Below are positions 1 through 64,000 of a stretch of DNA of 64,000 nt, piece after piece. Within the stretch, counting starts at the first letter, position 1. Every line of letters starts with the position of its first letter. The stretch is from NCBI GenBank assembly GCA_963920705.1, contig OY987225.1, positions 15,022,829 through 15,086,828 of the forward strand. Reading direction: 5' to 3'. The notes beneath the pieces are model-generated. The model did not search any database, was not told where the DNA came from, and saw nothing but the letters and a program-made list of their open reading frames with translations. This DNA is from Odiellus spinosus. Taxonomy: Eukaryota; Arthropoda; Arachnida; Opiliones; Phalangiidae. A program made the translations under genes and the position numbers.

Positions 1-1503
1 TTTCCGAATCACAAAGCTTTCAATTTTGTATTTTTATATAGTTATTATTTTCATTTTATATAATTACATTTATAAATTCGAAAATTAGAATCACACGAAC
101 TACGCACTATAGTTTTAATTAGATTACAAATCAAGAAAAGTAACAAACTAAAAATTATATTAAGTTTCAATGAGAGAAGTTTTGCATAAGTAACATTTTG
201 TTAAAGAATCACCAAGAACTGTTTACCCCCAAAAAATAATATTATAATTATTATAATATAATAATTATAATGAGATAATTTGACGAATTCGGAATATCAA
301 TACTCATAAACCAACTTCCAGGTTCTTGGCCATTGGGGTAGAAATATGATGAATTATCACTCCTACATATATACACATGTATTACACCCTCTGCCTAGGA
401 GGGACAAGACAGCGCGAGGGGAGGGGTTCCGAATTCGTCTTATACTCTTTGTTGGTGGTGTAGACATATTTTTGGGTTTTAAAGGCCCTATCTGCTCTTA
501 CATTATGCACACAGACTCTTTTTGACTGTACATTTGGTTATGGCCAACGGTAAGCTTGAAAAGAAGGCCACTGTAGAAGGGATTTAAAAATCGCATATAG
601 TCCCTTTAAAGATAATATCCGCATTATCTGTTCATTCAAAGTTCGGTGGTGTGGTTGCCGGGACAAATACAACTGTTTGCATTTGTTCAGACATACACAT
701 ACATAGGCTATGTCTCTGTGGTTACCTACAACTCTTTGTTGCGAAATATTATTCTTATTATAATAGGTAATATTAGGTAAGATTATTTTCAATGGGTACA
801 TTCTTTAACATAGAGCAGATAGAGCCTTTAAAGGGAGAATGAAACCTAACAAGTGATTTTTTTTATTGGTCCCTAAACGTTTAAATAGCCCTAATCCCCA
901 ATAACATTTTTAAAATAAATTTTTAACTAGAAATAAATTTAAAACCCACCCGGTAAATAGGCTTAGGTGGATTCAAGGAGATTCTGAACTCCTCTTATTT
1001 TGGTTACCAACCAATGACATTGGTCAATACCCCTTATAAGCAAGGAATTCAGCAAATATCCACGGATCCAGCTAAGCCTATTTTAGGTTATGTTTCAAAT
1101 TTATTTTTAGTTTAGTCCTATTTAAATGATAAGGACTCATGAAAATCAGTTGTTGCTAGGTTGAATTAAAGGGTAATGGGCTTATTTTTTTAATTATTAT
1201 TATTATTTTGCTATTATGAGATAGAAAAAAAAACACCCTGGATTCATACTCTCAAGTGAATCTAAATCCCATCGCTTTTGATAACATGTATTTACAGGTT
1301 AGATCATTGCTTAGTCAGTGTTCGTACAAAATTCTGGAATTTAATTTCCCTGACTTTTCAAGATTTTCCCTGACCATTTCTAAATAATTTCCCTGGCCAA
1401 TTTAAAAAAAAAATTTCATGAATTTATTCTTACGAGCGAGCTGCTGGCAATTCTCACATTTTACTTGACATAGTTTATCAATCGGGGTCAGCTGATAGTT
1501 TAC
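1..1503. repeat. Long direct repeat, copy 1 (cut by window start)
   Basis: This stretch returns at 14,336-15,838 with a constant offset of 14,335 bases and almost no differences (one seen near 1,473). The match is already under way at base 1, so the true repeat is longer. It ends at 1,503, where copy 1 passes into a LINE 3' end while copy 2 continues into a 467-bp MITE. It contains a TTAA-flanked MITE (832-1,165) and an AT palindrome near 240-270. An 87-codon open frame inside it (538-801, minus) has no recognisable domain. It could be a segmental duplication, the ends of a very large element, or an assembly duplication. Confidence 0.9.
832..1165. mobile_element. MITE, AGGGAGAATG family, in repeat copy 1
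   Basis: The left end reads TTAA then AGGGAGAATGAAACCTAACA. The right end is a worn inverted copy (AATCAGTTGTTGCTAGGTTG) followed by TTAA at 1,166-1,169. Subterminal blocks around 950-975 and 1,062-1,085 are also inverted relative to each other. The same family occurs at 15,167-15,500 and 36,197-36,585, with single ends near 37,030 and 46,063. TTAA targets and the start sequence resemble the left end proposed for the Kolobok element at 61,799, so it may be mobilised by that type of transposase (inference). Confidence 0.65.
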
Positions 1504-2400
1504 AAGTAACGTCTAATTACTAATATTTTTCTTTACAAGTAGCGTCTAATTACGTAAACAAATTATTATCTTTACATCACGTTTGTTATTTTGGTTATTT
1601 CTTAATTTTAAAACTTAAAATGGCAATCAAGAGATGTATGGTCTCAAAACTGGTGGTCCTTCACTGACTATAGAAACAATAGATTAAAGAAGCAAATTGT
1701 TAATAGTTACAGCTCTGCAATTATAGTTATAGAAGATCAAGAGATTTTATATTATATATAAATTTTTTTCACGATATAAGCTAGTAGATTGGTAGTCTTG
1801 GTTTCGTGTTGTTTTTCATTCACTAAGGAACCAATTTATTTCCTTCAAGCACCGAATTATTGTGTAAATCCAATGAATGTACAATGTTTTGAGTTACATA
1901 ACACTTCTTCTTCGTATTGTGAACCTAAGTAGTAAGGAACCACTTTATGTCGTGATAAGAGATGTAGAGCGGTTTAGAACGAGAGGGTTTAGTAATTAAG
2001 TCATTGGCGAGAGAGTTCCAGTGGGGGATCACATGTAGGGCAAAATGGTGTTTGCGGTAAGATGTGTTGTAGCGTGGGAGGAATAGTTTTTGAAAGTGGC
2101 CTCGATTTGAGCTGCGATGGGCGGTGCCTTTAACAAAGAAGTCGTCAGGGGGGGGGGGGAATCACGCAGATGGTATTTAGGTTTGAGCGGGTTCTGACGA
2201 GGCCAGCCTGTTGGTGGCATAGTGATTGAGGGGCTATGTTTAATAATTGTCGTTTCTCGGTTGCGGAGTGGGATTTGAGAATTGGGACGAGTTTAGTGAG
2301 GCGATTTCGTGCCTTGTCGAAGAGGGAGATATCCAAGGGAGGTGTCCAAAATAGGTATGCAAAATCGAGGAGCGGTAAGATAAACGAATTTTATATAGTT
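1504..2400 (-). pseudogene. LINE (non-LTR retrotransposon) 3' fragment, reverse transcriptase C-terminus
   Basis: On the minus strand, about 2,340 to 1,940, two frames joined across a G/C homopolymer at 2,151-2,159 read like the C-terminal tail of a LINE reverse transcriptase: a KARNRLTKLVP block, then HFQKLFLPRYNT and HVIPHWNSLANDL. The WNSL motif is typical of the end of CR1/Jockey-like polymerases. No catalytic core is present, so it is a 5'-truncated dead copy. Sequence 3' of the stop (1,504-1,600) holds short repeats around ACAAGTAACGTCTAATTA. A second copy, opposite in orientation, starts at 54,350. The exact clade cannot be assigned by eye. Confidence 0.65.
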
Positions 2401-3120
2401 TTAAAGAGCGTGTGAGTGAAGCCGGTGAAGGAGCGAAGTCTTAGACTGGTAAACAGGTAGGTTTTTCGACAACGAGGACTAGCAGATCCCGCACTACCGT
2501 TGCCTAGGGTAGGGGAGCCGCATGTTGAGTATACTGGCGTTTGTTGTTCTAGCCTCGGTGGAATACCTGGGATTTCGTGGCGTTGAACGATTAGCTTTCA
2601 TTTATGGGTACCTAGTTGGATCTAGGTACTGCGGCGTCGGCGTTTGAGTTCGCGTTGGCGTTCGCGTTGTGCAAGAAGACGAAATACGTCATCGAATCGA
2701 AAAACTTTCGTCTTCTTACCTCTCCGAGTGAACTTTTAGTTCGCGGAGAGGTTCTGTCTGTACGTGATGTCGGAAGAAGACGTCATCAACCACGGCGCTT
2801 GACTCTCCAATAAAATTCGCTTATACAGTTATTAGCTGTAAAAGTATATCCTCCACAGCTCATTGAAGAGCAGCAATCGTTACTCGCTTGTTAGTTTATA
2901 ATGATCAACGAACGCCTTATATAGTATCTTTTGGATTCGCGTCTATTTTAGCCTTCTGAGGTTATAGCTTTTACTGAATTGAAACGTAATATTCATTTAA
3001 ATTAAAATTAAAACAGATTAAATGATTTAACTTAATCTTAAAACCAATGTTGCTGAAACTTAAAATTAATATAAAAGATATTTTTGAAGATATTCAATAT
3101 TTTCTTATAGGTTGATTAGA
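2401..3120. other. Intergenic, no gene recognised
   Basis: I see no supported gene. 2,880-3,050 is weakly similar to 41,990-42,170 inside a later element copy (shared TATATAGTATCTTTT and neighbouring words), so this is probably old mobile-element sequence. A 65-codon open frame at 2,616-2,813 has no recognisable content. Confidence 0.5.
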
Positions 3121-3540
3121 TAAAGGCGTGTTTTCACGGGTGTTCAAGATAAAATGAATTAATAAATTTTAGATATTATGGTGCGTTTTCACGGGTATCC
3201 AAGATAAGACAATAAAGATTAGATGTAAAGGTGCCTTCACAAGGGTATCCAAGGTAAAAATTAATAAAGATTAGATATAAAGGCGTGTTCACAGGGTATC
3301 CAAGATAAAAGGACTTAATAAAGAATAGATATAAAGACGCGTTTCCAAGATAAAAATGACTTAATAAAGAATTGATATTAAGTCCCGTTCGCGCGAGTAT
3401 CCAAGATAAAATGACAAAGATAATACATAAATGCCTGTTCGCACGGGTATCTAAGTTAAAAATGAATAAATATTAGATATAAAGCCACGTTCACACGGGT
3501 ATCCAAGATAAATTAATAAAGATTACAAATTTTAAATAAA
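3121..3540. repeat. Diverged minisatellite, left part
   Basis: About seven imperfect units of roughly 55-60 bp carry the words AGATTAGATATAAAG, CGTTCACACGGGTATCCAAG and ATAAATTAATAA. The same units resume at 6,150-6,375 on the other side of the Penelope element, so that element was inserted into the array. Related sequence appears singly near 26,350-26,400, 42,390-42,430 and 56,100-56,160. Confidence 0.8.
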
Positions 3541-3752
3541 TTGAGACGGATACTTCGTGGGTAATTTTATTTAAGAATGTTAATATTTTTAAAAGCTTAA
3601 ACCATTTTAAAATTTTTTTACATTGCAAGCTTTCGGGCCGAAGCCCCTTCTCAAGCGATACTGGTGACCAATTCCGAAAAACATTCTACAATTCACCTCG
3701 GTGGGCGTTAACAAAGATGACAGCGTTTTACCGATTAAAAATTATATATTTT

Positions 3753-4283
3753 TTAACAAAGCTTACCCCAATTTTTTACGCAGATGCTCCCTGGTTCAAT
3801 ATTTAACTTTCCTCTTTTTTTAATGTAGAAGCTTTCTTTAAAAATGCGTTTATAAAAATTATTTTCTGTACAGACTATTTTAATTTCGTTCCAGTTTATA
3901 GAGTGTTTAGGGTGATTTGATAGATGAAGGGGAAGTGCTTGCGTCACATCTTTTTTGCAAATATAGTTTTTATGTTCAGTTAATCGTTTTTTAAGGATTC
4001 TCTGTGTGTGGCCTATATATTTTTCATTACAATCACATGGGATTTCGTATACAACCCCGGAAGTCTCTAAGGTATCAGTTTTAGGTCTATTTTTTAACAA
4101 TAATGAGCTTAGTGTATTATTACGTCTTTTGATAAGTTTAACATCGATATTTTTTAATTGTCTCTTAGTTTTTTCGGATATACCTTTTACATATGGTAGG
4201 ACTAGATAATTTTCATCGTTTTTGTCATCTTTTATTAATTTTGAATTCTCTACTATGTTCGCGTTAAAAATATCTCTAATCAT
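3753..4283 (-). CDS. Penelope GIY-YIG endonuclease domain
   Basis: 176 codons. The linker begins IRDIFNANIV and LPYVKGISEKTKRQLK. The nuclease core follows at about residues 78-105: GVVYEIPCDC, then EKYIGHTQR and RLTEHK. Downstream FKESFYIKK carries the conserved catalytic glutamate region. The CDC pair after the GIY strand fits the family's zinc-binding cysteines. This domain nicks target DNA for PLE insertion. In-frame codons continue upstream of the first Met and match the linker of the second PLE at 41,280, so this is the C-terminal half of the RT polyprotein, separated by a frameshift. Confidence 0.88.
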   Translation of the reverse strand: MIRDIFNANIVENSKLIKDDKNDENYLVLPYVKGISEKTKRQLKNIDVKLIKRRNNTLSSLLLKNRPKTDTLETSGVVYEIPCDCNEKYIGHTQRILKKRLTEHKNYICKKDVTQALPLHLSNHPKHSINWNEIKIVCTENNFYKRIFKESFYIKKRGKLNIEPGSICVKNWGKLC

Positions 4284-4303
4284 TTTTAATGGGTAACCAC
4301 AAT

Positions 4304-6205
4304 TTACTGTGTTTCGTATAAATTTTTATCAATTTGAGGTTTATCAGACAGCTTCTCAATTTTATATTTAATACTTTTAATTAAACCTATTTTAATTTTC
4401 TCACTATGTGAAGAATTATAATTTAAATAAATTTTTGCGTGTGTTGGTTTTTGATACATCACGAAATCTAAGTGGTTTACATTTCTATTTAATCTTACAT
4501 CTAGAAACGGGATTGACTTATTTATCTCAATTTCGTTTGTAAATTGGATATCGATATCGAATGAATTGGCTATTCTGTTTAGATGTTCACTTTCTAACGT
4601 TTTATTTTTAACACAAATTATATCATCCATAAATCTATTCCAAAGTTTGAGTTTGTTTTTGACCTCTGGATGATCAATTATTTGTGTTTCTAGATGTTCG
4701 AGATAAAGGTTAGCTATAAACCCTGAAATTGAATTGCCCATTGCTAAACCTTGTACTTGTTTGTAGTACTTATCCTTGTATTGGAAATAGATATTAGTGA
4801 TACAGAGATTACATAACTTAATAATGGTATTTATTGATAAGTTTGTTCTAGAATTTAGGGTTTTGTCCTCTTTTAGTCTCTCTTCTAGCACCGTAAGCGC
4901 TTTTACTATTGGAACCTTTCTATATAAGTTGACTACATCTAAACTTACTAGCTCATCATTTTCATCGATTAAGCAATTTTTTAAATTTTCGACTAATTCA
5001 TACGAATTTTTTACGGAATGTCCATTATCCCCTACCAATGGTTTTATAATTTTAACTAATTCTTTAGCTGAAGCATACGTGGCACTATTAATAGAGGAAA
5101 CAATTATTCTAAAGGGTTTCTTAATTTTATGTAGCTTAATTAAGCCATACACAAAAGGTGTCTTTAGTGTAGAAGTATAATATTTAAATCTGTTATTTTT
5201 ATCAATTTCTCCGCTTTTGACTGCGTCGTTTATCAATAGACGTAATTTCTTATCAATTGAATCACCTGGGTTGGTTTTTAGCAATTGATAATCATTCGAA
5301 TCTAACACTTCTATCATTTTTTCATCATAATCAATTAGGTTCATTATTACAATTTTCCCTCCTTTATCTGCCTTTAGAATTTTAATTGTTTTATCTTTCA
5401 TAAGCATAGATAGTGCTTGTTTTTCTAATTTTGAGAGATTTTCTGAACGTGGAGTTTTTGTGAAATTTGTTTTTATTAAATTTCTGATATCTTGTTTTAA
5501 TTCATCCGGCACCGCTAAACTTCTAAGTTGATTTTCTACGTCAGCCGCTAAGTCTAGAATGTCTATTTTTTTGTTAATTGGCGCAAAACCTAATCCTCTG
5601 GCTAATACGTTTAATTCTGCTTCTGATAACTTACGATTTGATAAGTTTATAACGGAGTCAATATTTACTTTGGTTTTCTTATTAAATTGTTCATCAAGTT
5701 TAAACTTTAATAAGTTTTGAAATTTTTTGTAGTAGAGTAGCTTGAAACGTTCATGTTCCGTTTGAGATTCACGGAATATATTGTTTATAAGTATATCTGC
5801 GGTTTCATAGTCTAGCCATTTATAGATTTTGCTTTCATACAGTTCGTACTCACGTGCCAGAGCGTTTCGTTGATATCTCGTATCTTTTAAGGCGTCATTA
5901 AGAATTGATTTCTCCAGTCTTTCTTTGCGGATCCGTGTTTTCTGTGAGGTCAGCTTTGTCTTGCACCGAAAAGTTTTAGGTAAAACGTCGTTGTCTCTGC
6001 ATTTAGTCAGAAAGGTTAATTGATTTGATGTCTTCGTATATTTGAACTTTAAATTCCTAGTTCTATAATAAAGGGACACGTCTCGACTGTCCAAGTTATA
6101 ATCGTGAATTTTAAAAACGTGGACACAATGGTTTTTAAAATTCACGATAATAAAGATTAGATATAAATCCGCATTCAGACGTATCAAAGAAAAATTAAGA
6201 TTCAA
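4304..6205 (-). CDS. Penelope-type reverse transcriptase
   Basis: 633 codons are open. RNA-templated DNA synthesis is the expected activity. Visible features in order: the PLE-typical LARGLGFAP block (about 201-209), KADKGGKIVI (278-287), YGLIKLHK (353-360), the first catalytic aspartate in SLDVVNLY (D423), QGLAMGNSIS (485-494), the catalytic pair in FMDDI (D527-D528) and PFLDV (566-570). FMDD differs from the common Y-x-DD form by one residue. The first 25 or so codons come from the minisatellite, so the real start is probably downstream of the first Met. The frame stops just before the linker that should join it to the endonuclease. Confidence 0.9.
   Translation of the reverse strand: MNLNFSLIRLNADLYLIFIIVNFKNHCVHVFKIHDYNLDSRDVSLYYRTRNLKFKYTKTSNQLTFLTKCRDNDVLPKTFRCKTKLTSQKTRIRKERLEKSILNDALKDTRYQRNALAREYELYESKIYKWLDYETADILINNIFRESQTEHERFKLLYYKKFQNLLKFKLDEQFNKKTKVNIDSVINLSNRKLSEAELNVLARGLGFAPINKKIDILDLAADVENQLRSLAVPDELKQDIRNLIKTNFTKTPRSENLSKLEKQALSMLMKDKTIKILKADKGGKIVIMNLIDYDEKMIEVLDSNDYQLLKTNPGDSIDKKLRLLINDAVKSGEIDKNNRFKYYTSTLKTPFVYGLIKLHKIKKPFRIIVSSINSATYASAKELVKIIKPLVGDNGHSVKNSYELVENLKNCLIDENDELVSLDVVNLYRKVPIVKALTVLEERLKEDKTLNSRTNLSINTIIKLCNLCITNIYFQYKDKYYKQVQGLAMGNSISGFIANLYLEHLETQIIDHPEVKNKLKLWNRFMDDIICVKNKTLESEHLNRIANSFDIDIQFTNEIEINKSIPFLDVRLNRNVNHLDFVMYQKPTHAKIYLNYNSSHSEKIKIGLIKSIKYKIEKLSDKPQIDKNLYETQ
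6101..6148. repeat. 18-bp perfect hairpin at the PLE 5' boundary
   Basis: ATCGTGAATTTTAAAAAC (6,101-6,118) and its exact reverse complement (6,131-6,148) are separated by 12 bases. It lies where PLE coding sequence gives way to minisatellite, so it may mark the element's 5' terminus. Confidence 0.85.
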
Positions 6206-6375
6206 TATAAAGCCGCGTACACACGGGTATCCAAGATAAATACATAACGATTAGATATAAAGCCGCTTTCACACGAGTATCCAAGATAAATTAATAAAGA
6301 TTAGATATAAAGCCGCTTTCACACGGGTATCCAAGATAAATTAATAAAGATTAGATATAAAGACGCGTTCACAAG
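6150..6375. repeat. Diverged minisatellite, right part
   Basis: About four units of the array seen at 3,121-3,540 (AGATTAGATATAAAGCCGC, CACACGGGTATCCAAGATAA), here about 58-60 bp long. It continues directly into the 18-bp array. Confidence 0.8.
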
Positions 6376-6383
6376 TAGCCAAG

Positions 6384-7626
6384 TTGAAAAACATGGTTTG
6401 AAAAACGTGGTTTGAAAAACAAACATGGTTTGAAAAACAAACATGGTTTGAAAAACAAACATGGTTTGAAAAACAAACATGGTTTGAAAAACAAACATGG
6501 TTTGAAAAACAAACATGGTTTGAAAAACAAACATGGTTTGAAAAACAAACATGGTTTGAAAAACAAACATGGTTTGAAAAACAAACATGGTTTGAAAAAC
6601 AACCATGGTTTGAAAAACAACCATGGTTTGAAAAACAAACATGGTTTGAAAAACAAACATGGTTTGAAAAACAAACATGGTTTGAAAAACAAACATGGTT
6701 TGAAAAACAAACATGGTTTGAAAAACAAACATGGTTTGAAAAACAAACATGGTTTGAAAAACAAACATGGTTTGAAAAACAAACATGGTTTGAAAAACAA
6801 ACATGGTTTGAAAAACAAACATGGTTTGAAAAACAAACATGGTTTGAAAAACAAACATGGTTTGAAAAACAAACATGGTTTGAAAAACAAACATGGTTTG
6901 AAAAACAAACATGGTTTGAAAAACAAACATGGTTTGAAAAACAAACATGGTTTGAAAAACAAACATGGTTTTAAAAACAAACATGGTTCGAAAAACAAAC
7001 ATGGTTCGAAAAACAAACATGGTTCGAAAAACAAACATGGTTCGAAAAACAAACATGGTTCGAAAAACAAACATGGTTCGAAAAACAAACATGGTTCGAA
7101 AAACAAACATGGTTCGAAAAACAAACATGGTTCGAAAAACAAACATGGTTCGAAAAACAAACATGGTTCGAAAAACAAACATGGTTCGAAAAACAAACAT
7201 GGTTCGAAAAACAAACATGGTTCGAAAAACAAACATGGTTCGAAAAACAAACATGGTTCGAAAAACAAACATGGTTCGAAAAACAAACATGGTTCGAAAA
7301 ACAAACATGGTTCGAAAAACAAACATGGTTCGAAAAACAAACATGGTTTGAAAAACAAACATGGTTTGAAAAACAAACATGGTTTGAAAAACAAACATGG
7401 TTTGAAAAACAAACATGGTTTGAAAAACAAACATGGTTTGAAAAACAAACATGGTTTGAAAAACAAACATGGTTTGAAAAAACAAACATGGTTTGAAAAA
7501 CAAACATGGTTTGAAAAACAAACATGGTTTGAAAAACAAACATGGTTTGAAAAAACAAACATGGTTTGAAAAACATGGTTTGAAAAACATGGTTTGAAAA
7601 ACATGGTTTGAAAAACATGGTTTAAA
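6384..7626. repeat. 18-bp minisatellite (about 64 units) with variant blocks
   Basis: The unit is CATGGTTTGAAAAACAAA. Each end has a few 14-bp versions that lack one CAAA. The centre (about 6,985-7,340) is a homogeneous block of about 20 units with TTCGAA instead of TTTGAA, entered through a single TTTTAA unit at 6,967. Two adjacent units near 6,600-6,625 carry CCATGG. Units with one extra A occur near 7,480 and 7,553. Because 18 is a multiple of three and the unit lacks stops, five long open frames appear as artefacts. Confidence 0.97.
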
Positions 7627-7873
7627 AACTTTACGCAACTTCGTGTTTAAAGGAATCTCGAAACGCCATTCAAATTGTTCAAAGAGCGTTTATGCATGCA
7701 TAACAAGCCCCTGCTATAGCATCATTCTTTTCAGCCTCTTCTACAATGTCATGGGTCTAGCTATTCCTATGGGCTTGGCCATCTTGTTAGGTTCTGTATT
7801 GAATCATAAAAGAGCTTATAATTGCATAGTTCCTTCAAGCTTGGCTTCTTTTCTTGTTCAGCTTACCACGCTA

Positions 7874-7906
<33 letters not shown>

Positions 7907-8470
7907 TTAATGGTGCGTAACAGTGATGTTTTTGCACCCGTACGGGGGGCTAAGTTCATAGCCACAAGCGATGGGGAGTCAGTTGAGTTTAGAAACTACG
8001 CAGGTATGAGGACTGGGAATTGCCTACCCAACGGATGGAGAAGGGAAAGGGGAAGAGGAAGTACCATGCCGTAGCGGACCATTCGCAACACTCCCTATGG
8101 ACAAGGGACCTGCGATTCGATCAGGACAATACCCAGACCTTGCCACTGAGACGCCAGTTTACAGGAGTGCGCCACCACTCCCGGCCAGCTTCCCACGCTA
8201 TTAATATTAAATTTTGAGCTGTCCTAAATGAAGTAATAATGTTTCTTAACCCAAAATCCATTTTAAAACAGGGTTCGAGTCACATAAGATCAATGTTGAT
8301 TGGTTTTGCAATAAGCAGTTGTTACACCATATTTTCTCCATCAACGCTGAATGGTTGGTAAAGATGCCGCGCACTTGAAAACAATTCCATTTTGACGTCA
8401 CGCCCTCACTACAAAGCAGACACGCAGTAGGTTTATACTTAAAGATATGGCCCAAGGCAGAAACAAGCAG
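7627..8470. other. Intergenic with 30-T run
   Basis: A run of 30 T occupies 7,876-7,905, followed by 300 bases of more GC-rich sequence (7,906-8,215). This could be a minus-strand retroposed copy with its poly(A) tail, but I find no convincing Pol III boxes or target duplication. Open frames at 7,643-8,074 and 8,246-8,515 have no recognisable domain. Confidence 0.4.
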
Positions 8471-8755
8471 CCACTTAATCCAGGGACAATACACAGATCG
8501 GCAAAAGTTATCCAATCCGTAAGGTTCTGAATGTCCTGCCTCAACATGGTGTTACCATTACATTAGATAATGCCTTCCAAGGGACTATTCTCAAATCTTG
8601 TATTGTTTGTTGTGATGGTAAGTTCCATTGTGGGATGTTTAAAAACATTGAATACCGCACATTTAATTCTTACAGTGTTACGTATTTGAAACGAAACAAT
8701 AATAACCTATTCAATGAGGATGAACTAGTGCCATTCCTCCTTTTTTTTTTTTCAT
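8471..8755 (+). pseudogene. Coding-like remnant, unknown
   Basis: An open plus frame of about 90 codons without an initial Met reads like genuine protein: VLNVLPQHGVTITLDNAFQG near the start, then SCIVCCDGKFHCGMF and NLFNEDELVPF. The CIVCCDGKFHC cysteine/histidine cluster suggests metal binding. It ends in a T-run and stop at about 8,757. It may be an exon or transposon fragment; I do not recognise the family. Confidence 0.35.
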
Positions 8756-8923
8756 GAGAGTTATTTTTCAATTTAAATTTGCGTGGGGAAATCGATTATA
8801 GACAATAACCTATTGGTTTTGTTATTTAATATTTACTTTTATCATATTTATACTAGCTTTAATACTTTAAATAATTAAACAATTTCATTTAATGTTAATG
8901 TTTCATTCAAGCCATATTAAATT

Positions 8924-10520
8924 ATATCAAAAATGTCTTTGCGAACAAAGACCCAGAAGGACATGTTATGGCCTTGAATGTCTGAAGTGACAGATATTAT
9001 ATCAAAAATGTCTTTGCGAACAAAGACCCAGAAGGACATGTTATGGCCTTGAATGTCTGAAGTGACAGATATTTAATTTTCTTTTAAAACATTAAATTTA
9101 AATACAATTAAATTTTCTTTTAAAACATGAAATTTAAATACAATTAGATTTTCTTTTAAAACGAAATTTAAATATAATCACAATCTGGCACGATTTAGAG
9201 TTTCAAATTTCAATACAACTGATTTTATTCACTCGGAAATATTTAAGAAAAACATAACAGACGATTTTCTCCCATTGACGCTTAACATTAAATTCCGCTT
9301 AATTATTTTTCAGGGAAAACGTGTAATGAACTGTTATTTTTCAGTATAACGCGAGTCCACTTTATGTTTTCTTAGTTTAACCCGAATTTCCACGACTCGC
9401 AATTGAACGGATCGTTAAAAATACTCGCCGGTTTATTGGAATGGGTATATGATAAAGGGAAATGTGTTTTTTAAAGCCCGTTTAAAGTCACCTTCTTTTC
9501 TAGCTTAGCAGACGACGCAAACCATAACAATTTGTACTTTCAAAGCTATATTGCGCGCGCAAGGGAAGAATTTTAGAGCGGATAAGCTTTTTAAATAAAT
9601 TGTAATACTTTCATTTTTCTTTTCATTAAAACCGTACAATTAAAATGATGATTTCCATAAGGGACCACTAATTAGTTATTAGGAGTTATAAAAAAAACAT
9701 TATCCATGGATTAGGTTTGTTCGTTTGCAACCCAAATTAAAAATTAAAATATGGGGAATTTTTATTCCCTTTAAATTCCTTGTATAAGCATCCGTAAGCT
9801 AACATGAACGAATTGCCTCGACTAAAGTCGAGGAGTTGTAATAAAACATTATCCATGGATTAGGTTTGTTCGTTTGCAACCTAGATTAAAAATTAAAATA
9901 TGGGGAATTTTTTTCCCTTTAAATTCCTTGATAAGCATTCATAAGCTAACATGAACGAATTGCCTCGACTAAAGTCGAAGAGTTATAATAAAGCATTATC
10001 CATAGAAAACATTATCCAATTAAGGTATGAGATCAGATCATAGAACTTTGAGTCTATGCCTAAAGCCAAAGCTAAATTAGGTATATTTTTCTATCGAACG
10101 AAAAGTTTCGTTTTGTTTGACACGTAATCCCTGAAAAATAATCAAGCGAAATTTAATGTTAAGCGTCAATGGGAGAAAATCGTCTGTTATGTTTTTCTTA
10201 AATATTTCCGAGTGAATAAAATCAGTTGTATTGAAATTTGAAACTCTAAATCGTGCCAGATTGTGATTATATTTAAATTTCGTTTTAAAAGAAAATCTAA
10301 TTGTATTTAAATTTCATGTTTTAAAAGAAAATTTAATTGTATTTAAATTTAATGTTTTAAAAGAAAATTAAATATCTGTCACTTCAGACATTCAAGGCCA
10401 TAACATGTCCTTCTGGGTCTTTGTTCGCAAAGACATTTTTGATATAATATCTGTCACTTCAGACATTCAAGGCCATAACATGTCCTTCTGGGTCTTTGTT
10501 CGCAAAGACATTTTTGATAT
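8924..10520. mobile_element. Foldback element with ~400-bp terminal inverted repeats
   Basis: 8,924-9,325 is the reverse complement of about 10,120-10,520 with few differences. Each arm starts with two tandem copies of a roughly 72-bp block (words GTCTTTGCGAACAAAGACCC and GAATGTCTGAAGTGACAGAT). Three shorter repeats of an AAATTTAAATACAATTA type follow. The loop holds two tandem copies of a 150-bp block (about 9,695-10,000; ATTATCCATGGATTAGGTTT). No coding sequence is seen, so it is non-autonomous. The superfamily is not assigned because I cannot identify a clear target duplication. Confidence 0.85.
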
Positions 10521-10569
10521 AATATCTGTCACTTCAGTCTAACACGAAAGTGTTAACTTCTATATTAAA

Positions 10570-12757
10570 AGACTAGCCCTTTAAAAAGTGATTCAGTCAA
10601 ATCTCTACATTTTTACCATTGCCCTTTAAACCCAATTAAAATTAATTTTTTCATAATTTTTGATGTTAATAGCTGCGGCAGCCGCACTTGATTCAGTCAA
10701 ATCTCTACATTTTTACCATTGCCCTTTAATCCCAATTAAAAAAAAATTTACATTATTTTTGATGTTAATAGCTGGGGCAGCCTCACTTGATTCAGTCAGA
10801 TCTCTACATTTTTACCATTGCCCTTTAATCCCAATTAAAATTAATTTTTACATTATTTTTGATGTTAATAGCTGGGGGAGCCGCACTTGATTCAGTCAAA
10901 TCTCTACATTTTTACCATTGCCCTTTAATTCCAATTAAAAAAAAATTTACATTATTTTTGATGTTAATAGCTGGGGGAGCCGCACTTGATTCAGTCAAAT
11001 CTCTACATTTTTACCATTGCCCTTTAATCCCAATTAAAATTAATTTTTACATTATTTTTGATGTTAATAGCTAGGGCAGACGCACTTGATTCAGTCAAAT
11101 CTCTACATTTTTACCAGTGCCTCTTAATCCCAATTAAAATTAATTTTTTCATAATTTTTGATGTTAATAGCTGGGGCAGCCGCACTTGATTCAGCCAGAT
11201 CTCTACATTTTTACCATTGCCCTTTAAACCCAATTAAAATGAATTTTTTCACAATTTTTGATGTTAACAGCTGGGGCAGCCGCACTTGATTCAGTCAGAT
11301 CTCTACATTTTTACCATTGCCCTTTAATTCCAATTAAAAAAATTTTTTACATTATTTTTGATGTTAATAGCTGGGGGAGCCGCACTCGATTCAGTCAAAT
11401 CTCTACATTTTTACCATTGCCCTTTAATACCAATTAAAATTAATTTTTACATTATTTTTGATGTTAATAGCTGGGGGAGCCGCACTTGATTCAGTCAAAT
11501 CTCTACATTTTTACCATTGCCCTTTATTTCCAATTAAAAAAAATTTTTTCATTATTTTTGATGTTAATAGCTGGGGCAGCCGCACTTGATTCAGCCAGAT
11601 CTCTACATTTTTACCATTGCCCTTTAAACCCAATTAAAATGAATTTTTTCACAATTTTTGATGTTAACAGCTGGGGCAGCCGCACTTGATTCAGTCAGAT
11701 CTCTACATTTTTACCATTGCCCTTTAAACCCAATTAAAATTAATTATTTCACAATTTTTGATGTTAATAGCTGGGGCAGCCTCACTTGATTCAGTCAAAT
11801 TTCTACATTTTTACCAGTGCCCTTTAATCCCAATTAAAATTTATTTTTTCATTATTTTTGATGTTAATAGCTGGGGCAGCCGCACTTGATTCAGTCAGAT
11901 CTCTACATTTTTACCATTGCCCTTTAAACCCAATTAAAATTAATTATTTCACAATTTTTGATGTTAATAGCTGGGGCAGCCTCACTTGATTCAGTCAAAT
12001 TTCTACATTTTTACCAGTGCCCTTTAATCCCAATTAAAATTTATTTTTTCATCATTTTTGATGTTAATAGCTGGGGCAGCCTCACTTGATTCAGTCAAAC
12101 CTCTACATTTTTACCAGTGCCCTTTAATCCCAATTAAAATTAATTTTTACATTATTTTTGATGTTAATAGCTGGGGCAGCCGCACTTGATTCAGTCAGAT
12201 CTCTACATTTGTACCATTGCCCTTTAAACCCAATTAAAATTAATTTTTTCATAATTTTTGATGTTAATAGCTGGGGCAGCCGCACTTGATTCAGTCAAAT
12301 CTCTACATTTTTACCATTGCCCTTTAATCCCAATTAAAATTAATTTTTACATTTTTTTGATGTTAATAGCTGGGGCAGCCGCACTTGATTTAGTCAAATT
12401 TCTACATTTTTACCAATGCCCTTTAAACCTAATTAAACTAAATTTTTTCATAATTTTTGATGTTAATAGCTGCGGCAGCCGCACTTGATTTAGTCAAATT
12501 TCTACATTTTTACCATTGCCCTTTAAACCCAATTAAAATTAATTTTTTCATAATTTTTGATGTTAATAGCTGGGGCAGCCGCACTTGATTTAGTCAAATT
12601 TCTACATTTTTACCATTGCCCTTTAAACCCAATTAAAATTAATTTTTTCATAATTTTTGATGTTAATAGCTGGGGCAGCCTCACTTGATTCAGTCAGATC
12701 TCTACATTTTCCCCATTGCCCTTTAAACCCAATTAAAATTAATTTTTTCATCAATTT
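10570..12757. repeat. ~100-bp satellite, main type (about 22 units)
   Basis: Units of 99-100 bp start TGATGTTAATAGCTGGGGCA and contain GATTCAGTCAAATCTCTACA and CCATTGCCCTTTAA. Variation is largely at shared positions (GGGGCA versus GGGGGA; CATAATTTT versus CATTATTTT), and the variants come in blocks, as expected from local homogenisation. Open frames through the units are artefacts. Confidence 0.95.
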
Positions 12758-13135
12758 TGATGTTAATACCTCCGACAGCCGCAGCGAAATCATTATATTT
12801 TCCCCATTGCCCTTTAAACCAAATTTAAATTAAATTTTTCATCAATTTTGATGTTAATACCTCCGACAGCCGCAGTGAAATCTTTATATTTTCCCCATTG
12901 CCCTTTAAACCAAATTTAAATTAATTATTTCAGCAATTTTGATGTTAATACCTCCGACAGCCGCAATGAAATCTTTATATTTTCCCCATTGCCCTTTAAA
13001 CCAAATTTAAATTAATTATTTCAGCAATTTTGATGTTAATACCTCCGACAGCCGCAGCGAAATCTTTATATTTTCCCCATTGCCCTTTAAACCAAATTCC
13101 AATTAATTTTTTCATTATTTTTTATGTTAATACCT
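12758..13135. repeat. Satellite subtype, 91-bp units (4 copies plus edge)
   Basis: Starts at 12,758, 12,849, 12,940, 13,031 and a degraded 13,122 give a strict 91-bp period. The unit begins TGATGTTAATACCTCCGACA and lacks the GATTCAGTCA word of the main type. It abuts the main array, so the two subtypes share an ancestor and have separated. Confidence 0.93.
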
Positions 13136-13219
13136 TCCTTATTGCCGTTCGGAATGGCAAGTCGTTCGGAATTTCACTCATTTTTAAAAAGGAGAGTAAT
13201 TTTAAGGCGGAGAAATTGA

Positions 13220-13720
13220 AAATTAATGTTATTCTATGGGATTTAGAGACTTACCTTTCAGATTTATTTTCTAATGCTTCCAAATATTTTACAGGCTTTA
13301 TTTTAAGACTAATTTCATAATTTTATACCGATTAGTTTGGTCACAGTCTATAAACGGCAAAAATATGAAGAAGGAGAAATTAAGTCATTAGAGTTCAATA
13401 CCCATAGCCTCCAAATCAAGCGCGCGCGCTCGTGCTCGTGATTTTAAAAAGCCATATAAAACCTAAGCCTAATTTGTCAAATTAGGCTTAGGTTTTTGGC
13501 GAATCTATTTCTCCGCCTTGTTGTTCCCTCCGTTTTCATAAATAGATTGTGGGCCATCTAATTGGTGTAAAATTATGAAATTAGTCTTAAAATAAAGCTC
13601 GAATCTTAATTCATACCACACGGAAAATCCAAGTCTGAAAAATATCCGGAAGTATTAGAAAATAAATCTGAAAGGTAAGCCACTTTCAAAAAACCAAATC
13701 CCATAGAATAACATTACGAT
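13220..13720. repeat. Foldback with central hairpin
   Basis: 13,220-13,340 (TGTTATTCTATGGGATTTAG, CCTTTCAGATTTATTTTCTA, AAGACTAATTTCATAATTTT) is the imperfect reverse complement of 13,560-13,720. Near the centre an exact hairpin AACCTAAGCCTAATTTG / CAAATTAGGCTTAGGTT lies at about 13,461-13,496. It looks like a non-autonomous foldback element next to the satellite. Confidence 0.7.
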
Positions 13721-14335
13721 TTGGCCATGCGCGAAACCAGCTAAGTACCAAAAAAAGGGTCAACTTTAGAATTAATTTTAAAATACTTAGACTTAATATT
13801 TTTAAATGAAACTTGAAAAGTTCAACATTCGAACCTTGCTCTACCATTTAAAAGTGATTATATCTGTAACAAATAATTCCTCTTTTAGTTCTGTCAATCA
13901 CTGGACTTGTCCTCGAAAGAGTCGATTTTAATGTTATTCTATGGGAGAATGGAGCGTTTTGATTGGCTAGAGACTGAATTTTTTAGGAAATCAAAATAGC
14001 ATTACAGATGATGATGGGCCCAATACATAGAACCCTACCGGGTTCTAAGAATAGTTTAAATTAGACGTCAGAATCAAGCTCACATTTCAGTACGTATCGT
14101 ATAATCTATACACAAGAAAATGTGTAAGTTTACCGATGTACCTTCTAAATTAACAAACTGATTCTGATTTGAGATATATAAACTATTTATATAAAATTAT
14201 TATGAATATTTACAGTGATTTCGGACAAGCCGTTAATCTTTTTCCTAATTTCATTAATAAAATAGTTGTATTACATCATTTAGTTTTTTGGCAAAAGCTT
14301 TTTTGTTGTACAAAAGTATTGTACGATTATTAATT
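13721..14335. other. Intergenic, nothing recognised
   Basis: AT-rich sequence without supported genes. ATGTTATTCTATGGGA at about 13,930 repeats a word from the neighbouring foldback, so part of this is probably the same repeat family. Confidence 0.5.
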
Positions 14336-15838
14336 TTTCCGAATCACAAAGCTTTCAATTTTGTATTTTTATATAGTTATTATTTTCATTTTATATAATT
14401 ACATTTATAAATTCGAAAATTAGAATCACACGAACTACGCACTATAGTTTTAATTAGATTACAAATCAAGAAAAGTAACAAACTAAAAATTATATTAAGT
14501 TTCAATGAGAGAAGTTTTGCATAAGTAACATTTTGTTAAAGAATCACCAAGAACTGTTTACCCCCAAAAAATAATATTATAATTATTATAATATAATAAT
14601 TATAATGAGATAATTTGACGAATTCGGAATATCAATACTCATAAACCAACTTCCAGGTTCTTGGCCATTGGGGTAGAAATATGATGAATTATCACTCCTA
14701 CATATATACACATGTATTACACCCTCTGCCTAGGAGGGACAAGACAGCGCGAGGGGAGGGGTTCCGAATTCGTCTTATACTCTTTGTTGGTGGTGTAGAC
14801 ATATTTTTGGGTTTTAAAGGCCCTATCTGCTCTTACATTATGCACACAGACTCTTTTTGACTGTACATTTGGTTATGGCCAACGGTAAGCTTGAAAAGAA
14901 GGCCACTGTAGAAGGGATTTAAAAATCGCATATAGTCCCTTTAAAGATAATATCCGCATTATCTGTTCATTCAAAGTTCGGTGGTGTGGTTGCCGGGACA
15001 AATACAACTGTTTGCATTTGTTCAGACATACACATACATAGGCTATGTCTCTGTGGTTACCTACAACTCTTTGTTGCGAAATATTATTCTTATTATAATA
15101 GGTAATATTAGGTAAGATTATTTTCAATGGGTACATTCTTTAACATAGAGCAGATAGAGCCTTTAAAGGGAGAATGAAACCTAACAAGTGATTTTTTTTA
15201 TTGGTCCCTAAACGTTTAAATAGCCCTAATCCCCAATAACATTTTTAAAATAAATTTTTAACTAGAAATAAATTTAAAACCCACCCGGTAAATAGGCTTA
15301 GGTGGATTCAAGGAGATTCTGAACTCCTCTTATTTTGGTTACCAACCAATGACATTGGTCAATACCCCTTATAAGCAAGGAATTCAGCAAATATCCACGG
15401 ATCCAGCTAAGCCTATTTTAGGTTATGTTTCAAATTTATTTTTAGTTTAGTCCTATTTAAATGATAAGGACTCATGAAAATCAGTTGTTGCTAGGTTGAA
15501 TTAAAGGGTAATGGGCTTATTTTTTTAATTATTATTATTATTTTGCTATTATGAGATAGAAAAAAAAACACCCTGGATTCATACTCTCAAGTGAATCTAA
15601 ATCCCATCGCTTTTGATAACATGTATTTACAGGTTAGATCATTGCTTAGTCAGTGTTCGTACAAAATTCTGGAATTTAATTTCCCTGACTTTTCAAGATT
15701 TTCCCTGACCATTTCTAAATAATTTCCCTGGCCAATTTAAAAAAAAAATTTCATGAATTTATTCTTACGAGCGAGCTGCTGGCAATTCTCACATTTTACT
15801 TGACATATTTTATCAATCGGGGTCAGCTGATAGTTTAC
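14336..15838. repeat. Long direct repeat, copy 2
   Basis: Near-identical to 1-1,503. It includes a second copy of the TTAA MITE at 15,167-15,500. Unlike copy 1 it continues without a break into the complete MITE at 15,651-16,118. Confidence 0.93.
15167..15500. mobile_element. MITE, AGGGAGAATG family, in repeat copy 2
   Basis: Same element as 832-1,165, duplicated with the surrounding 1.5-kb repeat and therefore not an independent insertion. Confidence 0.65.
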
Positions 15839-16118
15839 TCAGAATATGAGAAACAATTTGAATCTTTAGGCAAATATATTCAGTTTATAATAATAAAGTT
15901 ACAACTGATTGGTAAACCAATCAAAAACAGTTCCTTGACACGTGCCAAAATATTTATTTTCTCCGACCATTTGGGCTATTTTCAAATTCCTTGACTTTTC
16001 CCTGACCTATTGGAGCAATTTTCAAATTCCTTGACTTTTCCCTGACCTATTGGAACAATTTTCAAATTCCTTGACTTTTCCCTGTTTTACAGGTTTTCCA
16101 GGTAGTGTACAAACCCTG
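15651..16118. mobile_element. MITE with CAGTGTTCGTAC/CAGGGTTTGTAC ends
   Basis: The left end CAGTGTTCGTACAAA and the inverted right end (CAGGGTTTGTACACTACC) are flanked by a TTAGT direct repeat (15,646-15,650 and 16,119-16,123). Inside are three tandem copies of a roughly 40-bp unit (TTCAAATTCCTTGACTTTTC). The first long repeat has only the left part (1,316-1,503), cut off at the LINE junction. The five-base duplication may be part of a longer, mutated one. No coding capacity. Confidence 0.7.
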
Positions 16119-16123
16119 TTAGT

Positions 16124-16499
16124 TTACCTTTTTAGGCCGACTAACATGATGTGAAATAACCATCAAGATTTTGTGCAAAGAAAATGTATTTGCATCTAGA
16201 TAACCAGTAACATTACCTTAAGACAATCACATTTAAATTTTATTTTGATATGCAAAATTATTTATCGCAAATTTTACCATGGCCACCAGGTGCCAATAAT
16301 GTCATGCTTGAAGAAAGTACACCGTGATAAACGGCGGTACTATGTGAATCTTTGATTTTAAACCGAAAACTTGTAGCATTAAGAGCTCTCTATATAAGAG
16401 ATACACCATAGGGCCTTCCTAAGGGTAAAACAGGGTAGACCAATGCCTTTCCGGAAGTGGGGAGAGTAGTGAGGCAAATGTCAATATTAATCCTTGTCC
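16124..16499. other. Intergenic, presumed 3' flank of the Ulp1 gene
   Basis: No gene is recognised. It lies directly downstream of the minus-strand protease ORF and may hold its 3' untranslated sequence. Confidence 0.4.
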
Positions 16500-18311
16500 T
16501 CATAAATCATATTTGAAACAACGGTTATATGTTTCATTCTGATAATTTGGGAAATTTCCGCAATTATCATGGTACCATTTTACGCTCATCACATAATGGA
16601 CGCTTTTATCAAATCCAGGACATAATTCTGCGTCGCATTTAGTCTCATCTAAGGTATTATACTTCATAAGCCATGTACTAGTTTCCCTTTCTGTTTCAGT
16701 GTGTTTGCATGTTAATGTCAAGTTTCGAAGACTGAATGATATCTTCTGTGAACTAGAAACATCTGGCTTTGTTGTTCTTTTATTTATTTTTTTGGGGAGT
16801 TTCGAATCTATTTTTAACGGGTTTAGATAAAACGCCAATTTTCTACCCATCATAGAGGATGATGGCACTTTAGTTTTTTCTGCTTTTAGAATTGAAAAAA
16901 AGTAGTACAAAATGTAAACGCCACAGTCATTCGTATTGGGCTCCTGCATAGGGCAATCATTGCTCATTTCTAAAGCCCATTCATCGTGCTTGAAATTTAA
17001 TTTTGCAATGTCAAATGTGACAATAACAAAGCTTAAGAGAGTTTTAATATGTTTACGAATAACTTCGGGGTTTGTGTGTAGTCCGTCTAAAACGCGTATT
17101 TTTTTTTTAAAATTGATCAAACCTAAAAACCAATGTCCTCCAGACTTATTTAAAATTTCTAATGGAAATAGGACTACTAAAATATCCTTATTGGCAGCTT
17201 CATTATTTTTAAGGAACATGTAAGTAACAAGTTCAGGCTTATGAATCATTCCATGCAGTGCTTTGTGCAAGTTCACAAACATACCACTTTCTACCACTAA
17301 TACTTGTTGTTCAGCATTAAGGGCTTTCAACATATTTTGCATACAATTTTGTAAAAGGAAACTGCTTATAGGTTGATTTAGATTGAGAGTCTTAGTTTGT
17401 TCATCTAATTCGAAATCTTCGTATCTTACAAACTTCTGGACATCTTCATATTCCAAAACCAACTTGTTGGTGGAAGATGAGCCAGAATTGGTCAGTGGTG
17501 ATGAAGTGGTTAATATTATTTTAGGGTTGGCTTCTTCAATACCAAGGTTTGCAAGGAGAGTTTTTTCGGAGCCTATTTGAATTTCTTCTTTTTCTTTCAA
17601 TGCCACGCTATTATGATTAGTATCTGTTTCTTTGTTTCCAGGAAGACGAGTCTCAGCGGAAGAAGTGTTGGAACAGCTAAATTCTGATGAAGAACTCGAT
17701 ATTATTTCCATTTCGGTTTCTTTGATGCCTCTTTCCTCAAGCTTGTTAATAAGGTTTGCAAGGCGAGTATTCTCTTCTATTTTTTCCAATGTCAGTGTAT
17801 CCAGTACAACATCAGTTGGTTTTTCATCAGGAATAGTAATTTTTTCATGTTGTTCGGATTTTAGAAGTAAATTACTATCTTTAGATTGAACAATTTGTTC
17901 ACTAGCTTCTGACGAAGAGCTTGATGTTATTTCCGTGTCGACTTTTTTGATACCTCGTTCTTGAAGCTTGTTAATAAGGTTTGCAAGGCGAGTATTCTCA
18001 GAGCCTATTTTAACGTCTTCAATCTTTTGCAATTTCACTGTATCCTGAACTATATCAGTTAGTTTTTCGTCAGGAATAGGAACATTTTGATGTTGTTCAG
18101 ATTTTGAAAGTAAATTGTTATCCTTTGATTGAACTATCTGTTCAATTTTTTCAGCCATGATATTTGTAGGCAATGATGGCCCGGATTTATCAGAGGTCTT
18201 TCCTTGTACCAAGATTGGACTTTTATCTGTGATAGGCATGACTGATTGCTCACATTCTGTATTTGTTAAAGACGTTTCAGTTGGGCCTTCATTATTAACA
18301 TCAATATCCAT
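16500..18311 (-). CDS. Ulp1-like (C48) cysteine protease of a MULE-type transposon
   Basis: 603 codons. The C-terminal half carries the catalytic arrangement of Ulp1/SUMO proteases: H393 in GGHWFLG, D409 in RVLDG, Q456 in CPMQEP and C463 in NTNDCGVYI. The acidic, low-complexity N-terminal half contains two tandem repeats of about 80 residues (roughly 55-137 and 138-210; shared words EQIVQSKD and ENTRLANLIN) and a third partial one. Ulp1 domains are known passengers of MULE and related transposons, where their role is unclear. The ORF starts 14 bases from the stop of the upstream transposase ORF and probably belongs to the same transcript or was once fused to it. It is the most intact reading frame of the region. 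Confidence 0.85.
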   Translation of the reverse strand: MDIDVNNEGPTETSLTNTECEQSVMPITDKSPILVQGKTSDKSGPSLPTNIMAEKIEQIVQSKDNNLLSKSEQHQNVPIPDEKLTDIVQDTVKLQKIEDVKIGSENTRLANLINKLQERGIKKVDTEITSSSSSEASEQIVQSKDSNLLLKSEQHEKITIPDEKPTDVVLDTLTLEKIEENTRLANLINKLEERGIKETEMEIISSSSSEFSCSNTSSAETRLPGNKETDTNHNSVALKEKEEIQIGSEKTLLANLGIEEANPKIILTTSSPLTNSGSSSTNKLVLEYEDVQKFVRYEDFELDEQTKTLNLNQPISSFLLQNCMQNMLKALNAEQQVLVVESGMFVNLHKALHGMIHKPELVTYMFLKNNEAANKDILVVLFPLEILNKSGGHWFLGLINFKKKIRVLDGLHTNPEVIRKHIKTLLSFVIVTFDIAKLNFKHDEWALEMSNDCPMQEPNTNDCGVYILYYFFSILKAEKTKVPSSSMMGRKLAFYLNPLKIDSKLPKKINKRTTKPDVSSSQKISFSLRNLTLTCKHTETERETSTWLMKYNTLDETKCDAELCPGFDKSVHYVMSVKWYHDNCGNFPNYQNETYNRCFKYDL

Positions 18312-18324
18312 TACTATGCTTTCA

Positions 18325-19434
18325 TTAAACTTTTTTTTCCAGCGCTTCTTGTTTTATAGGCATGGGAGGTTGAACAGAAATATCAACATCCATCTCGCTG
18401 GTTTCATCTTTAGTAGTGTTTTTCGTTATTGATTCCGAAGTATTCAAAGTCAAATCTGGGCAATTGTTTGATTCAGAGTAGCTTGGTAAGGACACAACGG
18501 GTTTGTTAATTTGGTACTCTGTTTTAGCCATTTCGCTTATTTTTGTATTGTTTAAAGATGGAACAGCTGCTAGATGTTCATCACAGACATTACCGTCCAT
18601 TCGTTTCGGTATTATTGGATCATTTTCAGAAATATCAATCGTTTTTATATATTCGAGGCCATTAAATTTTTCACTCCAGGTCATGCTAAACACTTTGTAT
18701 AATTCATCGAATTTTTCTACAGTCTCGCAATTTATCAAATCACTGATATGTTCGGAATATAATTTTTTATCCGCTGCATTTGCATCTGTTTTCGCAATCC
18801 AATCTGTGACATTTCTCTTTAAATGGTTATGACAAAACAACAGGTTCTGTCGGGCAACTTCACAACTATTTGAAATGGCTTTTATCAAGCCAATTTCTCT
18901 GTCACAAATAATTGGCACATTCTGCCCGTATTGTCCAGTTCCAACATGGGGGGCAACAAAATTTTTGAAGAAATGAGCATGAGTAGTCTTGAATTTGCGA
19001 TCATGCATCATACAAAACACCGGTATTAATGGGTTTCCTACAATTTCTGTATTTTTCATTGCAACTACAGAAACGTAAAAATTTCCAACTTCAAAAGTTG
19101 TGTCATAAGAAATAACCTGTTCGATGTCAGGGACTTCAAACGAAGCTCTCAACAAACGTTTGGACAGCTCTAAGACCTCTGGAACAGTAAAAATGGTATT
19201 GAAATTTTCAATGTAGGATATACACAATATCATATTTTTAAATGGCCCATTGCCTAGTTCAATCAAATTGTAGTAAGCGTCATTAGATATTTTGTTCTCT
19301 TCATCTACTCTGTGCTTAAAGTTTTGGGCCTGTTTCAAGTTTCTTGCTCCAAGATCTTCGATATCTTGGTGAACAACTTGCAATTCTTGGTCACCAAATG
19401 TTTTAGATTTACTATTTTTTTTTTTCAGTTTCAT
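18325..19434 (-). CDS. MULE-type transposase core
   Basis: 369 codons. The catalytic core resembles the MULE domain: D111 in SYDTTFEVGNF, D178 in IICDREIGL, and the family's C-x2-H motif at CHNH (C201, H204), followed by the helical region expected to hold the catalytic glutamate. Strand-transfer chemistry is inferred from the family. The C-terminal 130 residues are low-complexity. The corresponding region of the second copy has a SWIM finger, which I do not see here, so this copy may be internally deleted. The ATG lies in a 28-bp tandem duplication (19,415-19,470) that breaks the frame with the N-terminal domain upstream. Confidence 0.8.
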   Translation of the reverse strand: MKLKKKNSKSKTFGDQELQVVHQDIEDLGARNLKQAQNFKHRVDEENKISNDAYYNLIELGNGPFKNMILCISYIENFNTIFTVPEVLELSKRLLRASFEVPDIEQVISYDTTFEVGNFYVSVVAMKNTEIVGNPLIPVFCMMHDRKFKTTHAHFFKNFVAPHVGTGQYGQNVPIICDREIGLIKAISNSCEVARQNLLFCHNHLKRNVTDWIAKTDANAADKKLYSEHISDLINCETVEKFDELYKVFSMTWSEKFNGLEYIKTIDISENDPIIPKRMDGNVCDEHLAAVPSLNNTKISEMAKTEYQINKPVVSLPSYSESNNCPDLTLNTSESITKNTTKDETSEMDVDISVQPPMPIKQEALEKKV

Positions 19435-19464
19435 CTAAGATTTACTATTTTTTTTCAGTTTCAT

Positions 19465-19948
19465 CTAAAATTTCATCATAAATTTTTCAAGGATCTGTTC
19501 CACTTTCTGCTTTGTTTCTAATACGTTTCCTAATGGTAGGAAGTGTTGGGGCATATGTTCTATTCGTTTTTAGTGAGTTACCATGGCTACGACGTTCAAC
19601 TAAACTCTCATCGCCTAAATAATGAACGAGAATAGCCATTGAATTTGATTTGTTTTCTAGTTTAAAAACAGTTTTGGAAAACCTTGAGTTGATTTGAATG
19701 CCTTTGCCTACTTTAAGGTACTAGTGTGATCTTAAAACAGACTCACAACTTTTTCTATATCCAGTATTTCTCCAAAAAATTCTATCAGAATTTATTACAT
19801 CTTTTTCTTCCTCAATGGGAACACGAAAAGCAAAAATATCACCGCCTTTTGGGAGGATATTTTGTGGGAGAGGAGTTGTGTATACTAGTCCATCCTGTGT
19901 GCCTTTTAAAATAGATTTCAACAAAACTTTGGCTTCACCAGCATCCAT
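19465..19948 (-). pseudogene. N-terminal domain of the MULE-type protein (frameshifted)
   Basis: 19,948-19,721 encodes MDAGEAKVLL, then PLPQNILPKGGDIFAFRV and SDRIFWRNTG. A shifted frame from about 19,710 continues YLKVGKGIQINSRFSKTV, ILVHYLGDESLVERR and LPTIRKRIRNKAE before stopping near 19,490. Each block has a counterpart in the second copy (PKGGDIFVFRV, SDRCLW, DPRFSKIVYQL, ILIRYFGDENLV), so this is one conserved domain split by at least two small indels. A DNA-binding role is plausible by position only. Confidence 0.65.
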
Positions 19949-20465
19949 TTTTTGTAAAATATTACTACGAAAAACACCTCTTTGGTTGTTACCCGATTAT
20001 CTACGGGCCCTTTCGGTTTAGTAATGTTAGGCTGGACCATATCATTTAAATTTCTGTCGGTACCCATATTGTCATTGGGTCCATTAACTTTTTTACGAGT
20101 AGTTAGCTTAGCTATACTATCATTGGTGCTTTTGGTACCCAGATTGTCTATGGGCCCTGATATGATTGGCTTTGCCATATCAAACAAATTTTCGTTGGTA
20201 CCCGAATTTTCATTGGGTCCAAGAACTTCGTGTGAAGTAGCTAGCTTTGCTATACTATCATTGGTGCTTGTGGTACCCAGATTATCTATGGGCCCAGTTA
20301 AGATCGGCTTTGCCGTATCAATCAAATTTTCATTGGAACCCAAATTTTCATTGGGTCCAACTACGTTTACAGGAATAGCTAGCTTTGCTAGACCATCCTT
20401 TGCCACATCGGAACCTGGTTTATCGACAGGTTCCGGAATAGTCGGTTCCTCGTCAACAGCACTAC
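19949..20465 (-). CDS. Exon 2: degenerate ~39-residue repeats of the MULE-type protein
   Basis: The exon starts right after a splice acceptor (TTTATTTCTAG) at 20,466-20,467 and opens GSAVDEEPTIPEPVDKPG when joined to exon 1. Then come about three degenerate repeats built from GPNENLGTNENL, AKPILTGPIDNLGT and NDSIAKLAT. A third copy of the gene at 32,760-33,146 has the same exon edge and repeats. No catalytic motif is present. A small indel near 19,960 separates it from the next domain. Confidence 0.7.
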
Positions 20466-20568
20466 CTAGAAATAAAAGAAAATCTTTATGATTATAAAAA
20501 TATAATTCTAAGAGGCAAGATTTGATGCCTTCCGCAATAACACAACCATAAACTCGTCTTTTCCTCAC

Positions 20569-20578
20569 CTTTTTCCAT
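20569..20578 (-). CDS. Exon 1 (MEK plus first base of Gly) of the MULE-type gene
   Basis: ATGGAAAAAG is followed by the donor GTGAGG. Joined to the acceptor at 20,466 it gives MEKG-SAVDEEP in frame. The third copy has the parallel ATGAAGAAAG/GTAAGT at 35,237-35,246. About 80 bases upstream of both starts are also alike (GAGTGCAATTAAAA-type words, ACGCGT), which argues for a shared promoter region. The intron here is 103 bp. Confidence 0.65.
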
Positions 20579-20700
20579 CGTAGAAAGTATATGCCTAAAG
20601 AGTGAAATTAAAAGCTTTGAAAGTATTGCAACGCGTACTCACGAAAACCGTAGTAATAAAACTACAAGCAGACATTATAGCAGAAGCAGAATAAACATAT
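20579..20700 (-). promoter_or_regulatory. Conserved 5' flank of the MULE-type gene
   Basis: This stretch resembles 35,247-35,345 upstream of the third copy. Transcription start and TATA elements cannot be fixed by eye. Confidence 0.4.
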
Positions 20701-20873
20701 GTCAGGAACGGAAATAGCGCTTATCACGGGAAGATATTCAATCTTCAATTCGCAAAACGAAAGCTTAAGCGATCTATAGAGTTCAACTCCGTTGAGATCC
20801 CTAGATAACAGTATTTAAAAACACCTTTAAAAAATATTTGTCTTTAAAAATATAATTTATTATTGAAGTTGTA

Positions 20874-21192
20874 CCAGAAATAGATGAACCGAAATTATCA
20901 ACGAGAGCTTAGATTGGGAAATGCATTTTATTTGGAGTGAATGGGGAGGGTAAGCACTGGGGGAATGGGCTTCCTCGGCCTCAATGAAATACCGAGGAGG
21001 ATCTTGGGAAACTGATCGCCCCACGTAGCGACGGCTGCAAACCAAGCCAGGTGGCGCATTCAACGTTTCTCGGCTAGGCGAAATTCCGCGGGGGAGGGGG
21101 CTACAACTGTCGTCTAAGAGAGGGGAAACGGAGAACTTGCCTGTGGCGTTAGAGGAATAGCTCGTTGATAATTTCGGTTCATCTATTTCTGG
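20874..21192. mobile_element. Short element with 32-bp perfect terminal inverted repeats
   Basis: CCAGAAATAGATGAACCGAA and twelve more bases (20,874-20,905) recur exactly in reverse complement at 21,161-21,192. The 255-bp centre is much richer in G and C than its surroundings. It has no coding content and looks like a MITE or foldback. Flanking bases show no certain target duplication. Confidence 0.75.
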
Positions 21193-21806
21193 TTGTACTT
21201 TAGGCTGAAGAAATGCAACACAAACAATATTTTCGTGGCAATGAGCAAGGTTGTGCCTGTAATCTTAAGATTCTCCCCTCGTGTTTTTCAAATAAAATAC
21301 CCCGCTTGTTTTTGAAATATAGCTAAGTCTAACGAAGTTTTAAAAAATGAATACGTGCCGAAATAATTTCTTAAAAATTGTGAAAAAAATTCAGTGGGTT
21401 ATATTTAATTACAAGGATTCAGGGTAAAAATTAATATCGGTGAGAAATGTTCAGCTAATAGTTTTCCTTTAATGTGCAAAAATATAGTTACAATATCGCG
21501 TGCTCTCACTAATCGCTTATATGAAACGAATTAAATTCTGGCTTTGTGATGCATTTTATTTTAGAAGAGCTCACATCCAAAAACCTTTAAAGCGAAGGTG
21601 AAGAGGAAAATCAAATTATTTTTTAACGATTCTTCTACTAATTATAAGGCATATCCGCGTAGTTAATTATTCAGGAAATATAGCCCAATGGTAGACTACT
21701 CCGAGATACATTTGAATGACGTTACAATTCTAGTTTTGTTTATATTAAAATATACTTTGACTATCTTGATATATTCATTATCCAAATAATACAGTTTCTA
21801 AACTAA
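21193..21806. other. Intergenic, nothing recognised
   Basis: AT-rich spacer between the two MULE-type copies with no supported gene or repeat. Confidence 0.5.
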
Positions 21807-22588
21807 TTATAATTGGTTTTCTGGGATTATTGGAATGTTTTGGTTGTATTTTTCCGTCAAATGATAGATCCACCTTCTACCTTCGTTACTCTCTACACCT
21901 TGCCATTTTTCAACGCTATCATTTCTTAGAATGTAACAAAAATATGCAGTTGCATATAATCCACAGTCATACCCATTAGTTTGATGTGGTAACGTAGCGT
22001 TTTGATGATAAATAACTGGCCTCGTTTTCCTAACATTAAAATGCATGTTGGCGATTTCATTCATTTTTTGGAAATGTAGGCCTATAGTTTCCCCTTTGCT
22101 TGCATTAGTATCATTTCCCGTTGGGGGGATAGAATCATAAATGTGCAAATAATCCGATTGAATTATTCCTAAAATCCAATGGTCTTTGATTCCAACAGTT
22201 CGAGGAATCAATATTGCAATGTTTCGCTCGCCGGATTGTGATTTTACCTGCTTTTTGATAAAATCGAGGACTTTTGTTTTACCATTCTGAGAATCTGGCA
22301 AAAACATAAATTGGTAGACAGTGGCAGAAATAATTACATATTCATTTTCTTTTCGGTAAAACTTCAATAGAGAGAACATTGATTTGATCAATAAACCACC
22401 ATCTACGTATTCTTTGGGTCGTAGTCTTCGAAGTTTCTTTCGCATACCAAATTACACTTAACTTTTTCAAGATCTAGAGTTTCTTCAAGCCAGTTAAAGA
22501 TTTCCCCTCTTAGCAAAATGGATTGTGCGCCACTTTTTTGATTATCAGCCACAGGCGTTCGCGCTTCTTTTGGAAGTAAGTCTACCAA
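21807..22588 (-). pseudogene. Ulp1-like protease, second MULE-type copy (one frameshift)
   Basis: 22,588-22,403 and 22,445-21,807 are consecutive parts of one protease in two frames, shifting around 22,415-22,440. Catalytic residues are visible in the second part: His in IKDHWILGI, Asp in HIYDSIPP, and Cys in NGYDCGLYA. It is clearly diverged from the protease at 16,500. Unlike that copy it lacks the long repeat-rich N-terminal half. A single indel in otherwise constrained sequence could be a sequencing error. Confidence 0.75.
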
Positions 22589-22597
22589 TGTAGTTGG

Positions 22598-23269
22598 CTA
22601 CGTATTTGATTTTCGGCTTTTGACGTAAAATGTCGGTGTATCGCTTTGCAAATCTTTATTGCGTGTCCTTTTTAGTTTCAATTCATTTAAGTTGAAATGG
22701 ACACTTTTTTCATTCTGTGAAACTGTGAATATCTCCACATTTTGATCCTGAAATAGCTTCGCTGCTTTAATGTGATAGCATTTTGGACTGTGAGGGCATG
22801 AACAATTTTCTTGTTCCAGGTCAACTAAAAACTTTTTAGTTCTGGCGGTATTGTAAATCACATAACATTTGCTAAAGCTTTCGTAGGTGACTAAGTTTCT
22901 TTCGATACACAACGAAGCCGCTTCCTCTAAATTTTTTATTTCAATTGTCTCATAAATATGTAATACATTAGGGAAGTTTCCAGAAACTACAAACTCCACC
23001 ATTTCATCACGGGGGAAATGTTCAAGTACAGGTAAATTCATGGCTCTGTTTTCTCGGCCCAGTTGTTCATATGCTTCATTAAAATTAAACATGAGCCCCA
23101 CTTGAAATAAAAGACAGCACAATACTATCCCATCTTCTTTAAGGATTTTTGCAGAACTTTCCAAGGTAGTTTTGAATGCGTAATCCAGTTCAAATAATTC
23201 TTTATTAACGGTCTTGCTTTTTAACTGTTTAGTTGAAACTAATCCTATACTTGTAACAGACTCGATCAT
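22598..23269 (-). CDS. SWIM zinc-finger region of the second MULE-type copy
   Basis: 223 codons. CSCPHSPKCYHI fits the SWIM pattern C-x-C-xn-C-x-H, about 60 residues before the end, preceded by the KKFLVDLEQEN strand expected before SWIM fingers of MULE transposases. SWIM domains bind DNA or protein. It lies between the transposase remnant upstream and the Ulp1 protease downstream, the order expected of one polyprotein. It overlaps the transposase ORF in a different frame by 41 bases, implying a frameshift. Confidence 0.7.
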   Translation of the reverse strand: MIESVTSIGLVSTKQLKSKTVNKELFELDYAFKTTLESSAKILKEDGIVLCCLLFQVGLMFNFNEAYEQLGRENRAMNLPVLEHFPRDEMVEFVVSGNFPNVLHIYETIEIKNLEEAASLCIERNLVTYESFSKCYVIYNTARTKKFLVDLEQENCSCPHSPKCYHIKAAKLFQDQNVEIFTVSQNEKSVHFNLNELKLKRTRNKDLQSDTPTFYVKSRKSNT

Positions 23270-23660
23270 GAAGAATTGTAACAGGAGTCTTAATTTTTTT
23301 AATTTCTAGCAACGGCATGACAAATTGTTCCCAAAAATGATTTTCAGTTTCAATGCACGCTTTTTGGTGAAGAAGAAATAAAACTGGAAAGTGCGGCTTA
23401 CATGGCAAGTCTGTATTTCTCATATAAATACAGGAAATAATATATTCATAAAATTCACATATAGTACTAAAAGCGATATGGGCTTTATCTTTGGAAGCGC
23501 TTCTTAACAAAGTTTTGGCATACGCTAAAATATCAGGATTACCAAATACGACCATAACCCCTTGTTTGTAAAATATAACGTCTTTAATAGAACCTTTGAG
23601 GGGCCCCACAGAAAAAGCAACGATATTTGCAAAAACGTTTGCTGAAATAAGTGTTTCGCT
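23229..23660 (-). pseudogene. MULE core of the second copy, catalytic site degraded
   Basis: Reads FPVLFLLHQKACIETENHF and VTILHDRVCYK where the first copy has IPVFCMMHDRKFKTTHAHF and VPIICDREIGL. The first catalytic Asp (DTTF in copy 1) is replaced by FSTICEF, so the site looks dead. The second Asp is retained. Loss of catalysis with a more conserved SWIM-Ulp1 tail is notable but may be simple decay. Confidence 0.6.
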
Positions 23661-24546
23661 AACTTTTTTTTGGGCTACTTAAAAAATTCGGTTTCTCCAG
23701 TCCGACACCATTAGTTTTACCCAATTCATTTTCATTTTTAAGCATCACGTTCTCTTTTACCATGCTTACCTTCTCATTTTCAGGAATTTTGGAACCTTTC
23801 GCATGAGGTTTTGGTAGGTTTTTAGAATTTGTTTGTTTTGCCTTTTTCCTTAAAACCAAATTTTCATCACCGAAATACCTAATCAAAATAGGTAAGTGTT
23901 TTGGTCTTCCGATTCCTTCAACTGATAAACAATTTTACTAAACCGGGGATCATATTTTGAACTTCTGTCTGGCCTTAAGTAATAATAGGATACTTTTATT
24001 CGTTTTTCCTTGTTGGGTTTGGTGGTTTGTTTCCATAAACAGCGGTCTGATTTTATAACTTGGCGAACTTTATCTTTCTCAACACGAAAAACGAATATAT
24101 CACCTCCTTTCGGATCAATGTTGTTCGGCAGAGGGTTTTCATATATATTACCGTTGAAATTACCCTTTAGAGTAGAATGTAGAATTTTGTACAATTCTGA
24201 GTCGTCCATTTTACGAGAGAAATTCGTGCAGTAAGCACCACGGTTATCAATTGGGCGGTTGGATTTTGTGTTTAAAATCTCATTCTTAAGAGAATGCTCT
24301 TGAAAGTTACTACAACTTGCAGACGTTTCGTTTGTGTTTTCTGTCTCGTTTGGGATCTTGTTCTCACCAAAAACCAATGTTTTTTTGAAATTTTTTTTTC
24401 AGGAGTTTGGATGCATCTTGTGCTTGAGGTGTGTTGAAAGTCGTTTCTCTTTGATTAAAACCATCAGCTAGGAAATTAAGCTTTTCGTTGTCAGAAAAAG
24501 AAAAAGAAATTTTTAAAACTATTGGTTTCATACGCAAATAAATCAC
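23661..24546 (-). pseudogene. N-terminal domain of the second MULE-type copy (frameshifted)
   Basis: Three frames (24,546-24,364; 24,377-23,883; 23,886-23,661) continue each other. Landmarks are PKGGDIFVFRV, IKSDRCLWKQT, YYYLRPDRSS, DPRFSKIVYQL and RYFGDENLVL, shared with the copy at 19.5-19.95 kb. One shift lies in a T/A homopolymer near 24,380-24,400, another at 23,883-23,890. Confidence 0.65.
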
Positions 24547-25010
24547 ATAGATTTTCGTAAAATGAAACTTTAATAAACGAAATTTTTTCAGAAATATCAG
24601 CGCTGTATTTCAAAAGTTCTAAAAGCACATCAGGCCCGAACATTTCTACTACATACATAATATTTAATTTTTCGAGCCACGAAATGAAGGCTATTTTGTC
24701 GTTCTCATTAATATCATTTAAAATATAATTTTGTGGAAGAAATTCTTTTTGAACAATTTCACGTTCGGGCAGTTCTTCGACCTTTCGGTTCTCACTATGA
24801 TTTAAGACCTCAATTTCGGGCAATTCCTCATCATTTGATAGACTTAGAAAGTCATCTTCATCTATTTCCAGTGGAGGTGTTATTTTAGTAACTGAAACAG
24901 CATCCTTGAACATTTCTTCAAACAACTGCTTTTCACATTCTTTCGCATAACCGTGAGCCTCATTGGAGGCATAGAAATCTTCTTTTTCTAAAACTAGGTT
25001 AAAAGTGAAA
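24491..25010 (-). pseudogene. Acidic N-terminal region of the second MULE-type copy
   Basis: The frame is open from about 25,010 (CYFFAHFTFNLVLEKEDFYA) through EIDEDDFLSLSNDEELPEIE to a phenylalanine homopolymer end at 24,491. It is very acidic at 24,750-24,900 and no domain is recognised. It corresponds in position to the repeat exon of the first copy but is not similar to it. The start was not found; the large element beginning at 25,064 probably cut off upstream sequence. Confidence 0.5.
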
Positions 25011-25647
25011 TGAGCGAAGAAATAACACGTGAATGCTTTAAAAATAAAACTGGTTTATTAATAACAAGTTGGGAAACCAAAATATAACCTCCCCGACCCC
25101 GACGTTAAGGTAATCTAACCTAACCCTACCTAAAATAAAAGATGAAAAGAAATGTAGAGTATTGGATGAGTAGAGGAAACAGCGTGCATTTCAATCATTA
25201 TTCTCTATTTTACGGAGTATAAGTATTTTCCCTTAACCTCAAGGATACAGAGAATGCAAAAGAATGTCATGCGTTACCCATAATTATATGCGGCAGGTCG
25301 TAGACTCTAATATACACACCAAATGAAATGTCCTGCGTTACCAATAATTATATGCGGCATGGCGTAGAGTTCATAATTGACACACCAAATGAAATTTATT
25401 TTCTTAATAAATATGTAAAATACATGTTCTTATAATATAAATTATCATTAGAGCATAGGCTGTACTGTGTGATTATCTTTGAGATAATCCACTGATTTGA
25501 TAAAGATGAAGGATTTAGTCTGGGATGGCAATGAAGACAAGGAATTAAAACGACGAAGATTTTGTAGCAAGTTCCTCTTAGACAAACCAAGAAATATTGT
25601 AGACTGAATGTTCCATTTACAACCCATTTTCGGTAGATGATCGGCAA

Positions 25648-25815
25648 TTACTTCCGGTACAGTTTTCGTCTAAAATTCTTGTTTTGACGTGCTAATAGAG
25701 GACCATTACTGATATTTTCATCATGCAAGTGATCCCAGTCATTGGAAGAATCAAAGGATTGAGCTGGTCGAGAGGTTATTTTCCAAACCGGCTGACAAGA
25801 CGTTAGCTTCCACTC
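25648..25815 (-). CDS. Possible terminal exon inside copy A
   Basis: After a good acceptor (TTTTTTTATCATAG) an open frame of 55 codons begins EWKLTSCQPVWKITSRPAQS and ends NFRRKLYRK-stop. Copy B preserves it almost unchanged at 55,400-55,575. The product is unknown. The codon-like quality and splice signal suggest a captured exon, but the phase with the upstream frame does not join cleanly. Confidence 0.35.
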   Translation of the reverse strand, partial: EWKLTSCQPVWKITSRPAQSFDSSNDWDHLHDENISNGPLLARQNKNFRRKLYRK

Positions 25816-25866
25816 CTATGATAAAAAAAATATCTTGAATACTGAAATAGACTAATTTCCATACCT

Positions 25867-26064
25867 TTAATATTTATATTTATGTTTAGAATAACGAGGC
25901 CGTATGAAGAACTGTTGAGCTTTTACTGACTGTAAGAATCTCATATGTCGAGTCCGAAAACACTCACTGCTTGCGAGTTTCAATTCTTCGTAGCCAGGCC
26001 GTCTCTTTCTGGTGATAAATGAAAGCCGTGTCGCTGCTCTGTTGACTTCAAATGGTGATGACAT
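25867..26064 (-). CDS. Possible first exon inside copy A, unknown
   Basis: 65 codons starting MSSPFEVNRAATRLSFITRK, basic, no recognised domain. A GTATGG donor-like site follows at about 25,860. In copy B a net 43-base deletion destroys the frame, and a 14-base difference lies near the donor. It may be a host exon carried by the element. Confidence 0.3.
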   Translation of the reverse strand: MSSPFEVNRAATRLSFITRKRRPGYEELKLASSECFRTRHMRFLQSVKAQQFFIRPRYSKHKYKY

Positions 26065-28019
26065 TCTGCGCTGGTTGATTTTCTCACTTAAGTCACTATA
26101 GCTCTCTTTCGTCTGGTCTCACTCTACACGGCTTCTTTTGATTATGAAAATAATCGGAAATGTTTCTTGGTTTTATAGTGGAGAAATCTGAAGCCTATTT
26201 TTTTCCAACATCAGATAACCATTTTTTATTCAAAACTGATGTTTTTTTAAACACGGGAAACCTACTGTACTTCTGTCCAAGGGGAGTTTTCACGACTATA
26301 ATTTTTCTTAAGAGGTTTAACATTTTGTATCAATCCGCCTCAGTTTAAATCTTATGTCGTTTCTATCTTGGATGCCCGTGTAAACGTACCTTTATTTAGA
26401 TTCTTCAATCCACCACAAGTTTGCAGCAAGCCTTAGCCTATACTGCCCGTTATACCTTTGCTTTTGGACTAAATGATATATGGAAAACAGCTTAGCGCGT
26501 GTTGCCAACTCAAGCTGGTATTAAACGGTCACATTTCATTAAATCTTTGTTTAACTAAGAGAAGCACTCGTAAACAATAAACTATACTTTCTCTCTATTA
26601 GCTCGAATTCAATGGATATTCCTTATCATTCTACTGTTTAAGAAATAAAATTTTTGTTTATCATTTTGAAGCAATTAATAAAAATAGGCTAAGCTTATGA
26701 TTTCACCCTTTTGTAACCAATTCAGGCACCTTACTCTCTATTACTTCATATAATTTATCAATATTTCATTATTTAAATCTGTGTTTAACTAGAGAAACTC
26801 TCGTACCGAAAGAAGTCTTATCAAATTTTGTCAAAGTACCTTTGTCTGTATTAATTCGAATTCAGTGGACGGTGTAAACGCACTTTTATTTAGATTCTTC
26901 AATCCACCCCAAGTTTGCAGCAAGACTAAGCCTATACTGCCCGTTATACCTTTGCTTTTTGGACTAAATGATATATGGAAAACAGCTAAGCGCGTGTTGC
27001 CAACTCAAGCTGGTATTAAACGGTCACATTTCATTAAATTTTTGGGAAATTTCTTAAATATCTTCTAAACTATCTCGAATTTTTAATTGATTTTTCAGCT
27101 TCTTTATTAATTAGATTCAGTTTAACAATATTATTATATTAAATTAAAATTTAAATGAATTATACGCTTCAATTCACTAAAAGATATCGCGGCATAAGGC
27201 CAAAATAGTTAGGGCATGGAAAAGGGGTATATATAGCTTTCGCTAACCTTTATTCACCGAGCGAGTAACCGAGAAGAGTTGGGGAAAACCCCCCCTTCTC
27301 AACGTCTAGACGTTTATCGTAACCCTAGGCATTCGGTAACTGCACCACAAAGACCCGTAGAGGGAGGATGACTGGAGTGGAAAGTTGATGTGGACTATAT
27401 TAGTGAGGGACGCCTCGCTAATATGGCCCGCTGAGATCGGACACTAGAGGTTGGACCTTGGTGTGAGGATGGTCGGAGGTGATTATAACAGTGGGAGACG
27501 TCCCATTGCGTATAATCGATGACTGTCCAGCATCGAGGTTTGACCGTAAAGTGGATGGTGGCATGCGATAATATACAATTGGAGACGTCCTGTTGTATAT
27601 AATTGCACGACATCTGAAACTCATTGTGGCAGCCACGCTTAAAGGAGGTAATTCCCGTTAAACGGAATTGAACGTTAAGCTGGTATGATAATGTCTTTAG
27701 ACTTTTGGCTCCACGAGCTAGGTCACGTGATTTCCGGTTACACAGGATATCCGCTTACACAGGAAGTGACACACACACAGACACACACACACAGACAGAC
27801 ACACACACAGACACGACCAGTGTAAAACCTCCCCCTGAACTAAAGTTCAGTCGGGGAGGTAATAAAAAGAGAGAGACAGTTTCAAACCGAAGTCCGTTAT
27901 TCAATCTAATAAGAAGCTAAAATTACTATGCTTATATACTAAATCTAATGACCTTGTTTTTTATTTTTTATCAGTGCAGGCATTAATTAAATATTTTTGG
28001 AATGTTCCATTTATTTTTT

Positions 28020-28860
28020 AGGGTTAAACCTGGTTCAATATTCATGTTTCGATAAAAAATTTTGATGTAAATAGATTCGAGAATTTTTCTACTGTGATAG
28101 TCATTTTCTTTAGCTAGTATTTCTACGTTGTCTAGGTTTATTGTATGTCTGTTGGGGCAAGGAGGATCAGAGAAGGAGAGGAAATGTGGGGCTGCGTTGA
28201 GTTAGAGAGAGAAGAGCCAACCTCCCACTCGGGTGGAAAGGGGGGATAGGAAATTCTCGAGGTAAACTGTTGTCACGTGGTCGCTAGCTAGAGCGTCTCA
28301 TAAAGGATTCGTTTTACCCACGCGACAACATTTTACCACGAAACGTCTCTACCCACGTTCTCCCAGAGTGGGAGTTTAGGCCGACGCAGTAGGAACCGCG
28401 CCGTCCCCACATTTCCTCTCCTTCTCTGATCCTCCTTGGTTGGGGTCACTGTCTAATAAATGTACATATAAGGCGTTGTTTTTGTTTTCATTTTTTATGT
28501 CACGTCTGTGTTCTTTAACCCTGTCCCCTAATTTTCTTTCAGTCTCCCCAATGTAAGCTTTTTCGCATGTACAGTTAATTTTATAAACCACTCCTATTGT
28601 GTCTAAGTTATTTTTTGTTGTTTGTTCTCTTTAGTGTTTTTTTCCCATTTTACTAGTGTATTTTTTAGATTTTTGGCTTTTTTGTTAATGATTTTTATGT
28701 GGTATTTTCCTAGTTTCCGTTGTAAAGTTTCGTTAAAAGTTTTATAGTATGGTAGAAATAACCATACATCGTCTTTTTTATCTAGGAACATCTCAACAAT
28801 CGAATTAAAGAACAACAGCAACTCCCCATAAGAGTCTGGGTCCACGTAATGTTAAAAATT
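28020..28860 (-). pseudogene. Penelope fragment 3 (linker and GIY-YIG), split by a MITE
   Basis: Minus-strand pieces are linker LPYYKTFNETLQRKLGKYH (28,845-28,603), nuclease VYKINCTCEKAYIGETERKLG (28,591-28,440) and, beyond the MITE, NLDNVEILAKENDYHSRKIL to MNIEPGLTL (28,150-28,020). The nuclease frame resumes exactly after removal of the MITE and one copy of its target duplication. A further shift separates linker and nuclease. RT sequence is absent. Confidence 0.8.
28158..28438. mobile_element. 281-bp MITE with 34-bp TIRs and 7-bp target duplication
   Basis: Ends are CAAGGAGGATCAGAGAAGGA (the match continues to 34 bases) and the exact inverse. GTTGGGG lies on both sides (28,151-28,157 and 28,439-28,445). 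Removing the element and one GTTGGGG restores the Penelope reading frame at this point, which fixes the boundaries. A seven-base duplication is unusual, and the superfamily is left open. Confidence 0.92.
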
Positions 28861-29446
28861 TTCGTCTCTTTTATGATAAATTCGTATTATATTATTAAAA
28901 TAGGGTAGTTGGGGAATAATTTAAAGCTAAAATTCGAGCTCACAACTGTAAATTTTGGGAATTACAACGAATGGAAGGTTTCTTCCATAATGTAAAGAAT
29001 AGGAAGAATCTATGACTTCCGTGCCGGATATGAAAGCCTTCCCCCACACGAAAATCTTGAACGGTTATTATTTTAGATTCATAATTATGTTAGGAAAATA
29101 TTAGGAAAGAATTATTTTGTAACTGCCACGGGTATAGTGCTGGCGGCAAAATGAAATTCGTATATTTTTGGTCTACTATGCCTCGAAATCCTCGAAAACG
29201 CCTGTAGAAGTGTTCCACTTGTCAAGCATTCATGCAGTAGGCTTTTGCTAGCTTTACAGGGGCCGTGCAAAGACTATATAGCTTACTTGAATAGAATTTG
29301 GTGTAGAAGAAACTCGAAAAATAAATAGAGAAATCATACCAATTAGAAGATACTGGAGTAGTATCTTTAATTTTTATTTCATATTAAACAAAACACACTT
29401 GTATAAAACGGACAAATTATTCATTTAACGCTAAGGTTTTCTACGT

Positions 29447-30379
29447 TTAACGTATGTCTGGTAGTTCAAGCTCAGTGGCATCTTCACACACTACACGCAA
29501 TTTTGACTGGTACCAACTGCCTCGATCTTCATGGCGACGATAACCAAGATACCAGATTACGCTGCTAACGTGAACACAAGTACCTATCGTCAAACTACCA
29601 CCTTTGCAATTGCAATACCAGCCTTTAATGGCATTTGCACCTGTCCCGTTCGGTACATAACGAATTAGAGCTTGGTGAACAGCTGAGGTGGAAAATTGAC
29701 CAGGCACGCGTATACGAATTAAGTCATGTTCAACTTTGTACACTTCGACGCTGAAAGAGCCGGATTTCTCTATAGTCAACGCCACATAAGATTCAGCGCG
29801 TTTCGTTTTAAAGTCGCTCATTACCACCTCACGTACTTCACTTTCACGAAGTACAGGGAAGTCTTGAAATTCACTATCCTCAATTCGTTGCCATTTAGAC
29901 GGTTTGCGAAGCAGATTATCGCGCTCAACTACTTCCTTAAGAGGATTTTCTTTCGTAGAGACTGCCAGCATTTTTTCGACGTAGTTTTCCCAGGAACCTT
30001 TAAGATGTAACTCCGGGTGGTAGGCGTTCAACAGCGCAGCAGCAATTTGAAGAAGTTCCGGAACTAATGGTAACATATGCACAGGTATACGGTTTTGAAA
30101 AAAACGATACACCGTCTGCAAATGCCCATTCCTAACTTCAACCGGCCACCTGAGGTACGTTACTTGTCGGGAACGATTAACTTCTTGCGTGTTTACTTGC
30201 TTCTCGCCTTTAGACAAGAACGAAGGCATTTGTAAATCCACACCCAGTTCAGTCAGTACGCTGTTGGAGTCTCGAAAACGAAGAAAACGAGCAAAGCCAG
30301 CCTTTACGTGAGTGCCTATACCTCTACTTGTACTATTGGTAACTTTCCGATTGCACGCGTAACATGTATTTGGAGCCAT
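29447..30379 (-). pseudogene. Deleted DDE/SWIM transposase gene, left arm
   Basis: The open frame runs from MAPNTCYACNRKV to the stop. A CxxC-bearing N-terminus joins directly to the end of a DDE_Tnp_4-like catalytic domain (RDSNSVLTELGV, MPSFLSKGEKQ, RWPVEVRNGHLQ; the Glu of the VE-x-NG motif is present). A SWIM finger (CNC, then CVH; C-x-C-x9-C-x-H) lies near the C-terminus. The catalytic aspartates that should precede FRDS are missing, so this is an internally deleted, non-autonomous derivative that stayed in frame. Upstream in-frame codons come from the spacer, and the Met shared with the other arm is preferred as start. Confidence 0.75.
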
Positions 30380-30575
30380 CTCCAAATTCCAAGTGACTCT
30401 CACATTGATGTTATTGATAAGGACGTCTTTAATATTTTTTGCCAGCCAGGTTGGCGAAAAATAATTAAACCTGTTTTTATAAACATTAAAAAAATTGTAA
30501 TATCTGGTTTGAACCATGATCTTAAGAACTTTCCTTATCAATAACTTCAATGTGAGAGTCACTTGGAATTTGGAG

Positions 30576-31118
30576 ATGGCTCCAAATACATGTTACGCGT
30601 GCAATCGGAAAGTTACCAATAGTACAAGTAGAGGTATAGGCACTCACGTAAAGGCTGGCTTTGCTCGTTTTCTTCGTTTTAGTAAAGGGTTATTACCACT
30701 TGTAATTAATAGCAAAACAACGAAGATTTGTTTAAAGTGCTCGGGTCTGTCACGAAAGTTTCAAACGTTCTTAAATGCTAGCAAATCGTCCTTCAGTAGT
30801 GATCATGGCTCTTCAACGTCATCGTCTTCACCACAAAAACCAAGACAAATGACGCAAGTATCTAATCCATCAACGTCCACAGTACCTGAACCAACAAAGT
30901 CCACAGTATCTAATCCATCACCGTCACCAATACCTCAGCCATCAACGTCGCAATTACCACGAAAGCGTACGTCATCAAACACTATTGCCATAAAGCACAG
31001 TTGTGTTCGGCCCCTGCCAAAGACTTGCTTCATTTGCGGTGTTAGTACACGAACCAGGGTAAAAGTGAATTTCAAGACTTCCCTGTACTTCGTGAAAGTG
31101 ATGTACGTGAGGTGGTAA
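30576..31118 (+). pseudogene. Deleted DDE/SWIM transposase gene, right arm, N-terminal part
   Basis: Starts with the same 35 residues as the left arm (MAPNTCYACNRKV to GFARFLRF), then continues with sequence missing there: a second cysteine pair (CLKCSG), a Ser/Thr/Pro-rich linker (about 30,790-30,960) and KTCFICGVSTR. It then runs into the junction near 31,065 and stops at 31,118. It therefore preserves the zinc-binding N-terminus that the left arm lost. Confidence 0.7.
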
Positions 31119-31492
31119 TGAGCGACTTTAAAACGAAACGCGCTGAATCTTATGTGGCGTTGACTATAGAGAAATCCGGCTCTTTCAGCGTCGAAGTGTC
31201 CAAAGTTGAACATGACTTAATTCGTATACGCGTGCCTGGTCAATTTTCCACCTCAGCTGTTCACCAAGCTCTAATTCGTTATGTACCGAACGGGACAGGT
31301 GCAAATGCCATTAAAGGCTGGTATTGCAATTGCAAAGGTGGTAGTTTGACGATAGGTACTTGTATTCACGTTAGCAGCGTAATCTGGTATCTTGGTTATC
31401 GTCGCCATGAAGATCGAGGCAGTTGGTACCAGTCAAAATTGCGTGTAGTGTGTGAAGATGCCACTGAGCTTGAACTACCAGACATACGTTAA
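31112..31492 (+). pseudogene. Deleted DDE/SWIM transposase gene, right arm, SWIM part
   Basis: 126 codons, practically identical to the left arm's C-terminus (two differences seen: SKVEHD for YKVEHD, CIHV for CVHV). The SWIM finger is intact. The DDE domain between the N-terminal part and this part is deleted, and the two parts are in different frames. Confidence 0.75.
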
Positions 31493-32229
31493 ACGTAGAA
31501 AACCTTAGCGTTAAATGAATAATTTGTCCGTTTTATACAAGTGTGTTTTGTTTAATATGAAATAAAAATTAAAGATACTACTCCAGTATCTTCTAATTGG
31601 TATGATTTCTCTATTTATTTTTCGAGTTTCTTATACACCAAAGACTATTCAAGTAAGCTATATAGTCTTTGCACGGCCCCTGTAAAGCTAGCAAAAGCCT
31701 ACTGCATGAATGCTTGACAAGTGGAACACTTCTACAGGCGTTTTCGAGGATTTCGAGGCATAGTAGACCAAAAATATACGAATTTCATTTTGCCGCCAGC
31801 ACTATACCCGTGGCAGTTACAAAATAATTCTTTCCTAATATTTTCCTAACATAATTATGAATCTAAAATAATAACCGTTCAAGATTTTCGTGTGGGGGAA
31901 GGCTTTCATATCCGGCACGGAAGTCATAGATTCTTCCTATTCTTTACATTATGGAAGAAACCTTCCATTCGTTGTAATTCCCAAAATTTACAGTTGTGAG
32001 CTCGAATTTTAGCTTTAAATTATCCCCCAACTACCCTATTTTAATAATATAATACGAATTTATCATAAAACAGACGAAAATTTTTAACATTACGTGGACC
32101 CAGACTCTTATGGGGAGTTGCTGTTGTTCTTTCTTGTTTAAAACAGTTTGAAATGATAACGGTTAAGTAAAACATTTGTGTTCGCGTGAAAAAGTTCAAC
32201 TAATTTTGTGAATATTAATAGCATAATCA

Positions 32230-33146
32230 AAGATTTTCGGCCATCAAAATTGATGATTGGTTTTAGCAGCTGGACAGCCATATTTACCACTTAAGACATA
32301 GCTGATGTCCACTGTACCAAAGGCGTCCAAAAAAAGGGACACATAAACTTTTTCAAACCAATTTTCAAACAGTTCTTTAAGGAATTCGTCAAGAAGTGGC
32401 AGACGTTTACATAGATAATCATTCATTGTTACTTTTCCAGTTAATTAACTTGGTAACGGTTTAAACTTCATATCTACCACTATTGTTTTTTACGTAATTG
32501 GTCTTTTAAATTCAATGTCTTCAAGAGTGGTTCCTGGTACCATTTTGAGAGAATCTTTCCAAGTTCGTTTTTTAGTGGAACTCATTTTTTCACTTCCAAC
32601 ACTTTTTATTTGTAAATTTTTATCAGTAACCACATTTTCAATTTTGCCTGGAGTAATATCCGTGATGACTTTGCTACCCAGATTATGAATGGGCTTTTCA
32701 CTTTTTGAAATTATTGCCTTTGCAGCCTGAATCAAATATTCGTTGGTATTATATATGGTCCATTAACTTTTTTACGAGTAGTTAGCTTAGCTATACTATC
32801 ATTGGTGCTTTTGGTACCCAGATTGTCTATGGGCCCTGATATGATTGGCTTTGCCATATCAATGAAATTATAAGTTGGTACCCAAATTTTCATTGGGTCC
32901 AAGAACTTCGTGAGGAGTAGCTAGCTTTTTCTATACTACCATTGGTGCTTGTGGTACCCAGATTATCTATGGGCCCAGTTAAGATCGGCTTTGCCGTATC
33001 AATCGAATTTTCATTGGCACCCAAATTTTCATTGGGTGCAACTACGTTTTGAGGAATAGCTAGCTTTGCTAGACCATCCTTTGCGACATCGGAACCTGGT
33101 TTATCGACAGGTTCCGGAATAGTTGGTTCCTCACCAACAGCAATAC
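32230..33146 (-). pseudogene. Third MULE-type copy, repeat exon and downstream remnant
   Basis: Right after an acceptor (TTTATTTTTAG at 33,147) the frame reads GIAVGEEPTIPEPVDKPGSD and continues with GPIDNLGTTSTN-type repeats. It shifts frame near 32,890-32,930 and 32,860. A later block (32,735-32,490) reads KPIHNLGSKVITD and KKRTWKDSLKMVPGTT. 32,426-32,244 (LPLLDEFLKELFENWFEKVY) is of unknown origin. Transposase, SWIM and Ulp1 parts are absent. It decays from the same ancestor as 19,949-20,465. Confidence 0.7.
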
Positions 33147-33307
33147 CTAAAAATAAAAGAAAACACAGAATAAGAGAAGATAACCAAAAAATCCAAAATT
33201 GTACCTCATTAAAGGTCCTCGCTAGATAGCACCAAACGTTTATAAGATATTCCAAGAAAGCATTATCATAAAATTTAAGGTGAAACACCTTCAACCTGTA
33301 GTGTAAT

Positions 33308-33441
33308 GCCCTCCCTTCCAGCGAACAAAAGACTCGTGCCACGCGCTTTTTCGAACGCAGTTATAGCGCGAGATGTGATAAATAATTGGGAACGATGTGA
33401 AAAACGTGGCGAGCCAGGAGTAGTTGTTCGCTTGAAGGTAG
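33308..33441 (+). other. Possible plus-strand exon in the intron of the third copy
   Basis: An open frame from ATG reads MPSLPANKRLVPRAFSNAV, then INNWERCEKRGEPGVVVRLK, and meets a donor-like AAG/GTAGGA. It looks coding, but there is no partner exon and no recognised domain. Confidence 0.3.
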
Positions 33442-33529
33442 GACGCTACATACATATATTTATTCAAAGTGTGTGGCAGTGTTTCTCTGTCAGCGGGCGC
33501 GGAGTGCCATCCTCTGTCACCCCTTGGTG

Positions 33530-33950
33530 TTTGGCACCCAGGCAGACCGCCCCCTTTAAAGTACACATGCAACCTGGCTGAATTCGGGCCTCGTCTCGCG
33601 CCAAACACGTAGTGGGCTGTATATCAGCCAATATTGTTTTTAACACTTCAAATTTTGGATAATATTATAAGTTTAAATATAGCCTAGTCAATATTAAAAG
33701 AAAAAATCACGAAACGTTTTCGTTGAAACTTTTACCAGGAACCACGTTTCAAAACAGACTTTTAAGCGTTATTTTCAATGGCGAGAGAAAATTCAATCGT
33801 AAAACTGATGTCCTTCGCATACCAGCACCTTCGGAATTTTATTTCAATTCTTGAAAAGGAAATTCATGTGTTTGGCAGGAGATTAATTTGACGAGACCCG
33901 AATTGAGCCAGGTTGCATGTGTACTTTAAGCCGCCACTGGCGCCACACGA
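33530..33950. mobile_element. MITE-like element with ~57-bp inverted ends
   Basis: 33,544-33,600 (TTTAAAGTACACATGCAACC, GGCTGAATTCGGGCCTCGTC) is the imperfect reverse complement of 33,890-33,945. The outer ends are worn and no target duplication was confirmed. No coding content. Confidence 0.65.
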
Positions 33951-34047
33951 TCGCTTAGAGTGGTCAATTTAAAAGAACAGTATATAACAGTATAACAGTA
34001 TATAAATTTATGGTTTATTTTTATGGCCATGGTAGAGAGTAAAATAA

Positions 34048-34384
34048 ACTGTCATTTCAGATACAGTCGCATGGTTTTACCGATAAAAACATTTCACCGG
34101 TGTTAAACCCGGGCTTTAGATTGTACGACACGTTTCGGAGTTCTTGCTACTTCATCAAGAACTTGATAAAAGAGGAAGACCTCCGAAACGCCTTGTACAA
34201 TGTAAAGACCGCCTTTTTACACCGATTCAATGTTTTAATGAACTGAAGATATTAATTCCAGTTGGAAATGCAATGATTATAGTTGGAACTGCAATGATTA
34301 TAGTTGGAACTACAATGATTATACTTTGATGTTTTAGTTTTTAATTTCAATAAAACCATGCGATTGTATCTCAAATGACTGTTC
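34048..34384. mobile_element. MITE-like element with ~33-bp inverted ends
   Basis: ACTGTCATTTCAGATACAGT / CGCATGGTTTTA at 34,048-34,080 is the imperfect reverse complement of 34,349-34,383. Inside are three 23-bp tandem units (GCAATGATTATAGTTGGAAC) and a hairpin around GTTTCGGAG / CTCCGAAAC (34,131-34,192) flanked by TTGTAC / GTACAA. Confidence 0.6.
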
Positions 34385-35236
34385 CTTGAAGATCTTTAAA
34401 AATTTTGATTTTTAAAATCATTGTGTTGTGTCGTGAGATTGAAATGAATTACAATGCAAATTTTAATTTAATGTAATATTGACACAATAATGGGAACATA
34501 CTGCATGGCCATACCTAGCGTAGAATCCGTATAACAACTAACTGCTCCTCTTTTTATTAGAGTTTCTTCTCTATACTCCAGGAGATCAAGTCTCCGTATA
34601 GTGTACGAATTCAATATACACGAATAATTATAGTTCGGAGGATAGAATACACAACACATTAATAATTAGTAGAAGAATCAATAAAAAATCTTTTGATATT
34701 CCTCTTCACCCTCCCTTTAAAATGGTCGAAACTTGGAAGTACACGATGCGCCATCTCACTGAGAACTTCAGGAGTTGGGAGGATTGGCAATTATGGATAA
34801 TTGGTGTTAATTACTTGTATCAAATGCTTTTTGGGAATAAGTTATAAACTTTTGATGTAATGTACAAAGGAAAAGGCTTTACTCAAGCCACATTTTCATC
34901 AATTATAGTGGCAAAAAAAATTAAGAGGGCTGCAGGCAGCCACAACATTCTAATCAATGAAACACAATCTCGACATTCGACGAAGCACACTCTACTTTAT
35001 GTGACATGCAAAATTAACCATTAATTATTGAAACTTTACCAAAGAAAATAAATGTACATTTGTTAGCCTGATTTACACATTGTTTTTCAAACGTAAATCA
35101 ATCAACAATGTGGGTGTAATACATTCCTGACGAATCCACTACCATTTTCGTTGGTATAGATATGCTTTTATGAAAAGCAACAGTCTATCAGAACAATAAT
35201 TTGAAAATGCGCTCAACTAATTCTGGCATTACTTAC

Positions 35237-35246
35237 CTTTCTTCAT
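35237..35246 (-). CDS. Exon 1 of the third MULE-type copy
   Basis: ATGAAGAAAG followed by GTAAGT, parallel to 20,569-20,578. The intron to 33,147 is 2,090 bp here against 103 bp in the first copy, because at least two MITE-like elements lie in it. Confidence 0.6.
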
Positions 35247-36196
35247 CCTGAAAAATATAGGCATAGAGAGTGCAATTAAAATAGTTTTAAATTTGTAACG
35301 CGTTGTACTCAAAGACGAGACGGCAAGACTTCAAGACTTCACTTACGAATAAAGTTCAACCACTACCACAACTCACTTTGGACAGGGACGGAAATAAGTA
35401 AAGTATAATGGACACGCATAAACATAATAAAAAAGCATTAACTAATAATCCCCGAGCCTCAACTTTTCGTATCTATGAAAGTTTGGTTCTTCATTGCAAC
35501 TCTCAAATAGTACACGCTCGTTACTTTCTGAAACTTAACTTTAATGTTGGGTTTGTATACAATAATACAACCGTAATTTACATAACAGGCCAGAATATTC
35601 CGGCGGCCGCACTTTTCAGTTGCACTACGTCACCATGTTACACATGGTTTGAAAATTACCGTATCGTGTGAAGGACAACTTTTTTAACATGTTTTGAGCC
35701 GATTTAATTCCCTCCTCTCAAGTAATATTTAACAAAAAACATTTTTTGACCGAAGCGGAGAAATTCGCGAGTAGCAGAAATATGTTTTTAAATTGAAAAA
35801 ATTCTTAGGATGGCGACATCTGATTGGTGCCCGGTCTCGATAGTTCTAATTTTCGCCGCTCGGCCGAGGTGGCGCTGAATAGGAATAAGGCCACGGCAGT
35901 AGAGTACGCGGTTGCGGTAGTTCTCGAGAGTTCGGGAAAGTTCCCAGATTATCTCTCTCTCCCTGGTTTAGTGCTGAATACGAAGGGCTCTATGGCGAAC
36001 TCAAACTTACTGGTGAAGAATTAATAGGGTTATGCTTTTACTTCTTTTAAAGATTATCCTCCGCGATTATTTAAACAAGTTTCAAGTCGGCTTTTCTTGC
36101 TTAGCAGGCGACGTTGACCATAACAACTTGCACAGTCAAAGCTAGGCTGTGTGTACAAGGAAAGAGCGTTTTACAGGGGCAAATTTCTGAGCAGAT
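35247..36196. other. Intergenic with promoter-like flank and repeat debris
   Basis: 35,247-35,345 resembles the 5' flank of the first MULE-type gene. 36,060-36,190 carries words shared with 480-600 (inverted) and 9,470-9,600 (CTTTTCTTGCTTAGCAG, CCATAACAA), an old interspersed repeat. Open frames at 35,408 and 35,824 are unsupported. Confidence 0.45.
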
Positions 36197-36585
36197 CCAA
36201 AGGGGGAATGCAACCTAAAACGTGATTTTTTTTTTTTTTTTTTATCAATTCATTTTAAAATTAAAAAAAATCTATTCCACCAGAAAAAAAAAATTACAGA
36301 CAAATATAAAACTAGAATTAAATTAAAAACTTACCCGGAAAATAGTCTTAGCTGGATTCATGGAGGTCCTGAACGGCCCATATAAGGGCCTACTCTCAAT
36401 GTTGCTAACCCTTATATGGGTAGTTCCGGATCTCTGTGAATCCAGCTAATCCTATTTTCCCGGTAAGTTTTAAAGTTATTTGTTGTTTTATATTTGTTTA
36501 TGTATTTTTACTGTTGTATTAGGGCTATTTCAACAATAACGAATTGATAAAAAATCACTTGTTAGGTTGCATTCTCCTTTTAAAA
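36197..36585. mobile_element. MITE, AGGGAGAATG family
   Basis: Left end AAAGGGGGAATGCAACCTAA and right end GTTAGGTTGCATTCTCCTTT are inverted copies, with TTAA after the right end. Subterminal blocks (CCGGAAAATAGTCTTAGCTG and its inverse) match those of 832-1,165. The centre has an inverted CCCATATAAGGG / CCCTTATATGGG pair. Confidence 0.8.
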
Positions 36586-36631
36586 AAATGATCTAGGTTT
36601 TGTAAAGCTCCTTTAAAGTAGCCTTCTTTTC

Positions 36632-37605
36632 TTGCTTACCAGACAACTTTTGGCATTTATGGCCAAATATTATATAATACAATGTTTTTCAGTTCAAAAG
36701 GACCAAAAACATAAACATTCTGACCGAATTAAAAAAAATATTGGTCGACCTAGTAGATTTTGTGAAAAACAAAGAAAGTGTAATGACTGCGATGAGCAAC
36801 GCGGCGAAATCATGGATTTTTTAAAGAAATTAATTGGTAATTTTCCAAGTAAGTAAAATGTCATTCGTTTCTTTAAGTGGTAATGTTCATACTCCATAGA
36901 CTTTAAATAGAGCTCTTGTCAAGTTTGGCTAGGATAAGAAAAAATCTAAAAATTGGCATATGGCGGATTTTGCTATGTTTAGTTCAGGCTGACTTGACTT
37001 TAAACTTAAATATGTATAGTTGGTTTAGAGGGAGAATGCAACTTACTAACAAGTGATTTCCTTATTGTTTAAGTACGCCTAACCCAGTATTAAACATATT
37101 CCAATTATTGAACTACAATAATAAAACTTTCCATCAAAGCCTATTTTCCTGTTTTTGATTTACAGTTTAAAAAATTGTCATACTAATGTTTAATTACTGT
37201 GTTTATAAGATTCAAGTAATACACTAAATTATATTAATAACACTTTTCTTTCAATTCAGATATTTTTCTTATGGAAAAGTAAGTTGTCAAACTCGTATCA
37301 GTATTATCTTAGAGAGAGATTAACCAAAATTGATTTAATTTTATTTTAGGGGAGAAGGAGAAACGAATGATGATGTAAAAAGAAAAAACATTGAAAGGCT
37401 ATCGAAATATCATTTCCCGACCGAGCGAAAAGTTGAATGCCCAAAAAAGGATGACACTATAATCATGGGACCTTTAACAAAATGGGAGATTAGAGTCATA
37501 AGGACTTTAATTCCCAAGGTTAAAATTTCCGATCAAGAGGCCATAAATATATTTATTATACAAAAAAGAGGTTGCTTCGCACCCTTAAAAAAACTCTTTA
37601 TCTAA
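36632..37605 (+). CDS. Possible spliced gene or gene fragment, unknown
   Basis: Two coding-like stretches are separated by intron-like sequence. The first (about 36,670-36,856) includes KKNIGRPSRFCEKQRKCNDC and GEIMDFLKKLIGN. The second (37,351-37,605) follows a TTTTATTTTAG acceptor and reads GEGETNDDVKRKN, KYHFPTERKVECPKKDD, GPLTKWEIRVIRTLIP. A tiny exon at 37,261-37,279 (CAG/..AAAA/GTAAGT) may lie between. There is no similarity I can name. Limits and phases are uncertain. Confidence 0.35.
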
Positions 37606-37839
37606 CTCGAATCAAACCCGTGAAGGGACAGAAATTATTTGTTAGAGAAAGAGCAATTTCACATCTTTAAAATTATAGTTAGTAGATTTAGTCTACTACT
37701 TCAAAGATTTTATTACTATTATATATTTTCCAAAAAACGGATAAAGACGACCTAGGACTAATGATAAATATATATACATTAAAGGAACTCCATCTTTAGC
37801 TAATTTTATTAGTGATACTGATAGAATTTAAAATAAACA

Positions 37840-38240
37840 TCAATGGGAGAGGACGGTTAACTTACCTAAAATACTACAAGAGGAACGGGTTAGCCCGAGT
37901 TATAGGGATTACCTAGTTGGAGGGATGGGCTATTTCCAGGGTTTAATTAACCTAATTTAACCTTAAAGATTACTTGATGGAATAGGTAACCCGAGGGATT
38001 AACTAGTTGGAACGATGGGCTAATTCGAGGAATTAACTAACCTAACCTAGCCTTACCTAAAATATTACAAATAGCCCGAGCTAAGGATTAATTAGTTGGA
38101 GGGATTGGCTAATTAGAGGGATTAACTAACATAACCTCACCTTAAAGATTACCAGATGGACGGGGGAGGTCGAGGGATTAACTAACCTAGCCTTACCTAA
38201 AATATTACAAGAGGGACGGGCTAGACCGAGCTAGAGATTA
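37840..38240. repeat. Diverged tandem repeat, about 110-bp units
   Basis: Three to four units carry GATTAACTAGTTGGA, GGGATGGGCTA and CTAACCTAACCT...TACCTAAAATATTACAAGAGG. The CCTAA runs are arthropod-telomere-like words but are too short and degraded to be a telomere array. Confidence 0.75.
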
Positions 38241-39164
38241 AATTTATAATATTGAATCGCATCGACAAAAAATTAGCATGGAAAGCGAAACAATTCTTTA
38301 AAGCAAGAGAACATAATTCAGGAGACCAGAAGTATGTGGCCGTTTATTTAACTCGCCGACATCAATTTTCGTTTCGTATATCCTATTTAACATTCTAAAT
38401 CTTTATTTTTTATTATAATTAAGTTAGACGTGCTTTAGATACAGACTTCAATAATTGGCCAACTACTTAATAGCTACGTTATTACGTAGTTGTAATGACG
38501 AAGCTATTGGATCTAAAGCAAATCCTAGTCGCAAAACTCAAGTATTTTAAAAAATAAAGTAGAGATTGAGAACGTTAAACTATAAATTTCATGTGTAATC
38601 GAGCACTTGGCAGGATATGAAGTCCAACTCAAGTGATATTTAATCCCTAGAACTCTCATTGTGAAATGTTTTCACAGTGACTTAATATATTAAATTGGCC
38701 ACATTTCTAGGTAATGCGATTTACATTCAATCGCCTCGGTTTATTCGAGTACTCTACCCAAAAGATCGTGAGAAATAGGTCTCTTATCACCGAAATATAG
38801 GTGAGAAACGATTGCCTAAACAATCGAAGACCATTGCACAAACGAGAGGACTCGCCACAATTTTAAACGCTAACGTAAACCACGCATTGGTACAATGCAT
38901 CTGTGAGTACTGAATCTGCAAATCTCGTTTATATAGGCCGAGAAGAGATATATTATTAAAGTTAAAAAATCAAATGATAAGAAAATCATGCCAACTTTTT
39001 AATTACGGTGAATTAGCGTGAATATAATGGGATACTCATGATATGACATAATAGTCAAAATTAGACGGCTGAAGAGGGCTACCCTAGTAAAAGAACACAA
39101 TAAATGCAATTTTCCGTTAACGATAAAAAATGCCATTAAAAAAAACTTATCAACTGTTTAATAA
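38241..39164. other. Intergenic, nothing recognised
   Basis: No supported gene. There is a weak imperfect palindrome near 38,430-38,520 (GCTTTAGAT and ATCTAAAGC at its ends). Confidence 0.45.
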
Positions 39165-39690
39165 AATCAATTTTTGTTTATCAATTTAAAGCCAATTAAT
39201 AAAGCTCGGCTAGTTATATGTTTTACCCTTTTCGTCACCCATACAGGCATCTGCCTCTCTATTAACTCGAATTCGATGGATATTCATTATCATTCTACTG
39301 TTTAAGAAATAAAATTTTGTTTACCATTTTGAAGCAATTAATAAAGCTCGGCTAAGCTTATGATTTCACCCTTTTGTAACCCATTCAGGCACCTTTCTTT
39401 CTATTAACTCGAATTCGATGGATATTCCTTATCATTCTACTGTTTAAGAAATAAAATTTTTGTTTATCATTTTGAAGCAATTAGTAAAGCTCGGCTAAGC
39501 TTAAGATTTCACCCTTTTGTAACCCATTCAGGCACCTTACTTTCTATTACTTCATATACTTAATCAACATTTCATTATTGAAATCTGTGTTTAACTAGAG
39601 ATACTCTTGTACCTGATCGAAGTCTTATCAAATTTTTTCAAAAGTACCTTTGTCTGTATTAATTCGAATTCAGTGGACGGTGGGAAGAGG
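39165..39690. repeat. Tandem ~140-bp repeat shared with the large element
   Basis: Three to four units contain TTATCATTTTGAAGCAATTA, CTTTTGTAACCCATTCAGGC and ATGGATATTCCTTATCATTC. Single units occur at 26,600-26,760 and 56,360-56,520 inside copies A and B. The end (39,590-39,685) matches 26,790-26,880, so this is a remnant of the same family. Confidence 0.8.
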
Positions 39691-40570
39691 GAAACGACGA
39701 CGACGAAGACGATTTCAGTTATCAAGCGCCGCGGGTCCATTGGAAAAGACATTACGTTTTCTGATGAAATTCGAGTTTAGATAAAGGGATAAACACGAAC
39801 GTGTTTATCCTAATTTACATACCTGTATATAAATAAATATTTTTATTTATTTATTTATATATAGATTTTTTTAATTTATTTTTATGTTTTTTAATTTTGA
39901 AAATTTCTTTCTTTACAGTCCTTGTCAAAAATCCCAACGTACTTCAAAAATTACAGGAAACATTTTTAAACTTTTTATACCTAGAAAAAAAGTTTCTTAA
40001 GTTTTTTAAATTTCAAAAAAAAAAAAAACTTATTTCAAAGTTTATATAAAAACTTTAAAAATATTTCGAAAAAAAAACTTTAAAAGTTTATAAAGTTTTT
40101 TAAAAAAACTAAAAATTTCGAAAAAAAATTTAAAAGTTTGTAAAGTTAAGTTTTTATAAAAAAAATTAATATTTCGAAAAAAAACTTAAAAAGTTTGTAA
40201 AGTTTTTTAAAAAAACTAAATATTTCGAAAAAAAACTTTAAAAGTTTCTAAAGTAAAGTTTTTATAAAAAAATTAATATTTCAAAAAAAACTTTAAAAGT
40301 TTGTAAAGTTTTAATAAAAAAACTAAATATTTCGAAAAAAAAACTTTAAAAGTTTGTAAAGTAAAGTTTATATAAAAAAAGTAAATATTACGAAAAAAAA
40401 TATTTAAAAGTTTGTAAAGTTTTTATAAAAAAATTAATACTTGTAAAAAAACTTAACAAACTTTATTAAGTTTTAAATATTACTAAAAAAATATACTTTA
40501 AAAAGTTAATAAAGTTCATATAAAATATTTTATAAATATAAAACCTATTCTTATCCATGGTTTAATTTAT
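39691..40570. repeat. AT-rich tandem repeat, ~57-60-bp degenerate units
   Basis: From about 40,000 to 40,520, units alternate AAAAACTTTAAAAGTTTGTA and TTTATAAAAAAATTAATATT TCG-type words, roughly nine times. 39,690-40,000 is unassigned AT-rich sequence. Confidence 0.75.
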
Positions 40571-40640
40571 AAACTTAATTTTTTTACTTATAGAAGAAAT
40601 TGCACATGGAAGAAATTTAAAAGAACTTTAATTTAAAGTT
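40571..40640. repeat. Inverted flank of Penelope 2, left arm
   Basis: TTACTTATAGAAGAAATTGC and neighbouring bases (40,571-40,640) recur in reverse complement at 45,951-46,021, immediately outside the other end of the split Penelope element. Penelope insertions often have complex repeated ends, so this may be a partial inverted copy or a target palindrome. Confidence 0.75.
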
Positions 40641-40750
40641 ACAATAGGAGCTTTCGAGCTCGTGGCTCTTTTTCAACTTCGCGTCTCGTTAATAAAAATA
40701 TTCGCCGGGGTTTCCCAAAGAACAATTTTCATGCAAGCACAAGGATTTTT

Positions 40751-41396
40751 TTACATAATTTTACCCCATTTTTTTACATCGATTTGACCCCCCTCTAAAT
40801 TTAAATTCCCCTGTTTTTTTATAAATACACTTTCTTTAAACATTCTTTTATGCCAGTTTTTTTCCCTTCCTAAAATTTCAGCCTCGTCCCATTTTATCAC
40901 ATGACCTTTAGTTTCCCATACATGTTTCGCGATACCATTTTGCATTGTCGCTTCCTTAATACATTTTTCGTGTTCTTTTTTTCTAATTTTAAACGCGCGT
41001 TTCGTCTGGCCTACGTAGTTTTTTCCACATTCACAAGGTATATTATAGATAATACCTGTGCAGTCATTTAAGTTTTCTTTTGGTCTATTTTTTACTAAAC
41101 TTTTTTTAAGTGTATTGTAAGTTTTGTTAATTAAATTTACGTTCAGTTTTTTTAATTGTCGTTTTGTTTTTTCACTAATATTTTTAATATAAGGGAGGGA
41201 CATCACATTTTCAATTTGAGGTTTTTCCTTAGTTTCATTTTTAACTACGTTCGCATTAAATATTTTATCTAATAAATTTGGGGGGTAACTATAATTCTCT
41301 AACTGATTTTTTATCATAATTTTATCTGTTTCCGGTGTACAAGAAATTTCTTCTATTTTATATTTTAATGTTTTTATTAAGCCAATTTTAATTTTT
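40751..41396 (-). CDS. Penelope element 2, linker and GIY-YIG endonuclease
   Basis: The frame runs from about 41,396 (KIKIGLIKTLKYKIEE, the end of the RT) through YPPNLLDKIFNANVV, LPYIKNISEKTKRQLK to the nuclease GIIYNIPCECGKNYVGQTKR, KKEHEK, and RMFKESVFIKK with the conserved Glu. The first Met at 41,317 is internal; the true product begins in RT at 45.96 kb. The two parts were separated by insertion of copy C. The 3' end (40,645-40,690) carries the GAGCCACGAGCTCGAAAGCTCC region typical of PLE tails. This nuclease reads intact. Confidence 0.88.
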
Positions 41397-44300
41397 ACCT
41401 CCCCGACTGAACTTTAGTTCAGGGGGAGGTTTTACACTGGCCGTGTCTGTGTGTCTGTGTGTCTGTGGGTCTGTGTGTCTGTGGGTCCGTGTGTCTGTGT
41501 GTCACTTCCTGTGTAAGCGGATATCCTGTGTAACCGGAAATCACGTGACCTAGCTCATGGAGCCAAAAGTCTAGAGACGTAATCATACCAGCTTATCGTA
41601 CCTCCTTTAAGCGTGGCTGCCACATTGAGTTTCAAGTGTCGTGCAAAGACATACAACAGGACGTCTCCCATTGCACATCATCGCCTTCCGCCATCCACTT
41701 ACGGTCGAACCTCGATGCTGAACAGCCGAAGGCGATTACAAGCAGTGGGACGTCTCCCACTGTCATAATCACCTCCGACCGTCCCCACAACAAGGTCCAA
41801 ACCTCCAGTTTCCGATCTCAGCGTTCCATACTAGCGAGGCGTCCCCCACTAGTACAGTTCACATCAACCTTCCACTGACTCCAAACATCGCCCCACCAAT
41901 GGGTAAATTGCGTCGCCAAGCGCCTAGAGATCAAGAATCAGCAAGACATTGAAAGGGGGGGGGGTTTTCCCCCTAACTTCATGGCCATCACGCACGGTTA
42001 CTTCGATTAATATAGCCCTTCGAAAGGTTTATATAGTATCTTTTTGGAACGTATGCAAATTAGCCTCATGGGGTGATTTTGTTTGATATTGTTTAGGGAA
42101 ATGAAACGCAATATTAATTTATATTATAATTAAAAATATTAAAATGGTTCATCTTAATCTAATTAATTAGAAAGTCGAAAAATTAATTTAAAATTCGAGA
42201 TAGTTTAGAAGTTATTTGAGAATTTATGCAAAAATTTAAAGAAATTTGACCGATTAATGGCAGTTTTAGTTGGCAGCATGCGCCTAAGCTATTTTCCATA
42301 TATATCATTTACTCGAAAAAGCAAAGGTATAACGGGCAGTATAGGCTTATCTCTGGTGCAAACTTGGGGTGGATTGAAGAACTTAAATAAAGGTGCGTTT
42401 ACACGGGTATGGAAGATTGAAACAACATAATTTAGATAAGAGATAAGACAATAATAACTTCGATTATACTCGGTGAATTTTTAACCAGTTCAAGGGGAAT
42501 TGGTGTATAAGATTTGAAGCTGAGGCGGATTTATGCATAATGTTAAACCACTTAAGAAAAATGATAGTCGTGAAAACTCTCATCGAACAGAAGTAGAGTA
42601 GGTTTCCAGTGTATTTGTGACACGTGTAAAATCGAGTTCGCCAGCACGCGAGTATGTGTAGAGCACTAAATTTGAAGTCGGAAACCTCTTTACGCATGGA
42701 AAATATCAATGTGATTTTTTTTTGATATTCTTGGGAGAATCAGCTTCATGTATGGGGAAATATCGTAATCTTCTGGCAAACTTGCAAACAGTGGCGTATT
42801 TGGTTTTAATTACTGGCACGGATTTTCAAATTAATTTTTTTATAATTTTCGCGCGTTTCGCAAATGTATTTCGTGCGAAATTGTGTACATGCGCAGAGCG
42901 AACCAGGTTAACGCGGATACACACAGACCTGTTTTTACGCGTTTCACGCTCGTGAACTCATAGAAGTACCATTAGCACGCGCGAGCGAGGTGCAAACCAC
43001 TCTAGAAAAATTTTGTACACCTGATTCCAGATTCATTTGATTGTCAGTGATTCCGAATCAATTCGCGTGATTCCGAATTGATTCGTGATTCGCGTGATTC
43101 CGAATCGATTCTCGTGATTCCGAATCGATTCGCGTGATTCCGAATCGATTCGCGTGATTCCGTATCGATTCGCGTGATTCCGTATCGATTCTCGTGATTC
43201 CGAATCGATTCGCGTGATTCCGTATCGATTCTCGTGATTCCGAATCGATTCGCGTGATTCCGAATCGATTCGCGTGATTCCGAATCGATTCGCGTGATTC
43301 CGAATCGATTCGCGTGATTCCGTATCGATTCTCCTGATTCCGAATCGATTCGCGTGATTCCGAATCGATTCGCGTGATTCCGTATCGATTCGCGTGATTC
43401 CGTATCGATTCTCGTGATTCCGAATCGATTCGCGTGATTCCATTTAGTTTGTACACCTGATTCCAAGAGTGGTTTGCCCATTGCCCCTCGCGCGTGACCG
43501 TGAAAAGCGTGAAAATAGGTCTGTGTGAATCCGGCTTTAGTCATGCCACAATTAACAATTGACGAACTTTCTTAAACCGGATTGACATTGAAATTTCTCG
43601 TGTTTTAATAGTCATGTATGATATGGTTGACCCAAGAGTGAAATGTAGACAGAGTGAGGAAAAGAATCACGTGATTGGATCTCGTGATGACTGCTAGTTT
43701 TAGTTTCACACTTTTTCATACATGAATTTAATGTTAATCCCAATTAAGTATAATAGAACCAGGCTTTTAATGCCTACTGTCGTGTATTTCCGGTAACATT
43801 TTAGCTAGTGTGGAGTCACGTAAAATGACGTTTGTTTCACAACTTGGTATATTTTTACTCAGGCCTGCCCTGTCAGAAAAAAAATATATAAAAAATTTAT
43901 GGTAGGGCCAAAAGAGAAACATCTATTCTTTACTCACAGCATTATCACCAAAAAACGTGTTTTTAGACGTAGGCTTATAAGGTATCTGTAGGTCGTGTAG
44001 CACCAAAAAGCGAAATTGTACGTCACAGTTCGTAGTTTAGCGTGTTATGCGGAAAGCTTATTCGTTAATTGTTTATTGAATATGTTTATTTACGGTTATA
44101 TGACGATACCGAGGTCATAACTTGATTTTGATCAAATATTTTGCCTAATGACGTTACTTGGTCTACAAATACTCTAGTTTTCTTAACGCCGATATGATTT
44201 TACTGAGGGACCTTGACCTTGCTTATCTAAATTTTAATTTATTGAACGTAAAATCGTTTCATTTCTTTTGAAATCTTCGACGAAGTTTGTTCTCTAGAGA

Positions 44301-45440
44301 TTTGACTCGTTGAAATTTTAAATTAAGTTTCATTCGTTTGAATACAATTTATTGGTAAGGAAGTAATTTTGAATTTGAATCATTTATTTGATGCGTTTAT
44401 TATTTGTTTGGACATTTTTGGTATATTTTCATTGACCTGAACTCTAATTTTTATTACTGAGTTGTGACTGAAATATTAGTTTGGAAATCAAAAGGTTTTT
44501 TTTTTCTGACTCATTTTTCTCTGTAGTAATTTTTTGTTTTCGTAAAAGAGTTATTAATGCCTACTGTCGTTTATTTTCGGTGATGTTTTAGCTAGTGTGT
44601 AGTCACGTAAAATAACGTTTGTTTCACAACTTGTGTTGTATACTGAAGCCATGTATAGGTTCAATTTGATATAACATTTTGCCTTTTCACGTTACTTGGT
44701 CTACAAATACTCTACAACCGTCAAAATTCTGATATGGTTTTAAAAGAAGAACCTTGACCTTGTGTATTTAATCTCATATCGAGATTAAATGTTTTTGGCA
44801 TCTAATTTTAATTGGTTTATCAATATGTTATTTGTATAGATATTTTTTTTAAGATTTTATATTTTTTAGATTAAAATAAATTTATTATTCCAGAAGATTT
44901 TGTAGAATCTAGTTCTCAGGATTACCGGTGTTGAAAATTTATTTTGCTAATGTTATCTTGATGTCTGTGTTTTCTGCCCGCTATTTGGTAGTGGTAAGAT
45001 TAATATTTTTAATTTTAATTAATTGACTTATTTGGCGTTTATTTGATAATTTGCTTTACTTAAATTGTTCGTGTAAGGGCTATTTTACATATTACCAAAG
45101 ATTGCTAATTTCAGTTGTCTTAATTCTGATTTTTTTGTTTTAATACTGAATTATGGACTGGATTATTTATCTTGAAATCTATGTGGTTATATCTTATTTA
45201 TTTTCCTTTTTTTCTCTAGTTAGGTTTGGTTTTAAGTAGAGAATTATTTAGGGTTGTGTTGGTATACTGAAGAAATGCATATAGGTTCAATGTGATATAA
45301 TATTTTGCCTATTTCGCTGTTTCTTCTACTCATCCAATACTCTACATTTCTTTTCATCTTTTATTTTAGGTAGGGTTAGGTTAGGTTAGATTACCTTAAC
45401 GTCGGGGTCGGGGAGGTTATATTTTGGTTTCCCAACTTGT
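41397..45440. mobile_element. Large three-copy element, copy C (inverted, inside Penelope 2)
   Basis: It starts with the ACCTCCCCG...hairpin end and finishes with the inverse of ACAAGTTGGGAAACC. 41,397-42,600 matches the right half of copies A and B. The rest is longer and different, holding an element with a 20-bp minisatellite (42,905-43,540) and two copies of an 85-bp block (about 43,769 and 44,555) plus a linked GTTACTTGGTCTACAAATAC block (44,150 and 44,695). Removing it restores the Penelope frame (NSAH- to KIKIG), with about two extra A residues at the junction and no clear target duplication. No coding sequence was recognised in 43,545-45,440. Confidence 0.82.
42905..43540. mobile_element. 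MITE-like element with internal 20-bp minisatellite
   Basis: Inverted ends: CACACAGACCTGTTTTTACG (42,930 region) against the inverse of AAAATAGGTCTGTGTG (43,512-43,528). A second inner pair around CAAACCACTCT / AGAGTGGTTTG lies just outside the array. The array 43,045-43,441 has about 20 units of ATTCGCGTGATTCCGAATCG, with GAATCGATTC palindromes and a T/A variant (CGTATCG). Long open frames through it are artefacts of the 20-bp period. Confidence 0.8.
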
Positions 45441-45960
45441 TTTATTGTGTGCCGAATTATAATATAAGAAGGTTTTTGCATGGGTGGGTTTTTGATAGAG
45501 CGAACATTGGAAACTATTTTCAAGTCTATGGACATTTACGTCCAGGAAGGGTAATTGACCGCTTTTTTCCATCTCGAACGTGAATTGAATATTTTTATTT
45601 ATACCATTGGCTATATTTGTAATCGAATTTATATCTAAAAATTTGGTTTTTATTATAAATACATCATCTACGAATCTATTCCATAATTTTACGTGTTTTA
45701 TCATAATGTGGTTTTGCATAATTTTATTTTCTATAAATTCCATGACTAAGTTTGCAATCACACTCGAGAGTGGATTTCCCATCGCCAATCCATTTTTTTG
45801 TTTATAGTAATTTCCATTAAACTTAAAAAATGTATTTATTAGGCATAGCTCACTTAGTTTTAATATTGAATCTATACTCAATTTAGTTTTCCCCTTTAAT
45901 TCTTTATCATCTACTAATTTTTTCTTTAACACCTCAATAGCCAGTGGTAACTTTAAATTA
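45441..45960 (-). pseudogene. Penelope element 2, reverse transcriptase fragment
   Basis: Reads QKNGLAMGNPLSSVIANL, WNRFVDDVFIIK (catalytic Asp pair) and LPFLDVNV, then KPTHAKTFLYYNSAH before copy C cuts in. The N-terminal two thirds are missing at 45,960, a 5' truncation usual for PLEs. The last residues of the open frame beyond 45,441 are read from copy C and are not PLE. Confidence 0.88.
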
Positions 45961-46021
45961 AAGTTCTTTTAAATTTCTTCCATGTGCAATTTCTTCTATA
46001 AGTAAAAAAATTAAGTTTAAA
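45951..46021. repeat. Inverted flank of Penelope 2, right arm
   Basis: Reverse complement of 40,571-40,640, ending AAAAAAATTAAGTTTAAA. It contains the internal palindrome AACTTTAAATTAAAGTT. Confidence 0.75.
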
Positions 46022-46060
46022 ATATTTTAATTGTGAATTTTTTTACTGGTGGATTTTAAG

Positions 46061-46877
46061 GGAGAATACAACCCAAAAATAAATATTTCTTACCATTTCC
46101 AAGGGAAAAAAACCGAATTTGGGAAGATTTTGGAAAAATAATAGTTTGTGTGTCGAATCGAGATTTGGCAAGAAATCTAGGAAAAATGATAAATATCGAT
46201 TAGAAATAAATAAAGAATAATTAAAATAATTAATTCGTACCATTTCCCAGCAGAAAATTTGAATTTTGAAGAAGTTTGTAAAAATTAAATCCCGCAAGGA
46301 AAATGAAATTCTGCCTTTCGCTGGCTCATCTTGTTTGGTTTGCAAAAAAATTTCAAATGTGGAAAGTGTAATTTGTCGAGAAATCTATGGAAAATGGTAA
46401 ATATTAATTACAAATAATTATAGAATAAATAACTAAAACATTCCCTACCATTTCCAAGGGAAAAAAAACGAATTTGGGAAGATTTTGGAAAAATAATTGT
46501 TTGTGTGTCGAATCGAGATTTGGCCAGAAATGAAGGAAAAATGGTAAATATTGATTAGAAATTGATTGGAATAATTATAAAATAAATTACTATAATGATT
46601 CTTACCATTTCCAAGGGAAAATAAACCGAATTTGGGAAGATTTTGGAAAATTAATAGTTTGTGTGTCGAATCGAGATTTGGCAAGAAATCTAGGAAAAAT
46701 GGTAAATATCGATTAGAAATAAATAAAGAATATTTAATTCGTACCATTTCCCAGCAGAAAATTTGAATTTTTAAGAAGTTTGTAAAAATTAAATCCCGCA
46801 AGGAAAATGAAATTCTGCCTTTCGCTGGCTCATCTTGTTTGGTTTGCAAAAAAATTTAAAATGTGGAAAGTGTAATT
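46061..46877. repeat. Higher-order satellite, left block
   Basis: The unit is about 510 bp, made of three related subunits (about 159, 148 and 205 bp), each starting with CCATTTCC. Subunit starts are at about 46,093, 46,236, 46,448, 46,604 and 46,743. Words include GAATTTGGGAAGATTTTGGA and TTTGTGTGTCGAATCGAGAT. The first bases (TTAAGGGAGAATACAACCC) resemble the TTAA MITE end. It is cut at 46,877, in the middle of GTGTAATTTGGCGAG, by the 5'-truncated Gypsy element. Confidence 0.92.
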
Positions 46878-48061
46878 TGCAAAAACTCTCCGACGCTGGT
46901 CTTACCTTACAGACGAAGAAATGTCGTTTCGCCCAGAGCGAAGCGGTCGTCCTTGGACACGTCATAAACGAACGAGGAATTCACATCGATCCAGCCAAAA
47001 CGATAGCTATCGTTAAATTTCCAAGACCAAAGAACGTGAAAGATATTCAAAGATTTCTCGGCTTAGCTGGATGGCATCGAAAGTTCATTCCACAGTTCTC
47101 AAAGATAGTAGAATCTCTCAATCTTCTTAAAAGGAAGAATGTTCCATTTCAATGGGGAGAAAAACAACAAGCAGCTTTCGATCAAATCAAAGATGCCATT
47201 TGTACTGCTCCACCATTGGCAGCGTATAACTCTTCTCTCCCGTGTATTCTGACAACTGATGGCAGTCACGCAGGATTGGGCGCTTTCCTGTCCCAAATCC
47301 AAGGAGATGTGGAAGTTCCAATTGCCTATGCTAGTAAGATTCTGAGAGATGCTCAACTAAATTATACGACGACAGAGAAAGAATGTCTCGCTATTTATTG
47401 GGGAGTGCAAAAGTTCCGGCCCTATCTAGAAAACAAACCGTTCACAGTGATCACGGATCATAAGGCATTGCAGTGGTTATTTAACTTGAAGGAACCGAAC
47501 TCACGTCTTGTTCGCTGGGCGATGTACTTACAAACGTTCGACTTTAAGATCTTCCATAAAAAAGGAGTTGAAAATCGAATTGCTGACGCTTTATCAAGAG
47601 CTCCAGTATCTCTCTTAACACTCTCCTTAAGTACTTCAAGCTCCAGCGGAGCGACAACCAGTTCAGGTGTCAGTACTTCTACTGTATCTCCTTCTAGCGG
47701 TTCTTCCAGTGAAGACCGTCTACGTCTTCCAGGAGATCATGCAATGTGCCACGTCTTTACACTAAATGAGATCAGAACAGCGCAAAAAGAAGATCCGACC
47801 ATCAAGGAAATTATCGCCTTGTTAACTGGTCCAAACCCCAAAAGACACAAACTCTTCGAAATGAAAAACAACGTTGTCTATCGAAGATCGATCAGACGAT
47901 TACCGCCGAAGATCTATTTACCTCTCCGTCTGCGGAGGGAAGTCCTCCGTCTATCTCACAATCATCCTTTATCTGGACATCGAGGAAGAGATAGAACATT
48001 AGACAAGGTGAAAGTTAGATACTGGTGGCCATCTGTCAAGGAAGATGTGGTAGACTATGTA
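46878..48061 (+). pseudogene. Gypsy pol: RT thumb, RNase H and integrase zinc region
   Basis: RT remains from KLSDAGLTLQTKKCRF and GHVINERGI to FLGLAGWHRKFIPQFS. RNase H motifs follow: TTDGSHAGLGAFL (Asp), EKECLA (Glu), ITDHKALQW (Asp) and ENRIADALSR. A Ser-rich spacer (about 47,630-47,710) precedes the integrase HHCC region (SHNHPLSGHRGRDRT, YWWP). A TGA at 48,062-48,064 ends the frame inside the zinc-binding region. Open codons before 46,878 are satellite. Confidence 0.9.
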
Positions 48062-48064
48062 TGA

Positions 48065-48407
48065 GGTTATACTTTGTGTCAAATGCACAAAGCCCGAAAC
48101 AGCAAAATACCGGGATTAATGCAACCAACTGCTTTATCTGAACCGTTTGATCTACTAGGAGTAGACATTATGGGACCTTTGCCAGCGAGTAAACGTCAAT
48201 ACAAGTATTTACTCGTCTTCACGGACTATTCAACAAAATTCGTAGAATTACATCCTTTACGAAATATTACCGCGAAGAACTGTGCAAACAAGCTAGTCTC
48301 ATTAATAATACGTTATGGTTGTCCTAAGACCATTGTCAGCGACAACGGCACACAATTTGTTTCTCAATTATGGAAAGACATATTGAAAATATTCAAAATT
48401 AGACCTC
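48065..48407 (+). pseudogene. Gypsy integrase core, first part
   Basis: Continues in the same frame: CQMHKARNSKIPG, first catalytic Asp in GVDIMGPLP, second in IVSDNGTQF. At 48,407 the reading passes into the inserted Polinton fragment. The catalytic Glu lies beyond, at 49,410. Confidence 0.9.
48338..48407 (+). repeat. 69-70-bp duplication flanking the Polinton insert, left copy
   Basis: CAGCGACAACGGCACACAAT through AATTAGACCTC. It recurs at 49,313-49,381 with a two-base deletion (GACATATTG against GACATTG). Confidence 0.95.
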
Positions 48408-49312
48408 ATCAGCGTGCCATTGCGTAAATTTATTAAGACTATCGCGATCAAAATATTGGGCTCCATAGGCTTCGGTCGGCGGTAAGATTTTGTCCAAAAC
48501 GTAATTGGTTTCATTGTGTCGATTAATATCGAAATTATGATGCACTACATTAAATATGAAATGCGGGAAGTAGCCTTTCGTTGCCACATTTTTTAGTCCG
48601 AATGTCGAAGGGAACTTTGCTAGCGCAACCGGAATAAAACTGTACAACAACAGATTGAATAGCTTCATTTTAATTATTTTCGTGCCATTGATAATAACTT
48701 CCGGTTTCCATTGTTCATCTATATTCATGATTTCTTTAATTATTAGTTGATTATCGTAATTGGCTCCATTATGACTTAAAAGTACCACGTTTTTAACAGC
48801 GTGTAACGTTTGCAGATAGTTCAGAAAACTCGCGACGGGTTTGGGAGGCGGAAAACGATTCAAACTAGGACCAAATTGCGAGCAATTCACGCACGGTAGG
48901 TGGGCGGCCTTCTGGTCAATACAAGTTTCACATAAAGTTTCCGAAACGCATAGAATTGCCTCGTGTACGAAGGCACCCTTTTTTTCGTCGGATTTCTTAA
49001 TTTGAATAGTTTCAAAATCGAAAAAAATATATAGACAGTTAGGAACATTTGGTTTTTGTTTTTTTATCGGCGGTTTGTTTTCGATAGGTTTAATAATTTG
49101 TACGTAACATAAATGACTCGATGGTACGTATTTTTTACACACTGGACAATACATTTCCCCGCACGTATGCTTTTCTCGACGTCTGTCGTGATCTATTGTT
49201 TTGAAACATTCCTTACATGTAAATAATCGCTCGCAAAGAGATTTTTTTGACCCGATTTTGTTTAGATGACTATCGAAACACTCCACCGTTAAACGTTCTA
49301 GAACACTTGACG
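48408..49312 (-). pseudogene. Polinton/Maverick-type DNA polymerase B, exonuclease-domain fragment
   Basis: The minus-strand open frame has a cysteine-rich N-terminal zinc region (CKECFKTI, HTCGEMYCPVCKKY), exonuclease motif I (YIFFDFETIQ, Asp and Glu present), motif II (SHNGANYDNQLI) and the family-typical FIPVALAKFPSTFGL and KGYFPHFIFN. It ends at FTQWHADE before any polymerase catalytic motif. It is protein-primed family-B polymerase by similarity. 905 bp were inserted antisense in the Gypsy integrase. The open frame's first and last codons come from flanking Gypsy sequence. Confidence 0.85.
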
Positions 49313-49381
49313 CAGCGACAACGGCACACAATTTGTTTCTCAATTATGGAAAGACATTGAAAATATTCAAAATTAGACCTC
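49313..49381 (+). repeat. 69-70-bp duplication flanking the Polinton insert, right copy
   Basis: Second copy of 48,338-48,407. Because of the two-base deletion the integrase frame entering it does not match the frame leaving it. Confidence 0.95.
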
Positions 49382-49617
49382 GATATATCACGCCTTATCA
49401 TCCACAAGCAAATCTCGTGGAGAGAGTCAATCGAGTCATCGGAGATTTTATCTCGATATTCGTAGGAAATGATCATCGAAATTGGGATGAGAATATTCCA
49501 TTTATTCAATTCGTGATCAATTCAACACCTCACTCTACAACTGGAAGATCTCCATTTTTCTCAATATGGGGAGAGAACCCAGAATTCCGTGGGATTTGGA
49601 TAAAGGGATTCCACTAG
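49382..49617 (+). pseudogene. Gypsy integrase core, catalytic-Glu end
   Basis: Reads YITPYHPQANLVERVNRVIG (catalytic Glu in VERVNR), HRNWDENIPFIQFVINST and TGRSPFFSIWG. The frame then runs off; the true continuation is one base out of frame from about 49,566. Confidence 0.88.
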
Positions 49618-50432
49618 AAGATTTCGCAGAAAGATCCTCTACTACGGATTCGTTGGTCAAACAACTCGCTCTATCAAGAAAAATGGCCGAAAAAGCCAAA
49701 GCTCATCAGAAGCGATATTATGATCAAAGAAGAGCGGGAATTGAATTTCCCGTCGGTGCTTTGGTCTGGAAAGCAACTTATCCAATTTCACAAGCTGCTG
49801 CCAACATATCCGCGAAATTATCTCCTAAGTGGGAAGGACCGTATAAAATTGCACGGAAAATCGATCGATTAACATATCAGCTACAAAACCCTGAGACTGG
49901 AATCATTATTGGAAATGAAAACATCGCTCATTTGAAATTGTATTGGTCTAATAGAGGAGTCTGCACAGGACCTAATAGAAGCGGGGAAGAACAGATATCT
50001 TCTGGAGTACAGACTGATCCGCCTCGATCATCTTCATCGTCATCCGATGAATCCATAGTCAGACCCCAACGAAGAGTTCGTAATGCTATTAGTACCAGCA
50101 ATGAAGAAACATCAGCGATCGAATTACAAGCCAGTCCTCGAGTTTCAACTTCAGACCAAGAAACTCAAACAAAACAATCCTCATCTGCAGAAGGAGAAGT
50201 ATCCGAAGTGGATCCAGTAATTCAACCTGATCTGTCAGATCCAGGAATTCAGACTGATCTATCGGATCAACCTGATCCTCTACCGGTTCAGGATAACGAA
50301 GTCCTCGAGCTGGATGAAGGAGTTGTCCTGTCTGATATACCTGACATATCTCCAGATGAAGTGGAACCACGACCAATTGTTTCCGATTATCAGGAAGAAC
50401 CTGATCCGGAAATATTTGAGCTTTTTTTCTGA
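49566..50432 (+). pseudogene. Gypsy integrase C-terminus and acidic linker
   Basis: GREPRIPWDL continues the integrase. A C-terminal domain follows (GALVWKATYPIS, LSPKWEGPYKIARKIDRLTY), where an SH3-like GPY/F module is recognisable by WEGPYKI and is known in Gypsy integrases. After about residue 140 comes a Ser/Glu/Gln-rich linker with ETQTKQ- and IQTDLS-type repeats. A TGA at 50,430 after a T-run ends the frame; the same frame reopens at once and leads into the MBD-like domain. Confidence 0.85.
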
Positions 50433-50861
50433 TCCTCTAGAGAATTCCGAATTAATAGAATTCTTCCATACCAACTACCGGTGAACTATAATGCGAGAGA
50501 TGATTCTCTCTCGTCTTCTTCAGATGCTACTTCCGATGATGTTACCGAAACATCAGAAGTAGATGCTAGGGAAGAAGCCCCGATACCTGGGACTCCATTA
50601 GCCCCTGGGGAGTTCAAAAATCCATTTAGAAAAGGGTGGAGACGGGAAGTAGTGATATGAAAAAATCCTCAACCTGATGGTCCAAGCATGGATATATATT
50701 ATTATCCTCCTCCTGCATTTAAACAAGAAAGAATCCGCTCAATCCCTCATCTTTCGAGATATTTACGTGCTAATAAAATCTCAAACGTAAATTGGTATGA
50801 ATTTTGCTTCGAGCGACGGTCTATCTCTCACGAACCGTGGGAGACGACTCGACCTGCGAAT
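50433..50861 (+). pseudogene. MBD/TAM-like methyl-CpG-binding domain at the pol C-terminus
   Basis: In the same frame as integrase, after an acidic Ser-rich stretch (SLSSSSDATSDDVTE), NPFRKGWRREVVI begins at about 50,620. A TGA at 50,658 follows, and beyond it DIYYYPPP (about 50,700), RIRSIPHLSRYL and WYEFCFERR before TAA at 50,862. The pattern P-x(2)-GW-x-RE-x-V, D-[IV]-YYY-x-P, RS-x(3)-L-x-x-YL, F-x-F is that of MBD and TAM domains. By analogy with integrase chromodomains it could steer integration to methylated or particular chromatin (inference). The stop makes this copy non-functional as it stands. Confidence 0.75.
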
Positions 50862-50887
50862 TAAATTATTTTTTGTTCTAGGGTCCA

Positions 50888-51076
50888 ATGGGCACGTTTT
50901 GCCTTCGTGCTTTTCGTACAGATGACACCGAAAAAGTTCAGGGAATCCTCCTACCTACGACCATTTTCATGTCAACTCCGTTTCCATTAATCTCTACCGG
51001 AGCTTTAATACGAATGGGTTTTAAGGAAATAGAGCCACTCTGGGAATGGGAAGTCTTAGCGTTTAAACATCGCTGA
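50888..51076 (+). CDS. Start of the Gypsy 3' ORF region, unknown
   Basis: 62 codons (MGTFCLRAFRTDDTEK to WEVLAFKHR) follow a splice-acceptor-like TTTTTTGTTCTAG at 50,868-50,880. The next ORF begins 18 bases on in another frame. It may be the N-terminal part of the 3' ORF displaced by a small indel. No domain is recognised. Confidence 0.4.
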   Translation: MGTFCLRAFRTDDTEKVQGILLPTTIFMSTPFPLISTGALIRMGFKEIEPLWEWEVLAFKHR

Positions 51077-51094
51077 GAAAACTTTCCTCGCTCG

Positions 51095-52507
51095 TTGCTG
51101 GTGGGGAGTTCTCCTCCAGTCTCGCTTTCACGAATGGATTATTCCCTGCAGTTTTTCATGTCACACGCGCTGGTTATACGAGATGACCAGTCTCTCTTAT
51201 TAATGGATCTTCCGTTACTGAGAAAGATGCAAACGGTCATCTGCCCATGTCTGAAGTGTGAGGGTTTACTACCTATGCCGGGAGTAAATCGCTCGCTCAA
51301 CGGACCTCCCCCTGGATTTATCCAGGAATGGTATGGTATTCGACATCAAGCAACTCAAATGTCGGAATTTCCAATCTCTCAAAGAAATCAGAATCAAGAA
51401 ACGCAGACGTCGGACATTCCAATCTCTCGAAGAAATCAGACACAAGAAACGCAGACAGAGGTGATTAAAGAAGAAGTACTTATATTGCAACCTGAGCTGG
51501 AAGAAGTGCAAGGCTTCCTAAGTCCCCCTTCGACTTCGGGATTAAATTCTGAGGAGTTTAACACCCGCTGGACTAATCTTGGTCGCCGTGCTCCCTCGAC
51601 ACAACCCTTTGTTAATCTACCTGGAGAAGTCAATCAAAAAGAATGGGATTCTGAATTATACAAAGATATTCCTACCAACAAACCGAATACAACGTTCCCG
51701 TATCAGGGTCCTAGAAGACTCAATATCTCTGAATCGACTAACGCTGCGTGCGGGAGTGACCACAATGGCGTCCCGTCTTCAACCGACTTCAGGTGGGGAG
51801 GCAGACCAACCCCTGCAAGATCTTATTCAGCGCAAAGAGATCAAAAACGTATGGTGCATCAACCTCGTCCATGGAGAGAGCCTAACGAATCTTCCTCTCC
51901 ATCCTCGACACCCGTACACCGCGCTCCATCAAATAAAGAATTCCCCGTAAGACAATCTCCAGCGTTTATCACTAACTTTGACGGTTCGATTCAAATTCAG
52001 TTCGCGGGACGTTCTTCTTCCACTCCTATGCCTAGTACATCCTCCTCTACATTTTCACAATCTGTAACCACCGGTGGAATTTTGCCTCCAAAAGGAAGAG
52101 GAAGAGGACGCGGAAGAGCTCCTCCCCCGCGGGAATCAATTTCTACTAATTTATATTCGTTCCATCCAGATCAGGCTCCCTCGATCGGCAGTGCCAGTAC
52201 CTCGCCTTCTCATCAACCAGAACATCAACCCGAACATCGCAATTCTCCAACCTTCCAAAGGAGAGAAGTTCGCGATAATTCAAGTTCCGACGGACCTTCG
52301 TCGAAAAGAAGTAGCCCCGTACCCTCGACTAGAGATCGTGAGAGCGACATAAGAATACATCCGTGCAGAAGATGCCTTGTCCACATTCATCACGAAAGAG
52401 AGTGTCATTTAAAGAGACCAAAACCCTCCCAAGCCAAGAAGGAGCGCAAGGCTCACAAAAAGTGGCTAAAGAAGCAAGAAAAGGATGCTTCCGTTACTCC
52501 AGACTAA
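51095..52507 (+). CDS. Gypsy 3' ORF: low-complexity protein ending in a CCHC zinc knuckle
   Basis: 470 codons. A cysteine pair (CPCLKC) near residue 50, two tandem QRNQNQETQTS-type repeats (about 95-120), a long Pro/Ser/Thr/Gln-rich middle, an RG-rich patch (KGRGRGRGRAPPPRE, about 330-345), SHQPEHQPEHRN, and C-terminal CRRCLVHIHHEREC, an exact C-x2-C-x4-H-x4-C knuckle followed by a Lys-rich tail. No signal peptide or membrane segment is seen, so it is not a typical env. RG patch and knuckle suggest a nucleic-acid-binding, Gag-like role, but Gag is normally 5' of pol. The frame is long and uninterrupted. Confidence 0.7.
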   Translation: MLVGSSPPVSLSRMDYSLQFFMSHALVIRDDQSLLLMDLPLLRKMQTVICPCLKCEGLLPMPGVNRSLNGPPPGFIQEWYGIRHQATQMSEFPISQRNQNQETQTSDIPISRRNQTQETQTEVIKEEVLILQPELEEVQGFLSPPSTSGLNSEEFNTRWTNLGRRAPSTQPFVNLPGEVNQKEWDSELYKDIPTNKPNTTFPYQGPRRLNISESTNAACGSDHNGVPSSTDFRWGGRPTPARSYSAQRDQKRMVHQPRPWREPNESSSPSSTPVHRAPSNKEFPVRQSPAFITNFDGSIQIQFAGRSSSTPMPSTSSSTFSQSVTTGGILPPKGRGRGRGRAPPPRESISTNLYSFHPDQAPSIGSASTSPSHQPEHQPEHRNSPTFQRREVRDNSSSDGPSSKRSSPVPSTRDRESDIRIHPCRRCLVHIHHERECHLKRPKPSQAKKERKAHKKWLKKQEKDASVTPD

Positions 52508-52539
52508 AAACTTTTGTTTTGAGAGAGACGACCAGAATT

Positions 52540-52555
52540 TTTTTGTGGGGGAGGA
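52540..52555 (+). promoter_or_regulatory. Purine-rich tract before the 3' LTR
   Basis: GTGGGGGAGGA lies immediately 5' of the TGTAATG start of the LTR, the position and composition expected of the plus-strand primer. Confidence 0.7.
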
Positions 52556-53072
52556 TGTAATGGTCTAACCCTTCAAACACTATATCATTGTTATCATTCG
52601 GTCGTCTGCTGTCTGGACTATTGTATAAACTTTTTAGTGTCACCTTTTTTTTCTATCTTCTTATGTCCGGTCTTAAATCGGCTAGTATGTTTTTTCCCTC
52701 GCATATTAATTTTTTAGCGGGGGGATAAAACCAACCCCCCGCCCGACGAAAGGGACAGATTCTCTCTTTCCTCAGTCGGGACAACATAATTTTTTTTCTC
52801 TATAAAACGCGCAAAGTTCTGTCGCGGATAATTTTTGTAAAAGAGCGTGGGATTTACTGACTGTCAATACAGTGATAAATGGACAATTTGGTAATTAAAA
52901 TTTCTCTTTAGTTGAAAATCAGATTGTTGTCTTTATTTACGATTTCCGGTGAATTTTAATTCTTTGGCACGTAACGATCCTCCTTTTCAGTTAATTTAAA
53001 TTTAGAATTCTTTTTTATGTTAACGATTCCCCAATTGGCCTCATAGTTAGTTTATTAACTTAGTCCGTTACA
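52556..53072 (+). repeat. 3' LTR of the Gypsy element
   Basis: Begins TGTAATGG and ends CCGTTACA, short inverted repeats starting TG and ending CA. 517 bp. A TATAAAA box lies at 52,801. Sequence after the end returns at once to the satellite (ATAGAATAAATAACTAAAAC). No second LTR is in the window. Confidence 0.85.
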
Positions 53073-54349
53073 ATAGAATAAATAACTAAAACATTCCCTA
53101 CCATTTCAAAGGGAAAAAAAAACCGAATTTGGGAAGATTTTGGAAAAATAATTGTTTGTGTGTCGAATCGAGATTTGGCCAGAAATGAAGGAAAAATGGT
53201 AAATATTGATTAGAAATTGATTGGAATAATTATAAAATAAATTACTATAATGATTGTTACCATTTCCAAGGAAAAAAAAACTGAATTTGGGAAGATTTTG
53301 GAAAATTAATAGTTTGTGTGTCGAATCGAGATTTGGCAAGAAATCTAGGAAAAATGGTAAATATCGATTAGAAATAAATAAAGGATAATTAATATAATTA
53401 ATTCGTACCATTTCCCAGCAGAAAATTTGAATTTTTAAGAAGTTTGTAAAAATTAAATCCCGCAAGGAAAATGAAATTCTGCCTTTCGCTGGCTCATCTT
53501 GTTTGGTTTGCAAAAAAATTTAAAATGTGGAAAGTGTAATTTGGCGAGAAATCTATGGAAAATGGTAAATATTAATTGCAAATAAGTATAGAATAAATAA
53601 CTAAAACATTCCCTACCATTTCCAAGGGAAAAAAAACCGAATTTGGGAAGATTTTGGAAAAATAGTTTGTGTGTCGAATCGAGATTTGGACAGAAATGAA
53701 GGAAAAATGGTAAATATTGATTAGAAATTGATTGGAATAATTATAAAATAAATTAATGATTGTTACCATTTCCAAGGGAAAAAAAAACTCAATTTGGGAA
53801 GATTTTGGAAAATTAATAGTTTGTGTGTCGAATCGACATTTGGCAAGAAATCTAGGAAAAATGGTAAATATCGATTAGAAATAAATAAAGGATAATTAAT
53901 ATAATTAATTCGTACCATTTCCCAGCAGAAAATTTGAATTTTTAAGAAGTTTGTAAAAATTAAATCCCGCAAGGAAAATGAAATTCTGCCTTTCGCTGGC
54001 TCATCTTGTTTGGTTTGCAAAAAAATTTAAAATGTGGAAAGTGTAATTTGGCGAGAAATCTATGGAAAATGGTAAATATTAATTGCAAATAAGTATAGAA
54101 TAAATAACTAAAACATTCCCTACCATTTCCAAGGGAAAAAAAAAACGAATTTGGGAAGATTTTGGAAAAATAATTGTTTGTGTGTCGAATCGAGATTTGG
54201 CCAGAAATGAAGGAAAAATGGTAAATATTGATTAGAAATTGATTGGAATAATTATAAAATAAATTACTATAATGATTCTTACCATGTCCAAGGGAAAAAA
54301 ACCGAATTTGGGAAGATTTTGGAAAAATAATAGTTTGTATGTCGAATCG
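53073..54349. repeat. Higher-order satellite, right block
   Basis: Two full roughly 510-bp units and part of a third. The ACATTCCCTACC word occurs at 53,091, 53,606 and 54,113 (periods 515 and 507). Five near-identical minus-strand frames beginning MQTKQDEPAKGRIS, counted over both blocks, are artefacts of the repeat. It ends at GAATCGAG, where the LINE fragment begins inside a 7-bp shared word. Confidence 0.92.
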
Positions 54350-54841
54350 AGGCCACTTTCAAAAACTATTCCTCCCACGCTACAACACATCTTACCGCAA
54401 ACATCATTTTGCCCTACATGTGATCCCCCACTGGAACTCTCTCGCCAATGACTTAATTACTAAACCCTCTCGTTCTAAACCGCTCTACATCATTATCGCG
54501 ACATAAAGTGGTTCCTTACTACTTAGGTTCACAATACGAAGAAGAAGTGTTATGTAACTCAAAACATTGTACATTCATTGGATTTACACAAGAATTCAGT
54601 GCTTGAAGGAAATAAATTGGTTACTTAGTGAATGAAAAACAACCCGAAACCAAGACTACCAATCTACTAGCGTATATCGTGAAAAACATTTATATATAAT
54701 ATAAAATCTCTTGATCTTCTATAACTATAATTGCAGAGCTGTAACTATTAACAATATGCTTCTTTAATCTATTGTTTCTATAGTCAGTGAAGGACCACCA
54801 GTTTTGAGACCATACATCTCTTGATTGCCATTTTAAGTTTT
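54350..54841 (+). pseudogene. LINE 3' fragment, second copy (inverted relative to 1,612-2,108)
   Basis: Plus frame: HFQKLFLPRYNTSYRKHHF and HVIPHWNSLANDL, then the stop and 3' UTR. It matches the reverse complement of 1,612-2,108. Copy B interrupts its downstream flank at 54,842, and the flank resumes at 57,736. Confidence 0.75.
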
Positions 54842-57735
54842 ACAAGTTGGGAAACCAAAATATAACCTCCCCGACCCCGACGCTAAGGTAATCTAACCCA
54901 ACCTAACCCTACCTAAAATAAAAGATGAAAAGAAATGTAGAGTATTGGATGAGTAGAGGAAACAGCGTGCATTTCAATCATTATTCTCTACTTTACGGAG
55001 TATAAGTATTTTCCCTTAACCTCTAGGATACAGAGAATTATATGCGGCAGGTCGTAGACTCTTTAATATACACACCAAATGAAATGTCCTGCGTTACCCA
55101 TAATTATATGCGGCATGGCGTAGATTTCATAATTGACACACCAAATGAAATTTAATTTCTAAATAAATATGTAAAATACATGTTCTTATAATATAAATTA
55201 TCATTAGAGCATAGGCTGTACTGTGTGATTATCTTCGAGATAATCCACTGATTTGATAAAGACGAAGGATTTAGTCTGGGATGGCAATGAAGACAAGGAA
55301 TTAAAACGACGAAGATTTTGTAGCAAGTTCCTCTTAGACAAACCAAGAAATATTGTAGACTGAATGTTCCATTTACAACCAATTTTCGGTAGATGATCGG
55401 CAATTACTTCCGGTACAGTTTTCGTCTAAAATTCTTGTTTTGACGTGCTAATAGAGGACCATTACTGATATTTTCATCATGCAAGTGATCCCAGTCACTG
55501 GAAGAATCAAAGGATTGAGCTGGTCGAGAGGTTATTTTCCAAACCGGCTGACAAGACGTTAGCTTCCACTCCTATGATAAAAAAATATCTTGAATACTGA
55601 AATAAACTAATTTCCATACCGTTAATATTTATACTTGAATAGCTCCTTTTATGTTTAGAATAACGAGGCCGTATGAAGAACTGTTGAGCTTTTACTGACT
55701 GTAAGAATCTCATATGTCGAGTCCGAGTCTCTTTCTGGTGATAAATGAAAGCCGTGTCGCTGCTCTGTTGACTTCAAATGGTGATGACATTCTGCGCTGG
55801 TTGATTTTCTCACTTAAGTCACTATAGCTCTCTTTCGTCTGGTCTCGTCTCGTGGTCTGCTAACGAAGTTAACTCTACACGGCTTCTTTTGATTATGAAA
55901 ATAATCGGAAATGTTTCTTGGTTTTATAGTGGAGAAATCTGAAGCCTATTTATTTCCAACATCAGATAACCATTTTTTATTCAAAACTGATGTTTTTTTA
56001 AACACGGGAAACCTACTGTACTTCTGTCCAAGGGGAGTTTTCACGACTATAATTTTTCTTAAGAGGTTTAACATTTTGTATCAATCCGCCTCAGTTTAAA
56101 TCTTATGTCGTTTCTATCTTGGATGCCCGTGTAAACGTACCTTTATTTAGATTCTTCAATCCACCCCAAGTTTGCAGCAAGCCTTAGCCTATACTGCCCG
56201 TTATACCTTTGCTTTTGGACTAAATGATATATGGAAAACAGCTTAGCGCGTGTTGCCAACTCAAGCTGGTATTAAACGGTCACATTTCATTAAATCTTTG
56301 TTTAACTAAGAGAAGCACTCGTAAACAATAAACTATACTTTCTCTCTATTAGCTCGAATTCAATGGATATTCCTTATCATTCTACTGTTTAAGAAATAAA
56401 ATTTTTGTTTATCATTTTGAAGCAATTAATAAAAATAGGCTAAGCTTATGATTTCACCCTTTTGTAACCAATTCAGGCACCTTACTCTCTATTACTTCAT
56501 ATAATTTATCAATATTTCATTATTTCAATCTGTGTTTAACTAGAGAAACTCTCGTAACGAAAGAAGTCTTATCAAATTTTGTCAAAGTACCTTTGTCTGT
56601 ATTAATTCGAATTCAGTGGACGGTGGGATACCCGTGTAAACGCACTTTTATTTAGATTCTTCAATCCACCCCAAGTTTGCAGCAAGACTAAGCCTATACT
56701 ACCCGTTATACCTTTGCTTTTTGGACTAAATGATATATGGAAAACAGCTAAGCGCGTGTTGCCAACTCAAGCTGGTATTAAACGGTCACATTTCATTACA
56801 TTTTTGGGAAATTTCTTAAATATCTTCTAAACTATCTCGAATTTTTAATTGATTTTTCAGCTTCTTTATTAATTAGATTCAGTTTAACAATATTATTATA
56901 TTAAATTAAAATTTAAATGAATTATACGCTTCAATTCACTAAAAGATATCGCGGCATAAGGCATAAGCGAGTAACCGAGAAGAGTTGGGGAAAACCCCCC
57001 CTTCTCAACGTCTAGACGTTTATCGTAACCCTAGGCATTCGGTAACTGCACCACAAAGACCCGTAGAGGGAGGAGATGACTGGAGTGGAAGGTTGATGTG
57101 GACTATATTAGTGAGGGACGCCTCGCTAATATGGCCCGCTGAGATCGGACACTAGAGGTTGGACCTTGGTGTGAGGATGGTCGGAGGTGATTATAACAGT
57201 GGGAGACGTCCCATTGCGTATAATCGCCTTCAACTGTCCAGCATCGAGGTTTGACCGTAAAGTGGATGGTGGCATGCGATAATATACAATTGGAGACGTC
57301 CTGTTGTATACAGGGTGGAACAGATAACAAAACTCAATAGCTTCTATGGGAAAAAACTTCAATGGGATTTTAACATTGAGCGCGTGCTATAAACACGCGC
57401 CAGACGTGAAAAATTAATATTGATAGCACGCGCTCAATGATAAAATCCCATTGAAATTTTTTCCCATAGAAGCTATTGAGTTTTGTTATCTGTTCCACCC
57501 TGTATAATTGCACGACACCTGAAACTCATTGTGGCAGCCACGCTTAAAGGAGGTAATTCCCGTTAAACGGAATTGAACGATAAGCTGGTATGATAATGTC
57601 TCTAGACTTTTGGCTCCACGAGCTAGGTCACGTGATTTCCGGTTACACAGGATATCCGCTTACACAGGAAGTGACACACACACAGACACGACCAGTGTAA
57701 AACCTCCCCCTGAACTAAAGTTCAGTCGGGGAGGT
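54842..57735. mobile_element. Large three-copy element, copy B
   Basis: Same ends and interior as copy A, with scattered substitutions, small indels and a 192-bp mariner-like MITE of its own (57,311-57,502). The uninterrupted target is near 1,610 (CTTAATTTTAAAACTTAAAA, other strand). Sequence outside both ends of B matches it, with two extra A residues. The possible exons of copy A are present at 55,400-55,800 but the first is disrupted. Confidence 0.85.
57311..57502. mobile_element. 192-bp mariner-like MITE, TA target
   Basis: Ends CAGGGTGGAACAGATAACAA and its inverse, with near-perfect arms of about 80 bp and TA on each side. Copy A at 27,591-27,605 has the empty site (CTGTTGTATATAATTGC) with a single TA. 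TA duplication and CAGGGTG ends are typical of Tc1/mariner MITEs. Confidence 0.95.
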
Positions 57736-58235
57736 AAAAATTAAGATATAACCAAAATAACAAACGTGATGTAAAGAAAATAATTTGTTTACGTAATTAG
57801 ACGCTACTTGTAAAGAAAAATATTAATTAGACGTTACTTGTAAAGGACGTCATTTGTTTACATAATTATACGTTACTTGGGATTGCTTAAATATATTGGA
57901 ATCAATCATACTTTAAAAAAAACAACTTTGGTGGTTTTCCCCTAGAGAAAATATTTTATGTTTATAACACGAGCCATATTAATTAGTTTCTTGGTAGAGA
58001 ATATAGCAATAAGAGTTCAAGTGTATGCCTTTTCCAAGGGTTCCTTACAAATTTTATGATATTTGGTTATCGGCGACGGGTCCTGTTAACTTAAGGACAA
58101 TTGTTAAAACGTTACTTTTGACAATTGAGGAATCCATGCGAGTTTAACGTTTTCTCTTCAGAGACTAACCAACTCTCCCTAAGTCATGACGAGATCTGCC
58201 TTTTTTTGTCTTTCGTTTTTTTTTTGTGAACTCCT
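57736..58235. other. LINE 3' flank, then intergenic
   Basis: 57,736-57,850 is the continuation of the interrupted LINE 3' region (inverse of 1,504-1,610), with short repeats of TTAGACGTTACTTGTAAAG. 57,851-58,235 has nothing I recognise. Confidence 0.6.
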
Positions 58236-58418
58236 TGGGCAGAAAAGCGCAAGGAGGCGCCACCAGATTCTGCTATTCGTGGCTATATTTCACAATTAAA
58301 TGGGTTTAACAATTTGATTTTGATTGAAGCTATAGATGAAGTTTTAGAAATTACCAATTCCATGCCAGTATATTTGCAAAGCCTGAAAGTCGCTTACATA
58401 GAAGCCGTTGCCATTTGA
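58236..58418 (+). other. Possible orphan exon, unknown
   Basis: After an acceptor-like CTCCTTGGGCAG an open frame reads KRKEAPPDSAIRGYISQLNG, FNNLILIEAIDEVLEITNSM and SLKVAYIEAVAI-stop. It is amphipathic and protein-like, with no family recognised and no partner exon. Confidence 0.3.
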
Positions 58419-58550
58419 AAGGCACAGTAGCTAGTTTAGAAGAAATAAGGACCTTTGAAAAGATTGACGAGGCAAAGCGAGGAAAAACTTTCAAACCTGG
58501 CCAAACTATCCCTTCATTGTGACTTATCGAATTATATTAAAGACAACCCT

Positions 58551-60585
58551 TTGTCCACCCTCCCATCTCAGAATTTAAGCAAATTTTGTACCTTGGGTTA
58601 TTTTACGTATAGAAACCGAATTCCGAAATATTTTTACAATCGGTCAAGCCGTTTTCGAGATACAGAGGGTCGGTGTTTCAGAAACTGGCCTTAACACCCA
58701 TTTTTAGATAAGCTGTATCTCGATAAAAAATTGCTCGATTCAAGAACCGAATTAAAGGTTCTCAAGTGGAGAAGAATGCTATCTAAAATTCGAAACTATA
58801 ACTAGTTGGTAAAAGGGTCAAAGTAGTATTTAAATGATTGACCTTTCACCTTTTAATGAAGCTACACTTTTACTCGAGTTCTAACATGTGAATTAGTCGA
58901 AAAGTATGAAATCCCAAAGTATTATTTTTAGATCTTGAGATATTCTGATTTTTGTCAGACCCCACAAACATTATATTTATTTAAAAATATTTACATTTTA
59001 ATTTTCGAAAAAGCAGTTTCAATTTTCAATTGTATCGTTTGGCAATATATAATATAATAAGACCCACCATTTATGATCTTTAGTTTTTTCCTAAACTGGT
59101 TTTCGCATGTGCCAGGTGGATGCATGAAAGATATAAAATAAATCTTCGAATTCCACCTTATATTCTTCAATTTTTTCTAGGTACAACTTCTTTTCATAAA
59201 TACATGCCACAGAATTACCGCAAGTTAGATACCCTCTCTTATCCTCAGCGTAACTTTCTTTAAGATGGCTAGAAATATTAAATATTTGCATATCATCTAA
59301 AACCGCTTTTTAAAGGCAATTACTAATAAGGGTACCCAAAGATTTCATAAATTTATCCCTGAAAGTACCTCAAATAAAAGCAACCACCCTTTCAGTTTTA
59401 GATGATATGCAAATATTTAATATTTCTCGCCATCTTAAAGAAAGTTACATTGAGGATACGAGAGGGTATCTAACTTTCTGTAATTTTGTGGCATGTGTTT
59501 ATGAAAAGAAGTTGTACCTAGGAAAAATTTAAGAATATTCAGTGGAATTCGAAGATCTTTCATGCATGCACCCAGAACATGCGAAAACCAGTTTTGGCCA
59601 AAAACTGAAGATCAATTGTGGGTCTTAATTGAAAATATACTTGGTAAAAATCGATCCACCAATTACGATCAAGTCACAAACATCGAAATATTACATATTG
59701 CCAAACGATAAAATTGAAACTGTTAGAACTCGAATTAAAGTGATACTCCATTAAAAGATCAAAGGTCAATCATTTAAATATTATTTTTTCGAATTTTAGT
59801 TAGCATTCTTCTCCACTATAGAAGCTTTAATTCGGTTCTTGAAACGGTTTATAGACAGTAGCGCAATTTCCCATAAGCGCATTTTCAAAAGCGCAATTTC
59901 CCAATAGCGCAGTTCCCCAAATCATTTCTCAACCAGAGACTTCCACGAAATATTCGTATACTTGCACCTAATATCTTGAACATAAGACAATCTTTCATTG
60001 TTAATTTTAAGTTAATTTTGAATCTTTTTAAAAGAGTTTGGTACATAATGTCGAAAATCATAATCTCGAATGACAGATTAAATAACCAAACCTTACCTAA
60101 ACTAGCCTAACCTACCTACTGAAACCCAACCTAACCTAACCAAACCTTACCTATGCTATTTAACCTAACATAAAATATTCTTGTACATTTTCCAAAAATT
60201 GAACCCGCAACTATAAGAAAATGCATTTATACGAAAACACCCTTTTGGAAGTGCGCAAATGAGAACTGCTCTTTTGGCAACCACGCTTTTGGGAAACTGC
60301 TCTTTTGGTAAAACTGCGCTTTTGAGAAACCGCTTTTACGGGAGTGCGCAAATGGAAACTGCTCTTTTGGCAACTGCACTTATGGCTACATACCCTTGAA
60401 ACGCGGCGATCGAGCAATTATTTATCGAGATACAGCTAATTTTAAAAATGGGTGTTAAGGCCAGTTTCTGAAACACCGTCCCTCTGTATCTCGAAAACCG
60501 CTGGACCGATTGTAAAAATATTTCGGAATTCGGTTTCTATACGTAAAATAACCCAAGGTACAATGAGATGGGAGGGTGGACACGC
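58551..60585. mobile_element. 2-kb foldback element with ~750-bp arms
   Basis: 58,551-59,310 (TGTCCACCCTCCCA start; GTATCTCGATAAAAAATTGC; AAGATGGCTAGAAATATTAA) is the reverse complement of 59,390-60,585, ignoring the 549-bp insert in the right arm. The loop is about 80 bp near 59,350. The arms differ by many substitutions, so it is old. No transposase was seen. The 66-codon frame at 59,091-59,291 is inside an arm and unsupported. Confidence 0.85.
59846..60394. mobile_element. 549-bp MITE inside the foldback arm, 8-bp target duplication
   Basis: CTTGAAAC occurs on both sides (59,838-59,845 and 60,395-60,402). Ends GGTTTATAGACAGTAGCGCA and the inverse of GCACTTATGGCTACATACCC are imperfect inverted repeats. 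Subterminal motifs of AGCGCAATTTCCCA type recur several times at each end. The other foldback arm is the empty site (about 58,728-58,756). An eight-base duplication fits hAT-like elements. Degenerate CCTAA runs lie near 60,090-60,170. Confidence 0.85.
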
Positions 60586-61798
60586 TTGTACGTTTTGTCA
60601 TGGAATGACCCTAATATGTAATTAAATAGTGGCATTCATAGATTAAGAAATCCAACAACATGATAAACTGCTATTTTAATAATATGCTAACATTAACTTG
60701 AAAATGACAAGGAAAGACCTGATAAGGGGGCTCTAAATCACAGTGCTACTTAAAGTAAAATCTGCAATTGCCTAGTCGTTGGTTCTTTATTAATCAAAAA
60801 TAAATGAACAGGACCTTAATGTTACTACAGGTTTTGTTTACGATATACGTTGCCTGTGTGAAGAGACAAAATGGACTCTTTCTATGCGGATTAATTAATA
60901 TAAGAAACGTGTTTTAATAGCCAATATGTCCAATAGGGATCGTCAAACACAGGTGGAATTCTAATATTAGACATACAATTCAGAGGGACAAAGCTTAAAT
61001 CCTAAAATTGGATTCAAAATACGTTCAAGGAAGGTGTTTACGTGGCGGACCGCTGGAACTCAATTTGAGCAATAGAAGGGAAAAATCATGGAGAAGTTAA
61101 AATGTTGCTCATGTAGAATAAAAAATAAAACGAAAAGAACTCTGAATAACTTTGCAACAGTTGGAAGGTCATTTCGCCAAATAGGTGGCGCTCCTTCCAT
61201 ACAATTTTCTGGAATCTTCCAGCTGGACTCCCTGTTGCAAAGCTCCACCCCCTTTTTCTTTGTATAAATACAGATTGTTGATTAGATTTCAAGACAGATT
61301 GATAATAAATTTTCAAGAGAGATAGAAATAAAAGACTAAGTAAACGATTAGAATAAAGTTGTAATTATTTAAATAAATAATCATCTCATCACTCGGAGGA
61401 AAGGTGATCAACGTTAATTATAATATAATATATTACTATAATATTCAGAAAATATCCCATAAAGGGCTCTCCCAATTCCTCCGAAAGGAAAATAAGTAAC
61501 CCTGGGGAAAAATAGACTAGAAAATAAGATAAGAGAAAATAAATAGAAAACCCTGTTACAACTTGGGAGTTGATTTTTCTTTTGTGTGAGTTTCCAGAGA
61601 TTCCCTCAGGCGAGTGTTTTGCTTGTTTTAGTTTAGAAAGCTCTCCAGAAATGTTTTAATATTTTTTTTTCTCAGCCATGAAGTAACAGTCTCGGTAATT
61701 ATAAATAACCATGGCAAATACATTTTGTATAAAGTCTATTAGTATTATTAATTTCATAAAAGCCTTCAACATACATCGTTTAATTCAAATTTCATTAA
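60586..61798. other. Intergenic; possible LTR- or promoter-like stretch
   Basis: TGTATAAATACAG at 61,261 is a TATA-like box, followed by AATAAA words (61,326 and later) and a CCTGTTACA end-like sequence at about 61,552. This could be a solo LTR, but I could not match a start or target duplication. Open frames at 61,060-61,316 are unsupported. Confidence 0.35.
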
Positions 61799-62169
61799 AG
61801 GGATAATGAAAGGGCGAAACAACCTATTTTTTATCGATTAAGAATGATAAAATAATGAGAAAGACATTAACAAAACTCACCAAAAAGGTTTCGTTAATTT
61901 GTAATCAATTTCCAAAGTCCCAAACTTCAAGCTGCTAAGCCTTGGTCGGTAAATGGGGCGAGCACGACCTGTATTTTTTTTAAAATGCGCGGAGGCTCAG
62001 GATCCAATCACGAGCTAGTACGCTTTTTTTATTGTCAGCCACTCAGAGCGCGCCCTGATTTTCTACTTGATTTTAGTCTGGTTCGATTGAATTCTCGCCT
62101 CTTTTTCAAGTTTACAAACTAAAGTAAGTTGTTTTATCATGTGAATTTTAATTTATTCTATTTTATAAA

Positions 62170-62290
62170 TCAATCTAAAATATTTACTGATATTGGGTGA
62201 AATTTCTAGGGATTCTTTAGCAACTACATGAGGTGAAATGATTTAAAAGTCCAAGGCTTACATGCTATGCTATAGTGGCTATGCTCTATA
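62170..62290 (+). repeat. 5' region repeated at the window end, first copy
   Basis: TCAATCTAAAATATTTACTG and the next 100 bases recur at 63,876-64,000 at an offset of 1,706. Confidence 0.95.
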
Positions 62291-62381
62291 GTCTTCAAAC
62301 TTCAAAGATTAAAAGTTCAAAACTCGCGATAAGTATAACTTCTACTTAAATTATTATTCAAGATCGGATTAGTAGTATAAC

Positions 62382-63876
62382 ATGTCGGTTCGTTGTGGCG
62401 TGTACAACTGCGATAACACTGTATTGTCCAAAGGAGTTTCATTTTTTAAGTTTCCCTCTGATGAAGAACTGAGAACCAAATGGATTGAAGCTTTAGGAAA
62501 ACCTTTAGATTGGAAACCATCAACAAAGATAAAAGTTTGCTCAGTACATTTTACAACAGAATGTTTTTTACCGCAAATAAAAAAAGCACAGAAACGACGT
62601 ATTAAGCGAACAGCGATTCCCAGTATTGTAGATCCTACGGTTTTTAAAATAGCCAGAACTAATGAAAAAACTGAACCAAATGTAACAGAAGCGGCATGCT
62701 CGTTAGAAGCAACTATGAATCCTACTACTTCAAACGCGAATGAAGCCTCTAATGAATCATACATTGAAGAAAATTTGGAAATTGAAACTAAGTTATATGA
62801 TAGAGTTGTAGGCGATCCCAGCAATGTTTTCCATACATATTCAGCCACTGTAAGATTAGGTCTAATAAGTTTTATTCAAAGATCTACATATATTGATTGC
62901 ATAATTTCCTCTTCAAATATAGAATATCAAAACTAAGTCACATTCAACGCAAACCATATCTTCTCTTAGAACTAAATGTACTCAAACTATCTGTGGTAAG
63001 TATATTAATGATATAGTATAAATTCTATTTAATTATTATGTTTTTGAAGGAGTTGACCAAGAAACTCAGTATAGTAGTTCATCATCACCAGAGTTTTCTC
63101 AGGAGAAGTCATGGAATGAAAAGCCTATTTCCTATACAGCTGCACTAGCTTTTTCATATTCAGCCCAGTCAGGTTTCTCGCAGTCATCAGATATCCAACA
63201 ATTAGATGAATCGTCATCGCCGATGGTAGAATCACAACAGTCACAGCCTCTTTCGTTGACTTCTGAAAGCGAAGTAGGAAATATTGATTCTTCTTTCGAT
63301 CCAACAGGAAGTCAGTGCGAAAAGGAACTGGATAGCAGCGACTCCGCGTATGATGAGTATGACTTTTCTTTTAAAATTTGAGATTTTGGTTTCAACTATC
63401 TTTATTTTTTACAGGGGAGAGTTCCCATCAAAAAAGGAACCTCATCTTGAAGATAAATACATAGTATTTGCCTCTAATTTACTCCTGCTATTTAAAATTT
63501 GCCACGCTTGCCATACAAGTCCAGTTATAAAAACAACAGAAAAGTTTTCGGGTACAAGTTTGACCATTATTACGGAATGTTTAAATGGATGTTGTTTCAA
63601 ATGGGACAGTCAACCACGATTCGGCGGTTCAACTTCATGGGGGAATTATTTATTGGCCGCAGCAATTTACTTTTCGGGACTTTTTCCAACCAAGTGTATC
63701 AACGCGTTGAAGCAGTTCAAGATGAAAATGTACTTTAATTATCAAAGAATGTTCCACCCCGTTATTGAAAGAGTAAGTCAAAAATTGGCTAAATTTTGAA
63801 ATTGTGGACTAAGCCTTAATTATTATCTCATAGGTGTGGTCTTCTGAACAAGAAAAACTCTTGGCTGCCTCCTTGT
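62382..63876 (+). CDS. THAP-domain Kolobok transposase, five exons
   Basis: Exons 62,382-62,849, 62,923-62,995, 63,050-63,356, 63,415-63,772 and 63,834-63,876 (truncated). All introns are GT-AG and the phases (0, 1, 2, 0) join without a stop. Exon 1 encodes a THAP zinc finger (MSVRCGVYNC, KVCSVHF, RTAIPSI), which binds the transposon's own DNA. Exon 3 is a Ser-rich linker. Exon 4 has the Kolobok core: DKYIVFASNLLLLF, CHACH, CLNGCCFKWDSQP, WGNYLLAAAIYFSG and FNYQRMFHPVIE. Exon 5 begins VWSSEQEKLLAAS. The DDE residues that should follow are beyond the break, so this copy is incomplete. Without splicing, exon 1 would stop at 62,934. Confidence 0.85.
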
Positions 63877-64000
63877 CAATCTAAAATATTTACTGATATT
63901 GGGTGAAATTTCTAGGGATTCTTTAGCAACTACATGAGGTGAAATGATTTAAAAGTCCAAGGCTTACACGCTATGCTATAGTGGCTATGCAGTATGCTCT
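63876..64000 (+). repeat. 5' region of the Kolobok gene, second copy (cut by window end)
   Basis: Nearly identical to 62,170-62,290, with a 7-base insertion near the window end (GCAGTATGCTCT against GCTCT). It starts abruptly inside exon 5, so a second, head-to-tail copy of the gene probably continues beyond 64,000. Confidence 0.9.

What the first reader, a model, noticed from the sequence alone, without database searches (positions are those of the whole stretch)
49566..50864. Ty3/Gypsy pol with a methyl-CpG-binding-like domain after integrase
Seen: in the integrase frame, after the GPY-type module and an acidic linker, the sequence has GW-x-RE-x-V, D-x-YYY-x-P, RS-x3-L-x2-YL and F-x-F in MBD order and spacing. 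Known: chromodomains in this position in chromoviruses guide integration by reading histone marks; MBD/TAM domains read methyl-CpG or related DNA. Inferred: this element family may have gained a DNA-methylation reader as a targeting or self-recognition module. I do not know of a widely described MBD-Gypsy family, so it may be new.
Basis: partly seen in the sequence, partly recalled or inferred. Interest (0 to 1): 0.88.

Follow-up and report, generated by a model that had tools for sequence, protein, structure and literature searches.

The report
Gypsy retrotransposons carrying a methyl-DNA reader
A group of Ty3/Gypsy jumping genes in an animal genome, probably an arthropod's, carries, fused behind its DNA-inserting enzyme, a protein domain of the kind that reads DNA methylation, which may help it choose where to land.

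Summary
Window 50616-50831 encodes a Pfam MBD (39.7 bits, cut-off 21) behind an integrase SH3/GPY module and linker, same frame. The window copy is a fossil (truncated, frameshifted, stops, an insert in integrase), but the fusion is no accident. Uninterrupted relatives in the same genome (L017, L022) read RT-RNaseH-integrase-SH3-linker-MBD. On an MBD-free RNaseH+integrase tree all 7 MBD-bearing rows used, one from another data set, form one clade (100/99). The MBD is under purifying selection (dN/dS 0.10-0.16; linker 0.22-0.29), and presumed mCpG-contact residues are kept in 21-22 of 22 divergent copies. The genome also holds Copia elements with an MBD elsewhere in pol, a published kind (title seen; Copia recalled). 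The host encodes DNMT1 and an SRA domain. Copies with long ORFs lie in more TE-rich DNA than long-ORF BEL copies, compatible with targeting, not proof; the effect weakens with a stricter measure. CpG is not depleted; methyl-binding was not testable. Verdict: a real MBD-Gypsy clade, not found in the literature searched; new variant of a known kind; targeting inferred.

The parts
46811..48064 (+). Truncated pol: end of RT, RNase H, start of integrase H2C2 zinc domain
   Evidence: 417-aa ORF; PF17917 124.7 bits, PF17919 114.1 bits, PF17921 52.5 bits
48065..48427 (+). Integrase core, first part (GVDIMGPL ... SDNGTQF)
   Evidence: 120-aa ORF, same frame as the previous one; read by eye, not scanned with Pfam
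48399..49343 (-). Foreign insert splitting the integrase core; 314-aa ORF resembling DNA polymerase B of Polinton-type elements (by eye)
   Evidence: ORF; Pfam gave only a sub-threshold zf-CHY match (17.1 bits, cut-off 31.3)
49270..49617 (+). Integrase core, last part (ITPYHPQANLVERVNRV), frameshifted
   Evidence: ORF; no Pfam family at E <= 1; read by eye
49491..50432 (+). Integrase C-terminus (SH3/GPY type) and acidic/Ser-rich linker, frame 3
   Evidence: 313-aa ORF; PF24626 25.5 bits, below its cut-off of 30
50616..50831 (+). Methyl-CpG-binding domain, same frame; stop at 50658-50660 in the column of arginine finger 1; the frame ends at 50862-50864
   Evidence: PF01429 E 3.7e-10, 39.7 bits; alignments A1 and A2; key columns
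51077..52507 (+). ORF3 after pol, 476 aa, CCHC-like knuckle near the C-terminus and basic tail, no strongly hydrophobic stretch
   Evidence: ORF; no Pfam family at E <= 1; ORFs in the same place after pol in L017, L020, L022, L041, L042

Best explanation
The window holds a dead copy of a diverse clade of Ty3/Gypsy LTR retrotransposons whose pol polyprotein ends in an MBD fused behind the integrase SH3/GPY module, the place where chromoviruses carry a chromodomain. Shown: the domain, its in-frame position in long uninterrupted ORFs, single-clade distribution on pol among the rows used, purifying selection, and retention of the presumed mCpG-contact residues. Inferred: after maturation the MBD stays with integrase, the intasome binds CpG-methylated (or otherwise marked) chromatin through it, and insertion is biased there, which in this genome would mean TE-rich blocks, where new copies harm the host little. 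A Copia element of the same genome (L010) places an MBD C-terminal to integrase too, although before RT, which I read as convergence on one solution.
For: Pfam MBD in the window and in uninterrupted Gypsy pols of 1655 and 1706 aa (44.7 and 41.0 bits). 150 scored matches of 273 candidates genome-wide; of the 149 rows I transcribed, 29 have open frames of 1250 aa or more, one of which (C261) has a stop inside the MBD (L033). Among integrase hits of 50% identity or more, 79 of 107 have a scored MBD hit downstream by position, and 27 of 31 with ORFs of 1200 aa or more. MBD-bearing pols are one clade 100/99 on RNaseH+integrase (99 in the larger quick tree), including P0070 from another data set. 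dN/dS of MBD plus tail 0.097-0.157 against linker 0.224-0.290 and RT 0.016-0.036 in three pairs. Arginine fingers 21/22 and 21/22, Asp 21/22, Tyr 22/22, Ser 22/22. Host DNMT1 and SRA. Long-ORF Gypsy-MBD and Copia-MBD copies have more decayed LTR hits within 500 kb (means 2.45 and 1.92) than long-ORF BEL copies (0.60), p 2.8e-4 and 4.7e-3. An integrase-tail chromodomain sets target sites in Ty3 (PMC8632968, abstract and passages).
Against: No methyl-DNA binding was measured. CpG observed/expected is 1.01 over the window (0.78-1.38 by 8-kb block), and only 1 of 10 substitutions between six Copia LTR pairs is a CpG transition, so germline methylation of TEs is not evident. Nearest solved relatives of the Gypsy MBD profile are BAZ2 TAM domains, recalled as not methyl-specific. 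With decayed BEL copies alone as the density measure the location effect shrinks (p 0.096 and 0.46 at 500 kb; 0.023 and 0.025 at 2 Mb). The location test has no MBD-less Gypsy control (six requests unanswered), and its lists are capped. Some members lose features: L022, my main uninterrupted example, has His at the second finger; L070 lacks the Asp and a Pfam hit, L067 is below cut-off. No MBD-less Gypsy of the own genome is in the tree.
Confidence: 0.6

Rival explanations
1. The MBD is a general nucleic-acid-binding module (TAM-like), used to hold cDNA or target DNA whatever its methylation.
For: Closest solved relatives of the Gypsy profile are BAZ2B and BAZ2A TAM domains (3.3e-9 to 1.3e-8). 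CpG is not depleted in the window, and lies at 0.83-1.35 in the 20 loci measured. The N-terminal P-[FL]-x-x-GW stretch resembles host BAZ2 and SETDB1 exons.
Against: Asp, Tyr and Ser of the presumed mCpG site are kept in 21-22 of 22 Gypsy copies but replaced in host BAZ2 (E, C, N) and SETDB1 (Q, F, N); both arginine fingers 21/22.
Confidence: 0.25
2. The MBD serves self-recognition or anti-silencing: it binds the element's own methylated copies, to nest new insertions in old ones or to compete with host repressors.
For: Some Gypsy-MBD and Copia-MBD copies lie close together, e.g. C45:595758 and C45:600503. Long-ORF Gypsy-MBD copies lie nearer decayed Gypsy-MBD copies than BEL copies do (p 4e-4 at 500 kb).
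Against: Position behind integrase argues for a role in integration. The neighbourhood effect is similar for decayed Copia hits (p 2.7e-4), so it is not self-specific.
Confidence: 0.12
3. The MBD is a host-gene fragment that landed behind a dead integrase by chance.
For: The window copy itself is broken: stops, frameshifts, insert.
Against: Same fusion in frame in many uninterrupted ORFs, one pol clade, a relative in another data set, purifying selection.
Confidence: 0.01
4. Gypsy obtained its MBD from Copia-MBD elements (or the reverse) in the same genome, not from a host gene.
For: Gypsy+Copia as one clade of the MBD tree is not rejected (p-AU 0.164).
Against: Different nearest solved relatives: BAZ2 TAM for Gypsy, MBD2 for Copia with BAZ2 last of 32. 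Gypsy MBDs are one clade (91/80, not starred) outside the Copia/MBD2/MBD4 group. Only 70 columns, so weak.
Confidence: 0.15

Closest known systems
Copia retrotransposons with captured MBD in arthropods (de Mendoza, Pflueger, Lister 2019, Genome Res 29:1277; paper not held, title seen, content recalled)
   Same: LTR retrotransposon with an MBD C-terminal to integrase, in a probable arthropod; the same genome holds a Copia element of this kind (L010: rve, SH3, MBD, RVT_2 in that order)
   Different: Different superfamily and order: here RT-RNaseH-IN-MBD with MBD at the end of pol; MBD profile nearest BAZ2 TAM rather than MBD2; long linker, a recurrent tail after the MBD, ORF3
Chromoviruses (Ty3/Gypsy with integrase-tail chromodomain) and the Ty3 integrase chromodomain (PMC8632968, abstract and passages)
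   Same: Chromatin-type domain fused behind the integrase C-terminal domain; works like a targeting tail (inferred)
   Different: No chromodomain (PF00385) match in the pols scanned; an MBD instead; the two chromodomain-bearing rows kept in the careful tree, P0188 and P0190, fall outside the MBD clade
Host MBD/TAM proteins BAZ2, SETDB1, MBD2, MBD4
   Same: MBD fold family; N-terminal stretch like BAZ2/SETDB1, presumed mCpG residues like MBD2/MBD4
   Different: Here part of retroelement pol; donor gene not resolved

Membership tests
Ty3/Gypsy LTR retrotransposon | pol order RT-RNaseH-integrase | tested here: met
   L017 and L022 pols: RVT_1, RT_RNaseH, H2C2, rve above cut-off, SH3 below it, in that order; P0070 same. 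Window copy: RNaseH and H2C2 in order
Ty3/Gypsy LTR retrotransposon | gag with CCHC knuckle upstream | tested here: met
   L022 ORF1: zf-CCHC 27.1 bits above cut-off; Retrotrans_gag 20.4 bits, below its cut-off of 24.1. Not seen for the window copy
Ty3/Gypsy LTR retrotransposon | paired LTRs | tested here: inconclusive
   No LTR pair in the 10-kb stretches of L017, L020, L022 or recognised around the window copy; gag in L020 and L022 begins at or before the stretch's edge, so element ends were probably outside
MBD family (PF01429) | profile match above curated cut-off | tested here: met
   Window 39.7 bits, L022 41.0, L017 44.7, cut-off 21
MBD family (PF01429) | mCpG-contact residues (two Arg, Asp, Tyr, Ser; roles recalled) | tested here: met
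   Asp 21/22, Tyr 22/22, Ser 22/22, Arg 21/22 and 21/22; the window copy itself has a stop at the first Arg column
MBD family (PF01429) | binding to methylated CpG | not testable with these tools
   needs an assay
MBD family (PF01429) | MBD fold | tested here: inconclusive
   AlphaFold2 model of the window domain, pLDDT 48.5
Chromovirus | chromodomain behind integrase | tested here: not met
   no PF00385
Copia-MBD (de Mendoza 2019, recalled) | Copia order, integrase and MBD before RT | tested here: not met
   Gypsy order in L017, L022, P0070; met by L010

The most novel reading that the evidence does not exclude
Two LTR superfamilies in one genome independently fused a DNA-methylation reader behind integrase. 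The Gypsy version is ancestral to a whole clade, probably reaches beyond this species (P0070), and directs insertion to methylated DNA, making 5mC a target mark that retroelements have repeatedly learned to read, as chromoviruses read histone marks.
Probability: 0.42. Interest if true: 0.85.

Novelty: new variant of a known kind. Interest (0 to 1): 0.72.

Why it matters
Chromodomains show that retroelements can read histone marks to choose sites. A Ty3/Gypsy clade with a conserved methyl-CpG-reader domain in the same place, beside Copia elements with a different MBD arrangement in the same genome, makes it directly testable whether 5mC itself is a target mark, and whether the same innovation arose more than once.

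Tried and rejected
Protein search with the MBD tail of L022 alone found nothing at E <= 0.001 among 48 candidates. With the RT-integrase part it found P0070, the one protein of the 120 listed (of 7515 hits) with a precomputed Pfam MBD. With P0070's integrase-MBD part no further MBD bearer showed among 120 listed of 182. Whether P0070 belongs to another species is not settled: its best match to any locus held is 49% (L011), and four requests to search it in the own genome did not complete.

Structure prediction of the window MBD with P0070 as only other row gave pLDDT 48.5, so no fold search was made. G000 loci were not sent to the structure tool because its rule does not list them.

Germline methylation of TEs by CpG depletion: not seen. 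Host-fragment accident: rejected. Envelope reading of ORF3: not supported (highest 19-residue hydropathy mean 1.45 in 7 sequences). L023, fetched for a 1450-aa open frame, is mostly an array with copies 23 bases apart. In L066 the longest frame open from the start of the stretch matches an unrelated reverse transcriptase, and neither profile finds an MBD. Species identity: the SSU search gave no usable answer. Rfam on the window: 0 matches.

Literature searches: (all 10 allowed); no listing (titles and starts of abstracts) showed an MBD in a Ty3/Gypsy element. The most relevant paper is not held. Papers whose passages I saw: PMC8226279, PMC8885841, PMC7343188, PMC9246332, PMC11244446, PMC12344493, PMC9289625, PMC8616336, PMC11292947, PMC8821070, PMC8632968, PMC11721087; none read whole.

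Full report
OBSERVATION. In frame 3, ORF 49491-50432 holds an integrase C-terminus with a sub-threshold SH3 match (PF24626, 25.5 bits, cut-off 30) and an acidic, Ser-rich linker; in the same frame, 50616-50831 matches Pfam MBD (E 3.7e-10, 39.7 bits, cut-off 21). In-frame stops lie at 50430-50432 and 50658-50660. Upstream are the end of RT (by eye), RNase H and H2C2 (46811-48064), then integrase core pieces interrupted by an antisense 314-aa ORF (48399-49343) that looks to me like a Polinton-type DNA polymerase B; Pfam does not confirm this. Downstream is ORF3 (51077-52507). The window lies at C1:15022829-15086828 of a 443-Mb genome. A copy 881 kb away is 99.8% identical over the 546 bases compared, with an identical distance from integrase hit to MBD hit, so I take it for a segmental duplicate.

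RELATIVES IN THE SAME GENOME. A Pfam MBD search gave 150 scored matches of 415 candidates. Of the first 20 stretches fetched, 15 hold Copia elements or parts of them as judged from their ORFs, 8 with an LTR pair 100% identical; only L010 was scanned with Pfam: rve 517-614, SH3 674-745, MBD 840-907, RVT_2 965-1203. Three (L017, L020, L022) are Gypsy, with pol ORFs of 1655, 1619 and 1706 aa. L017 and L022 were scanned: RVT_1, RNase H, H2C2, rve, sub-threshold SH3, then MBD at the C-terminus (44.7 and 41.0 bits). The other two stretches are an array artefact (L023) and the host BAZ2-like gene (L028). A search with the L022 MBD tail gave 150 matches of 273 candidates. Of the 149 rows I transcribed (one fragment of an already listed copy was dropped), 29 have open frames of 1250 aa or more; one of these, C261, has a stop inside the MBD (L033).

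IS THE MBD A TRAIT OF THE LINEAGE? An integrase query (150 scored of 1963 candidates) was matched by position, 0.5-4.5 kb downstream, with the MBD hits; the strand of the MBD hit was not checked (recounted). At 50% identity or more, 79 of 107 integrase hits have a scored MBD downstream, and 27 of 31 with ORFs of 1200 aa or more. Below 50% it is 14 of 43, and 5 of 16 long ones, but the MBD lists are capped. Of the 21 hits with ORFs of 900 aa or more and no scored MBD, I fetched 7, all under 50% identity. By a profile built from my own alignment A2, 6 of 7 end in frame with an MBD. By Pfam, of the five of these scanned, three pass the cut-off (L065, L068, L069), L067 scores 17.3 (below 21) and L070 has no match; L071, a near-copy of L068, was not scanned. 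In the seventh, L066, no MBD was found and the longest frame matches an unrelated reverse transcriptase. On RNase H plus integrase, without the MBD, the 7 MBD-bearing rows (L017, L020, L022, L041, L042, window, P0070) form one clade: SH-aLRT 99 in a quick tree of 43 rows, whose 36 other rows were picked from the 239 database proteins by similarity to L022 plus chromodomain bearers; 100/99 in a careful tree of 32 rows, from which I dropped 11 long-branched or near-duplicate rows. No MBD-less Gypsy of the own genome was available for the tree. P0070, 1228 aa from a 4987-bp contig of another source, has the same order with a Pfam MBD (27.1 bits). It was the only MBD bearer among 120 listed hits in each of two protein searches. 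Its best match to any held locus is 49%; its species is unknown.

SELECTION AND RESIDUES. Pairwise Nei-Gojobori dN/dS in three pol pairs: MBD plus tail 0.097, 0.157, 0.156; linker 0.290, 0.224, 0.258; RT 0.016, 0.034, 0.036. Twelve MBD-only pairs gave eight values of 0.075-0.215; in four dS was saturated. Of 32 Gypsy MBDs at hand plus the window, 15 plus the window were aligned (A2; the rest, mostly near-copies and rows with a stop inside or behind the domain, were left out). Adding five and P0070 makes 22. In these, the first arginine finger is kept in 21 (the window has a stop), Asp in 21 (L070 has Ala), Tyr in 22, the second arginine in 21 (L022 has His), Ser in 22. MBD4 has the same residues; host BAZ2 has R, E, C, R, N and host SETDB1 L, Q, F, R, N. 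That these residues contact mCpG in MeCP2, MBD1 and MBD2 is recalled, not from a call.

ORIGIN. The Gypsy profile's best solved relatives are BAZ2B and BAZ2A TAM domains (3.3e-9 to 1.3e-8), then MBD4 and others. The Copia profile's are MBD2 (1e-15), with BAZ2 last of 32. A 70-column MBD tree puts Gypsy MBDs in one clade (91/80, not starred) and Copia MBDs with MBD2 and MBD4; Gypsy+BAZ2 (p-AU 0.377), Gypsy+Copia (0.164) and Copia alone (0.070) are none of them rejected. So two separate captures are likely but not proven, and the donor is open.

HOST. TTAGG arrays occur, one of them within 4 kb of the right end of contig C1 (the listing is cut), an arthropod-type telomere repeat (recalled); this and the Copia-MBD elements make an arthropod probable. 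DNMT1, DNMT2 and an SRA domain are encoded. CpG observed/expected is 1.01 in the window, 0.78-1.38 by 8-kb block; of 10 substitutions between six Copia LTR pairs 1 is a CpG transition. So a methylation machinery exists, but methylation of TEs is not evident from composition.

LOCATION. With ORF-length cut-offs standing for intactness, 29 Gypsy-MBD, 24 Copia-MBD and 72 BEL copies were compared for decayed LTR hits within 500 kb: means 2.45, 1.92, 0.60; one-sided p 2.8e-4 and 4.7e-3 (BEL positions, 150 scored of 564). Two host exons (BAZ2, SETDB1) were removed first. On contigs 1-18 and one value per ORF length: 3.34, 1.99, 0.72; p 0.0015 and 0.078 (one Copia-list row, the array artefact L023, dropped there but still counted). 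Counting only decayed BEL copies as neighbours, the effect is weak: p 0.096 and 0.46 at 500 kb, 0.105 and 0.115 at 1 Mb, 0.023 and 0.025 at 2 Mb. Copies are not independent, lists are capped, and a Gypsy control without MBD could not be run. This is compatible with targeting to TE-rich blocks, no more.

MECHANISM. Ty3 integrase carries a tail chromodomain that touches TFIIIB and the tRNA gene and sets the integration site (PMC8632968, abstract and passages). An MBD in that position most simply gives the intasome an affinity for marked DNA. I put about 0.6 on methylation-guided target choice, 0.25 on methylation-blind DNA binding, and less on self-recognition or anti-silencing. The existence of the MBD-Gypsy clade I hold at about 0.95.

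KNOWN OR NEW. MBD capture by an arthropod retrotransposon family is published (de Mendoza et al. 2019; only its title in other papers' references seen; that it concerns Copia is recalled, and agrees with a passage of PMC11721087 that cites it beside copia and CpG density). A search of the held literature showed no Ty3/Gypsy with an MBD. Most papers of subscription journals are outside that library, so 'not in print' is not established. I therefore call it a new variant of a known kind.

Noticed in passing
window 51077-52507; L017, L020, L022, L041, L042 downstream of pol: A third ORF (384-476 aa, L041's 488 aa cut by the stretch's end) follows pol; CCHC-like knuckle near the C-terminus in 5 of 7 ORF3 sequences looked at (including an L012 fragment), no strongly hydrophobic stretch, no Pfam in the three scanned (window, L022, L020); homology between subfamilies hardly detectable.
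   Followed up: partly
L018 (C8:13509718-13519717): A Copia-MBD element with 100% identical LTRs sits between two pieces of an HSP70-like gene (HSP70 by eye).
   Followed up: no
L022 pol against L017 and L020: Mosaic: PR-to-H2C2 close to L017 (dS 0.17-0.38), rve-to-linker close to L020 (dS 0.05-0.08), as if recombined between subfamilies.
   Followed up: no
window 46087-46879 and 53073-54350: Both sides of the Gypsy remnant carry the same repeat family at about 95% identity.
   Followed up: no
G000:C9:892814: An integrase hit 98% identical to L022 lies in an unusually long ORF of 3823 aa.
   Followed up: no
window 45417-45968 (minus): 183-aa ORF with reverse-transcriptase-like residues, Penelope-like by eye; not tested.
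   Followed up: no
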